Source of the DNA: Filobasidium wieringae
Lineage: Eukaryota > Basidiomycota > Tremellomycetes > Filobasidiales > Filobasidiaceae
DNA length: 64,000 bases
Direction: 5' to 3'
Assembly: GCA_001600055.1 (NCBI GenBank)
Contig: BCIV01000001.1
Span: 248,001 to 312,000, forward strand
Part shown: positions 1-64,000 of the stretch, in pieces
Layout of the letters: each line of letters begins with the position of its first letter
Numbering within the stretch: the first letter of the stretch is position 1
The notes under the pieces: generated by a model
The model's database searches: none
Seen by the model: only the letters and a program-made list of their open reading frames with translations
Told to the model about the DNA's origin: nothing
Translations under genes and position numbers: made by a program

Positions 1-426
1 CCTCGTTCGTATCAGTCTATCCACGTTGTTGTTTGTCTGGATCTAATGCTATTGCTCTTCTATAGTATTCAAACTCTGTTCAAGCGTATCGGTGACCAGT
101 TCTCTGCCATGTTCAGGCGTAAGGCTTTCTTGCACTGGTACACTGGTGAGGGTATGGACGAGCTGTAAGTATCACTTAGCAGAGAACCTTCGCAGATTTC
201 AGGCACTGATTCAGCGAACGATATCGCAGTGAGTTCACTGAGGCCGAGTCCAACTTGCAAGATCTGGTTGCCGAGTACCAACAGTACCAGGACGCCACTG
301 CCGACGACGAGGACATCATGTACGAGGACGACGTGAGTATCAGGCGGCTTCATACTGGTACACCGAATGGTTCTAACTGTGTTTCTTACGTTCCTTTAGA
401 TGCCCCTTGAGGAGGAGCAGATGTAA
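1..426 (+). CDS. TUB2: Beta-tubulin, C-terminal exons (5' end outside window)
   Basis: These are the last three coding exons of beta-tubulin, the GTP-binding subunit of microtubules: 66-164, 230-332 and 400-426. Bases 1-65 read as the end of an intron closing in TATAG. The translation runs through the family signatures [52 protein letters not shown] and DATADDED. It ends in a short acidic tail finishing EEEQM before TAA at 424-426. The tail carries an unusual IMYEDD insertion before MPLEEEQM; such tails are modified and bind motors in other species. Introns of 65 and 67 nt have GTAAGT and GTGAGT donors and keep the frame. The family call is essentially certain. Confidence 0.96.
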
Positions 427-850
427 AATCATCTCGCCTCAGCCTTGCACACTCAATCTCTACCTTGCCTTCCGACGCATCAGATCGGACTTGACGACAT
501 TTCTCTCATCGACTCCTTTGAAACGCTTAAACCGAGTTGATCGACAACACATTCTTTTCATTTTTTTTCTGGCATGTCTTGCTGCAACGGTCATCCGAGG
601 ATTTGGCCAGCCTCGTGTCTCTTATGAGACGGATCTCTGGTTGTTTAGCGGTGTCTTATTTTGGACTTGTTTCGCCTTCTCAAAATGTTACGAAGATCCA
701 TGACGATTATCTCAATGACGATTGGCGAATGCGAACATCCAATTTGTTCTGGTCATATCTATTGATCGTAAAAGACCTCGTTCATGTTGGGTATACAACG
801 GCAAGCGGCAAGCTTTCATATTACATAGCGATTATATCCAGGATTGCAAA
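427..850. other. 3' flanks of beta-tubulin and RGG protein genes
   Basis: This 424-bp stretch lies between two convergent genes. Short open frames here match no family and show no splice structure. It is best read as two facing 3' untranslated regions; nothing else is seen. Confidence 0.6.
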
Positions 851-1291
851 TCAGGTCTGAATTGACGAGGCCTTGGAGGACAAGCTGGCCCATGGATCCT
901 CGAAGAATTTTTCGTCATAGTAAGCCGTACCTTGACCAGTCTAAGAGTAGACACTACACTGTCAGTACGGATATCAAACTGATCGACAGGACCGCGTACT
1001 GACGTTCATTGGTCTGCCTTCCCCTCCGAATCTTCCCCCTCTGTAACCCTGGTCACCCGTTCCCCGTCCTCTACCTCCTCTGCCACCACCGCCTCTGCCA
1101 CCGCGATAAGGTTTAGTCCCCATCCGAGCGTCGTTGCTCACTCCTCTTGCTCCACCTCGACCCCGAGGTCGTCCGCCCCCTCGAGATCCTCCTTGATTTT
1201 GGTTTGACTGATTGGGTGAAGTGGATGAGCTTGGCTCCGCGAATTTGGAGGATGTCGAGCCAAAGGCAGCGGGTAAACCCATGGACTCCAT
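851..1291 (-). CDS. Small RGG-box protein with conserved C-terminal EDPW motif
   Basis: Two exons read on the minus strand, 1004-1291 then 851-940, joined by a 63-nt intron (donor GTCAGT, acceptor CTTAG) in phase 0. They encode 125 residues. The N-terminus is MESMGLPAAFG, the middle is an RG/RGG-rich block (about residues 35-85) of the kind that binds RNA and is arginine-methylated, and the C-terminus is YYDEKFFEDPWASL. The intron was accepted because it brings this last motif, out of frame upstream, into frame just before a TGA. Short LP-x-FG starts and EDPW ends occur in conserved small eukaryotic proteins of unknown role, but I cannot name the family. The gene faces SYF2 head-to-head across 262 bp. 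A small upstream exon that moves the start is possible. Confidence 0.72.
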
Positions 1292-1553
1292 GATATACTG
1301 TAATTTGGAATTGTAAAGCTCTGACTAGTCTGGAAGAGTCGGATGTCGTGCGGGTAGTGAGCATTATTGTTGTACGGGCCTGATTATGGTAGCTGATAAT
1401 CCATCGATCATGGTTTACTCGTTATTTCCACCTTAGGCGAACCCAAGCACAATCTATCGTCTTCAATACGAAGACGATGTTGTCATCTATTTTGATGCGT
1501 GGACGATCTCCTTAGTCCGAGTCCTGACTGAACCAAATCCACGAATAATCAAA

Positions 1554-2860
1554 ATGCCCAGAACCACAAGATCCAACAAATCTACCGCTCCTTCTCCAGT
1601 TCCCCTGTCCGACCTGGCGTCAGAGAAAGCTCACGACACGCTAGAAAGGGCTGTAGAGGAGACTGGGATCGAGGTCGAGGGGATTTCTGATGTGCAGCCG
1701 GAGAAGGGAGACAAGGGAAAGGGGAAAGCTGTTGATGAACCTGAGACTGTGGATGAACCTGAACTAAAAGCTGGAGGGAAGGCAACTGCTGAGGAAAGGC
1801 TTGCGAAACTGAAAGAGTTGAGACTGAGGATGGTGAGTGATCCCTTTCAACTATCATTCCGTCTATGCACTGATGGTTCTGCTCCTTTGTGTGTATCACC
1901 TCGTGACAGAACCAATCCACCCAAGCCAACCGAAAATCCATGATCGAGGACCATCAAAAGACGAAGACAACTGCTAAGGAAATCGCTCGACTAGAAAAGG
2001 CTCGTAAACTCGCAGAAAACCTTAGGGAGAAGATAGATGCGAGTGAGAATGGGGTTGATATGGAAAGGAAGAGGAACTGGGAGTGGACCATCGAACAGAA
2101 TGAGGGTTGGGAGAAGAGGGAGGCTCTTAAATCGGAGAAGAGCAAGTTTGAGTTCGATGGTATGTCTACTTTGCCTTCAATATGCATGCTTTTGTTGTTG
2201 TTCAGGATTGCTGATCGTCGCCAGTCCTTCCTTGAACGACCTCCCTCCATGTGCAGACCGAGACTCTTCCGCTCAACGAAAATATACTCGCGATACCACC
2301 AAGCTTAATCCAGATCTGATAGCTTACAACCGTCAGAAGGAACAAGCCTTGGGTCTTGCTCCTGGCACAATCGTACCCGTCAATGCCAAAACGGTCGAAG
2401 GCTCTACTGCTCTTACTGCACGCAGCAAGAGGGATGTCTCCAAGGCTGTTGGAGCTATGGAGAACCTGTATAGGGACGCCAACACTTTGGCCTATGGGGA
2501 TAATAAGGCTAGCGATGAGGCTATCGACCGGGTTGTAGGGAAGATCAACGAGGAGTAAGTCTCGCGTTGGGTCGGTATTGAATGATACAGGCTGATGGCT
2601 GGGGTGATTTGACTCTGTTAGGACTGGTCGAAGACACAAGGCTATGCGAAAGAGGAAGGCGGATGACGAGGATGGTGATATCACGTATATCAACGAGGCT
2701 AACAAGGTGTTCAACAAGAAAATCAACCGATACTTCGACAAGTACACTACCGAGTAAGTATCATTTCAGTTGTGTAGTGTCGAACCTGATGACTGACCAG
2801 TATGAACAATCTAATCCTTACAGGATCCGAGCCAACTTTGAACGTGGTACTGCTTTGTAA
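1554..2860 (+). CDS. SYF2: Pre-mRNA splicing factor Syf2
   Basis: Five exons (1554-1832, 1910-2159, 2257-2554, 2622-2753, 2824-2860) encode 331 residues. Syf2 is a subunit of the Prp19/NTC-containing spliceosome that acts around the first catalytic step and in release of Prp2. The C-terminal half is diagnostic: QRKYTRDTTKLNPDLIAYN, LYRDANTLAYGD, then DGDITYINEANKVFNKKI, and the ending RANFERGTAL, the typical terminus of the family. The N-terminal 95 residues are low-complexity and charged, followed by long alpha-helical Lys/Glu segments. All four introns are 67-102 nt with GT-AG ends, and the frame is kept throughout. ATG 1554 is the first in-frame start after stops. Confidence 0.95.
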
Positions 2861-3609
2861 GGTTCATCCCAAGAACGAGCGTGTAGTATTTACCAATATG
2901 TATCTGAGAGATCTGAAACGGCGGAGATCACGCAGTGGGCTTTGCTCTAACGAAATGAGGGTGCTTGTTGTGCGAGTGTTTCGTGTGGGATGACGTTGAA
3001 TGGCTTAGTATGCGTCCCCCTGGCCGGGCCCCTGAGATCATCAGATGCCGATTCGCTTACCCAATTGATCCGGTTTTCATCCGCGGTGTGCGTGTGTCTG
3101 CCTATTATCGAGCCTGGGGGAAGCGCGTAGTCAACGCTCTCATCTCAGAAGGGGTGATCGTTCTCCATGCACCGATTTGTTTATTCGACTTACTGAACAG
3201 GTCAATACACTACATCATATACATCACCACCATCACCACCCTTTATCGTCCTAAACAAGTACCACCAAATCACACTGATCTCTGTGATCGAGCGGTAGTA
3301 AGCTTCCTCAAGAAAATTTCCGTCGGAACAGCGTACTGGAGGATCGATATTATCAATCACAACAAGCGAGATCGACCAACAGTCGAGCAGTTGATCTGGC
3401 TCACCGTTCCTACTTTCTGCTCTTCGACGGGACAAGCTTCGCTCTCTCAGTTGATCTGCTACCTGTGAGCAAGCAGTAGGCATTCTGGCGGATAGCAAGG
3501 CAGACAAGGAAGCGAGATTTTCGACTTCCTTTTCGATATTCCAGCAACAACCATCGCTACCCCTAATCTGGTTCAATCCAAAAGAAATCACTACCAATTA
3601 TCGACTCAG
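2861..3609. promoter_or_regulatory. SYF2 3' flank and LCB2 upstream region
   Basis: This 749-bp gap between same-strand genes holds no convincing coding frame. It has a short CAC/ATC-rich patch near 3219-3241 and a pyrimidine-rich stretch before the LCB2 start. It probably carries the SYF2 3' end and the LCB2 promoter and leader. Confidence 0.5.
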
Positions 3610-6529
3610 ATGCCTTCCAGTATCAGCATCCCTTTCACTCGTTCCAAGCATTCTTCTCAATCGGATCATATCCGAACGTCATCACTCTCTCAACGATCAT
3701 CTAGCCCTACGCTTCCCCCTTCTTTATCGTCTACTCCTCCTCAAGCACTGCCTTTGAGACCGGAGATGACACCCCCTAATCCTCCTCATTCTCATACCAC
3801 TCGATCAAGCAGACAGACGAGCGCTAAAGCTAGCCTGATGAACGTTTTGGGACCTAGAGAAGACGAGAATGGGAACACCAGCAATGGATCTCCTGTGGAG
3901 TACGGAACGGACGACATGGGTATCCCGGTCAATGCGTACGGGCACATCAAGCCTGGTTTACCTAGCAATGCTTCGTTCGTCACTACATCCACTGCATCAA
4001 CCAAACAACTCCTCACTCCGACCGAGGATGACATCCCCTTACCTTACCCCTATCTAAACCCCAAAACCGCTAAACAAAACCTACCTTACTCATTTGGAAT
4101 TCATCCTACCGCTCAACGTGAACCAGATATCTTGGACCGCCAGACTACCCTCCTCCATTCCAAATTCGATAATCTCTCTCATCAAAACAACCACCATCAG
4201 CTTCACGTTAGCAGTGTCCTTCCTGAGAATCTTCTCCCCATCTTAGAGAAACCTCTTATGATCGGACATGGGCATAACGGAGGTTACGGATTCCCAGCGA
4301 CTGGGTCGGTCAATGGAGTATGGGGAACGAACAAGAGTGGAAACAGGCATTCGGAGTTTGGTTGGGATGGGAATCAGAACTGGAGATATACTAGTCAAGT
4401 GAGTACCCCTATTGATCGATTGTTTAGATTGGCATCAGAGAGGCCGAGGGACCGTATCCTTACTGATCAAAAACATGATGCTGATCACCCCTTCGATTGA
4501 TCCTGTAGTATAACCCTAAGAACAAGGAGCCCGAAGAGAAGGAGCCGACTTACTTCTGGTTGTTGACGACTTATTTCAGGTAAATAGCCGTTCTACGCTT
4601 GGGCCTTGACCTTATATGCTAACTGGGCGATTCACCCTGTAGTTACTTGGTGCTGATTTCGATGGGCCACTTGAGGGATTTCTGGGGAAAGAGGTTTAAC
4701 AAGAAAGAATTTGCTCATTTGATGCCGCAAGATGTAAGTATTTTGTATCAGCCCTTGAATTTTGATCGTGTGACTTACGTGACCCTATTATCTTCTCAGG
4801 GTTACGCTGCTCTGATGTCCGACTTCGATTCCTTTTACACACGTCGACTGAAACTTCGTCTTGATGACTGCTTCTCTCGTCCTACTGCTGGAGTTGCCGG
4901 ACGAACCGTTACTTTGCTCGATCGTGTCAGCAACAATCAACACAAATCATTCGAGTTTACTGGAAATAAAACTCGAGCTTTGAACATCTCTTCTTACAAC
5001 TATCTCGGATTTGCTCAAGCTACTGGAGGATGTGCCGATGCGGTCGAAGCTGGTATACGCAAGTACGGTGTCTCTGCGGGAGGAGCGAGGTTGGAAGCTG
5101 GTACCCTCGACTTGCACGTTCAGGCTGAGAAACTCGCTGCGCAATTCATCGGTACTGAAGATGCCATGATCGTCTCGATGGGTTTCGCTACCAACTCGAC
5201 TACCATTCCTGCCCTTGTGGACAGGGGTTGCCTTGTCATCTCGGACGAGTTCAACCATTCTTCTATCCGATTCGGAGTTAGGTTGTCTGGGGCCAGCGTC
5301 AGGACTTTCAGGCACAATGACATGAAGGCACTCGAGAGGCTTTTGAGGGAGTCCATCAGTCAGGGACAGCCAAGGACCCACAGACCTTGGAAGAAGATTC
5401 TCGTTATTGTTGAGGGGTTGTACTCGATGGAGGGTTCTATGGTTCACCTACCTGAATTGATCGTGTTGAAGGAGAGGTACAAGGTAAGCATAAGCAAGCG
5501 GTAAACGTTACAACCGTTACTAATACTCTTACTACGTAGTTCTATCTATACGTTGACGAAGCTCATTCCATTGGTGCTCTGGGACCTAACGGACGAGGAG
5601 TCTGCGATTACTTTGGGGTGGATCCTAGATGCATTGATATCTTGATGGGAACTTTCACAAAGTCGTTCGGTGCCTCTGGTAAATCATAAAACATGAACTC
5701 CTTCTCCGAAATATAAAGTCTGACAGATCTTATATTGCAGGTGGTTACATTGCTGGTAGCAAGGAGACTATTGATCGTCTTCGTATCAAGTCTCATTCGA
5801 TGTGTTATGCTGAAGCCATGACCCCGCCGGTCGTGACTCAGATCGTTGCATCCATGGCTTCCATCATGGGCGTCTCCCCTCCTCTCACTGCGGCATCCAA
5901 TTCACCTGTTCATAAACCTACACTATCGCTACACGCTTCGTCCTCCGATACCGATCTTCCCGCTTTGACTATGGCGTACGAACCTGGCCCTCCCGTTTAT
6001 GGACCAGCTCCTGCTTCTTACCTGCCTAACTGGCTACACCTTCCACCCGCATTGCTAAACGGTACTGAAGGTCGCGAAAGGTTGAGGCGACTCGCTTTCA
6101 ACTCGAGATACTTGAGCTCTGGATTGAGGAAGCTAGGGTTCATCATCAGCGGTCACCGAGATTCGCCCATCGTACCCTTGTTCTTGTTTCACCCTGGAAA
6201 GATGCCCATCTTCTCGAGGATGATGCTGGAGCGTGTAGGAAAGGACAGGACCCCAGTGGTCGTGGTAGTTGTTGCCTATCCGTAAGTTTGTGCTTTTCCA
6301 CCTTGTGATAGACAATACATATTCACGCTTCCTTCGATACAGCGCTACCCCGTTGATCTCGTCTCGAGTCCGTTTCTGCCTTTCAGCCGCTCATACCAAG
6401 CACGATATCGATCTCATTCTCCGTGCTTGTGACGAAGTTGGTGATATCCTTGATCTCAAGACTGGAAAGCATAGATGGACCGTTGAGGAGGTCATCCGCC
6501 GTGCCGAAGAGCTCGTTCATGAGGACTGA
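3610..6529 (+). CDS. LCB2: Serine palmitoyltransferase subunit 2 (Lcb2)
   Basis: Seven exons (3610-4398, 4509-4579, 4643-4733, 4800-5483, 5540-5678, 5741-6281, 6343-6529) encode 833 residues. With Lcb1 the enzyme condenses L-serine and palmitoyl-CoA to 3-ketosphinganine at the ER, the first step of sphingolipid synthesis. A hydrophobic helix sits at about 274-292 ([19 protein letters not shown]). The aminotransferase fold follows: [25 protein letters not shown], the DEFNHSS and [11 protein letters not shown] motifs, and [12 protein letters not shown] with the PLP lysine at about K586. All six introns are 56-110 nt and keep frame. The first exon adds roughly 210 Ser/Pro/Thr-rich residues ahead of the helix compared with usual Lcb2 proteins (about 560-600 residues). 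Confidence 0.96.
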
Positions 6530-6867
6530 GCGTTCGGACACATGGACGAATTTCTGTCTCTCGCCAAAGCCTGAAACGATACATGGGGTGCAAAGAGCCT
6601 TGATAATGACGAACGCTTTTGTTCCTTCTTCGTAATACTTCTCGATCTGTTTCTTTTTGTTCGCATGGGGATCTTCCATGATCTACATTGTAGCCTAGCG
6701 ATGATCATCGAATCATTCATCATTTCTTAAAGCTCGTCATGAATCGATCATATCCTCAGCATCGACCACCCGATATCTAGAGAATCAACATTTGCTATAT
6801 ACCTATCGGTATCAGGAGGTCTGTGGGGCGGTCAACCCTGAAAGACCAGGAATCAATACCGTCTACT
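6530..6867. promoter_or_regulatory. LCB2 3' flank and methyltransferase gene upstream region
   Basis: No coding frame is supported in these 338 bp. The open frame of the methyltransferase extends upstream of 6868 but only from a GTG codon, so ATG 6868 is taken as the start. Confidence 0.5.
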
Positions 6868-9452
6868 ATGTTTCACACAACCCAACGCGCAATCACAGAA
6901 CCAGTCTGTGTCACCGAACAAATCTATCCCTATATCTCCGAACCTCTCGCAGCAGCAAAAATCAGCTTCCCTACTTCAGACCCTGCCACTTGCGCCACTT
7001 GGATAGGCTCAGGGGCTACGAGTACAGCACAGAAACGACTCACTACGGTAACACCAAAGTTGCTGCTCACAATCAAACGATCAAACTCGACCGGAGCGAT
7101 TACAATCTATTACTCCGGAGGTCCTGAGCAATTGGAATTTTGCGTAAGAGTAGGAGATGTCGTTGAGTATAAAACCACTGAACATTCAGGATTCGGTAAA
7201 ATATGGTCGATTGGACCGGGTCACAAGCGTGACTTGGAGATACACCTACAGTTTTGGAGACATGACATGAAGGGCCTGACTCATGGTCATCCCGGACGTC
7301 TCCATCAACTTGAGACACATACACTTACAAACGAATTAAGGCCATCTCATATCGTGAGAAAACTTGATATCATATACGAAGCCCTTGAAGCGGGAAAAGC
7401 TCATCCGGTCCTCGCATCGGCCACAAGCTATATATGTTCACATCGGTGAGTCAAAATCGTTTGTCAAGCGGTTAATCAACCCGCCTAGCTGACTTCGATT
7501 CTGGTCAAGATTTATTGAAGAGAACAATAGTTATATCACTATTCCTGTTAACGAATCTGAATGTCCAGGCTGTCTCAAATCGCGCCGCTCTGGGATCAAA
7601 TATCTGGCGAACGATATTGTGAGGTATCAGCCGTTTGGCGAGACCTCAAGTAATCTTGGCATTCTTTTGCACGTTGTCAATACAACCTGCCGGATCCTAC
7701 CTCTCTCCCGCTGGGATACATTCCTTGACCGAGACGGATTGGCCGATATTGAGGCATTCCGCAGAGACAACAAGTTGTTCTATGTCGACAAGAGCGCAAA
7801 GGCCTTGTTACTGAAGAAAGATCGGATCCATGGCAAAGCCGAACTAATCGGATTATCCAGGATTGCGGAACTTGGAGCAGCTATTCGAGAAAAGACGCTG
7901 GCAACGCAGAGCGACTTCTGGATTGGGCAGGTTTTTGTCGCAAAATCCGAGAACATCTTCTCCTTGATTGATACCGATAGTGTCGATCGACTTTGGCTCT
8001 CGTCGGAGAAACAGAATATTTGGGCACACAGACAAGGATGGCTCCGACATCTGCGTTTTGATGCATTGAAACTGGACCATGAGGGCCTCAAGGCTCGTTG
8101 TATAGAAGCGGTCGTATTTCGCCAGGAGGTTGGTTCTAAGATCGCGATAATCGATTGCTGCGCGGGAGTAGGAGCTTTCAGTGCTGGACTAGTCAACTCT
8201 GCAGGGGCGGTAGTTCCACTAGCGATTGAAAATAACCCTTCTGTAGCGCAGAGTTATGCGAGATTGCATCCAAATACGCTCGTCTTGGACAAAGGTGCTG
8301 CATTTGCAGCCCAAAACTGGTCAACAATCAAGGCACGAGCCGGTCTAGACAAGTATGACCATACGATTCTACAAGCTGGCATTCCTTGCCAGCCATTCTC
8401 TAGGGCAAACCGCAAACCGCAACATGACGACCCGCGCTGCGGCGTGTTGTTCGAAGTTCTAAGTCTTCTCCAGGTCTCTCGAGCTTCGTATCTGCTACTT
8501 GAGTGTGTGGAAGGTATACTCCATCATGTCAGTGTTCCGGAGGGTAGGAGTCGCTCCGAGCCTGTTGGTCAGCTTTGGTCTCTGGCGCTCCGAATCATAA
8601 TGGACATGGGCTACCAGGTCTCGATCAATGTGCATCAGGGAGCCAACTATGGAGTTCCCCAAGATAGGAAAAGGGTGTTCATCTGGGCTGCTAAGAAAGA
8701 ACTCATCCTTCCTGCGCCCCCGCCTCCTATCTACTCTTTCTTCAAAAGTATAGGCGACCGCTGGTTGAGTAACATGAGGATATCACCTCAGAACTGTATG
8801 GGAGCGGTATTACCATCTGTTCGGAGGATGGACGCTCTGTCAGACTTGCCTAAGTTCAATGCTCGGGAGTGAGTGTCACAATCCCTTAGCCCGGACCAAA
8901 GATGGCTTACTGAAGAATTTCCGTTTAGAGCATTTCACGGCACAGAGCGCTCTCAGTTTTATGGATTCCTCACTAAGAAGTCATATGGACATCCGCCACG
9001 CAACAACTACCAGCTGTGTATGCGAGACGAGCTTGTGAAAAGAGTATCGGAGCAGTACTGCCATGTACCTACGTTGGATGCATGGGAACGAATGGAACAA
9101 GAGCAGATGTCTAGGAAAGATGTCTTCCCAACTCTTACGACTTCTAGACCCCTCATACATCCTGACGAAAAAAGACCTCTAAGCAGGCGAGAGATCTGCC
9201 GGATAACCGGTATACCGGACAGTATAGCACCCCGCCTTCGTGAGACCTGTACAGAGAATGAGCTCATCGAAGAGTACACGCACGTAAGTGATGCGATATA
9301 GACGTTCTTTTCCAAAGCTTAGTATCACGTTGCGACTTTGATCCTAGATCCGTCTTCTTGCAGGCAACGCAGTTCCTGTACAGCTCGCTGAAGCTCACGG
9401 CCGAGCGCTTATTCAAGCGATCGGACGTTTCTATGGTCGCGAGTTGATCTGA
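6868..9452 (+). CDS. dnmtX: BAH-domain DNA (cytosine-5) methyltransferase, DnmtX-like
   Basis: Four exons (6868-7445, 7510-8868, 8939 corrected to 8929-9283, 9348-9452) encode 798 residues. About residues 105-200 resemble a BAH domain (VRVGDVVEYKT, then ELRPSHIVRKLDIIYEA). A second BAH-like or linker region begins near residue 220 (IKYLANDIVRYQPFG), after a CPGC pair. The C-terminal catalytic domain has motif I at about 407 (DCCAGVGAFSAGL), motif IV with the nucleophile C486 (GIPCQPFS), motif VI with E524 written ECV instead of ENV, motif VIII (QDRKRVFIWA, about 577) and motif X after the last intron (GNAVPVQLAEAHG, about 770). The enzyme transfers methyl groups from SAM to DNA cytosines. BAH plus catalytic domain without a Snf2 ATPase excludes the Dnmt5 maintenance enzyme and fits DnmtX. 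The gene is intact, with no stop or frameshift. Confidence 0.9.
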
Positions 9453-9552
9453 CTACCGCGCACGAGCATCTTACGAATGGAGGATGAGCAGATCGACTGG
9501 ATGAGTAAATAGATATACACGACAGAATGCGACCGGGCTCGGATGATCATCG

Positions 9553-11847
9553 TCAAATCCGTAAACTCTCTCCGTTCTTTGCCCATTCTTCTGCTTCTAA
9601 AACCATCTGTCGCTTGTTCTTGAGCTCTTCTTCGCCCCCCTCAGTTGCCCCTTCAAACACGAATTCTACGCTCAGCATAGCCCTTGAATAATCACCGACT
9701 GTACGCCCAGTTATAATGCTCGTTTTTCGTGCTTCCGCAGGCCAAATCCATCGGGAACCAGGCCCTTTGGTTGTTGTGATATATGGTAAGCCATGTATTC
9801 GGCTTGTCTCGGATGTAGTGGGCTGTGTATCGAGTGATATATGTGGCAAGTTGGTATGCGCCTGTTATGGATCGTCGCGTCAGCTCTGGTCGTAAGAACA
9901 CCTGAAGTTGAAAGCGAGAGTCGACGCACTTCGAAGACTCCAACGGCTTTTCCTGCTTCGAACCGTCTTGCTCTGTCACGCTTACGCTTCATAGTCTCCT
10001 TAGGCGTTTCAACCACGACTTGGCCATAATCTCGTTGACCGGAACTGAGCGCATCAATATTGAGTGATCCATCCTCTTTCTCCACATTATTATCCGCCTG
10101 GATGCGTTGTCGGAAGGATTCGTCATGCAGGTATAGTTGTTCTACTTTGTCCTCACTTGGTATTTTGAGGGGTGTTTTGCGAGTAGCAGCTGTCTTCGCG
10201 TCTTCTTCGTCCCCCTCCAAATCGAGATCTGCTCGCTTAGACAGCCCTGCGACCTGTCCATATTGGGTATGCCAAGCGAACAATCCTCTTGCCTCTCCAA
10301 GATCCATCATCCTCTCCAGTCTTTCGCTCTTCATCTGATCTTCCCACTGACGTGCTGTCGAGGCCATCTTCCACATCCAATTGTCCGGACCAATCCCTCT
10401 GCTAACCAGTTTAGCCCGCTTGTTTCCGTACCCTGCACCAGTCCACGGGTCTATACCATCGTCTCCCCAATGAGTCGTTGGTCCGCCGGCCGTATAGAAA
10501 GGTGTACCGATCGCTCGCTCTTCACCACCACGATTCGCTCGTTCGCCAGGTTCTTCGCGTCGAATGGGTGGTACTACACTGCCGGATTCTATACCATCTT
10601 GCTCACACTTCTCTAATGCGGAATCTTCGAAATAATCATCTACTACGTGTCTTCCATCTAGTAGAAACGAATACAAGCGATCAGCACACTATACCAATTG
10701 AATCTCAATCCGCCTCACTTACTTTTGATGATCCTGGCTCCCATGTATTTGAAGATATTGCGAGCCGCATAGATAGTGACCGGTCTCCCATTGTGAAAGT
10801 TTGATCCTCCAACAAAGCCTTGCTTCAATAGCATGACCTTTTCGGTCTCGCTCAAATAGGCTTTGACCAAGAATTGAAACCGCCGCGCGAGCAAGGAAGA
10901 ATCGGTGTGGCCCGCTGCTTTCGCAACGTCGATACCGAGCATGTAGAGTTTGGTGGAGTTCGGCCGTTCTGGGCAGACAAAGGTATCTACTTTATATTCT
11001 CGGTCTATACGGAAAGGAACGGTAAGACTACCGTTCAGGTCGATCCTAAAGGATATCGTGGCTAACAGCTTACCTCCCAGCAATTGCCCATTCTCATCAA
11101 CCTTCTCATCCCCCTTTTCGTCATCTTCCATAGCTACTTCGTCATCTATCACCTCATATGCAACCCCTCGAACTTTGTGAATCCTGAAAGAGTCTGTTCA
11201 ATTGCAAAGGTCGAGCTATTTCATAAGCCGAAAACACGCCGTAATGGCCAAGGTAAAGTATACTGACGTCTAGGCTCTTCCGAAATTTGTCTCGAATCCA
11301 TTCCATCTTCCCCTGCCTCATCATCCGGCGATCCCGCTCTACTTTGTCTGATTAATTTTGATGGTCGTCCTCTACCCCTTCCTCTTCCTCTTCCCCTTGT
11401 ACGAGGTTGATTTCTCGACGGCACCAGTGGTTTGGGATTCCGTCGGGAAGGAGTACCTGTCTCCTCGTCCAGTTCTGCTTCTTCCTCATCTTCCTCATCT
11501 ACCTCTTGATCCGCGTCGTCTATCAGACATACGGAAATATCGTCAAATGCAGTTCCTAATTCTCAATGACCGCTTTGTTACTAACCAGCCGCGTCCTTCA
11601 TGATCACATCCTCATTTTCCTGAGGATCGTCAACATCAACCAGATCCTCTGCCTTAACGTCTTCATCCGAAGAACCTTCTAAATCATCCGTCCCTACAGG
11701 AACCTCCGCATAAGAGACTTTCTTCGCCAGCGCCCTTCTCCTGGACGTTGTCGAGATTGTAGGCAGGTCAATGGGTTGGCTGGAAGCGGAGATGGCTGCA
11801 GATGCAGCCGCAGCTGCTGAACGTCTGGTTCTTGTGGAATAGCTCAT
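9553..11847 (-). CDS. RSC7: Rsc7/Swp82 (Npl6)-family chromatin remodelling complex subunit
   Basis: Five exons on the minus strand (11586-11847, 11268-11519, 10723-11193, 9930-10657, 9553-9861) encode 673 residues. The family is the CRC_subunit (Rsc7/Swp82) of RSC and SWI/SNF nucleosome remodellers. Exon 1 is Ala/Ser-rich then acidic. Exon 2 carries an AT-hook-like run (RGRGRGRGRGRPSK). The core reads EVIDDEVAMEDDEKGDEKVDENGQLLGG and TKLYMLGIDVAKAAGHTDS (split here to short pieces), then ARNIFKYMGARII and GRHVVDDYFED, as expected of the domain. The C-terminal HTNLPHISLDTQPT is also family-like. One junction is ambiguous: exon 2 can end at 11268 (GTCAGT, used here) or a few bases on at GTATAC, both in frame. 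It is convergent with the methyltransferase gene, 100 bp apart. Confidence 0.88.
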
Positions 11848-13506
11848 ATTTTCTGTATATTTGAGGGTATGCTCATGACCAAGGCTTAACTAGGGATTGT
11901 AAGAACGGACAGTGCAGAACATCGCATTATTGATCTAGTCGCTGGTCGCTGATCGCTAGATGTTGCACAAGAGCGAGATATGTATTCTGAATATGCGTTT
12001 TGCATAATTTGTATTTTGGCGATACTCGAACAGAGTATCGTGGGGCTAAAAGGCTCAGCCCTGCGATAAGCGTGGTGGCAGTCGTGGAGTACATGGAGAC
12101 TACTGCCCGTGGTCAGATTCTCGATTGTTGCGACCTAGAAATGAGAAGACTTTGCGGATGTCTGTCCCATAGCACTATCGATGTGCGAGATGACTGTCGT
12201 GAGTTCACATCGAAGCAGGAGGGATACGAGCACTTCAGCATAATTCAGGACAGCGCACGGATCTGTGTGCACCGCTCGGGAGACTGCTAGACAAGGAATA
12301 TGTGACGGCCTGAATCAGGTCAATTGTTGTCGACGTGGGGAGCTTTGCGTTGGTAAGATGAGCACAGGTCTGCCAGAGTTGTAACGGGTTCGAAAACAAA
12401 GCGTCTATCAACCCAGGTCGTGTTTCATAACAGCCTACGAACAAACCTGAACCTATTCGATTGTTCCGCCAGGATGCGGGGAGAGGCAGGTCAGAAAGGC
12501 TTTCTTCCTTGCTGTGAGCCGGAATCAACTTGTCGTCATTCTGACGCGATGTTGAGCGCCCGATGCAAGAAAAGCCATGCCGGACCACAGGCCACAGGCG
12601 ACGAATTCTTGTATTTTAGAGCTAGAATGGGGAAGATCAGCGTTAGTCTGGAGCTAGGTGGAAGTGTGAAGTTATGGCAGAATACGATTGTGAGATGAAA
12701 CCAGCGTACCCAGCGTGAAGGAACTTAGGAAACGGAATGGCATCGCTTGGGTGGATACGAGTTGTGAAAACGAGGGGGAAACACGCCGATCGAGGTGGAT
12801 CGAGTCTCGGAATCGCTGGTCTTGTGAATGAATTGGCGGGAGGGAAGCCGTGGCTCGGAGGCTTTTGACTGCCAGCGGACGTGAGGGCTCAGGTCAAGGG
12901 ATAGCATGCGCGTGAGAAAGCCTCCAGATGAACGAGATTGAGGGTGCCCCTGCCTCGCTGCTCGCCTTCGCTGTACGCTCAGTGTGGTCTAGTAGTCTCT
13001 CGTCCACCTCATTCAGTCAGTCCTCATTCCTTGCTCACGTTCATCCTATCGCAGCCTGTGCATCTGCTACCTCGATCACTCTAGTCTTCGTCCTCCTTCA
13101 TTCATCATTCATACTCACTCCCAACCGTCCTTTGTCTTTCCCCTCCACACCGAATCGCACTATCGAGAGAGAAAGAGCGAGTCGTATCAAACAAACAACA
13201 GGATCGCGCTTTCTATCGACCGCAATCTTTAACCGTAGTCAAGACATTCGCCGCAAAAGCAATCTCAACACTTCAACTCGTCCCGGCTAGACTACCACCA
13301 AGCTCTTACTTTGAGCATAGATATCGGACAAGGCAGCTTATCTTCCCAACCCGATCTTTCCCATCTCTTACTCGATTCCATCATCTCGGAAATCGAACTA
13401 GGAAAAACAAGTCTCTCCCTTCCTCACTATTAGATCGATAGGACTTTCCCTTCGATCTCATCACTTTACAAGCAACTAGCGAAGGAGATTCAATAAGAAC
13501 TCAAGC
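11848..13506. promoter_or_regulatory. Shared upstream region and pyrimidine-rich HOG1 leader
   Basis: This is a 1.66-kb gap between divergently transcribed RSC7 and HOG1. The short open frames match nothing and lack coding character. From about 12940 to 13506 the plus strand is rich in CT and TC runs (for example TTTCCCATCTCTTACTCG near 13350), typical of a long 5' untranslated leader of HOG1. Any upstream ATGs there could affect translation, but no specific site is claimed. Confidence 0.5.
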
Positions 13507-15888
<2,382 letters not shown>

Positions 15889-16380
15889 GCTGCTCAATCC
15901 AATCAAACCCTTGCATCATTATCCCCTTCCGGCATTATCAATAGCGATTCATATTATATACGGAACTCGCCTATGGACGCAGTCAGCTCTCTGCAAGGTC
16001 AAAAACCTTGAAACCGTCTGTCTGCGAATCTTCCCGTCTCCTTTCTCGATCTCCCTAATTCTACTCTCCTCCGCTGTTTTTTATTCCGGGACGAATGTCT
16101 GCATTCATCGGAGCGATTCTCCTCTTGCGGGAATGAATGTATTTAGACGAAATGTGTTCTGTGCAATGTCATCCGGTTCTGCAAATTATATGCTGCACCC
16201 ACTATCTTTCGGCTTGCGGATACAACGGTAAGGTAAGTAACGGAATGGACATCCTCCTTAGCTTGAGGATGAACGGCAATGCACTCCCTATACTCGGGAA
16301 GTTGAGACTCCGCCAGGAGTGTCATGATGTTCCATGTTCTTTCATTCACAACTAACCAGGATCACAAGGAAGTGTTAAAC
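15889..16380. other. Facing 3' flanks of HOG1 and the Rdx gene
   Basis: These 492 bp lie between convergent genes. No supported coding frame, RNA gene or repeat is seen; it is read as 3' untranslated sequence of both genes. Confidence 0.5.
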
Positions 16381-17109
16381 TTATTGACCCTCAGCCGCTT
16401 TATGACCAGCCTTATCAGAGTGGCCTAGATCTTGCTTAGGCTGAACCAGATTCCGTATTCTCTGTTTCAAGAGCTTGAGCTGTGAATCGGACGAGTCATC
16501 CAACTGTCAGCGTCGAGATGGCGCGGAGAAGCACGAGGTGAACTTGCCTCGGGGAAAGCGCCCTCCACCTTCCGGTCCCAAACGAGTATCCAGCCGTTAT
16601 CTCTTCGGGTACATCCTTCAGGAAGTTGACTTCCTTCTGGAACGTTGTTTAGCCATACTCGAAATCGTCCGGCGTTTTCTACAGAGGGGAGAAGCGAGAT
16701 GGAAGACAAGACGGGGTTGGGGAAGGTAAGGAATAATTCGGTCGATACCCATGAAGCCCTCGGCGCCCTGCGAACGATAAGATACTCAGCGGGAGCCTGC
16801 AACGCGAAGATCATCCCGAAGACCTACCATCGACACTGTTAGGGTTACACCATCAGCCCCGACGAATCGCGTACCTGAAGAACCTATAATGGAATAACTT
16901 ACCCTATCGCAATACTCAATGTAAACGTTTGGACCAGAAGCGAGGCTTGGTGGCGCAAATGTTTCTGGGTTCATGATATCCTCTTCTGTGGCTGGCTTAA
17001 CTGGCTGCTCTTGTGCGGCTTCGTCCTTATTGCCTTTCGAAGTCGATGTGGCAGGCAGATCGCAAGCTGGTGCGCAGTCTAAGCAGATTTCTTGTTGAGG
17101 CTCAGACAT
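16381..17109 (-). CDS. Rdx-family (SelW/SelT-like) redox protein with an 8-nt microexon
   Basis: Four exons on the minus strand (16903-17109, 16828-16835, 16548-16767, 16381-16479) encode 177 residues. The second exon is only 8 nt (TGTCGATG). Without it the frame is lost; with it the protein reads YIEYCDRCRWAPRASW, the conserved CxxC-containing signature of the Rdx family, cysteine forms of selenoprotein W. Further matches are TELFLTFPNP, GRFRVWL and WDRKVEGAFPE, then LKLLKQRIRNLVQPK and GHSDK. The intron after FPE uses a GC donor (GCAAGT) and CACAG acceptor. The family has a thioredoxin-like fold with a presumed glutathione-linked redox role; substrates are not established. The N-terminal 55 residues are low-complexity with extra cysteines (CLDCAPAC). 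MRM2 is divergent, 327 bp away. Confidence 0.9.
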
Positions 17110-17436
17110 GATAGAGTTGTAGCTTTCTTCTTGTGTTTGCAGCTAGGTCGACGATAAATCAATTAGAAAGTGTTTCTATGCGTTCTAAGTTGTTCGCCGC
17201 TGCTCTGACAAGATGGCTAGTAAGTATCACAACTGGGCAAGGTAGAGGCTGAAGGTAGTTCGATCCAAGATAACAGCTTCAGCACGCCTCGAACGCCCTG
17301 GTTCCCGAGTGATGATGAATCTGGAATCGCTTTGACCTAAGATTCCTCGACCAAGCTGGCTGGACTTGACAGATTTCGGACAAGAGTACCTGGCCGCACA
17401 TACTACTGTCCAGCGAACCTGCGGTGATCCGAAACC
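17110..17436. promoter_or_regulatory. Divergent promoter between Rdx gene and MRM2
   Basis: This 327-bp interval separates two head-to-head starts and must hold both promoters. No TATA box or other clear site is claimed. Confidence 0.5.
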
Positions 17437-18328
17437 ATGCAGCCCAGTAGACGCCTTTGCAAGAAATCGGCATCATCCAACCGTTGGCTAGCTAGGCAAC
17501 AATCTGATCCATTCGTCAAAGCTCGTACCTCGAACTCGTCCATCGCCAGCACTACTCATTACCGCTCTCGAGCATCGCACAAGCTGCTTGGTCTCGTCAA
17601 CCGTTACCCTCAGCTTTTACCAAGAGGCGGTACTGTTGTTGATCTAGGATGTGCACCTGGTGGATGGGCTCAGGTAGCTGCGGAGAGAGTGGGCAAGAGG
17701 GGAGCAGTCATTGGGGTTGATTTGTTACCTGTCAGAGAACTCGGAGAGGAATATCCTAACGTAAACTTGATACAAGGAGATTTCTTGACGAGCACGGTAC
17801 ATCAGCAACTAGTCGACTTGCTTCCCGAGAGAAGGGTTTCAACACCTGAGCGCGATGCGGAGCATACAACGTTACGGAAGATAAAGGTCGATACGGTCAT
17901 GTCTGATATGATGGCGAATATGACCGGCGTCAGGATCAGAGACGTAGAGAACAGTTTGGATCTTTGTCGTTCCGCTCTACAATTCGCTATCCAATTCCTT
18001 CGCACAGATAAACCCGGTGGAAATTTACTGTACGCCTTCCAAATCGCTCTTTGTATTTGTGGCTATTGAATTGACTGTTTGAGCAACTTGCATCATTAAT
18101 AGGCTCAAACACTTTGCACACCCAGATTTCTCTCGGTTCAAGAAGGACGAGCTGGAATCTCATTTTCGCATCGTACATTACGTCAAACCTGAAGCATCAA
18201 GGAGCGGTAAGTTACTTCTCAAGAATCCTCTTCAAAGCACAAAGTGCTCATCGAAGCCGTTCTCGCTTTGGCTAGAATCGTCCGAGGGATTTTTCGTTTG
18301 CCTAGGGTTTGGCTCGAAACGTACCTGA
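17437..18328 (+). CDS. MRM2: Mitochondrial 21S/16S rRNA (uridine-2'-O)-methyltransferase
   Basis: Three exons (17437-18029, 18103-18206, 18276-18328) encode 249 residues of the FtsJ/RrmJ family. The protein methylates the ribose of a uridine in the peptidyl-transferase A-loop of the large rRNA. Motif I reads VVDLGCAPGGWAQVAAE. The K-D-K-E catalytic set is visible: a lysine in the SHKLLGL start, aspartate in VMSDMMANMTG, lysine in LRTDKPGGNLL and glutamate near SSEGFFVCLGF. A basic, Ser/Arg-rich first 45 residues suggest mitochondrial import, which favours MRM2 over cytosolic Trm7 or Spb1. Introns of 73 and 69 nt were placed by frame and by recovering LKHFAHPDFSRFKKDELE and the C-terminal GFFVCLGFGSK. 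Confidence 0.92.
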
Positions 18329-19781
18329 ACGTTAAAAGTAGCCCACTTAGAAAGTCATGGGTGAAAGACTACGCTACTCGTCGGCGATAGACTATCCTTC
18401 TGGGCGGAATGGCATATGGGAAAAGGATCAGAAAGAGGGGCCAGGGTAACCATCCCTTCGTTCCTTCTTTCTACCTTCCCCTTTTCCTCGCCTATTCGTC
18501 TCCCAAGAATATCCAGACTCTTCTTCTCCATTCCCCAAAGCCCCATCCTCTCACCCTCTTCGACCCGGGTTGGCAAACTTCACTTTCGAGGGAACGTTCT
18601 CCGATCCGCGGATGACCGAGAGACAGGTTGTTAGGGTTCCAATACTACCGAACCCCGGCCTTTTTCTTGGAATGGGGGATTCATGGCGAGGTTGGGTGTC
18701 TTTGTTGGAGAGGCAAGGGTCATCGCCCTATAATTGACGGCTGCTCTTTAGACTTGTGGAGTATACGACAGATACGGCGCGGACATGCTGGAAGCCCCGC
18801 CTTTGGTCGCAATAGCGTACATCGAGCCCGGCTGGAAAAGTCGTTCATCGTGCAACCCTAGTTGATAATATACTGCATACCCTGTTCACAATGCATTTCT
18901 TAGCCTGCGACTCCTTCATCTACGCTCTGTACTTAATGATGGCCTAGTACTTGAGGCAGACCAAAGCCATTATCAAGGCTATCAAGGGTGAGACCGCGTT
19001 GGGTACTTGTGCATCGAAGCAAGTGGCTCCTTCAGATCTCAGAGCTCTGTCATTCGAAATTGGAAGATGTGTTAGCTTAAGAGATCGATTAAGTGCAGTC
19101 ACATTGAAGGAAAACAAGAGATGTTGGCCAATCAAGCCAAAGCTGAAGGGGACCTGGCTGCGGCGGACTTATTAATGGTCAAGAGCAACCCTTGCGAGTT
19201 AGTTGAAATGGGATTTGCAACTACCGATTCATGCCGAGCAGTCTACATGTCCAAACAACCAAAAAAGACGTCTGGCTTGACCTTATTAACCTTACCAGTG
19301 GTATTGCTGGCCTTCTCAGTCTCTATCCGGTCTTTTGAATCAAGGCATATTCCTCGTTCGCTCTTGCGAGATTTGCAGCGGTGCAGCAATATCTTGCAAA
19401 CTCCACGATCGCTTCCGTACTGTCGCCTTGGTACAACGATTCTTAACCCCCGAACTTGGCAGAGTGCCTGAGCAAGATGTGTCCGAGCTACTCATGCTGG
19501 CAATAGTCAGACATCTTGCTCTCTTTCCAATAGATATAGAAACTAGACTATGCAGTCATTGGCCTCTCTCAGTGACTCATTGAGATTGACGAGCGAAATG
19601 AAGCGGTTGGGCATAGAATATTTTCGTAACCCGAAGGCCAGTGAGAGTGGTGGTCTGACTGGTTTGTATTTGGACGGAGATGGCCCGTGCGTTGCTTGCC
19701 GTGTCCGGGATGGTATCCAATCGCATCGTAATCATACAACGTCAAACACAGATAGATAGTCGGTGTCCGTTCTCATTTGCG
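18329..19781. other. Unresolved stretch with fragmentary open frames
   Basis: This 1.45-kb gap follows MRM2 and ends at the convergent Asterix gene. Several plus-strand frames look coding-like but I cannot join them into one gene. They include GMGDSWRGW followed, after a possible 56-nt intron, by VYDRYGADMLEAPPLVAIAYIEPGW (18590-18860), then YLRQTKAIIKAIKG (18949-18990), NQAKAEGDLAAADLLM (19120-19180), ELGRVPEQDVSELLMLAIVRHLALFP (19440-19545) and MKRLGIEYFRNPKASESGGL (19598-19660). Frames break between them. It may be an intron-rich gene of unknown family or a decaying one. Confidence 0.3.
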
Positions 19782-20266
19782 TTATGATGCCTGGGTAGCT
19801 GCGTCTCGGGCAGGAATCATCAGCCTGGGAATGTAGCAACCCAGAATCCCGGCACCTCCCATACTACACAGTCTCGATTTTAGTTAAGGGCTTGAGACAC
19901 ATAACACAGACACCACTCACGCTAACGCAGACCAAGGTGAAACTTCTGCTCCGTCCTTTCCCTTCTTTTGAGTAAGTGGCTTCGAGTTCATAACCCCGAG
20001 GAAAGCTGCTACGACTGCAAGCCAAGCGGCAATGGGCTGTTTACCGACCATGGCAAGACCTCCCATAGCGGTAGCAATAGTAGAGAAGTAGTCAGAAGTT
20101 GATGTCCAGTGTCGGGGAATGTGAAAGGGAACGACAGTGCTGTTACATCAGAACCAGATGCAAATCGATTAGATGATCGGTTGATTCTTCTATGGTCGCA
20201 GACGGCTTACGGTTCACCAGCCCGAGGGTCCGACTTGTCGTACACGGGAACTTGAGGAAGGGACAT
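19782..20266 (-). CDS. Asterix/WDR83OS homologue, PAT-complex membrane chaperone subunit
   Basis: Three exons on the minus strand (20211-20266, 19921-20139, 19782-19863) encode 118 residues, close to the 100-110 usual for the family (formerly UPF0139). In animals Asterix pairs with CCDC47 at the ER translocon and shields hydrophilic faces of nascent membrane helices. Here MSLPQVPVYDKSDPRAGEP leads to three hydrophobic stretches: DYFSTIATAMGGLAMVG, IAAWLAVVAAFLGVMNS and LAMGGAGILGCYIPRLM. The AWLAV-x-x-AFLGVMNSK segment matches the conserved family core. Introns are 57 and 71 nt. It was not covered by any long open frame because each exon is short. TBCE lies head-to-head 236 bp away. Confidence 0.85.
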
Positions 20267-20502
20267 TCTAGTGGGATATGATGAGAAGATATGCAAGGGT
20301 TGACTGCGTAATATTTCAGTGATCTCGATACTCAATTTTGGGTGTCAACTAGCTACTGGCTAGCTAAACTGGAAGCTGGTGACCCGTGGTTGTTCCACAA
20401 TCTAATCGCTGGCGCCTGGCGCGCCTAACCGGACTTGGAAACCATCATCCTTCGGTCGCAACCTTACCTTTCTCAGCCGATAGTGTCTCTGCAAGCCAGA
20501 TC

Positions 20503-22497
20503 ATGGATAGCGTTGCTTGCGAATACCGACTAGGGCACCGGTACTTGCATCTTTCAGCTCAAAAGCCAGCCACTCTAAGATATATTGGTCCCTTAGAGAC
20601 GAGCGAAAATGTTCAACCTGAAGCGGAAGATCAACCGATATGGCTAGGGGTCGAATGGGATGATCCAGCAAGAGGCAAGCATAGTGGAAGTTATCTGCAG
20701 AGATCTTACTTCAACACAAGAGTTGAGGGAGCTGGAAGCTTCCTGAAATGGAAGGTCAAGGATGCGAAACGAGATCAAGAAGGGAGCGAAGCAAGGCTTG
20801 GGCCTCTCTGGAAAGGGAGATCTTTCCCAGCAGCCATCAAATACCAATACCTGACGTCACCCGACGATAATGGTTCTGTCGGAGCCACGAATTTGAAGTT
20901 GGGATCATCGAACAACCGGATCGAGGTTGAAGTCCCGAATCTCGACAAGGTGACAAGCAAATTCTCGAACTTGAGAAATTTGACTCATCTCGGCCTCGAT
21001 CAAACCTGGGTCAACGGTGCTGGTCTAGATGATCTTAATGGAATGAACGTTGGAGATTTGACCTGTAAGCCGAGTTCGGTTTGTCGCCATACTTGATGTG
21101 CGCTGACGGATCCCCTTCCCAGCAATTAAGAGCTTAGACATCTCTTCGAACCTCTTACACAGTTGGGACGACCTGCTAAACATAATGAATGTGCTTCCCT
21201 CACTTACAGACCTGAAGTTGAAGTGAGTCGCATTATCTCGCGCGGTGATGAACTTGTAATACTAATTACACTTACCCAGTCACTCTCGTTTACCCCGATT
21301 CGATCTATCGGCTGGGATGGAGGAAGCTGTGAAATGTTTACAGAAAATCAGATCTTTGACCATGAGGGATTGTCTCATTGTTTGGGATGATGTGAGTGAC
21401 AGTATGGGAGAAGCGCTTCGAAAAACATGTTGTTGATACAATCTGTTAAATATCAGCTGGTGAAAATGGGACTCCACATGCCTAACTTACAATATCTAGA
21501 TATAGCAGTGAATTTCTCTCTCTGTAACGGGGTCATCAATCATAGTCCTGCGCAACCTCTGTCGTTCCAGAACTTGAAAGAGTTGGTTATTGGAGATTGC
21601 TCCATAACCAAATGGGCCACGGTCGTGGAGATATGTAAATCCGCACCATCGTGAGTGACAATGCTGTCAAGCTTAGAACGGCTGCTTACAAGTGATTTGT
21701 TACAGACTGGAAAGTTTGGATATCTCCGTCAACCCTCTGTGGCAGATTGATGCTCGATCACAAGGCTCCTTGAATCCCTTATCGAAAATCAGAACCCTGA
21801 TCATCAAAGAGACACAGCTGAAATCTAGCAAAGAGTTGGACAACTTATCCACCTGGCTTCCAGGAGTCACCGTTTTAAAGATCTCAACAGATCGAACAGA
21901 AGATACCGAGATAGGCGAACAAAATAGTGGATTTTTGACTGGACAGAAATCGGATCGACCAGTCGTATTGGCAAGCTTTTCGATGCTGGAGGAGTTGAAT
22001 TCGTCTCCAGTAAGTCGGGCTGCATTGTTCTACTATACGGACAATGACTAATCTAACCATGCCTGTGTCTCAAGGTAACCGCTTCCGAAAGGGAGGAGGC
22101 GAAACGAATAACTAGTATCGCTGGCTCAAAGGTCTCCCACGACCTCATTCAGAGATCGAATCAGCCTGCGAAAAACAATCTGAGGAGCAAGTTTATCAGT
22201 ACGTTGCAGTCACAACGCTTTCAGCCTGGAATCAATCATCTGATTTCGTGGATGCACACAGCTCTTAGAGTGAGCAGTGAGATAGCTGCGAGCACTATAC
22301 TTCTGGATATTCTACCCTCCGCACCACTGAAGATCCTCTTCATCAAATTACGAAGGAAACTGTCACTGGACCAACACCACAAGCTCTCCGTGACGATACA
22401 TGGTCGAAAGTTTGATGACAGTCATGCAAATGACAAGCTGAGCGACTTGGGTTGTAGAAACGGGGATGGATTAGAGTTGGGGTTGGTCCATAGCTGA
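20503..22497 (+). CDS. PAC2: Tubulin-folding cofactor E (TBCE/Pac2)
   Basis: Six exons (20503-21064, 21123-21222, 21280-21391, 21457-21650, 21706-22009, 22075-22497) encode 564 residues. Cofactor E binds alpha-tubulin and forms the supercomplex that releases folded heterodimer. The N-terminal CAP-Gly domain spans about 5-85 (YIGPLETS, WLGVEWDDPARGKHSGSY). Leucine-rich repeats run from about 155 to 400 (LTHLGLDQTWV, IKSLDISSNLL, LQYLDIAVNF, LESLDISVNPLW). A ubiquitin-like domain closes the protein (LKILFIKLRRKL, VTIHGRKFDDSHANDKLSDLGC cut short here). The open frame extends upstream only from a GTG, so ATG 20503 is chosen. The segment around residues 430-490 is less conserved and could hide a missed intron. 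Confidence 0.9.
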
Positions 22498-22843
22498 TAA
22501 GTATGATCGCTTTACGTGTATTTACATGTTTAGAAGTTGTAACAAAGTAAATAAGCTTTTCCGATGATGAGCCCTATAGGCTGTCAAAAGGTCTATGCAG
22601 AGGTCTGGTTCATTTTAGTCCTGAAGTCTCTCATCAAGCATGTACTTCTATCTTTCCTTCCTTCGTCCGCCGCCAGTGTCTGTCCAACTGCCATCTTTAG
22701 GGGTCACAATAACGCCTCAGATCGCAAACGATCTTCGCACGGAGTAGGTGTCGTTTGTTCAGTTTCTCCGGAATCCCTCCAGATATTGGCTAAGTCCAAC
22801 AGCATAGACTCTTAGATGATCGCTCCACCGACATTTTCTATAC
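22498..22843. promoter_or_regulatory. Intergenic region TBCE to methyltransferase
   Basis: These 346 bp between same-strand genes show no gene. They should hold the TBCE 3' end and the next promoter. Confidence 0.45.
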
Positions 22844-24374
22844 ATGGCAACGTCTTTCACCCACGGAATCGATACCCACGACGACGAAGCCTCAGCTTTT
22901 GACTTCGTATCTCCCGCCTACTTCGACTTATGTCCCATGCCTTATTCCCCTTCCTGCAAAGTCGAACGCAGGAGAGACATGGCGTCTAGGTTTACATTGC
23001 TCAAAAAACACTTCGAAAGAATGTGATGATGAACTATCAGAACCAGTCAGCGGATCGATACCCCTGCGCCCAGGAGAGATCATAGGGGTCTGGAGCGAGG
23101 GTATTCTCTTGTGCGCACCGTCAACATCCGGAGCGATACCAGCATCCTCCTCAAAAACAAGTAGTGGAAAGAACAAACAAAAGAGACCTACTAAAACCTC
23201 AGCAAAATCGATTGAAGGGGTCAAACAGACAAGAATCACGCGCTCATGGAGACTATCTCCTGCCATTGCCGAGTACTCCTCGGATAGTGTTTTTGATGAG
23301 ACGACCAGGAAAAGAGATTACGAAGGTGTTTTGAAGACTGATGTGCCGGAGGATCTCCTTGTCAATCGTGACCAAAAGCAAAGTCTTGGTCCCGAACAAA
23401 CACTACTAAGGGTGGTGGAAGAAACAAGCTTCGATCTAGACAAGGTATTTATTTGCGCTGATCATGATATAGTACTCCGGCCAAGCTGACTGATGGACCT
23501 CTCAGAAAATATGGGACTCAGGACTGGCTTTGGTCTCATACCTGATTGAGCATCTGTCTTCAGAAAAACATCATTCAATACCCTGCCCACGAGATCTAGA
23601 CGCTCGAATCCACAAGCCGAATGTCAACATACTGGAGCTCGGAGCTGGTACAGGCCTGGTCGGATATGGGCTCGGGGCAGTCTTCAGTCGAATCTCAAGT
23701 GGTAGGGAGCCTCGGAACGCGCGGATCACTATTACAGACCTCCGTGAGTCTGCTGCTTGTACCGGGCGGATTTTGTTGACTCATAATCGGCTCATTCCCT
23801 AGCTTCTGCTATTCCCCTTATCGATGAGAATATTGAGCTCAATAGCGGATTTTGGAATCAGGCGCAGCAACTAACAGCGAGTAATATTGCGGTAAGCTCC
23901 GCCGTACTGGATTGGGATGATGACATTCCGGACCGGGTTTGGGAAGTAAAAGGAGAGGATGATCAAACCAAATTATCGAACCTGGATATCATAATGTAAG
24001 CTGTCTATTCCTGTAGTACATGCCAAAGGCACAGCTTATCGCTTTTACGCAGTGCCGCAGACGTCACGTACAACACAGCCTCTTTCCCTGCTCTTACGCA
24101 AACTTTGAAAAGGCTATTCCAGGGCCCTAGAGGAATTCCCAAATCCGAAGCTGACGCTAATCAAACTTCCCCTATCTTACTGTTGGCATATAAGCAACGG
24201 CACATCTCGGAGAGGTCCCTCTGGCCGTTACTAGAAGACGTCGGGATCGAGTTGACCAAAATCGGCACTATCGATGGACACGAGAAAGATCTGGACGTCG
24301 ACGTCACTACAGCTGAAGCAGCAGGGAGTGGGATGGGCGGAACAGAACTTTGGGTTGGCCGAAGTACATTGTGA
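22844..24374 (+). CDS. METTL21-type protein lysine methyltransferase
   Basis: The model has five exons (22844-22906, 22962-23444, 23506-23743, 23803-23995, 24053-24374) and 432 residues. The family is Methyltransf_16, seven-beta-strand SAM enzymes that methylate lysines of non-histone proteins such as chaperones and elongation factors. SAM motif I is ILELGAGTGLVGYGLG, and the conserved D-x-x-Y motif appears as ADVTYN, recovered only by splicing at 23995/24053. WDSGLALVSYLIEHL before motif I is the usual W-x-x-x-x-L lead-in. The middle region is Ser/Lys-rich and disordered. The first intron (22907-22961) is the weak point: an alternative is a frame open across it with a start further upstream. 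The target protein is not predictable from sequence. Confidence 0.8.
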
Positions 24375-24434
24375 ACCATTTGCTCAACGCGAGAATACAA
24401 CAGACACGCTATGGATACAGTATTACGATACAAC

Positions 24435-26555
24435 TTATATTTCACCGTCTTCCTCCCCTAATGTTGCTAGATGCGACGGTATCTGGGTTCCAGCTGCTGT
24501 CAATTTGGCCTCCTTTTTGGCTCTCGCAGAGGTCTTCAACCGTTCGAAACGGTCACGATACTTCTGCAAATGAGAACGCTAATGAACGAGATAAGATGAG
24601 CTTAGAAATGATAAACTGGTACTGGTATACTCACTGCTCGCTCGTTCTCTGCCTGCAATAGTCTGACCTGTTCCTCTAAATCTACAACTCGTTTCCTTAA
24701 AGAAGCTGTTTTGCGAGAGTTTCACAACGATAATCAGCTCAATCTCACCTCAATTCGACTTCAAATGCTGGACATACCGTCATTAGATGCAGCCGCCCCT
24801 ACCGGTCCGTCGTCACTAGGCTTAGAATCGAGTTGCAACCGATTGAAAGCCGGTGGGCTGGTGCTTCTAAGGTGCATAGAAGGAGATGTCCGTATGCTTC
24901 TGGACATTGTCCCATACTGCCCTGGAGGTGATAGTGAGCCAGAAGCGAGCATCTGGCTTCTGAAAAGTTCTTGACTTTGCATAGCTTTCTGAGCCTATCG
25001 TTCGTAGACGAGTCTGAGAAGTGAGAGCTCGTTCGTTTCGCAGTTACTAACTCAGCTCACCTCCAATTTGACTCCGAGCACGACGCTCTTCATCATCTCC
25101 CCCCTCTTTTCATCTCTTTGCCTAACCCGCCTCAGTTCCTCTTCGACCTTTTGATTGTGTACGGAAAGCGCATCCAAGCTGGCTCTGAGATTTTCATTCT
25201 CCAGCTCGAGCTCTTCCGGGGTCTTTTTCACGGCCGGACGCAGGGTTGATGTTGTGCTTGGGGTAGAGGCGCCGGGGTCGGAGAAACTGGTTCGTCGAGA
25301 TTCTTTGGAGATGACGTAGAACGAGTCCATGCTCGAGGACGATTCCGGTTCTGATCGTTTCAATTCGTCAGTCAAGCTTCAACACCCTATATCTCGCTTG
25401 AGTTGCTAACCTGGAACCGATTCTTTTTCTCTCTCCTTTCCCTTCTCTCTCCTCTTGTCGGACCTATCTCTGTCTCTGTCTCTCGACCTAGCATCTCCAC
25501 CTTCGTCTCCCGCTCTGGGAACATCCAGTGGCATAGCTGCGAATGCCACGGGATTACTGATCTGGTCAAAGGCCGTTTCTAGTACCGCCCAAAACCTTGC
25601 GAATGGGTCTGAAGAATCCAGCTATAGACGTTCATGTTTAACAATGACGGTTCAGACATTGTGTGTTTGGGAGGCGACATACATAGAAGGAGATTCAAAC
25701 GTACAGGATGCCCAAACTTGACGTAGGAATCTCCCGCCCCGCCTCGTTCGGACGAGCTACTACTGGCATATAGAGTGGAAGCCGTGCCCGATCTGAACCC
25801 GCTATTCGGATCTGGAGCGGATTCGTTTACGCTCAAATTAGAAGGAGGGTGCGGAGTCGAGAAGAATGGGAGGGTCTTTGGATCGAGCGAAGGGGAAGGA
25901 CGAGCGAAGGGTGGATCGTGAGTGTGCGCGGCTCCGTGAGAGGATGGTACTGTTGCATCAGGGACAATTGTCAATTCTGATCGGAGCCAGGATACTAGAA
26001 GAAGCATAGACTTACGACCTTCATGATAAGAACTTTCCACTCCAGGTCTTCTCCTCCTCTGTCTCCCGACGATGGTGGCGAGTCCTTCGCCTGCTTTGCT
26101 CTGAGTGTGATCCGCTCTTCCAGAATTGCCTGGTACGACTGAGGCAGAAGACGTCCTAGCAGCTGCAGTCACAGCAGCTCTTCGACCAAGATCCTTCGAC
26201 TTCTTTCGGTTCTGTGCTGCGAGGAGGTTGAGGGTAGATACGGCCTAAGGGCGGATAAGGCGATGATTAGTTCTGCTAATACCAGACTACAGGGGTTAGT
26301 AACCGGCTGACCCCTGCATCCGAAGTTTCCCTTGACACTTTCTCGAATATTCCGGTTGCTTGATCATATAGATCTTTAGCTCTACGAAGGTTCTCCGGGG
26401 TGGACGGAAGTTGAGCTATCTGAGAAGCTTTTGCCGATAGGGCATGAGCCTGTGTCGGGATAGCAGCCCTCAGTAAACGATTCTGAAGAGACACAGTCGT
26501 CAAACTTTAGACTTACCCTGTTGATGGGGCTTTCTGCAGAATGCGAGGAACTCAT
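24435..26555 (-). CDS. MIT-domain coiled-coil protein, possibly Atg38/NRBF2-like
   Basis: Nine exons on the minus strand (26517-26555, 26312-26482, 26016-26244, 25705-25949, 25411-25621, 25061-25350, 24778-24994, 24635-24705, 24435-24563) encode 533 residues. An N-terminal MIT-like helical hairpin spans about 14-90 (QAHALSAKASQIAQLP, NLRRAKDLYDQATGIFEK, LNLLAAQNRKKSKDLGRR). A conserved block follows (DPFARFWAVLETAFDQISNP). Coiled coils come next (ELELENENLRASLDAL, VEEELRRVRQRDEK, LRKRVVDLEEQVRLLQAENERA), and the end is helical. MIT plus central coiled coil is the layout of Atg38/NRBF2, the dimeric regulator of the autophagy PI3-kinase complex; the assignment is inference. The first intron is only 34 nt. 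The 3' end lies 60 bp from the convergent METTL21-type gene. Confidence 0.75.
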
Positions 26556-27109
26556 CTATTATAAGACCCCGGTACAATACGATAGGCTTGGATCTCAACC
26601 CGCTTGTGGAGAAGTCTTGACGGGATGCATGAGTTAAGCGGTGTAGAGGGCGATGCTCAACCCACCGGGTTCTTTCTCGATGCGTTCGAGTACCTCGAGA
26701 AGGAAGAAGAGCCTCTGGTGCTAGTATGATTTTAGACGCTTGTTCAGATTGGAATGGCCTAGGGAGAGTCTGTTGGGCTGCTAGAGTGCGAAGATCTAGC
26801 ATCGATGTTGAGCCTCGGTGAACGTTACGTAATTTCATTCTTATCCGTATCTCCTCCTATATCCTGCTAATCTTCAGCAAATAGGTACTCTCCTATGACT
26901 CGATATCATTGATCACTAGGAATTATAGCTACAGATACCCCATCATCTCGTCCACGGTACGCTCATCGTTCGAGCCAAAGAGTATAGAAAAATCTAGACA
27001 CGCAGCCTCTGTACATCGCAAGCAAGTCATATCGCAAGTTTCCCTACAGCTTCAGCTTGGTACCTGGTTCGACTGCTTCACGACTAATTTCGCATCTTTG
27101 TAGGTTAGG
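26556..27109. promoter_or_regulatory. Divergent promoter, Atg38-like gene and ARG7
   Basis: This 554-bp interval separates two divergent starts. Open frames on both strands here begin with non-ATG codons or lie in the presumed leader of the minus-strand gene. No specific regulatory site is claimed. Confidence 0.45.
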
Positions 27110-28826
27110 ATGATCAGCTCAATCTCACTTTCCGTCCGGTCACCCCGTATCCTCTCAGCGTCATGGCGTATCACCTCCTTCCCTGCCCGCTCCATGGCCA
27201 GCAAATCCACCCCCGATAAATCATATCTTGTTACTTCCTATCCCGACTCCGCTTTTCCCCTCGGCTTCCAGGTAGCAGCGACTCATTGTGGAGTGAAGAA
27301 AAAGTCCGGTGTGCTCGACTTGGGAATTTTGGTCAACACTTCGGAGAGTTCTTGTTCCGCTGCAGCATGTTTCACCCGAAACGTATTCAAAGCCGCTCCT
27401 GTTCAGGTCTCGGATGAGGTATTGAAAAAGAACGGAGGAAAGGTTAAGGGATTCATAGTCAACTCTGGTTGTGCGAATGCCGTTACCGGAGCGAAAGGGA
27501 TGGAGGATGCCAAAAGCATGAGTCAGGGGGTCACCGATTCCCTGAAATCCTCGGAACAAGAGGGAGGAGCGTTGGTCATGTCTACCGGAGTGATAGGACA
27601 ACATCTTCCAATCGAGAAAATCATGTCTTCCATCCCTTCCCTTACCTCTTCTCTTTCCTCATCATCAAACGCATGGCTATCCCTCGCAAAAGCATTCATG
27701 ACAACCGATACCTTCCCTAAATTGCGGGCCCGCTCCTTCAAACTGGGCAACGAGACCGTAAAGATTGTTGGGATCGATAAGGGAGCAGGAATGATCCATC
27801 CCAACATGGGACCACCCCATGCAACTCTGCTGGGAGTCATCGCAACCGACGCATCAATCAGTCCAAAAGCCCTTCAATCTGCCCTGACTCACGCTGTGGA
27901 TCGTTCTTTCAATTCCATCACTGTAGATGGCGATATGAGTACTAACGATACCATCCTCTGTCTCGCTAACGGTGCCTCGAAGGGAAAGGAGATCACGGAA
28001 GAAGCCACCCCAGAGCTGTTTGACACGTTCAAAAAGGAATTGACTGGGTTTGCGGAGGAGTTGGCTCAGCTGGTCGTAAGGGATGGAGAGGGTGCTACCA
28101 AGTTCGTCACCATTCGGGTCGAGGTGAGTCGGTTCCTTTCTGTTCTATCATTATACATTAAGGTTACTGAGTAAGCATGGACGTAGAATGCACCCAGTTA
28201 TGATGTTGCCAGGAAGATCGCTTCTTCCGTAGCTACTTCGTCCTTGGTCAAGACGGCCATGTACGGTGAAGGTAAATGCTCAAACACGCTCAGTAGTGAG
28301 TTGATAGCTGACGCTCAAGACCTGATTATAGATGCCAACTGGGGTCGAATCCTGTGCGCCGTGTGAGTTATCTAGATCTTCTCCTCGAGACCCAAATCAC
28401 TGATGGTTTCTTTGTAATCTAGCGGATACACTGATGTTCCAGCTGGGACAATCTCCCCTACCTCCGTCTCCGTTTCCTTCGTCCCACCATCCAAATCACC
28501 CAACTCCTCTCCCCTGAAACTTTTGACGAATGGAGAACCTGAACCCAACATCGATGAAGCTAGGGCAAGTGAAATCCTTGCTGAGGAGGATTTGGAGGTT
28601 CTGGTAGATCTGGGCGTGGAAGGTGGAGCAAGTGCAAACTACTGGACTTGTGATTTCAGTCATGTAAGTGATCCCTCCTCTAATATTAAGTTTCTTGTTG
28701 GTACTGATGGAACACTTCTCGTTCGATCAGGAATACGTCACGATCAACGGAGATGTAGGTCTCAACCGCTTTTTAAGAGGCATTTTGATAACTGATAACC
28801 TCGTTTGCCCCTAGTACCGGACCTAA
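27110..28826 (+). CDS. ARG7: Mitochondrial glutamate N-acetyltransferase/ornithine acetyltransferase (ArgJ)
   Basis: Six exons (27110-28123, 28187-28271, 28332-28362, 28423-28663, 28731-28754, 28815-28826) encode 468 residues. The enzyme recycles acetyl groups in arginine synthesis, making ornithine from N-acetylornithine and N-acetylglutamate from glutamate. The first 30 residues ([19 protein letters not shown]) form a basic, Ser-rich mitochondrial presequence. Family motifs are [36 protein letters not shown], and the self-cleavage site HATLLG whose threonine becomes the nucleophile of the beta chain. [19 protein letters not shown] and the C-terminal [11 protein letters not shown] also match. 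The last exon holds just YRT and the stop. Length is normal for fungal ArgJ. Confidence 0.96.
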
Positions 28827-28969
28827 ACTTCAATATTCAAACGAAGAAACCAAAGGAGAACGAGATGCCTTCTTGGCATCTTGAGAGAATGTCAAGGGCG
28901 TGATGCAGCATGATGATCATGAATTAATCCTTCGATAAGCGGTCGATACAAAATGTTTCCCGTTCGGAC

Positions 28970-29721
28970 TTATTGTTCGCCCCTAACTGCTTCGATGAAT
29001 TTCTCGACGTGCTTTTCCGGAATAGCTCCCACTATCATATGTGTATTGTAGCGTTAGTGAAGCGAGAAGATGGGTGACTAAGCTGAGAAGAAGGCCAAGA
29101 CTTACTAAACTGGTTCACTGGTTTGCCGTCCTTGAACGCCATGACAGTAGGCAGCGATCGGATCTGACAGACATAATGAGTTCATGATGAGCTACAGTAT
29201 TCCCGGTAGCCTGGTAATACTGAGTCAAGACTTGCCTTATACTTAGCCGCAAGCTCTGCTTCGACATCTACATCGAGGGTGACAAGACTGTATAGTTGAT
29301 AATTAGCTCGGCCGAATCGCTCTCCGCTATGATAAGCTGCTTCTCACTCGACGTTCGCCTTCTCGGTCACTTTCTTCAACACGGGAGTCAGGACTTTGCA
29401 TGGCCCGCACCACCTAGAGAGACAATGGGCAATTCAGCAAGACCCTAACCCAGCGTTGCCATGGCGAAGGACTGACGTTGCGTAGAAATCCACCAACACG
29501 AGGTTCTTGGACTCTGTGACTTGCTTCTGAAATGTCTGAGAGATAGACATTACAACAGAACGTAAGATGAGCTGAATGAATCGCTCTCTTATAGTTTCAC
29601 GTACAGCGGCATCCACTCCAGGGTAATAAGCCATTGCTCGAGCTGATGAGCTGAAGTTAGCCTTGACGTTTTGACGCAGGGTGGAAGCGACGCCTGTTCT
29701 ACCGAGGCGTATGAAAGACAT
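28970..29721 (-). CDS. Mitochondrial thioredoxin
   Basis: Six exons on the minus strand (29605-29721, 29477-29535, 29348-29413, 29236-29287, 29106-29163, 28970-29031) encode 137 residues. A basic presequence (MSFIRLGRTGVASTLRQNVK) precedes the thioredoxin fold. The active site WCGPCK is rebuilt across the third exon junction; LVLVDFYAT and the cis-proline SLPTVMAF are also present. The protein reduces disulfides in the matrix, recharged by thioredoxin reductase. The intron after KYK uses a GC donor (GCAAGT). The first intron is 69 nt with no in-frame stop, so its retention would add 23 residues. Gene structure rests on frame and recovery of family motifs. Confidence 0.94.
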
Positions 29722-31565
29722 TGTTCGTGAGGGTATGACTAGCACTGGATGACAAGCTGAAACAAACTGGTCGTCTGAAGCTTTTGAAGGTGTGACAACT
29801 ACTACTGTAGTACTATATTATTCCTCGGTATTGTTCGCGACATGACTAATCAATCAACCTGACATCATTTTGAAGCGCTAGGCGAGTGGCAAGGACGACG
29901 GCTTAGATGACTGGCTGTTTCGATCGAAATGTCTCACAACAGTTGTGAATATCATTTAGATCACCATTTTAGAGTGCCATGTACCACTATTTAAGATCAA
30001 TCGCGTTGATGCGCCAATAGGTCATACTGGGAGAGCGCCGCTAAGTGACCGGTCAGAGGTCATCCATCCCAATATAACAGCTTTTGGTTTCCTTTGTCTA
30101 TGTAAATCCCTCAGAGACTGACGAGATGATCCACAAAATCAAGGAAAACCCAAGCTACAGGTCCCCAATCCTTGTCAATCGGACACTACCTCTGACACAA
30201 CCGATAGAGTTCTGCGATGACCGCGATCGACGACGCGAAATTGAGCAAGACGTGCAAGCTACATTGCATAGACAGTATCCGCGAGTAGGCAGAGCGTCGA
30301 ACCTTGAGTCTCTCCTATCCCTGTGTTTGATCATTTGAACCGGATGATGAGGTACAACCTGAATCTGAACCGCAACAGTCACTATCACTTCCATTTCCAG
30401 TGTCGCTTTGGCAGCCATGCCCTCGAGAATCCCGTTCAAACGAACCCGCGGGTGAATTGACCGTCGTCGATCCAGACAGATCAGGAAGACTGATCTCCGT
30501 ATATGCCAGCGCATCCGCTCGTGCAGTTTTGATTCTGGTCGCTGTCTCTCGTTCTTCAGGTGGCAGAGCTTCTCAAACGAGCTTCCATCTCTCGTAAACG
30601 CAGAACTCTAGAGTAGAGGGACCTTCTATTAAGCGTAGCCTAAAGAAGTTTTTTGCATGGTCCAAATCACAGAGTTCGGATGTCCGGTTCCCTCCTTGAA
30701 GAAAGATGTAATCGCTCGACGATATACGCAACAACCTCTCCAAATAGCCGTTCAATCTGGTCTTTCAGGTGATCTGGGATGACCATGCTGACGAGAAGGT
30801 GAGTTTTGCTAAGAAAATCGATGACAGTATGAGTAGTCTCGATTGTGGGACGTAGGGCAAGAGGATATTGACAAAATGACACAATTCTCTTTTGTATGCA
30901 TCTTCGTTTCAGATACATCCATTGTTGATCTGTTTTCTGTCCTCGCCTCTCCACTTTTACACTTTCTGGGCTGAAACAAGAGCTTGATCGAAAGGTATCC
31001 AGGGCAAGCGAGTGACAACGACTAACCCTTAGACTGCAAAAGATCGAGCCAGACGCGTCAATTCGATGAGACGGTGCCAGTGAACTCTGATCGCTATATC
31101 ATCAGAACTTGTGACGATAGAAATCAAGGACTCGGTACAAGGCGACTGTTCAAATATGAATTGATATATTGCCGGTTGCACATAGTCTGCCGGACTGGGT
31201 TGATCACCCAAAGGCGCACAAAACTATTTACTCGTTCAGCCACCTTGAGGTTATCAGAAAACATACACTGGTATATAGGTTCAGTAGCCATCCTGTTCTA
31301 TTGCTGTCAGTCACTAGGGTCACTTGCAATTGCAAATTGACGATCAAAGTTAAGCAGCGTGAATCGATCTTTACTAACGGGGCAAAGCGCAAATGAGGCA
31401 GCGTTTAGGTCGATGGCGCGCATTTATGGTCAGTTTGATTGGAATACCTCTAGAGACAGCTACTTGGTATGGATGCTAGACCGTGCCAGTTGTCCTGCAA
31501 CAACTGATGCTATTGAGCAAGGCAAGTTTGTGACGTGCTGCATCGAAAACATCAAGCATCGCTTA
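29722..31565. other. Gene-poor interval with an ORF remnant
   Basis: This 1.84-kb interval lies between thioredoxin and the tRNA. On the minus strand, about 30955 down to 30334, one frame reads LERLLRISSSDYIFLQGGNR, DLDHAKNFFRLRLIEGPSTLEF, then an in-frame TGA, then EALPPEERETATRIKTARAD and a Ser/Gly/Cys-rich tail. The TGA is not removed by any reasonable intron, and a second TGA lies upstream in the same frame. It looks like a disabled gene or a chance frame. The rest shows no supported feature. Confidence 0.25.
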
Positions 31566-31670
31566 GCCCGATGAGCTCCGTTGGTAGAGCAGCCGACTCT
31601 TAACCTGGGTACTCAAGTCATACTCTAGAGTTCGATCGGCAGGTCATGGGTTCGAGCCCCATATTGGGCT
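31566..31670 (+). tRNA. tRNA-Lys: tRNA-Lys(CTT) with 32-nt intron
   Basis: The acceptor stem GCCCGAT pairs with ATTGGGC (one G-T). The D-arm has GCTC/GAGC around CCGTTGGTA, and the T-arm is ATGGG-TTCGAGC-CCCAT, giving a good B box at 31649-31659. The anticodon stem GCCGA/TCGGC closes a seven-base loop CTCTTAA with anticodon CTT at 31599-31601. An intron of 32 nt (31603-31634) sits one base 3' of the anticodon, the canonical position for nuclear tRNA introns removed by the tRNA splicing endonuclease. CCA is not encoded. The isotype follows from the anticodon and the classic Lys acceptor sequence. Confidence 0.95.
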
Positions 31671-31673
31671 GTC

Positions 31674-31678
31674 TTTTT
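31674..31678 (+). terminator. RNA polymerase III T-run terminator
   Basis: Five consecutive T residues begin four bases after the mature 3' end of tRNA-Lys, the standard Pol III stop signal. Confidence 0.85.
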
Positions 31679-32158
31679 CGTCCCTGCATCTCCAGGGGTC
31701 AGGGCTTTCGATTGGGACCGGCCAACGAGGTTTAGACACGAAAAAAAGGCGAAATCGCGGGACCCCGCGAGTGGCGCGCGTCAACTTTTTTGACAGCTTC
31801 CGAGTGATTACAACTTCCATGACCTGTTTGAGACAAGATAGATCGACTCGAAGTTATGCCTGTTTCGTTCCATCTATCTAGCATAAGTGTAGCCGTTCTT
31901 CTCCAGATGCTGGTGCTCCGAGATTGGATTATTTTTTTTAAGCTTGAAACCCTGATAAGCTATTTTTTCGCTGAGTGTAAATGACGTGTAATACCTGTAT
32001 TATTATCATGCTCACGCTTCGTCATTGAGTGCGGGACGTTCATCCTAAGTTGTAGGTGTGATTACATCTCAAAGGCAAGATAGAAAGCTGCGACATCTAC
32101 ATCGGCAAAGGTCACTACTACTGTTACTCCTAATCAATCAAAAACATATTGTTGAAAC
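31679..32158. promoter_or_regulatory. Region between tRNA-Lys and proteasome alpha5 gene
   Basis: This is 480 bp with T/A homopolymer runs (AAAAAAA near 31741, TTTTTTTT near 31932) but no gene. It presumably contains the PUP2 promoter. Confidence 0.45.
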
Positions 32159-33339
32159 ATGTTCCTCACCAGGTGAGCTTGGGATCCCGTCTGTGAGACG
32201 TAGCATCGACTCTCGAACCTGATCGAGCAAGCGTGGTAGATCTGAATATGACCGCGGTGTCAATACTTTCTCTCCAGAGGTGAGTAGCATCAATCTGACT
32301 ACTGATGCTGACATCGGGAAGCTCATATAAATGGTTATACAGGGACGACTGTATCAGGGTGAGCTAAGATGCTTCGGCGCAATAGCAATACTTATTGACT
32401 CAGATCGCCTTACACAGTCGAATACGCTATGGAAGCCATCAAGCTTGGATCTACCACTGTCGGAATCACGACGCCCCACGGCACTATCCTCGCTGTTGAA
32501 AAGCGAGTGCAGTCCACTCTGCTCGAGACCTCTTCTATCGAGAAGATCATGGAGATCGATTCCCACATCGGATGCGCCATGTCAGGTCTCACGGCCGATG
32601 CCAGGACTATGGTAGAACACGCTCGAATGACGGGCCAGATGCATGCTTTCACCTACGACGAACCCATCAAGGTGGAGAGTGTTGCTCAGGCAGTTTGTGA
32701 TTTAGCTTTGCGATTCGGAGAGAGTGTGGATGATGATGAAGCGATGATGGTGAGTCAATAAAGTCAAGTCTAGCTCGATCCTTTAGACTAAATATACCAC
32801 CCTCCATAGTCTCGACCATTCGGAGTGGCTTTACTAATAGCAGGCGTCGACGAGTATGGTCCTTCCCTGTAAGTTCACCGTATACTTCGCCCTGGACTGT
32901 GCCTGAGACCCCCACTCTCTCCCTAGATTTCACACCGATCCTTCAGGAACTTTCACCCGGTATGACGCAAAGGCTATCGGTAGCGGGAGTGATGCTGCTC
33001 AGACGTCGTTACAAGATGCCTACAACAAGGTGAGTTTTCGTGTCTTACCTCAAGTAGAGCCGCCCTTGATCAAGACTTTGTCCGCACGCACAACAGAACA
33101 TGACACTGGAGGAGGGGCACAGGTTGGCCTTGAAGATTCTCAAGGAGGTGATGGAGGAAAAAGTAGACGAGAACAACATTCAGCTTGCTCAGGTACGTAT
33201 CCGCAACCGTGTTCTGAAATCACGAAATCTCTCATTGACTGGCGCGAATTCCCTCCAGGTTGTACGAGCAGATAACAACGAAGCAAAGTTCGAGATCCTC
33301 AGTGGAGAGGCAACAAAGGCTCTGATTGCGGCTATGTAG
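32159..33339 (+). CDS. PUP2: 20S proteasome subunit alpha5
   Basis: Eight exons (32159-32172, 32240-32279, 32343-32358, 32418-32749, 32810-32868, 32927-33029, 33097-33192, 33259-33339) encode 246 residues, the family length. The N-terminus [35 protein letters not shown] (given here only as known alpha5 pattern) is rebuilt from exons of 14, 40 and 16 nt. Downstream motifs are [46 protein letters not shown], and [18 protein letters not shown]. Alpha5 sits in the outer ring of the 20S core and contributes to the gate and to docking of the regulatory particle. The exon structure is certain because the protein is so conserved. Confidence 0.97.
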
Positions 33340-33485
33340 GGTGATGGATACCGGATGCTCTGAATGATTAATGTTCAATACGATTTTACTTTACGATGTA
33401 TGTGAAACGTCGATTCTTTTCGGTTCAAAATCCACCTGCTCTTCATGCGAATCGTTTCGTCCACGTCCTTCCCGATAATTTCCGA

Positions 33486-36400
33486 TCACTTCGAAGTCTC
33501 CTGGTCCAGCTGTAAAGTCCAATTGAATGGTTGGAAACGGTTGCCCAGCTTAGCCTTCCTAGTCTGGTTCATTTTCGGATCTACTCTTCGAGGTTTTCTC
33601 CATCTTCGGGCCTCTAATCCCAGTAAATTTCCTATGATTTCGTGGGCAAAGTACCTGAAAGGGAAAAATTAAGCATCTTGTAACGAACACAGTGCCGGCG
33701 AGTTCTAATACCTCGTGTACTCCCCTCCCCCCTTCTCACCCTCATCGATTAGCCCTTCGACGTCTTCTTCAAGACCATTCCCGGACCTTTGTTCCTCTCC
33801 TTCAATGACGTGTCCATAGCCTTTCTCCCCCTTGTAGTCCCAATGAACCATAAAGTAAGGCATGTTAGAAATCAAGCTTCGCCTGAATCCACCCGGTCGA
33901 TCCGAGAAATCAATCAGCTTCCTATGCTGCGACCACTCGGATTCCGAAGCGAGGATAGCCTCTCGGAAATAAGCCGGGGCATCTGCGAATTGGTTGGCTG
34001 GCAAAGGTATAGCTTCGATGTACGAATGCTTGTGGTATTTAATACTCGATGGCAACACCGTCTCGAAGAAGATGACCCCTAGGTTCTTTTGGGCGAACAT
34101 TTGCATCAAGCATTTCATGAAGTTCTGCGCTTGGTAGACGTTGTTAGCTCTGCACTTCTACCTATATCAGTCTTTGAGCTCACTTTGATTTCTTCCCATT
34201 CATCGTCGTCAAGATCGAGAGTGCTAGTATAATGCTGAATCGGCACAATGATACAGTGTCCGTCTACCAGCTCCTCGTTTTGGGTGCATGAAAGATAAGC
34301 TCGATGACCGATAGCAACGATAGGTGCCTTGGGAGGGCCCTCTTCTTGGTAACAGAATGGGCAAGTATCAAGTGCCTTCTTTGTTCTTGAATAGTCTATA
34401 AATCATACGTCCGTCGAGCCGCGGCCAAAGGTCAACATATACGATCCTACTTACCGTTGACTGCGAAAGCTCTCTTCATCGCGTCGTTCTTCATCTTCTT
34501 CCTGGCTAGACGTTCAACGTTGTCGTCCATGTAGTCGTTGTCGTTCTGTTGTTGTAGTGTGTGAGTCAAAGAATCATACGAACATTAAAAACGTTTGTCT
34601 CACTTCGTATTTAGCGTCACCCGCAATCGCATTGGCCATACTTGCGTCCATACTTTTCTGGTCTCCAGAACCTCCAGCAAACCGTTCTTGACGAACCAAT
34701 TCACCAAGAGTCGTCGTATCATCATCGGCATTATACCTAACGACTTCACCAGTTTTCGAGTCTCTCGTCTCGAACTGAAGAAGCCAATATTCGGGTCAGC
34801 AAGCGATTCCCTTTGACATGTAAACATCAGACATACCTTGCCGTTCAACTTAGGGCGACGATTACCCGGCAGCAGTTCTTTCTCAGTGCCATCGCCCGTT
34901 CCTATATCGTATAGTTGACCACGAGCGTTCAGAGTGGGTAAAACCTGAACTTCCGTTCTGATGTTGCTCTTTGAATCACTAGATCGCCCAAGCTGACCAT
35001 CGACACCATTTTTATTTCCCTCCCACATCCCACCTCCTTGATCACCACCACCGGCCGAGTAGGCTCGATACTTTTCGCTTTCACGATCGTATTCTTCCTG
35101 TAAGCTCTGAGCGGACGGATCGTCTGAAAGCTTGGCCCGCAGTACTTTGGCTTGTAACGTGTTCAATGCGGCGAGGCTCAAAGGCGGCTGCGATGAAGTC
35201 GGGTCTAATCCTAGATCAGCCGTGCCGCCTGAAGCAGAGGCTCGAGGTATAGCAGTAGTGGATAGAGGGTTACGAAGAAGGTGATGTGGCGTCAAGACTG
35301 AAGGAATAGGAGTAGCCGGTTTCGACTGCTCGAATCTGCCTGAAGGACGAGGAGGTTGAGTAGGAGTCGAAAAACCACCGGCCTGTCCTGCGAGCGAGTT
35401 ACTACTAGCTGTTCTTCTGAGCCCGATCGCCTCATCAAACCTCCCTTCCTCACCAGGTCGACGAAAGCCTGCTCGACTACTAGGCCGGCTGCTGGCTGCT
35501 TCGTCACTGGTGAACATGAACCTTTTACTTCCAGGCAGAGCACCCGGGGTACTGGGTCCACTATCTGGTCTGGAGAATCCGCTGTTATTTGAAGTAGGAG
35601 TGTCGATACCAGTAGGGTTTCTTCTAGCAGAACGTCGGGAACCTCTGTCATCGAGGACTCGTCGTTCTTCAACAGCCTCCTCGAAGTCTTCCATGTTGCC
35701 GTATCGCTCCAGAGCAACTTCTTCAATCGATCGAGACCTGTTGAATGTATGAGATTAGGGTGCAACCATCGGGTGTAGATGGTTTTGACCTACTCCTCAT
35801 CCGCTTGCTCATAAACCTTGCGGAGTTTCATCATTCTCCATTGACTACCAGATGACCCTGGAACAATCTTCTTCTTTTCTGAAAACAGACGATGATGTGT
35901 GTTCAGGGATCTATCATCTTCTGTTCGAAAGATTACACTTACCGTTCTGGACATACTCATCCACGCTCTTGCCCTCTTTCAACTGCTGATTCAGCTCGAA
36001 TCTTGACACGATAAGCTATGAAGAAACGATGAGAACAGAAAGTAGGGCAGATTGATCAGAGCGAAGACGTACCTTATCAGGATCAGGTTTCTCTACGACC
36101 TTCTTGGTCCTAGCAGTTCCCATATCTGAGAAAAAGTCACCTCCACTCGAATTTTGCTCTCCATACCCATCCGTCAGAGCTCCACTCCCTTTCCCTAGTG
36201 TACTAGAGCCTCCCCTAGTTTCTTGCTCGTTCCCGATGATCTCCCTAGCATCTCGGTCGTTCACTCGAGCGCTGTGCGGAACAGCATGGTCAGGCGCTTT
36301 TGCGACGTTGCCCGATTCGCCCACAAGAAGACCGGGAATAGTCATCGAGGTGGGCTCTAGCATCCATGATTCTCGCTTGGTATCGTCTTGGCCTAGGCCT

Positions 36401-36899
36401 TCAAAGTTGCCTGTTGTCAGAGCAGGGGGTAGTTTGGCACCTTTTGGGATTATGCTGGGATTGGAGTTAAGGGGAAGTGATGCACGAGTGGGAATGTTCG
36501 AGACTGCGTTCTGCAGAATCATTATGGATTAGTACCTGACATCGCCCTGGTCAAACACCAATAGCTTACCTGAATATCGACCTCATTCATATCTTTTTCT
36601 ACCCATTCGTCAGCGGATTCATCGTCATCGAGAATCTCCAGCCCTTTTCTCTTCTCCTTCTTACTGTCTCTTCTCCTGGCTTCCTTCTCTTCGCGTTTCG
36701 CTTTCTTCTCCTTTCTTCTTTCTCTATCCTCTAAATCCTCTTCTCCTCGTTCCGAACGGCGCCTGTGTTCGTTGGCACGGTCTTCTTCATCAGCATGTTT
36801 CCGGTCTCTCGATCGAGATCGATGCGTGTGCTTGCGATGTTTTCTTGAGCTAGGTGAACGGGACCTGGACCTATGCCGTTTGTGCTCAACAGATTCCAT
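33486..36899 (-). CDS. CWF19: Cwf19-family pre-mRNA splicing protein
   Basis: Ten exons on the minus strand (36570-36899, 36073-36510, 35943-36015, 35794-35878, 34837-35737, 34604-34774, 34455-34545, 34184-34395, 33712-34124, 33486-33654) encode 960 residues. The first 100 residues are an RS/Lys/Glu-rich tract. The two CwfJ domains close the protein. CwfJ-1 has TCPFCYQEE, IGHRAYLSC and the histidine site DGHCIIVPIQHY. CwfJ-2 has FFETVLP, YIEAIPLP, MVHWDYKGEKGYGHVIE and YFAHEIIGNLLGLEARRW. Cwf19/Drn1 proteins join the spliceosome at the intron-lariat stage and help the debranching enzyme. The central 300 residues are disordered. It stands head-to-head with the Hikeshi gene (336 bp). Confidence 0.95.
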
Positions 36900-37235
36900 G
36901 ACGTAGGTTTTGAAAGACGAATTAGCGTGTGCCGCAAGGGAGATCGATCAACTGTTTGGAAGTCTTCAGAATCTAGAATCAATCTCCAAGATCCTCAACC
37001 TTTCCAAAACGACCTCAGAGTTGAAATTGAGGGACTGATCCGTGATGACGTGTCTCGCGTGAGCGTATCAACAAATGATTTACAAGTGTCCATCTCCTCC
37101 TGGCCTCCTGACATACATGATATATCTGACATGTTATCTTAGGATGTTATACCCGCACACACATAGCTCTCAGCTACCTAAAAGATTTGAATACATTTGG
37201 ACGGCATACCGTATCAGCCCCCTTCAGATCATAAG
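36900..37235. promoter_or_regulatory. Divergent promoter, CWF19 and OPI10
   Basis: Both starts flank this 336-bp interval. No gene or clear motif is visible. Confidence 0.45.
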
Positions 37236-38207
37236 ATGTTTGGATGCATTTGTGCGGGCAGACTGGTGTAAGCAATACCATATGTTTCTCGCAATGGAGT
37301 GAATCCACCGATAATAACATCGTTCCCTTAGGAAGTCAGACAAACCTACAACAGGTATTCCAACAATCGACTGTTCTCGACTTCTCAAACTCAGGCGCAT
37401 TTACATCTTCAGGTCAACGAGACGAGCTTTGTTTTCTCGATAGAACGGGCAAATGAGCTCAATCACCTTACGGTGTTTCTGCTGGGTACCGGTGAGTACC
37501 TAATTCTCATGTGAGGACGATATCCTTTTTCAGTTCGGTTGAGTGTCTCCGGCCGTTCATAGTCCCGTTTCCTCAGGGATTCGGTGCTTCCGTTCATTTT
37601 CAGTTTCCCGGGAAGGATTTCGTAACGCTGGGCACGTGAGTTTGCAATCTTTGGCCTTGCCCGAGAGAAAAGCTCTGACAAGTCATCCCCCTTCGGTTCG
37701 ATAGTGTCACTAATGAACGGCCATCAGCGATCTACCGTGTCCGACCGTTCCAACCGCCGGTAGGCATGGTGGATCCTTCCTTGACTACTGCAACACTGGG
37801 AATTCAGATCATACCTATCGATCAAGTTCAAAATATTGCTGCGACCCTAAAAGCGCCTGGTAGTAATCCTGAAGCGTCAGGTACTTTGATCAAGGCAGCC
37901 ACTCCTCCAAGTGATGTGTCGAAGATAGCGGAAAAAGTGGTCAAGAATGTGAGTGAACTTTGTGATGCCATGTCGAGCCATTCACCGTATGCTAACGTTT
38001 GAATCCCTTGACCGATGTCTGAATCCCGAACTCCGAACTGATTCCGAAATCCAGTTGTTCAACTACCTCCATTCGTTCGAAGGCGCACCTCAGACCTTAA
38101 CACCGCAAACCCCTATTCCTCTCGGGGTGTTTCAGAAATGGTATGAAGGTTTTTTGAACAAGATCAGAAACGATAACGGGGCTGGATTCTTATCGAGAGA
38201 GGATTGA
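37236..38207 (+). CDS. OPI10: Hikeshi/OPI10-family nuclear import carrier
   Basis: Six exons (37236-37267, 37336-37354, 37413-37491, 37563-37635, 37705-37948, 38055-38207) encode 199 residues; human Hikeshi has 197. The family imports Hsp70 into the nucleus under heat stress by contacting FG nucleoporins. The start MFGCICAGRLVQTNLQQV is rebuilt from a 32-nt and a 19-nt exon. Then come VFLLGTGVPFPQGFGASVHF, TNERPSAIYRVRPF, LGIQIIPIDQV and the C-terminal PLGVFQKWYEGFLNKI, each matching the family pattern. The long open frame alone shows only the fifth exon, so the short 5' exons are easily missed. Introns are 58-106 nt. Confidence 0.93.
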
Positions 38208-39446
38208 GTTACAAGCCAGTTTGTATGCATTATGCATGCGTTAGCGATATGAAGTTTGGGTCGTATTGTACAGCTTCGTGCGTACCGGATGCGATTTGCA
38301 CATGGATCCACAAGGTTGAAAAACAGGTACAACCTGTGGATTACTCAGGGACGACTGGTCGCCCGAAGTGAAAGCAAAAGAAGGCGGTCGCAGTCCAGCA
38401 CCCAACAAGACTATTCTCGATTGCTCTGTCTTTGAGTCGCCTTTGGGCCGGTCGGCAAGGTAGACTGCGTTCCATTCCGTCGCGAGCGCTAACGCCGGAC
38501 AGGCACACTCGACGGCCGACGATCAGGGTGCCATACTCAGGTACGCGTTCGTCATCGGTGCCTGGTGCGGTTCTCGATGGCCATACTGTCCGGCCTCTAG
38601 CACAGGAGACCGAGCCCAGCCCAGTCTCGCGTTCATGATAAAACCCCGTCTCACCTCGGTACATTCTCTCGACGGTTCTCATATGGATGGGGCTTTGGAA
38701 TTTGGAATTTCGACAGGATAAACAGAGACGCGTACTGCAGAGGAGACTCAGGAATTCGGGTGGTTCGGGGCTTTTACCATTGTCCCACCCGCAAGTGACG
38801 TTGTATGGTGTACAGCAGTCCCGCCCCTCCATACCTGCTGTTGTACAGCTTCGCCCGTACGTTCCGAGGTTGTAACAACAACAAATAGCCCCTTGTGCCA
38901 CTCGTACGGCTTGCGTAGCTCCCCTGTTAACGGAAGATAGTCGCCGACACGAGCCATGCTTGTCTTCGGTCTACGTTTGGAGCGGGCAGTTTAGCTTCGA
39001 TCACCAAACAAGGGGTTGACAAGCGATGTGTTTACACCAGGCAAAGCCTATGATCAGGAGGGTGTCTACCTGAAAAAGATTCGTGGATATGGGGTTTTTG
39101 ATTCGTCTCAACCTGTTTGTCTCGGACCGCAATCATAGCGCTCAAAAGAACACACTCGGTTGCCGATCAGAATACTATCCTTGGTAGTCATGTTCCGATC
39201 GAATCTCTCCGAACCGATAGTCATTACATAGTCCAGGCCATTGTCATAGCTCCAGGCGACCCCCCTCGTCGTTTCACTGCACTAGAAAAAACGACGCTAT
39301 TCACTCATTCCCTCTACTCGATGACAATTCATATTGGAATAGTCTTCGACAAACAACGCTATCTGACAACACACATAAATTAATCCGACAACGATATTCC
39401 ATAATTGTCCGACGGTGTCCCCGAGCCTAGGCCAACCGTGAAGGGA
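38208..39446. other. Gene-free 1.2-kb interval before the PAS gene
   Basis: No frame here begins with ATG, joins by splicing, or matches a family. A Cys-rich 186-residue minus-strand frame at 38341-38901 starts with GTG and looks like chance. The centre (about 38400-38700) is visibly richer in CG dinucleotides than its flanks. It presumably includes the OPI10 3' end and the PAS gene promoter. Confidence 0.4.
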
Positions 39447-40895
39447 ATGTCTGTTCAACCACGGGAAGAAGGAAGAACCGACCAGACACCCCGGATCTCA
39501 TCTTCATGTATCTTCACTGCCGAGTTCGCAGGGAGGAGCAACTGGCTATGGATATCAGCATCCATGGAAGAAATCCTAGGTGATTAGCCGTCTGATTCAC
39601 AGTTCGCAGCATAGCGCGCGGATATTGACCTTTCCATACTTTGATCATTTTTCATTAGGTTATCGACCTTCTGAGCTCATAGGTCGATCACCCTTCGACT
39701 TGGTACATCCAGAAGAGAGAAGTGCACTGGAGGAATCGAGGTAGTAAGTTGTTGAACCCGTGCTAGATCGAAATTCTTTCAAGCTGAGTTTTTTCCCTTC
39801 CATTTAACCTCGAACAGTCAGGCGATGGTATACGACAAGGTATCTATCAGCATCATTCATCGGCCTATCACCCGACTCACAGGTTGAATGATTGTTAGAT
39901 AGCAGTACTGATCTATACTCGATGGAGACACAAAAGCGGGCATTATGTTCTGTGTGGATGCGGAATGTAAGTACGAGAAGCGAATGGCTTTTCGCGTCAG
40001 AACCAGCTCTCACCAAACGACCTTGCTCCTTGCAGGAACGTGGTATACGACCGATTCGTTGGTACTATCAGTATTGCCGTTGATAGTCCCAAAGCCCGGA
40101 GTGAGCCTAATCTCTCAGCAACCTCGAAGGGTTAGGACGCGAAGTTGATGTCTGTCCGATACAGTACGAGCAGCAACCGCACAGGAAGTGCAAGAGATAT
40201 CACCAGAAGCTAGAGGAAGTTTCCGTAAACCAGTCAGTCTGCCAGTCTTCGCTTCACCTCTCTGCCATTCTTGACTGACAGCACGGCTTCACGTTAGAAA
40301 TGGTATTCGAATTCTCCACCGCGACGAACATCAGACATGTTCCTTCTCCCCGCAGACAGGGTGCGCCTGCGGACACCAATAGAAGACTTGGCACCCCCAA
40401 GTAAACGCACCTTCCTGTTACTCGATCGATTCTCTCGATCTACGACGATTTTATATACCAGCAACAATATTATAATCAGAAGACCAGAAAGAGTAAGTGA
40501 TGAGAACTCAATCGCGCGTGTTCGCTGGGGCCTCCCGTTTACTTGTCTGCTGACTGAGACTTCTATACGATCCGCAAATGAAAAGTTTCGAGGCCAATCT
40601 ATCTACAGCATCATTGCTTCAAGCGATCGAGAGATGGTTCGGAGAGAGATAGAGACGGCCAAGAGTTGGGCAGCATCAGGAGATCATGGAGTGGATCAAA
40701 GTTCTTTCGTTTATATTGCATTTCGCCTCGAAGAGCCTGTGAGTTCAATGTGTCCTCGCATACCAAGTCCTCAACGCTAGATCTCATTGATCCTTGTTCT
40801 CGTGCAAACAGGACGAACCATCTATAGTGGTCCAAGGAATCATTGCTGCGTATTCAGACGGGATTACTTGCATCCTCCGACACAGGGCTTCATGA
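39447..40895 (+). CDS. Two-PAS-domain protein without recognised output domain
   Basis: Nine exons (39447-39579, 39659-39743, 39818-39839, 39899-39966, 40036-40100, 40165-40232, 40298-40492, 40586-40738, 40812-40895) encode 290 residues. PAS 1 (about 15-145) reads NWLWISASMEEILGYRPSELIGRSPFDLVHPEERSAL in pieces, then AVLIYTRWRHKSGHYVLC and VVYDRFVGTISIAV. PAS 2 (about 170-290) reads FLLLDRFSRSTTILYTSNN, FRGQSIYSIIASSDREMVRREI and FVYIAFRLEE. The first lacks the GxNCRFLQ flavin motif of LOV domains, so it is not a blue-light sensor of that kind. Ligand and partners are unknown. The gene is odd in having two sensor modules and no kinase, zinc finger or DNA-binding part. The intron 40493-40585 is in frame and could be retained. 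Confidence 0.78.
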
Positions 40896-41251
40896 TGCGA
40901 TCACCAAGCACGGATCTTAGGATATCCCCATACACGACTGCACATATAAGCTATCCATCTCACTTTGTATTAATTCTCGCAGGCATACCTCCGCTTTCAA
41001 GCATTGTAGCATCGATCTGGGCTCAGACCAGAATAATAGAGCGTCTTTAGCATTTTCATGGTATTGCATGTTTCATATCTGGCCCCATCCAGTGCTGATC
41101 ATAGTGCAAGCTGCGCTATAAGAAATCTCCGTCACAACCGCCGTTGTTCGGAAGGAAAGATGACTGTTCGAGTTAGTTCACGAAGACCGAAGCCGGTCAT
41201 TGATATGTCGGGGCTGGTTGGTGGATTTGACCGAGGATTGCGCCGATTCGC
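40896..41251. other. Facing 3' flanks of PAS and cupin genes
   Basis: These 356 bp between convergent genes show no supported feature. Confidence 0.45.
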
Positions 41252-41794
41252 TCACAGCTCGACGTCTGCTAGTTCCCTTCCATCCGGCCCCTTCACACGC
41301 TCTGCATGAACAAGAACAGTGATCCATCTGACCCCCTCGGGCCCCGCTCTCCAGGCGTGTAATGTCCCTCGTTGAATAACGATATCGCCTGGGCCCATGT
41401 TGGTCTCCCTAACCCCTCCTTTGCCATCAGGAGTGATCAAGATCGCTTGGCCAAGTATGATGATGTTATAGTCTACCGAGGGAGTTCTGTGCATGCCGAC
41501 AGAAACGTTGGGAGCGATATCGGTGACTTGCACGTTCGAACCCCCAGGAATCACCAAACGACCTTGAGCCTTCTCAGCTTCATCCGACTCGTAGGAATAA
41601 GTGTTTATGGCAGGATGAGTATTTGTCCAGAGAGATCCGATATAGGCTTCGGGAGCAGAGGGGTTGTCTGGAGTCTGCAAGGGTTTAGGGTGGACGTCCT
41701 TTAAGTGAACAAGCACTTCTGTCTCGGCTTCAGAAGCATCGCTCGTAGGTGCATGTGAGGTTATAATTCGACGAACAGGAGGGAAGAGTGACAT
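41252..41794 (-). CDS. Single-domain cupin protein
   Basis: One uninterrupted exon encodes 180 residues from ATG 41794. The core cupin barrel is at about 90-170. The first motif is GMHRTPSVDYNIIILG, a variant in which the usual H-x-H is H-R-T, as in a group of small fungal and bacterial cupins. The second is GDIVIQRGTLHAWRAG with its histidine. ILITPDG and RWITVLVHAERV complete the barrel. The reaction is unknown; related proteins are often annotated in aromatic or polyketide metabolism, which should not be transferred. Absence of introns is unusual in this window. Confidence 0.85.
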   Translation of the reverse strand: MSLFPPVRRIITSHAPTSDASEAETEVLVHLKDVHPKPLQTPDNPSAPEAYIGSLWTNTHPAINTYSYESDEAEKAQGRLVIPGGSNVQVTDIAPNVSVGMHRTPSVDYNIIILGQAILITPDGKGGVRETNMGPGDIVIQRGTLHAWRAGPEGVRWITVLVHAERVKGPDGRELADVEL

Positions 41795-42089
41795 GATCCG
41801 AGTGGATTACGGTATATGGATGGGATGATCTTGGATATTGGATGGTTGCTGCCTGACTGATTGAAAGCTGCTTTCACCGATATCAGATGTCGTGAACAAG
41901 CATCACCTGGCCTCGGTTGAATGATCTGCCGAGCGTGACGACAATAATAGGTTGCGAAAATAGCACGAACACAGCATCAACCTCTGGGCCTCTGGCCTCT
42001 CAGGCTTTCGACCCGTCGACACAATACACTTGAGCGCATGCGACCTCATTCACCTGAGATCCTGAATGTGTTGTATACGCTGTACGCTC
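41795..42089. promoter_or_regulatory. Upstream region of the cupin gene
   Basis: These 295 bp hold the cupin promoter and the 3' end of the next minus-strand gene. Nothing else is seen. Confidence 0.4.
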
Positions 42090-43250
42090 TTACAACTCGT
42101 CTGCTATCTCCGAAGTCAGTTTCTGGAGTCTTACTTCATCTGGTCTCAGGGGCTTCAGTTCTCCACTTGCGAACCGATGTTGTCGCTTCTCTAGATCATA
42201 GGCAAACATCGCCCCACCTACCCGATTTGAGATAGAGAAACCAAGACCGAGGATCGGTATGGATTCGAGGGTCGAAGCAGCGAATCCGAACACTAAGATA
42301 GTTCGAGTCAGCTGATTTCGCGAATGACAATACCAGACTCACATCGATACCCCCACTTCCTTTCTTCGAGCCAAAGTTCAATTTCCCTCGCAGTCATCTT
42401 TTTGATATCGAAATAAGGTCGGTGCAGCACCCTAGCAGTATATAGTCCTCGAGTTGCCGCGTTGAAGACGGTATTGACGACAGGCAAGTAAGGCGAAAGA
42501 GGAAACAGCACGACTAGGAATCGCTTTCAGTGGTGTACTACGCACGTATGACAAAGTGTATCAGACTCACAATGTCGAATAAGCATCTGACTAGGCCACC
42601 ACAAAACCCAGCTCAGCCATTTCTCCTGCTGTGCACCCTTGACACCTTTTCGCTCCCAGCCTGAAATCGCAGGCGGCTGTTCCCATTCTTCAGTATAACC
42701 TTTGGACCAGAACTCCTCTGGCTTATTTCTGGATTGGACAGTCAGGTCCCATGCTCGCGCACGGGCGATCTTGAGGTTTCTTTTGACAAAGTAATTGATG
42801 ATCGTGGTCAATTGAGGTAGGATGAAGAGGATAGTGGTGTCTGTCCAAACCAGTATCAGTATCATACAGAATCCAGACCGTCCTCCAGAAATGACTCACA
42901 GTCAACTATATCCGCCTTCTTGAGCCAGGACAGTCCAGTCTCAAGGATCTCCGGAGGAGGTTTCCTCTTCCCAAAAAGGGTGAATCCTCCCATGAGGAAG
43001 TTAACAACGAACCATCTCTGGGCCTGATAGGTAACAGCAGTGTACACTCCTGCCACTGCAAGTCCCCTCAGAGTGGCATGCTTTACTTTAGCCCAGACAG
43101 CTCCTCTAATCAAATCGTCCGTGAATAACCGGTATACACCCACTGTCCGTACGAAACTATTTAGCTAGCTTGACAAGGACTGTGCAGGTTATTGTTGGTG
43201 AGCTCACCGACAACATAGTATGGAGGAAAGGACAACAACTCTTGCGGCAT
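42090..43250 (-). CDS. EI24/Lds-Rrt8-like multi-span membrane protein
   Basis: Five exons on the minus strand (43208-43250, 42900-43142, 42571-42840, 42343-42513, 42090-42292) encode 309 residues. The order matches fungal outer-spore-wall and EI24-type proteins: a short start (MPQELLSFPPYYVVG), RLFTDDLIRGAVWAKVKH, hydrophobic segments such as GLAVAGVYTAVTYQ and YTTILFILPQLTTIINYF, FVLFPLSPYLPVVNTVFNAA, then KMTAREIELWLEERKWGYRLFGFAAS (quoted in part) and IPILGLGFSISNRVGGAMFA. Yeast relatives (Lds1, Lds2, Rrt8) associate with lipid droplets and spore-wall assembly; the role here is inference. All introns are 50-65 nt and keep frame. Confidence 0.78.
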
Positions 43251-43546
43251 GATGTAAGACCTATGCCTCGAACACTACGCGGATAAATTGATGTAGTGTT
43301 TAGCTGAGCATATGAAGGGCGAAGAATGCCCGCTCAGATATTGCAGGTTGACTGCGGGATGACGAATCGCTTCCGTAGGCGAAATTTCGACAACGGGAGG
43401 CGGAATGTCGAGACAGTATGGGACTACTACTGGCTACTGGCAATAGGTAGCAAGGAACATTTGGGTACAGATTCAGTACGACATGGAATACACTAAACAA
43501 GTTTCCGATCTTTCAATTCAGTCTCAAACGATACTTAACAACCCGC

Positions 43547-45601
43547 TTAAGTACTTCGAACGACCTCATCAACAGCCTTAGCGCTACATAGATAATGCAG
43601 AGTTAGGATACTTCTCATTTCCGCGGCTGGATTTGTTTACTTACAAAGTTTCAAGGTTGTGGGTGTTCAATCCAGCCATCGATATCCGCCCGTTAGCTAG
43701 AAACGATTCACCGTGAGCCGCGACGAACAGAATGACAGACATTCTGATACTTACCGGTAAGGTATACAGATTTCTCTTCCACCAGCTTGTGGGTCTGAGT
43801 AGGGTTCAAACCAGTGAAAGAGAACATACCCTATGTACCGAAAGGGAAGGTTGAGCATTATAAGTGGATGAATGACAACTTCTCAGCGACTCACGATCTG
43901 CTCAGTGATATGGCTCCAATCTTTCCTTCCGGGAGGAGGGGGAGTCTTGAGCTTGTTGTTGAGCAGATCGAAGAGCGCATCCCTCATCTCGATAATCCTG
44001 CTGGACATGGTAGTGATGTCCTTCTTCCATGAAGCGAACAACTCATCATCGGTAAGGATCATAGATACCTGAATGCAAATCGTCAATTCCGCTCAAAACC
44101 TCATGCGATCGGCTGACTCACGAGTTGAGCACCGTAGGCGGGAGGGTTACTAATCTCGCTTCGTTGCAAGACAGAGAGCTGACTCTTGACCCTCTCGGCC
44201 TCTTCCTTGGTAGCGGCAACAACATGAAGAGCTCCAACACGCTCATTGTAAAGTCCTGCATTCTTGGCAAAGGACTACGGATTTTACAATCAGCTTCGTC
44301 CCTTTTAACGGAATCGTGGGGTTTCTCCGAGACTAACCTGACAAACGAGCATAGGAACTTTCTTGGCAGCGAACAGTCGCATAGATCCAGCATCCCTATC
44401 CAAATCTCCGGTAGCGAATCCTTGATATGCGGAGTCAAAGAAAGCGTAGTGCTTTTTCTTGAGGAACAACTCCAAGATCTGTTCCCATTCCTCTGCGGTA
44501 GGGTCCACGCCCTGTGTCATCGCGGCATCTTGAGTTTCAAAGGAACGGTATACTGAAGACCAATTGTACTCACAGTAGGGTTATGAGCACAGCCATGTAG
44601 CAAAATGACCGACTTGTCAGGAGCACTCTCTAGATCCTGGATGAATCCCTTGAAATCCAAGGCGATAGTCTCCTTGTTGTAGTATCGGTAAGAAGTGGGC
44701 TCGATTCCAACGTTCGAGATGATAGCGTTGTGGTTGGCTGTAAGATTGAGAGTGTATGCCCGTATTCAACATTCTGTTCTTTCGCTTACCGGACCGAGCA
44801 CAAGTTTTGCCAAAGCACTCACCCCAAGTTGGGTTACTGATGTAAATCTCCTTCTTCTGGGTAGGGAACTCGTAAAACCTCGAGAAGAACAAAGCAGCCA
44901 AATGGTTGGCTCCAGTTCCAGACAAAGTCTGAACACTGGTCATGTATCGGTAAAGTTAGTTTCAGGTATCGCTCAACGCGCTCCATCTGGACTGACCTAA
45001 TAACTCGTCCCTCTTCGACTGGCTGACTCTTACCTCCGAAAACCAGCTTCTGAGCAGCAGCAGTGAACTTGGCCAGTCCAGTGATAGGAAGATACTCATG
45101 ATCAACATCAGTCTGATCGGCCAAGATCCTAGAAGCCTGTTTACGGGGAAATTCAATCGGAATCAGAAAGCCTCGCTTGAATGATGGTTTACAGCAGAAA
45201 GGCGTACCTTCTGCACAGTAGGAAGAACCCATGGCTTGCCCTCGTCAGTCCTGTAAGCTCCTACTCCGAGATTGATCTTCTGAGGATTCTTGTCCGCTAC
45301 GTAACGAGCGGTCAATTGGAAAATCCTGTAGAACCGCGAATGCGCAGCAGATCGAGGCGAGAAATCAGACCCCTTGGACACGGAATGTAATAACATCGAG
45401 GATATTTACGAATCAGGAGGAGCCTGCTTGACGTTCTCGAATGCGGCTACATCAATCGATAATTTGACAAGGGTCAGTTCTGATCGAATAGATAGTGCAG
45501 TATGACCTCAACATACCGTAAACTTGTTCAGACATAGCTTCGGTGTTGGGCGAAAGGTGATTTTTGATTTGTTCTAATCGGGATTCGGCTTGAGCTGGCA
45601 T
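43547..45601 (-). CDS. Aspartate aminotransferase (probably cytosolic)
   Basis: Twelve exons on the minus strand (45517-45601, 45410-45446, 45208-45325, 44997-45136, 44823-44935, 44574-44737, 44338-44511, 44122-44274, 43895-44068, 43755-43830, 43645-43696, 43547-43583) encode 440 residues. The enzyme interconverts aspartate/2-oxoglutarate and oxaloacetate/glutamate with PLP. Seen are NLGVGAYRTDEGKPWVLP, YLPITGLAKF, TLSGTGANHLAALFF, ISNPTWGANHNAI, LLHGCAHNPTGVDPT, FFDSAYQGFATGD and SFAKNAGLYNERVGAL with the PLP lysine at about K281. The N-terminus (MPAQAESRLEQIKNHLS) is not an obvious mitochondrial presequence, so the cytosolic form is favoured. GMFSFTGLNPTQ and the end also fit. Confidence 0.95.
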
Positions 45602-45969
45602 ATGGCAAGGGCTAAGAGATGGTCTGCTGAAGATGGACTACAACAAGAGAATCAAGTAGCTATAGACTCAGCTGACTTGTCTTGAGAAGCTGTTGCTCTC
45701 CTTTGACGGCTACTTCGGGTTTCAATCCACGAGCAACACCGAGCGAGTCAGGTTATAAGTAGATCTGAGACTTCCAGCCTGATTTCACATCAATCCGCCG
45801 TTATTCGTCCGAGCAACCTCATCTTGATATACCGTTCATCTTATCGTTATTATAGCCTTGTTGTCGTACAAGTACACTTCAAATGCTCAGAGCATGAAAG
45901 CTGATACAAGATGTCCCAATCCGCGTATTATAGGTAGTCACCCAGTGTCAATGCAAGTTGAATTAAAGC
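45602..45969. other. Gap between aspartate aminotransferase and phospholipase D
   Basis: These 368 bp lie between two minus-strand genes and contain the transaminase promoter and the PLD 3' flank. No other feature is supported. Confidence 0.45.
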
Positions 45970-48900
45970 TCAATCGTAAATAGGTAGAGGCAAGATCTTA
46001 TCCGACTGAACAGTATGAAAGCAATCATGAGCGAATGGTCTAGGGAGAGCGGGCAGCTGTTTGTGCTTACGTTGAACAAGAAGTTATTTGCAGCATCCTC
46101 TACAATCGCGATCAAAGAAGTTGGAATCAGCACATTGAAAAATCGTCCTGCAGACGGACTTCTACGTACCTGATTCCAAGAACCTAGTAGGGTACACAAC
46201 TAGTGATAGCGAAAGAGCAGGCTGTCAGTGATAAGTTTTAAGGAAAAGTCGGCGAGACAGATAGTTACCCAAATGTCCCCGAACTTCCTCCAACAAAATC
46301 TCCATCTCCTGCTTCTCCCACTCCGCCCAAGCGTCATTCGGTCCGCTAGATTTCTGATTCTTCTCCTCGACGTTCCCCCCTCCGCTACCACCACCACCAG
46401 ATCCATGTCCTTCCCTCTTCTGGTTGTGCTCTCCAGCGGTCGGGTCAGTAGTCACTGTACCGTCTTCCCCCTTGAGTTTGTTGTGATCATCCTCGCTGCT
46501 ATTTCCAGATTTGACAGAGTCAAGCCACTCTCGAGGTTTCCCATTGATGATGTCGTTGTGCCTCACGGCCGTGCCTTCTCCTTGTTCAACACCCTCTTGC
46601 CCAACAATTCCTCCCCCACTTCCACCACCTCCCGCTCCATGTGTTCCATGCCCGTCATGAGTAACCTTGACAGGTTCCATTTGATCCGGCCCGGCCACAT
46701 CGGTCGGTACCTTGTTGAACTTTTCCGCGTGATTCGCGAAAGCTTTGTAAGATGCCCAAGAAGTGACGAGATCGTCAGGAATGCATCGGAAGACTTTACG
46801 AAAGATCTCAGTGTTGTGAACAGCAGTTGCAACCCATTGGTCCTTCCAGAAAGATTCATCTAGAGGGTCGGTGAATTTGTCGGATTCTAAAATCGGAGTG
46901 GGAGTGGGCATCGTCCACTGCAGAGACGGCTCCAATAGGTAAGCGAGTTATCGGGATTGTTCAATTCGGATGTGTACTTACAGGTGAAACTCCTACTTTG
47001 GCATTCAGGTGCTTCCGCAATGTGGTACGGGCCTTGACAGCCAACTTCTCTTGCTCCGTTTCCTCGTCACGCTCGATGTCCTTATTGGGAACGGCAGTAT
47101 CATCCTCATTCGCATTTGCTGGGACACCGAATTTGTCTTGCTCATTAGCAGGTCCGGCGATCTTGGGAGCATGCCTCGTGCCGGACTTGTCCTTAGATTC
47201 GTCAATAGGTCTGTCGGCAAGGTCGGCCTTCTCCTCCTTCGACATCCTGGCTTCCTTGATATCGCTTGGACCAGCTCCTTCACCATCATCTAGAGCATCA
47301 AATAGAGGTTTACCGTTTGCGTGACTGGCGGAAGGTCTTCTTTCGAACAAAGTCCTTTCCTCCAGAGTAGGCATGACGGAACTTGCGAATCCTGCAGTCC
47401 TCAAACCGTCTACATCGAAGTCTTGCCGTTCGGAATCATCGCCGTCTGCGTCTCCGGTCAAGACCGTATTGCGTTGTTTAGCGATAGCTGCAGGCTTTAC
47501 AATGAGGTTGGCCGCTTTCTTGACGTTTGAGATTGCATTTTCGCTCATTCCCTTAGTGACTGTTTACGGCCGAGTTGAGGATCATTCCGGTAAGGATACG
47601 GACGTGAAATCGTGACTCACCAGCGCCAACACCGCTTTCCAATGTAGTCATTAAACGGTCTCGAGCGTGCCTATGCTTCACGTTGGTTCTACCAGGAATG
47701 TTGTTCTCCCCTTCGGCTTGCTCGTGATCGGGGTCCCACTTCTTCAGATGGTCTTCTTGAGCAACGGGATCTCGACTCATGAGTTGATCTTCCTCGATAG
47801 CATCAACGTCGATGCCGACATGCTCTCGCATGAGCCTCATTCGTAGGGTATGAGCGTACCGGCCAACCTTGTAAGGCTTTCCGGCCATCGTACTATTGGT
47901 CGCGGATGAGCATGTGCGCATACAGTCGCTCCATCTGAGGCTTAACTCACCTGTCGATCATATCGGTGTCTCGGACGACGGCAGCCAACTCGGAATCTCG
48001 GTCACCCATTTGAGATCTTTCGTTGATGTTAGCGGATCCACAAATGACCAAGCGATCATCAACGACCATAGTCTAACCATTTGCAAGTCAGCTAGAAGCT
48101 AAAGGGTTTAGACGGGTGCAAAACTTACCTTTCCATGAATGTAGACTTGTTCAGTGGTCAATGCTCCGGACTTGAACTTACCCCAACCTCTCAATGCGAA
48201 GAAGTTGATGTAATCGTTAGGCTAGCGCAAGTCAAGTCAGCAAGATCCTTATGTGCCTTGCCTTGAACATCAATGCTTACATCGATTCCTTCTTTCCTCA
48301 ATCGAGAGAAGATTGATTGCGTTCCTCTCGAAATGGTCCTGTTCTGGCACTCCAAGATCAGTCGAACTGAACTGGCTTCTGCAGTATCGATAGGGAAAGT
48401 ATATCCAGGCAGCAAGGGTATCATAATGCAGGCTCTCCAAGGTGTGTTTTCCTTGTAGGCCCGGATGATTCGGTCAACTAGAGCATCTCCGATTCGGTTC
48501 TGAATCTCGACACCGTCGACTACAGTTGAAGTAATAAAGAATTGGTTCTCAATGTAAACGAAGTGGTCCGACAGCTGAATCGCCTTGAGGTATGCGTTCT
48601 GGATAGAATGCTCGACGCTAGTCGGAGTACCCATCGACCAAGGTCCACAGGATCTGCAGATCTGGACTTCGCAAGTACCCTCCAATCGGAAGGCTTTGAG
48701 TTCGGTCGGGGTGAAATCAGCAGGAGGAATTAAGAAGGGCATCGGTCGTTTGTGGTTCTTGGTTCGGATCAAGTGGTTCCATCTTTGAACAAAGTGTCGA
48801 CAGAGATCCCTTGCTGGCTGCCCTACGATTTGCAGACCAACATCATGCCAAGGCATACGTGGCACTTTAGTTCGATCGAACATGTCCTCGAACGGCTTGT

Positions 48901-51900
48901 TCAAGGTATGGAACTCGATCACTCGCTCGTTTGCCATATCTTTACCCGGCCAGATAGGTCCATTCTCTCCTACAGCACCAGGTTCAAAGTCATCATCTAC
49001 GAGAACGTGTTGCGAGGTATCCCATCGACCGTAACACAGATCCAATCCACCCATGAACGCGATGGCTTCGTCGATAACGCACAACTTCTCGTGGTGCGAC
49101 CAGTAAAAGGTTCCTGTCTGGAAATGCGATGGAGATCGCTGTACCATAATGTTGGGATGCAGTCCCATCAACCGTCGCTTAGTATAAGTACTATCCGTTG
49201 GCGTGGTTTTGTCAGAGACTTCATTGTAAACGATAATAAAGATTTTGACACCTTCCTCGGCCTTGCGCTTCAAAAGATTGTCCAAGCGGTATCGCTCGTT
49301 TCCAGGTCTTCGCAGGTACAGCTCCGGGCTGATCCACCAATCATGAATGTAAATGCGTTCCTTGGCCATGTTGATCGCTCGACTGAGATTCCAAAAGTAA
49401 TCACGACCATCGACGAGCCATTGAGCAGCAACATTCATACGGATCGGCGCAAAGGAATCGAATCGGTTGCGTCCGGCCCAAACAGTTTGGCTTGCAACAC
49501 GTTCCATCGATACGATGAACTGCTGCATTTGTCGTACGCTCTTCGCGACCAGCTTCAAACGTCTTTGAGAGTTGTTGATGTAAAACGTGTGTTGAGAGGC
49601 GTCCCTACTGTCACCTTCTCCCAGTGCTGGGGTGTTGTTCCCCAGCTTCGCCTTTTGCGCCTGGGTCAGAGCTTGTCCCGACCCTGCAGCAGCGGAAATT
49701 TCATCAAGGTCATTCGTTCCTTCCGTGTTGTCGTGAGATTCGCCCTCCTTTGCGTTATAACCAACCAGCGCCTTGAAAGATCCTTGACCGGTCAGTTTCT
49801 TGAGACCGTTTCGCAGTACTCGCTTAGGGCGTTCAATGTTAAAGTCTGAGTCGATCAAGAAAACTTCGTAAAAGTCCGTATCTTCCGGTCCGTTGGTAGC
49901 GACGAAGTAGCTCTCTCTGATGATCCACCACTTGGGCTCTCGCGCGTGCTTCCAGCTCGTAGGTAGAAGACCCGGCTGGTTCGCTCGTTTACTAGCGTTG
50001 GAACCTAGAATCTTTAGGAATCCAGCCTTGCCTTGGAAACCTCCTCGAGGAGCTAAAGCTAGCGTCAACGAGGATAATTCAAAGAACCGACATAGCCGGT
50101 TGGCCTCGGATCGGAACATCTGCATAGTAGAACTGTGCTCAGTAACCAGGCTGTACGAGTTCGCATCTTGTTTGATACTCACGACAGCGCGAATGAGGTC
50201 GACCAGATATTGTTGCAAGGCAGCTCGGGCCTCCTTGCTCAACTCTTGCTTGGTCATACCACGACGTTGAATCTCTTGCTGCTTTTCCGTAGCTTCTTTC
50301 TCAGCCACTTCCATATCGAGCTTGCCTTCTAATTTCCTAAACTTGTTAAGGTAAGGGATACTCGTTTTTGGGAACTCGGGGATCTCGACCCTCTTAGCTC
50401 CTCTGAAGTTGCTGACTCGGGATCCCAAATTGTCCGCTTTATAATGGGTGTGTAGCGAGACAAAGTCACGAAGTTCTCGGTAGATGACCTAACGATCGCG
50501 CAACTATCAGATCATTGTCTCCTCTCTCGAGTCATCGAATCGTTACCCACCCATTTCACAGCCCCATCACCGTATTCACATTCGATCCTGAACACCTCTC
50601 TTCCTGTCTGTTGACCATTATTCGAGTTGTTAAATCCAGCAGAATCGCCCACTCTGAACCTCAAGCTTCCCAGCAGAACAGGAACCGATCTAGATCCATT
50701 CTCATCTCTGTCCAACCACGTCTTCAGGATCATCGCAGGTAGTTGACCAGCCAAGAGTTCGGTCGTCACAGGGATCTGAGCGGGACTGGAGTGTTTCTCA
50801 TGGACCGCAGTTGATTGACGATGCAGAAGTTTTGAACGGAGTACGGTCCATTTCTGTTGTCCAGTCGACTTTGGTTCTTCGTAGGTCTTTTCCGCATCCA
50901 TCGCTCCTTGTAATTCATGTACTGAACTGGGTCGGGAAGTTGGTCGGGAAGATTCCCCTTCTGTCGTGCCGACCTTGTTTCTTCGGAAAGTGGACCAGAT
51001 CCTTTGGTTCTTCGGTCTCTTTCCGGCTGGACTATCGTTAGCGGACATGAGTTCCGCTTTTCGTTCTGGATCCGCTTTAGGGATAGGTTTGTCCGGCCTA
51101 TTAGCTCTTTTCGTTCCATTCCCGTTTCCATTGAGACTGGCGACATCGTCGTCCCCTTCTTCCCTCAGAACTCGCTCTTCATCGGAACTGGAAGCAGAAT
51201 CTTCCTCTTCATCACCGTAGTCATAAGTTCTTGATCCTTCCACGAATCCCCCTTTACTAGGTGGACCGACATGAGCTCCCTGCATCAGCCTCTCATCGTC
51301 GTATTGAGCGTTCTCATCCCCCTCCCGATCCTTTACCCCGATCAACTCTCTTTCCCTGGTTCTGGTAGAAGTCCACCGATCCTCAGGATCAGCTGCATGT
51401 CGGAAAGACTTCCCATTAGGTAAATCCTCTGTCTCTCCATCAGCCGAGACTGTGAGAGGCACATGGTCGGCCTTCAAGTGCAGTTCCCGGGCATCGGCGG
51501 TATGATAAGAGATCTTGGTGATTCGAGGGTTGAGGTTGATCTCGTTTCTAGGTCCAGGTCGTTCTTCTTCCTTGGTCGCAGCCATTCCATCAGGGACTTG
51601 GCCGGTCTCTCCAGGTTGGGGATCGCGGGGAGGTAACCGTTCCATGTCGTCTTGTTCCTTTTCCTTATCGTTCATTTTCCCTCTCTGTTCTTCTGCCGTT
51701 CGATGATCCGTCTGACCTTGATTCTCACCTCCACCACCATGCTGCATCCCCCGGGCCTGTCCTGGTTGACCTGAACCATTCGATGAAGCATTCCTACCCT
51801 CTATCCCGTCCTCTTGTCCCTGACCTTCTTGCCCCACATAAGCATGCTCAGGCCGGTGTCCGGTAAAAGGGAAACTAGCTTCCTGTCCGGTAGGTTGTCT

Positions 51901-52584
51901 TCCCGTATGAACATCTGGGTTCAGAAACTTTCTCTGACCTTCCTGAGCGTTCGTATGTCCATGAAGATGATGAGCCTCTTGGTTCTCCTCTGCATGCTGT
52001 TCCAGACGTTTTTCCGCTCGATGGATCTCTTTTCGCTCGATTTCTTCACGAGGGATCTTCTTTCCACGAGCATGACCGCTTAGATCTTCGGAATCTGAAC
52101 CATAAGTATCCTTGTCATTACCGTTGGTGAAATTTCCTCCGACAGCCTTTTGAAGGGCATCTACGGCCTGTTCGTTTTCAGAATGATCATCATCCCCTCC
52201 ACCCATTCTAGGAGCTTTCCCTTTCCCTTTCTTCTCCCGCTCGAGATCTCTCCTTCTTTCCCCAGTCAAAGCACTTCCAGGCATGCCATGGCTGATATGC
52301 CCGCTTTCCGCATTCCGATCTAAACCAGGATGTTCACCCCCCTCATTGAACCGTTGATGGAGATTATCATGTCCTCCTTCGTTATCGTGAGGATGATCGC
52401 CGACTGCTCTATGAGCGAGATCAGCCAGCGTGTGAGGTTTCTCTATGTTCCCCGCTGCTCCGGATGTGGAAGCTTGTCCCGTCTTGTGGGCATGATGATG
52501 AGAGGAGGAAGAATGGTGAGAACGGAGAGAGCTGTTGGAGCCTTTCCGCGATCCTAGAGGGGTATGATTCCGGATGATATCCAT
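45970..52584 (-). CDS. PLD1: Phospholipase D (Spo14/PLD1 type)
   Basis: Ten exons on the minus strand (50551-52584, 48281-50488, 48129-48221, 47951-48072, 47621-47892, 46982-47559, 46269-46917, 46170-46199, 46071-46099, 45970-46005) encode 2016 residues. The enzyme hydrolyses phosphatidylcholine to phosphatidic acid and choline in membrane traffic. The first 480 residues are a disordered His/Ser/Glu/Gly-rich tail. PX and PH regions follow. The catalytic core has two HxKxxxxD motifs: HEKLCVID near residue 1143, then HGKTMVVDD at 1443, split by the third intron. [37 protein letters not shown] and SANINERS match PLD. A long Asp/Gly-rich insert (about 1560-1950) precedes the conserved end ([12 protein letters not shown], then ILPLPIYD). 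Confidence 0.95.
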
Positions 52585-53404
52585 CTTGGGTGGGATGAGG
52601 ACGAAAGCGGGGGGAACACTTCCTGCTCGTTCAACGAGCGGCGAATGATATGAAGAGTATCAAGGAGAGAAAAACAGGTGAAGTAAAGAGCTAAGAGTAT
52701 GGCAGAGAATTGATATGGTTGCTTGTTGCTTGAGCTTGAATAGAGGTATCTGATGCGAAATAATCGCGAAATCGCCAAGAATCAGAATCTCCGTCGGTTA
52801 TTTCCGCAGTCGAATTCAAAGGTTTATTATCGTCCCGTTCAAAGATTGTCTACGACTCTTTTGATCCGCAGGAGAGACGAAGCCGGCGATTGATTCTGCC
52901 TCGAGCTGCCTCTCGATATTACAAACGTTACAACGCCCTATATATTCCTGCCGACTGGTCCTAGGTTAGGTCACCTCCTTGTCCGACCTACGCTGCCCAG
53001 AAGTCTTGCGTCCAGACGTCGCCATCGCTGCAGATCAATTGCATTTTGCTATTGACAATCCGGTGAGTGACCTTTGTTTTCTATTTCGGTAGAAAAGGCG
53101 ACGTCGCGTGCGTAAGAGGCGTAATCAATCAGGACGCGGGGCACACGCACGCAAATCGCCTCGTGTTTCACATTTGAGCACTCCGCTTGTAGCGCTTATG
53201 GGCCGGTTTCTTTTCATCGGCTAGCTATGGTCGAGATGGTTTCAGCGTAGGCACAATCAGATATCGGGCGATCCGCTCGAATTGATACAGGACACCAGAT
53301 GCATGTGTGTATGTAACAGCTCATTACTCTATTTCGTAACAACACCTCGATTCGACCTATGTTCACGCGTCCTTGCCTTCCTAAACCAAGCTCGACTTTC
53401 ATTC
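52585..53404. promoter_or_regulatory. Upstream region of PLD and 3' flank of BTA1
   Basis: This 820-bp interval on the minus-strand gene side of PLD holds a long leader and promoter. No CACGTG box or other clear motif was found, and no gene is supported. Confidence 0.45.
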
Positions 53405-56400
53405 CTACTCCATCTTGACGGCTTTCCAAAACGAAGCATACATATTAACTCGATCAATAGCCATCCCGCTCTCCCTAATATCGATGGGCTGAACGTCAAA
53501 CCCAGCCAACGTGAAGCGTTGACGGTACCATGGATATTTCCCAGCCGAACGCCAAACCGCGACTCCTCCGGTCTTCAGAACGCGCTTCATCTCCAATATC
53601 TCACAGTCTAGCTCGCTATGTAACTGCTCAAGCGCTTCCTCCGGGGAGACGTCTTTAGGTTTTTGATACCTCTCGTGAGGTAACGGTTTAGAAGGATCGA
53701 TTCGATCGAACCAGTCCAACGAATCCATAACGATAATCTTGGTCAAAGATTGATCAGGGAGATCCGATAAGACATTAAGGATGGTATCGGTATGAAGCCG
53801 GATGTCGCGCGTCCTAATGCTCGATCGCTGCTTGAGCGCTTTGAAGCCTTCTGCTGTTAGGTACAAGGGGCAGGATGCCCGGGTGTATCGCCCGTTTAGG
53901 CACTGGAAGTTGCGGATAAGTCATCGGGATATAATCAATAGGAGAAAATTCGTTAGCGAAGTTGCTCACCAGAAAATAATGGTAAGCGCCGTTCTATAAA
54001 ACAAAGCAATCCACATCAATTTCGCTCTTCACCATTTATCGTGATTCAGCTGTCTTACCTTGAACGTAGCCAGTCCCGGTAGGGGATCGAAAGTTGCGGA
54101 GATGAAAGAACTGATATCCCCGTCTTCGAGCAGGACGGAGAGCTGGTTCCTAGGTACTCCTAACGCTGACCAGCAGAATATACTGTCGATCAAGATCTTC
54201 GCGTCAGTCATCTTCCTCGTTGCTAGACGGGTCTGGTAACCGGACTTACGGAGAAGCCAGGATAGTCTTCATCACAGGATTAAGGAGCACAGATCGTAAT
54301 CTAGAATTCCAGATTCGTTGTTGCTCCACAGTCGAATCAGCATTGACGAAACGCCGGACGTCCTTGGTGACTCCCATCACTCGGAACGCAACGTTGGCGA
54401 GCATCAAAGCCCAGCCAGAGTAACCTTGTAGAAACCAGTCGGTAGTGAATTGATAGCTGTTCGCCTTCCAGTATGCGTAAGTGGGCCTGTCGTAACATTG
54501 GTGTAAGTAGCTGTACGCTGAAAAGCAACAAGATATAAGGGCTCACGATGCAAGGTAAGGTGAGATCTTGGTATCGAGTAGTTTCTCGAAATCAGGATGA
54601 CAACCTTCACCGAAGATCTTCCAGAAGTCACCGTACTCAAGAGCTTTGATAGCGGCCAACTTGAGCTCGAGGATGTTGCCTTGGCAGCTATCAAAAAATC
54701 CCAATGGCCTTAGCGCTTCAGATATTTCAGGACGATTGTTCTTGACGTACGGATTCATATCGACGCACTGCACCTCTACTTGCGCTTTGATAGCGTAGTG
54801 AAGAACGTTATCTCCAGCACTCGTGATACAGAGTATAGAATCGCCGTCTTGAATCTTCAATTTCTCCACATCAACAGCAGGATCTTCCCAAGTCCAGCCA
54901 TAGATGTGGGCTATAAGACGTGACAGAAGGTCAGATGAGAGCGACGTATCAGAGAGGACCTGGAAATAACTCACTTCGAAACTCCTTGTGAACGTCTTGT
55001 TGCTGATAAGGTATTCGCCACTGGTAGGAGGGGGTGTCAATCATCTAAATTGTACATCCGATACCATCCGTTCGACATACCGTCGACTGGCTTCTGCTTT
55101 GTGCGGAATTTGACGCGATGGTGAGACCTGAAACAGTAACCTCAAGCGCGCTTTCCCCTAGATTGAGTTCCGCGAGATCGTTGGCATCATCCTGGCCCTT
55201 GGGTTTCTGCCACGGCGAGTTTGGAGTAAGTAGACCGTGCTCTAAGCGGAATTCGGTGGGCTGTTCGTCAATTGCGATCAAGGGCGTCTGAGATTCCTCT
55301 CTTTTGTCCCCGAGGTAGATGTAATACGGAATCTTGATCAACCATGGAACGAGGAATTGATTCCGCGCGTAGTGACATTTACGACCGGCGAACCGATATT
55401 GGAGATAGTCTGGAATAGTAGAGTGGTTCAACGAATTGCAGTACAAGTCATAAACGTGTCATCGTTCTTACCCATTCGTTCTGGGCGTAGATGGACGTGA
55501 TCGAAGGAGAACCATGTGGTCCAAAACCAGGTTCCGAATATACCAGTATCTAGGTTCAGATCGGTGACGTGCGATGTCTATAGATCTGTAGTCAGCGCCA
55601 GTCTTATCATCCCAGAATGGTGATTCGGACTGGAATACCGACCTCGCTTCTAGATCTTTTAGCGTAAAAGTCGACTACGCCCATCACCCCCTTCGGATCC
55701 AGCATGTCATGCATTCGATCAAGAGTCGCATGATAGGGAGGGATCTGACAGATACTACAGTCGTCAGTGCTAGCCCATGAGGAGGCGATCGCTCAAATAC
55801 TTACCATCGATAAAGAATAGCTCATCGTTATTAACGATGCCTTGCATTGACGTCCGTGACCATCGAGGGGGAGCTCAAACTTGGTCGCGTCGCAATGTAC
55901 CACGTGGACGTTCTGCCAACGCCTTTCCCTAAACCTTTTGCGAGCTACTTCAAGAAGTGGTTTACACAGATCCACTAGATAGACTGCATCGAACGTGGCG
56001 ATAGGCATGAACTGATCCATGGTTTCGATATTGTACCCTATTATCGAGATGATTAGTTTCCGGCAGTCAATTATCGTCTACCCATGCTCACCGGTTCCAC
56101 CACCCATATCAACCCATATACGAGGCCGTTTCATCATGTTTGGAGAAGTAGGAGTGATCTCGTATCGAGCCTTGAGCTCTGCTGCAGCCAATTGCAGCAT
56201 CGTTTCGCGGCCTTTCAATAAAGCCGTTCGTGTCGCGTCGTAGATATCGGCCTGAGCTGTGTAGAAGGAGTCGAGGTTTTCCGATTGAGAGGAACCTCGA
56301 ACTGGTTTGAAAAAACAGCACCAGGCGAATTGGCCCAGCCGGTAAACGTTCTGTGCTTTGAAGATAATCACAGCGAGTACGGAAAAGACAATGGTTGTGA

Positions 56401-56431
56401 AACCAGCGATCACGGGATGCTGTCCCGTCAT
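53405..56431 (-). CDS. BTA1: Fused betaine-lipid (DGTS) synthase
   Basis: Twelve exons on the minus strand (56092-56431, 55805-56037, 55643-55744, 55472-55577, 55081-55409, 54975-55020, 54751-54910, 54547-54687, 54250-54486, 54059-54182, 53970-53993, 53405-53902) encode 779 residues. The protein makes diacylglyceryl-trimethylhomoserine, a phosphorus-free substitute for phosphatidylcholine. The N-terminal half is the BtaB-like N-methyltransferase (VDMGGGTGYNIETM, VYLVDLCKPLLEVARKR, HCDATKFELP). The C-terminal half is BtaA-like (IYGWTWEDPAVD, ILCITSAGDNVLHYA, VDMNPCQGNILELKLAA, CPLYLTAEGF, DSLDWFD, VAVWRSAGKYPWY). A hydrophobic anchor lies at about 5-25. In-frame ATGs exist upstream of 56431, so the N-terminus could be longer. 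Fungal BTA1 is typically induced by phosphate starvation. Confidence 0.95.
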
Positions 56432-57378
56432 GCTAAGGAGTTTGTGTGGACAGGAGGAATCCATCAAGTTCTGCTCAAAGCAATTTTCTGTTCGAAACAG
56501 ATCTGCCTGATGGTTCATGGCGCCTATGCCTGATGGTCGATTTCTTGCTGATGCGTGCCGGGTGTACACCGTTACGATCAATTCCGCTCCGGACAAGATC
56601 AGACGCCAACGTTCATGCTGCTCCTCTATATATATATATATCTTGGCGTATTGGCCTATTATGACCGCACACACAGGGTGATTAGCGCTTCAAACTCGCT
56701 CGAGCAAGCAATCGTATCGCGCTACCCCGTGCTAGATGCGCGTTTCAGGATTTGCTGCCGCACAAACACCCGAACGAACGTGTAAGATATGCGGAACGTG
56801 TGTTTACAGATCTGGCTCGAATGAACGTGTTCAGGGTGTCTAGTCTGGGACCCTTGGCAGACTATACCGCTGAGATGGAATGCTGCCCTTATCTGTCATG
56901 CATGTCATGCTAGTTATGAGTGCGATTCTGTTACACTCACTCATGAAATTCGCGCTGTGCATCGCCTAACCCATAGAATTTAGATTTTTAGTTGAAGAGG
57001 TCAATACATATGACTTTCAACACGAAGCCGAGAGACCATTCGATCGAAACCTTGGGATTGGTTTCGATAAAAAGTTGCATAGCAGATCTCCGAAGTGACT
57101 GCATGCTTGTCTGAGCCGAGTCTCCCTTATCAGTCAGGCAACGGTCCTTTGCTTGATTCCTCAAGAAGTAATAACCAAGAAGCCCGATGTACGTGAGAAC
57201 GCATACAGTCCTCCTCTAGACAGGCGGAATTCTGGCCAGTGATCGAAACAGAGAAGCTAGGTTATGAAAGGAAGGAGAGAGTGCGCAAGGTATAAAGCTG
57301 CTCTCCCTGGATACTATATCTCGCCGTTGAGAATGTCGCAGTTGAACATTACGCTCAATTTAAACAACCACATTACAG
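56432..57378. promoter_or_regulatory. Divergent region between BTA1 and the orphan gene
   Basis: This 947-bp interval holds a 15-nt TA run (56627-56641) about 200 bp upstream of the BTA1 start, and short frames without support. It should contain both promoters. The open frame of BTA1 exon 1 continues upstream to about 56674. Confidence 0.45.
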
Positions 57379-58035
57379 ATGGAGCCTGGCAATCTCGATA
57401 TAGAAGTTAACGTTCTAGCTGGACGTGTGAAGTTCTACCATGGTCAGCTCGTAAGAATCCAGACATATACTGAGTTTATCAACGCAGCGAGAGGCAGACT
57501 TGAAAAAGCCAGTGGAGAGGGTCTTGGCAAGGAAGATCTCACAAAACTAGATGAATTGAAGGTTGCGTACTCGACGCCAGACGAAGTTGAATTTGGTGTT
57601 AGGGCGGAGTCCGATCCGAAATGGAAAAGGAAAGGGTCGACCCGACGTTATTCAGACCCGATATATCAGGACTACAAACCAGATTCGACTTTGGAGGACG
57701 CAATCAGGTACACCCATCTAGCGCTTGAGAGTCGGGAAGCAGCAATTCATGGCTGGCGGGTTTTAAATGAACTTCATATGGATAAATGGCGAGAGGCCCG
57801 ATGTTATATGGAGTCCCTGGATTCAGATAAGAAGAAGAAGTGGGAGCAAATCGATGAGGTTTATAAGCAATTCGAGCGACTTCAACAGGAGGACGAACGT
57901 CTACCCGATACTCAATCTACGACTGCTTCCGATCTCTCCAGGATTTCAAGTGATACGGTGGAGTCTGCTAGCATTGGGCCCAGTCAAAGCTCCGGCGGCG
58001 TGACCGATTCAACCGCAGACTCCTTGAGCTTGTAA
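57379..58035 (+). CDS. Orphan charged coiled-coil protein
   Basis: One uninterrupted exon with ATG 57379 and TAA at the end encodes 218 residues. I recognise no family. The first 45 residues are mixed helical (NVLAGRVKFYHGQLVRIQT). Residues 45-165 are highly charged and helical, with heptad-like stretches (SDKKKKWEQIDEVYKQFERL). The last 45 residues are a Ser/Thr/Asp-rich tail (TASDLSRISSDTVESAS). No signal peptide, membrane segment or cysteine motif is evident. Lack of introns and of recognisable homology suggests a lineage-restricted gene. The codon pattern and intact 218-codon frame argue against chance. Confidence 0.65.
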   Translation: MEPGNLDIEVNVLAGRVKFYHGQLVRIQTYTEFINAARGRLEKASGEGLGKEDLTKLDELKVAYSTPDEVEFGVRAESDPKWKRKGSTRRYSDPIYQDYKPDSTLEDAIRYTHLALESREAAIHGWRVLNELHMDKWREARCYMESLDSDKKKKWEQIDEVYKQFERLQQEDERLPDTQSTTASDLSRISSDTVESASIGPSQSSGGVTDSTADSLSL

Positions 58036-59061
58036 TGATACTATGAGGAGTAGATATCATCGTAGACCTGGTTTTACCCTATTATCTACCCACGTTGCTC
58101 ACAAACACGTATGCTCATGTTATCCCCAAATATCCACATTATCCTCAATGTCGCTCGCGTAAAAAGTGTAGAGGCCCGCGCGACCTAGACAGATGACTTA
58201 ACCATAGAACGGCTCCTACGCCACGATTTCCTGAGCCATTTCGCAACGCTGTTGAGAGCACTGACTACTGCTCTCTTCTCCGCGATATTCATCCTGGCGG
58301 TATTATAACCCCTTTGTCTTGATTCAACCATTCCTTAATTGTCAATCACTCATCTCTTATCGACAAGTCTGCCCAAACAGACGGGACGGATAGCCCGCCA
58401 GCTTATTTGATTGAAACAGCTGGAGGGGTGGATTTCATGACGTGGCGGTCGGAGAACCACCGAACCGAAAAGACCGCTACGGCCGAGAACGAGCTGAATT
58501 CTGCGCCGCAGAAGCGCGAATTTTTGTGAGCCGTCGGATCGAAGAACAGGATAAAAGATTGAAAGTCAGCCGAGGGACATAAAGCCTATCTGTTTCTGAC
58601 TATAGCTCATCAGAGCCGCTGGCTTTCGAAGATACCCGTCATCACGAACGACGAAACAAAGGCGGAACAGTGAAAATCTAGAAGTGGATAATGGCTGAGC
58701 ATGTTATATATTTTATCGCTTAAACGGCGCGGACACGAATGGCTTCGACGAAGGGTGGTCGGCAATGGATTCCCTCGAGAGGACGGCCAGCACAGGGCCT
58801 TCGGTCGGTACACAAGAAGAAGTGTCCACATATGCAACAAACGAGTCCGGAAAGTAGCCAACGCCGAGTCCAATCTTAGTTCTGAAAGTATCCGTACCGC
58901 GGCGTTTTCGTAGAAATGAATCTGACCAATGTAATGAGAGGAGGTTCGGTACACATTGAAAGTTCTTTACACGTTGGAACCGTATCGCATTAAATACTGA
59001 TATCATCATGCACACGTACAACTGAAAGGGTATAATTTGGGATCACAGAACAACTAAGAGT
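58036..59061. other. Gap between orphan gene and SRE1
   Basis: This is 1.03 kb between convergent genes. Short frames on both strands lack ATG starts or splice support, and no repeat or RNA gene is evident. Confidence 0.45.
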
Positions 59062-62000
59062 CTACAACGTAACGATCTGTCGACCGATCCCAACGAGTGT
59101 ATCGATCAGCCTATCCGTCTGCTTATCGAACGCCTCCACTTCCGCTTCGATGGCGGAGATCGATTCCTCGTCGCTGCTCGCGATGGATTCCGTATCCGAT
59201 CCCGAGGTGTCCGAGGCGGACGACCCGTTCCTGACTCTGTAGCCAAAGATGTCCTTGAAAGTGCGCTGAAAGGTGGGTTGGCCGAGGAGTTGACGGATGG
59301 CGACGGATTCGTGGTAGATGGCCGATCGATGGGCTGGGTCTTTCATGGCGACCTTTCTGACCAGGGTTACGTATCTCAAGCAGACGTTGAGCAGGGTGTC
59401 CAGTTCATGTACGCCAGGTGCGGCAGGAGCGGATGGTGATCGAGAGGCAGGCGATCGATACCCCGGGGCGACCAAGTTCAAGAACGCGTCGACAGAAGGG
59501 AGATCGACGTGACCTTTCATCTGCCCGGCGATGAGGATATTGGCCACGGACCGTTGAGCGGAAGCGTCCTGCCCACCCAAGACCCCCCAAAGACCGATCA
59601 AGACCAATCCGAGAGCGTAAGCGTCGGAACCCTTGGGCACGCCGACGAGAGCTTCGAATATCTGAGACTTGTACCTCGGATCGGCCAGGGAAGCGAGCGG
59701 TCTCCTCTCCACCTGACCCGAGTCGTTGCGCGATTCGACGAGCGAGATGTAAAGCCTGGTAGCGAGGTCGTCCAGGTGAGTGACGGTGAGGTAATCCGCT
59801 ATGGCTCGAACGGGATCCTCGACCGGTCCCAGCTTGCTCTTGAGCGTTTTCACTTCGGAGAACGAGAGCGAGAGGACGTCGATCAGGGTTTTATCCGACG
59901 AGTCGAGGGCGAGGGTACGAGCGTGAGCCCATTGTTGACCATTGTGGTTGTGGAGGGCTTGGAGCAGCGCGTACTCCGGGTCAGAAGGCGCCATTCGGGC
60001 GAGTCTCCATTGAACTCTAGCTCTGGACCAGATATCGAGTTGACGAGCTGTGAGAGGAACGTAAAGGTCAGTCTGCCTGTCGAGGGAGGGATTAGTGCGA
60101 GACAAGGCGACTCACAACCCCCTACGAAACCCTTGATCAACTTCAACCAGGCCTTGTTCGCCTTGGGTTCGTCCCCCCTGGACGTCAACGGCGAGGTGAA
60201 CCGTTTGAACCCGTCGACGAGACTCGTGTGCTTATCTTCCGAAGAGCTGGAAACTCGATCGGATCCATCCTCCCTCTTCTCCACCCGGGTCGTATTGCCA
60301 AAGACCCTCCAACTGATCCAAACGAGGACCAGACCTAGAATGGCCCATACGATCCAGCCGAGCGTGATCCCACTGGCGGAAGGATGGGACGAGACGATCC
60401 CCAGTGATCCAGTCTTGCGATAAGGAGCGGAGAACAAGACTTCCCCCCCGCCGCCGCCGTCGCTGCCGTTCGTTTGATTCCCAGATGCGGACGACGACGA
60501 CGACGATCCCGTCCGAGGGAATAAAGTCCAAACGAGTCCAAAGGAATAAAGGACGCCCGCGCCGACGGTCCCCACCTTGGCCCCCGTTCCCTGAGCGGCT
60601 CCTTTCCTGGTCTTTTGTTTCTTCACCGGTGCATCGTGGTGTGCATCGGAGAGGTCCAAGGGAGATTCCTTCTTGATCGATTCCTCTCTCGACCTCTTCC
60701 TAGGTCTACCCCTGGTCGGTCTGACCTCTTCCTCCTCCTCCTCGTCCTCCTCATCCCCCTCCGCCGTGGCCCCGCTGCCACTGGGCGCGGAGGAAGATTC
60801 CCTCCCTTCCTCCTCCCCCGACCTCTCCCTCATCTTCCTCTCCAACTCTTCCCTCCACTCCTTCTCCCTCGTGCTCGATTCGAGCGCGACCTCCCTCACC
60901 CACCCCTCGAACCCGACCGGATCGACGGTCCTCAACCTCTCCTCGGCCCGATCCAACCGATACCTGACCGCCTTGAACGAGACCTCGAGGAACTCGACGT
61001 ACATCCTGGCACCCAGCATGATCGTCTGTTTGGTAGGTTTCCCCATCCTCGCCAGCCCCGCGACGAGACCGTTCTCATCCTCCCTATCCTCCTCCGTCTC
61101 GGAGGGCAAGCTCGTGCCGTAGATCTGTCTTAGACGGGGGACGGAGTCGCGCAACAAGTCCAGGGCGTTCTTGACGTTGGAGCGGTACCGTTTCTCCACC
61201 TTGTTATGGAGGTTGATACCGGGTTGTTTTTGCTGGGATTGTCGGGGTGGTCGAGGGGGTGCGGCGGGGGCGGTCGCAGTGATGGCTGCGGGTGCGGGTG
61301 TGGGTGCGGTGGCGAGTGAAAAAGAAGGACCAACCCCAGTCCCAGTCGAACCCGCACCCTCACCCTCACCCCGCGTCCCAGTAGATCCCCGTGCCCTTCC
61401 TTCCAAACCAAGTTGATCGGCCCGGTCCGATCGTCCTGGATGTATCCGTTCTTGCTCCGCTTGCTGATGTGGCTGTGGCTGTGGCTGTTGCTGTTGTTGT
61501 TGCTGCTGTTGTTGCTGCTGTTGTTGCTGTCCTTGCTGCTGCTGCTGATATTGTCGTCCCAACCCCAACCCCAACCTTTGCTGCGGGTCCGACCGCCCCG
61601 CCTGTGGTTGTGGATGGGCGAACAACCCCCGTTGGATCTTGAGGACTTGGTCCAGGTCGTCGTTGGCCTGGCTGGGATGGTTGAGGTGGTTGGGATGATC
61701 GAGGTGGGATTGAGCTTGAGCTTGTAATTGAGCTTGTAACTGCAATTGCAGTTGAGCCAGAGCCTGCGCCTGCGCCTGCGTCTGCGCCTGCATCTGAGAT
61801 GGCGACGACGACTGCGCCTGTGAAAAGGAAGACAAGAGGGATCCTAATTCCCGTTCGCTCATGTACCTCTCTTCCCCCGTCCCCGTTCCCGTTCCCAGTG
61901 CCGTTCCCAGTGCCGGTCCCAGTGCCGGTCCCAGTGCCGACCCTAGATCCTGGTTCATTTCCAGGCCGAAATCCAAACCCATACCCATACCCATACCCAT

Positions 62001-62593
62001 ACCCAGACCCAGATCTCGATCGAACCCCGCCCCCAGCCCGCTCCCGTCCCCCAAGAGATGTGGATTGGCGAGTAAGAACGGGTCGAACGTCCTCAGTGAG
62101 TCTTGGTCCAGGGTCGGATTGGGGGTTGGGTACTATACACGGGACGGGTGGGGGTGTGAGTGGGGGTATTTCGTGATGGGACCGGGATTGGGGGTGAAAG
62201 GGAGAAGGAGAAGCTCACCTGATCGTGCGACACGTACCCTCTCTGTCGTAAAGACCTCGACGGTTCGGCCCATCTCTCAAACGCCCCCGCCCCCGGCCCC
62301 GTTGGTAGCCCGAACATATCCTCCTCTGGTAATCCCAGATCAAACATCCCTTCCTGTCCATACCCAAGCCCCTTCCCTTCCCACCCATCCACCCCCAAAG
62401 TCTCTCCAGGCCCGACCGGTGCGCGGGGGGAGACGGGGTCGAGCGAGGAAAGGGTCCATTCGATGTCCAACGGGCTGGAGTAAGAGTCCCACGTCAGGGC
62501 GGGGCCGGAGGAGGTGGATGTGGATTGCGCGGGTGAGGGGTGGCTGTCGTTGTCGGTGGAGAGGATATCTGAGAAATCGGGGATCGGGTTCAT
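59062..62593 (-). CDS. SRE1: SREBP-family membrane-bound bHLH transcription factor
   Basis: Three exons on the minus strand (62219-62593, 60116-62132, 59062-60047) encode 1125 residues. The factor senses low sterol or oxygen; cleavage releases the N-terminal bHLH part to switch on sterol genes. The bHLH (about 428-510) begins HNKVEKRYRSNVKNALDLLRD and has the SREBP-specific tyrosine in EKRYR. Two hydrophobic segments lie at about 646-662 (GAGVLYSFGLVWTLFP) and 714-738 (GITLGWIVWAILGLVLVWIS). The C-terminal 330 residues form the conserved regulatory domain (RARVQWRLARMAPSDPEYALLQ in part). The activation half is full of repeats: GM/GL, GPAL, QAQ, a glutamine tract of about 20, and TGTG. Introns are 86 and 68 nt. 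Confidence 0.95.
61487..61551 (-). repeat. CAG/CAA triplet repeat coding the SRE1 glutamine tract
   Basis: On the plus strand this is a TTG/CTG triplet run. On the minus strand it encodes about 20 glutamines with one glycine interruption. Mixed CAA and CAG codons slow but do not stop length change, so the tract may vary between strains. Confidence 0.9.
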
Positions 62594-62883
62594 CGCTGCG
62601 TGTGCGTTGGCGTGTTTGTTGGTCCAGCGAGTGAAAGTGGAAAGTGAGGGAAAGTGCGGTCGATGTTATAAACGACAAGCGACAAGTGGTACGACGATCG
62701 TACACACAGAGGTGGAGATACCAACTGCGATCGAAAGGTGGAGGCGCGGGTGGAAATAGCCCATCATCGACAACACCTGACTCACCCTTCACCCTTCCCT
62801 CCCAGCGTGAGCGTATCACCTGAAACACCTCCCTTCCCCTCTTCCCCCTTTCTCCCGTAAGCCCCCGCTCGAACCGCCACACG
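62594..62883. promoter_or_regulatory. Divergent promoter between SRE1 and ARH1
   Basis: This 290-bp interval separates two head-to-head starts. Two CACCTG E-boxes are present, at 62774-62779 and 62817-62822; the second lies in ATCACCTGA (62815-62823), which shares its first six bases with the SREBP site ATCACNCCAC. CTCACCCTTCACCC at 62781-62794 is also close to that pattern. Their use by Sre1 is inference. Confidence 0.4.
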
Positions 62884-64000
62884 ATGCTCCCTCTGAAACT
62901 GGCCATCATCGGCTCCGGACCGTCCGGCTTCTACGCTGCCCACAGACTGTTGTCCCTCTCCAGCTCGAGCGCGCTCAGGGTGCACGTCTTTGAGAAGCTG
63001 CCCTGTCCCACCGGATTGGTCAGGTATGGCGTCGCTCCCGATCACGAGACCGTCAAGGTGAGTGCCCAGGTCGGGTCGGGTCAGTGCACAGGTCGGGTGG
63101 TGGTGGTGCTCGAGGCTGACAACGATGGAACCTAGAACTGCGCCCATAAATTCGACGCCCTGGCGAAAGACGCTCGGTTTTCTTTCTTCGGGAACGTCCA
63201 GGTCGGGGGACGACGTGAGGGCGAGGACGGCTCGGGCGAGGGCGATGCGACGCTTCTCCCGCTGAGATCGTTGTTCGATCACTACAACACCGTCTTGTTC
63301 TCTTACGGCACTTGCCTCGCTCCCCCGCTCGGTGTCCCCTGCGACAAGGAAGCGCTGCAGGGGATCACTCAGTCGTTGCCCTTCGTCTCCTGGTACACTT
63401 CCCATCCAACGCTTGTTCCCCCCCCCGCCTCGTCCCCATCAACCTCTTCCCCTTCCACCACCACACCTCCTCCACCCTTCCCCCTGACAGGCCCCAAAGC
63501 CACCCTGATAGGACAAGGGAACGTCTCCCTCGACATCGCCCGTATCCTCCTCAAACCCCCCTCCCTCTTCTCCTCCAGCGAAATGTCTTGCCCCCTCATC
63601 CGTTCTCTCACCGAGCACAACCGGATCTCCCAGGTCGAGATCGTCGGACGCAGGGGACCGGGGGAGGTGAGTTTCACCATCAAGGAGTTCAGGGAGGTTT
63701 TGAGTCTGCCCGGGGTGGTGTATGAGGGGGTGAGGGGGGTGGAGATGGACCGGGCGATCGAACGCGCGAAGAGGGAGGAGAGCCAGGGAGGGGGAAGGGG
63801 GAGGGGCAGGTTGTTGGCGCTCATGAGGGATGGCGTCAGACCCGCACGTCAGGTCCAGTCATCATCAAGCTCACCACCCTCACCCAACTCGTCCAGCTCG
63901 TCCAACTCGGACCCAACCCCCCCGAAAAAGACCCTGAAACTCTCCTTCCTGAAATCCCCCCTCCGCTACCTTGCCTCCCCCACCCACCCCTCTCAGATCG
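62884..64000 (+). CDS. ARH1: NADPH:adrenodoxin (ferredoxin) reductase, N-terminal part
   Basis: Two exons are seen, 62884-63057 and 63136 to beyond 64000, with a 78-nt intron. The FAD-binding start is LAIIGSGPSGFYAAHRLL, then VFEKLPCPTGLVRYGVAPDHETVK and NCAHKFDALA, FSFFGNVQVG, LFSYGT, and the NADPH site LIGQGNVSLDIARILL with VEIVGRRGPGEVSFTIKEFRE. Arh1 passes electrons from NADPH to mitochondrial ferredoxin for Fe-S cluster and heme A synthesis. Low-complexity inserts (Pro/Ser runs near 63420-63480, Ser/Asn/Pro near 63860-63920) are unusual for the family. The remaining C-terminal part lies outside the window. Confidence 0.94.

Follow-up and report, generated by a model that had tools for sequence, protein, structure and literature searches.

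A putative stand-alone C5-cytosine DNA methyltransferase beside Dnmt5 in Filobasidium wieringae, a candidate de novo enzyme

Introduction

The closest described counterpart of the gene reported here is DnmtX, a BAH and DNMT protein which is described as present, with Dnmt5, in all Kwoniella species and as lost in Cryptococcus and Bullera alba (PMC11185503). Methylation in Cryptococcus is thought to have been kept by copying alone since the loss of DnmtX 50-150 million years ago (PMC13297926), and the partners described for Dnmt5 in C. neoformans are Uhrf1 and Swi6, an HP1 protein (PMC8091789). Naganishia, which belongs to the same order as the genome considered here, has been studied by methylation-sensitive amplified polymorphism, with no enzyme named in the part of that paper available to us (PMC7074839). 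In the literature on Filobasidium and the Filobasidiales, covered mostly through papers outside subscription, we found no report of an enzyme of this kind in the genus.

The window, by which we mean the whole stretch of DNA analysed, comprises 64,000 nt of Filobasidium wieringae (GCA_001600055.1, contig BCIV01000001.1, 248,001-312,000 of the forward strand), and searches of the same genome cover 19.76 Mb in 33 contigs. The original prediction for this DNA was that it retains the de novo enzyme which the Cryptococcus-Kwoniella lineage has partly lost. What stood of this is an apparently intact, stand-alone C5-methyltransferase whose core is DNMT1-like, together with a Dnmt5 in the same genome; the lineage setting had to be given up.

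Host lineage

The host was placed by one gene, LCB2 (serine palmitoyltransferase), which lies just upstream of the methyltransferase at about 4620-6529 (+) and can serve as a synteny anchor. Its closest match is that of Filobasidium floriforme (Tremellomycetes, Filobasidiales) at 91% identity, followed by a metagenome protein at 90%, then by Naganishia (76 and 73%) and Kwoniella (71-73%). In a tree of 21 LCB2 rows the window protein groups with F. floriforme and the metagenome protein (100/100), and all six Filobasidiales-like rows stand together (99/99), apart from seven Tremellales. These matches and this tree rule out a Cryptococcus or Kwoniella genome and put the host in the Filobasidiales, outside the lineage that had been assumed, so the frame of loss between Cryptococcus and Kwoniella does not apply directly. 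A second potential synteny anchor, a Rsc7/Swp82-like chromatin remodeller subunit (PF08624), lies downstream of the methyltransferase at 10715-11197 (-).

Gene structure and catalytic domain

The methyltransferase gene (6868-9452, +) runs from ATG to stop and encodes 798 aa once three introns are removed, their splice sites being GT-AG predictions from the DNA letters (Table 1). A frame with no stop or frameshift had been claimed, which is correct after splicing, whereas the unspliced frames are broken at the introns. Two alternative acceptors for intron 2, at 8889 and 8901, would keep the frame too but leave introns of only 21 or 33 nt. The coding sequence has a G+C content of 49.1%, against 49.5% for the window.

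Table 1. Features of the methyltransferase gene in the window, and the Dnmt5 ortholog elsewhere in the same genome
Feature	Position	Strand	Remarks
Exon 1	6868..7445	+	starts with ATG; N-terminal region, residues 1-192 with part of 193
Predicted intron 1	7446..7509	+	64 nt, GTGAGT...CAAG
Exon 2	7510..8868	+	remaining N-terminal half and catalytic core, motifs I to VIII
Motif I	8153..8182	+	DCCAGVGAFS, residues 408-417; degenerate relative to DLFAGxGGxS
Motif IV, catalytic cysteine C486	8387..8389	+	within GIPCQPFS
Motif VI triad ECV	8501..8509	+	residues 524-526, Glu is E524
Motif VIII QDRKR	8660..8674	+	residues 577-581
Predicted intron 2	8869..8928	+	60 nt, GTGAGT...TTTAG
Exon 3	8929..9283	+	target recognition region and motif IX
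Predicted intron 3	9284..9347	+	64 nt, GTAAGT...CCTAG
Exon 4	9348..9452	+	motif X and stop codon
Motif X GNAVP	9363-9377	+	from residue 770
Dnmt5 ortholog	L028 1033-8824	+	PDB 7r76 match

Pfam recognises PF00145 at residues 405-786 (E 4.8e-37, 128.5 bits) and, at E up to 1, neither SNF2 nor any other domain beside it, which bears out the claim that no Snf2 helicase is present; the fusion of SNF2 to a methyltransferase by which Dnmt5 is recognised is absent from this protein by Pfam. Motifs I, IV (PCQ, C486), VI, VIII and X follow one another in the order predicted; motif VI reads ECV and departs from ENV, the form found in 88 of 88 retrieved relatives. The protein thus keeps the PCQ, the motif VI glutamate, QxRxR and GNxV of PF00145 members and lacks the canonical ENV triad. 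The ECV form does not exclude it from the C5-methyltransferase superfamily, since RID proteins also lack ENV, although together with the degenerate motif I it means that methyltransferase activity may be altered.

Among solved structures MET1 and DNMT1 come nearest, in sequence and in Foldseek comparison alike, and in the PDB sequence search MET1 scores 64 bits against 28 bits for DIM-2. The spacing between motifs VIII and IX is 146 residues. The locus is best described as encoding, so far as can be predicted from its sequence, a C5-cytosine DNA methyltransferase that is intact, evolves fast and has a DNMT1-like core, and the protein is probably an active one.

The N-terminal half

At least one BAH-like domain had been predicted ahead of the catalytic motifs, and it found no support in Pfam, the PDB sequence search, a local model, hhalign or the exon 1 fold. 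Pfam at E up to 10 gave no domain in residues 1-194 or 195-403. The PDB sequence search, also at E up to 10, gave no match for exon 1, and with the start of exon 2 it gave a single unrelated match at E 1. A small local model built from five BAH stretches, which is a weak test, scored two real segments no better than many of their shuffled versions (equalled by 102/200 and 71/200 shuffles) and gave no score at all on the whole N-terminal segment; comparison of the N-terminal region with BAH by hhalign found nothing. Exon 1 folded as a single sequence is strand-rich and of low confidence (mean pLDDT 42), and the 50 matches listed for this fold include no BAH chain and none with E <=0.001. The order of conserved-looking residues in the N-terminal half is BAH-like by eye, which is a lead and not a test.

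Pfam likewise finds no RFD/RFTS or CXXC domain, PF00145 being its only match, but divergent forms of either could be missed because the same scan is silent on BAH too. A scan of the genome for the RFD family says nothing on this point, since no control gave a signal in it.

Relatives of the enzyme

Two homology searches, with the whole protein and with the catalytic core, were run against a database of 5.8 billion proteins, and neither found a close relative. The whole-protein search, in which scoring was confined to the 7995 candidates with the most words in common, gave six matches, the best being a plant DNMT1-type protein at 26% identity and the DNMT1-type matches as a group spanning 23-30%. 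The core search gave 82 matches at 25-37% identity, and the few that carry organism names are bacterial. Best scores for the catalytic core are 71.5 bits for a plant protein and 64.2 bits for a bacterial one.

The same database holds at least LCB2 proteins of F. floriforme and Naganishia and a dozen Kwoniella entries, yet no protein of these three appears among the methyltransferase matches. An ortholog from the same genus annotated at 439-1396 aa should have surfaced, and the result suggests an annotated F. floriforme protein set without the methyltransferase. A distant DnmtX could nevertheless be missed, because each of the 82 core matches has four or more 5-residue words in common with the query. 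The viral and prokaryote contig scans, which reach close relatives only, found none, and neither a DNA_methylase family scan of the genome (not exhaustive) nor one with exon 2 showed a second copy.

A tree built from 33 catalytic domains gives the window enzyme a branch 2.7 long, which leaves an open fork next to three long bacterial rows and falls outside the eukaryotic group (87/75) and outside the main bacterial groups. Sequence alone does not place it.

Dnmt5 and silencing genes in the same genome

A Dnmt5 in the same genome had been proposed as something to look for, and it was found at L028 (C6:629600-639500). The route to it led through the SNF2 matches of the genome, which number 39 and fall in about 21 genes; 20 loci were inspected for helicase motifs and two compared with the PDB. 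L028 matches PDB entry 7r76 with 693.5 bits over chain residues 1287-2280, its methyltransferase core alone reaches 225.9 bits against the same entry, and the stretch AGTSCVDYSNLNN is identical in both. We take 7r76 to be C. neoformans Dnmt5 and the cysteine of AGTSCVDYSNLNN to be the catalytic one in that enzyme. The entry is labelled 'DNA repair protein Rad8' in the PDB, and fungal Rad8 in that sense is equated with DNMT5 in a review (PMC7862722).

A six-frame scan of the genome with PF00145 reports the window gene only and not the methyltransferase domain of Dnmt5, probably because introns split that domain. On that scan alone Dnmt5 would have seemed to be missing, a suggestion overturned by the SNF2 loci, and absence calls from six-frame scans in intron-rich yeasts are unsafe. 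Pfam found no chromodomain in the two N-terminal open frames of L028 that were scanned, and this Dnmt5 may be targeted differently from that of C. neoformans. The same N-terminal frames contain a PCNA-box-like stretch, QTTLFGFM. L023 was also considered as a Dnmt5 and rejected, since it encodes another SNF2 protein, whose nearest PDB match is bacterial RapA. It is an unusual one (L023:5476-7485, +, with LCDGVGMGKT), and the contig that carries it (C23, 115 kb) also carries a Copia-type element, L038.

Counterparts of the other silencing components could be recognised as well. An SRA domain at C13:525490-526041 (-), with 142 bits, likely belongs to a Uhrf1-type reader of hemimethylated CpG, to judge from the match, and an HP1-type chromoshadow domain was found at 45 bits. 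Pre-SET gave two weak matches below cut-off. RNAi genes also seem to be present, going by domain matches, with RNA-dependent RNA polymerase at four loci (contigs C3, C4, C5 and C15) and Argonaute at one (contig C19). As Dnmt5 acts with Uhrf1 and Swi6 in C. neoformans and each of the three has a likely counterpart here, the methylation-copying machinery of this genome looks complete.

CpG footprint in retrotransposons

Of the 22 integrase loci found in the genome, 14 were examined for a possible footprint of methylation. Ten of these (L039-L041 and L043-L049) are copies of one Copia-type family, with one locus on each of ten contigs, membership resting on Pfam domains in three copies and on DNA similarity for the others. 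Such a spread over contigs would be expected of centromere clusters. L049 is on C2, where a second integrase match is found some 10 kb away.

All ten Copia copies are CpG-poor, with observed/expected ratios of 0.35-0.48 against 0.89-1.09 in 20 genic loci, where the lowest of 180 1-kb windows is at 0.63. The copies show an excess of TpG/CpA (1.32-1.49), a GpC ratio of 0.85-0.97, and a CpT/ApG ratio that is somewhat raised (1.09-1.28 against 0.94-1.14 in genic loci). Three LTR elements of other families (L036-L038) are not CpG-poor, at 1.03-1.13, and a partly masked locus, L042, stands at 0.72.

In five comparisons between pairs of copies the transition rate at CpG is 0.21-0.36, against 0.09-0.12 at other C/G positions. 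Singleton changes of CG to TG/CA across the ten copies affect 7 of 10 near-fixed CpG sites and 52 of 457 other C/G sites (Fisher p 3e-5), and the reverse change, to CpG, affects 10 of 180; the seven events are confined to four of the ten copies. Simple decay of dead copies was rejected as an explanation of the CpG poverty, as copies with long open frames (L045 and L047) are equally CpG-poor, and much of the composition therefore predates the copies and belongs in part to the family as such. The pattern is what past CpG methylation of transposon copies would leave, on small numbers, and it could alternatively come from Dnmt5 alone, from a RIP-like process, or from an element that arrived from a CpG-poor host.

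Interpretation

We consider a de novo role beside Dnmt5 to be the best reading of the window enzyme, with a probability of roughly 0.5. Retrotransposon copies would need new methylation after insertion because they are made from RNA. The window enzyme would place new CpG methylation on such copies, Dnmt5 would then copy the marks at each division, probably assisted by the SRA protein and HP1, and the two enzymes would work like the DnmtX-Dnmt5 pair of Kwoniella. Several observations weigh against a de novo partner. Its motif VI reads ECV and its motif I is degenerate, the domain searches showed no targeting domain, BAH or other, in it, and L036-L038, with L042 at its intermediate value, do not share the CpG poverty. 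The signal from after insertion amounts to the seven events in four copies, beside the reverse changes counted above, and the want of an annotated relative in F. floriforme fits ill with a long-retained essential partner.

As to origin, the foremost account is that the enzyme is the ancestral DnmtX of the Tremellomycetes, kept here and lost elsewhere, and thus an ortholog of DnmtX, which we regard as a serious possibility that falls a little short of even odds. Like DnmtX as published, the protein lacks SNF2, is shorter than Dnmt5 and is paired with it; DnmtX has been called an orphan DNMT (PMC10538959) and the window enzyme is an orphan in our tree too, and losses of DnmtX are on record for Cryptococcus and Bullera alba (PMC11185503). 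The failure of the tests to show a BAH domain counts against it, as does the silence of Kwoniella in searches of a database where Kwoniella is represented, tempered by the chance of overlooking a distant ortholog. More tentatively, the Filobasidiales may keep a de novo enzyme peculiar to them, with ECV as a third form of motif VI after ENV and the EQT/EET of RID, and patchy even between close Filobasidium species. If this is true, sister species with and without the enzyme would offer a natural test of the time for which Dnmt5 by itself can sustain methylation outside Cryptococcus.

It is unlikely, though worth weighing, that this branch of Filobasidium acquired the gene from another organism, with introns and divergence following later. 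The failure of F. floriforme and Naganishia relatives to surface from a database that contains both, the near equality of the bacterial and plant scores, and a longer stretch after motif VI that the core by eye shares with Bacteroidota-type enzymes would all fit such an event. Set against it are the three short introns and a base composition like that of the window, an N-terminal half, some 400 residues long, for which the shorter bacterial matches (mostly 440-480 aa in total) have no room, the empty viral and prokaryote scans within their reach of close relatives, and best scores that still belong to plant DNMT1-type proteins.

A similarly low probability attaches to a decaying or re-purposed enzyme that is catalytically weak and comparable to RID. 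The ECV triad where all 88 relatives have ENV, the degenerate motif I and the long branch would be expected of it, but the 798-codon spliced frame is open and the catalytic cysteine, the motif VI glutamate, QxRxR and GNxV are retained. Least probable of all is a maintenance enzyme of the DNMT1 type, suggested by MET1 and DNMT1 as the nearest solved structures, since Pfam finds no RFD/RFTS or CXXC (divergent forms could be missed) and the genome already has Dnmt5, which serves for maintenance in C. neoformans.

On the de novo reading, the Filobasidium lineage may still place new methylation marks. A second order with Dnmt5 and a candidate de novo enzyme, carried by one species and not seen among the annotated proteins of its nearest relative in the database, would let the claim of copying only in Cryptococcus be retested in other yeasts, and it would bear on whether the ancestor of all Tremellomycetes had a de novo enzyme.

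Comparison with known systems

Dnmt5 of the same genome (L028) is set apart from the window protein by its SNF2 domain. RID/Masc1 proteins are of similar length (PaRid, 752 aa) and also have a motif VI other than ENV, but in RID motif VI is described as EQT or EET and the TRD as about 80 aa long (PMC6709928); here motif VI is ECV, and motifs VIII and IX stand 146 residues apart. Neurospora DIM-2 has a similar core fold, and differs in its lower score against the window enzyme (28 bits, with MET1 at 64 bits) and in carrying RFTS, BAH1 and BAH2, none of which Pfam recognises in window residues 1-403.

DNMT1 and MET1 share the catalytic fold and are the best matches by sequence and by Foldseek, although the window enzyme is only 23-30% identical to DNMT1-type proteins and Pfam finds in it no RFD/RFTS or CXXC. 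Of five DNMT1-type proteins retrieved, four have motifs VIII and IX spaced by 189-228 residues, against the 146 of the window enzyme; in the fifth, P0003, the spacing is 83, with much of that region missing.

The likeness to Kwoniella DnmtX (DMTX; K. mangroviensis XP_019001759) lies in its description as a stand-alone orphan DNMT without SNF2 that coexists with Dnmt5. The two differ in that the host of the window enzyme belongs to the Filobasidiales and in that BAH is part of DnmtX and did not show in the window protein under the tests above; the comparison is one of descriptions rather than of sequences, and by description DnmtX shares with the window enzyme its pairing with Dnmt5.
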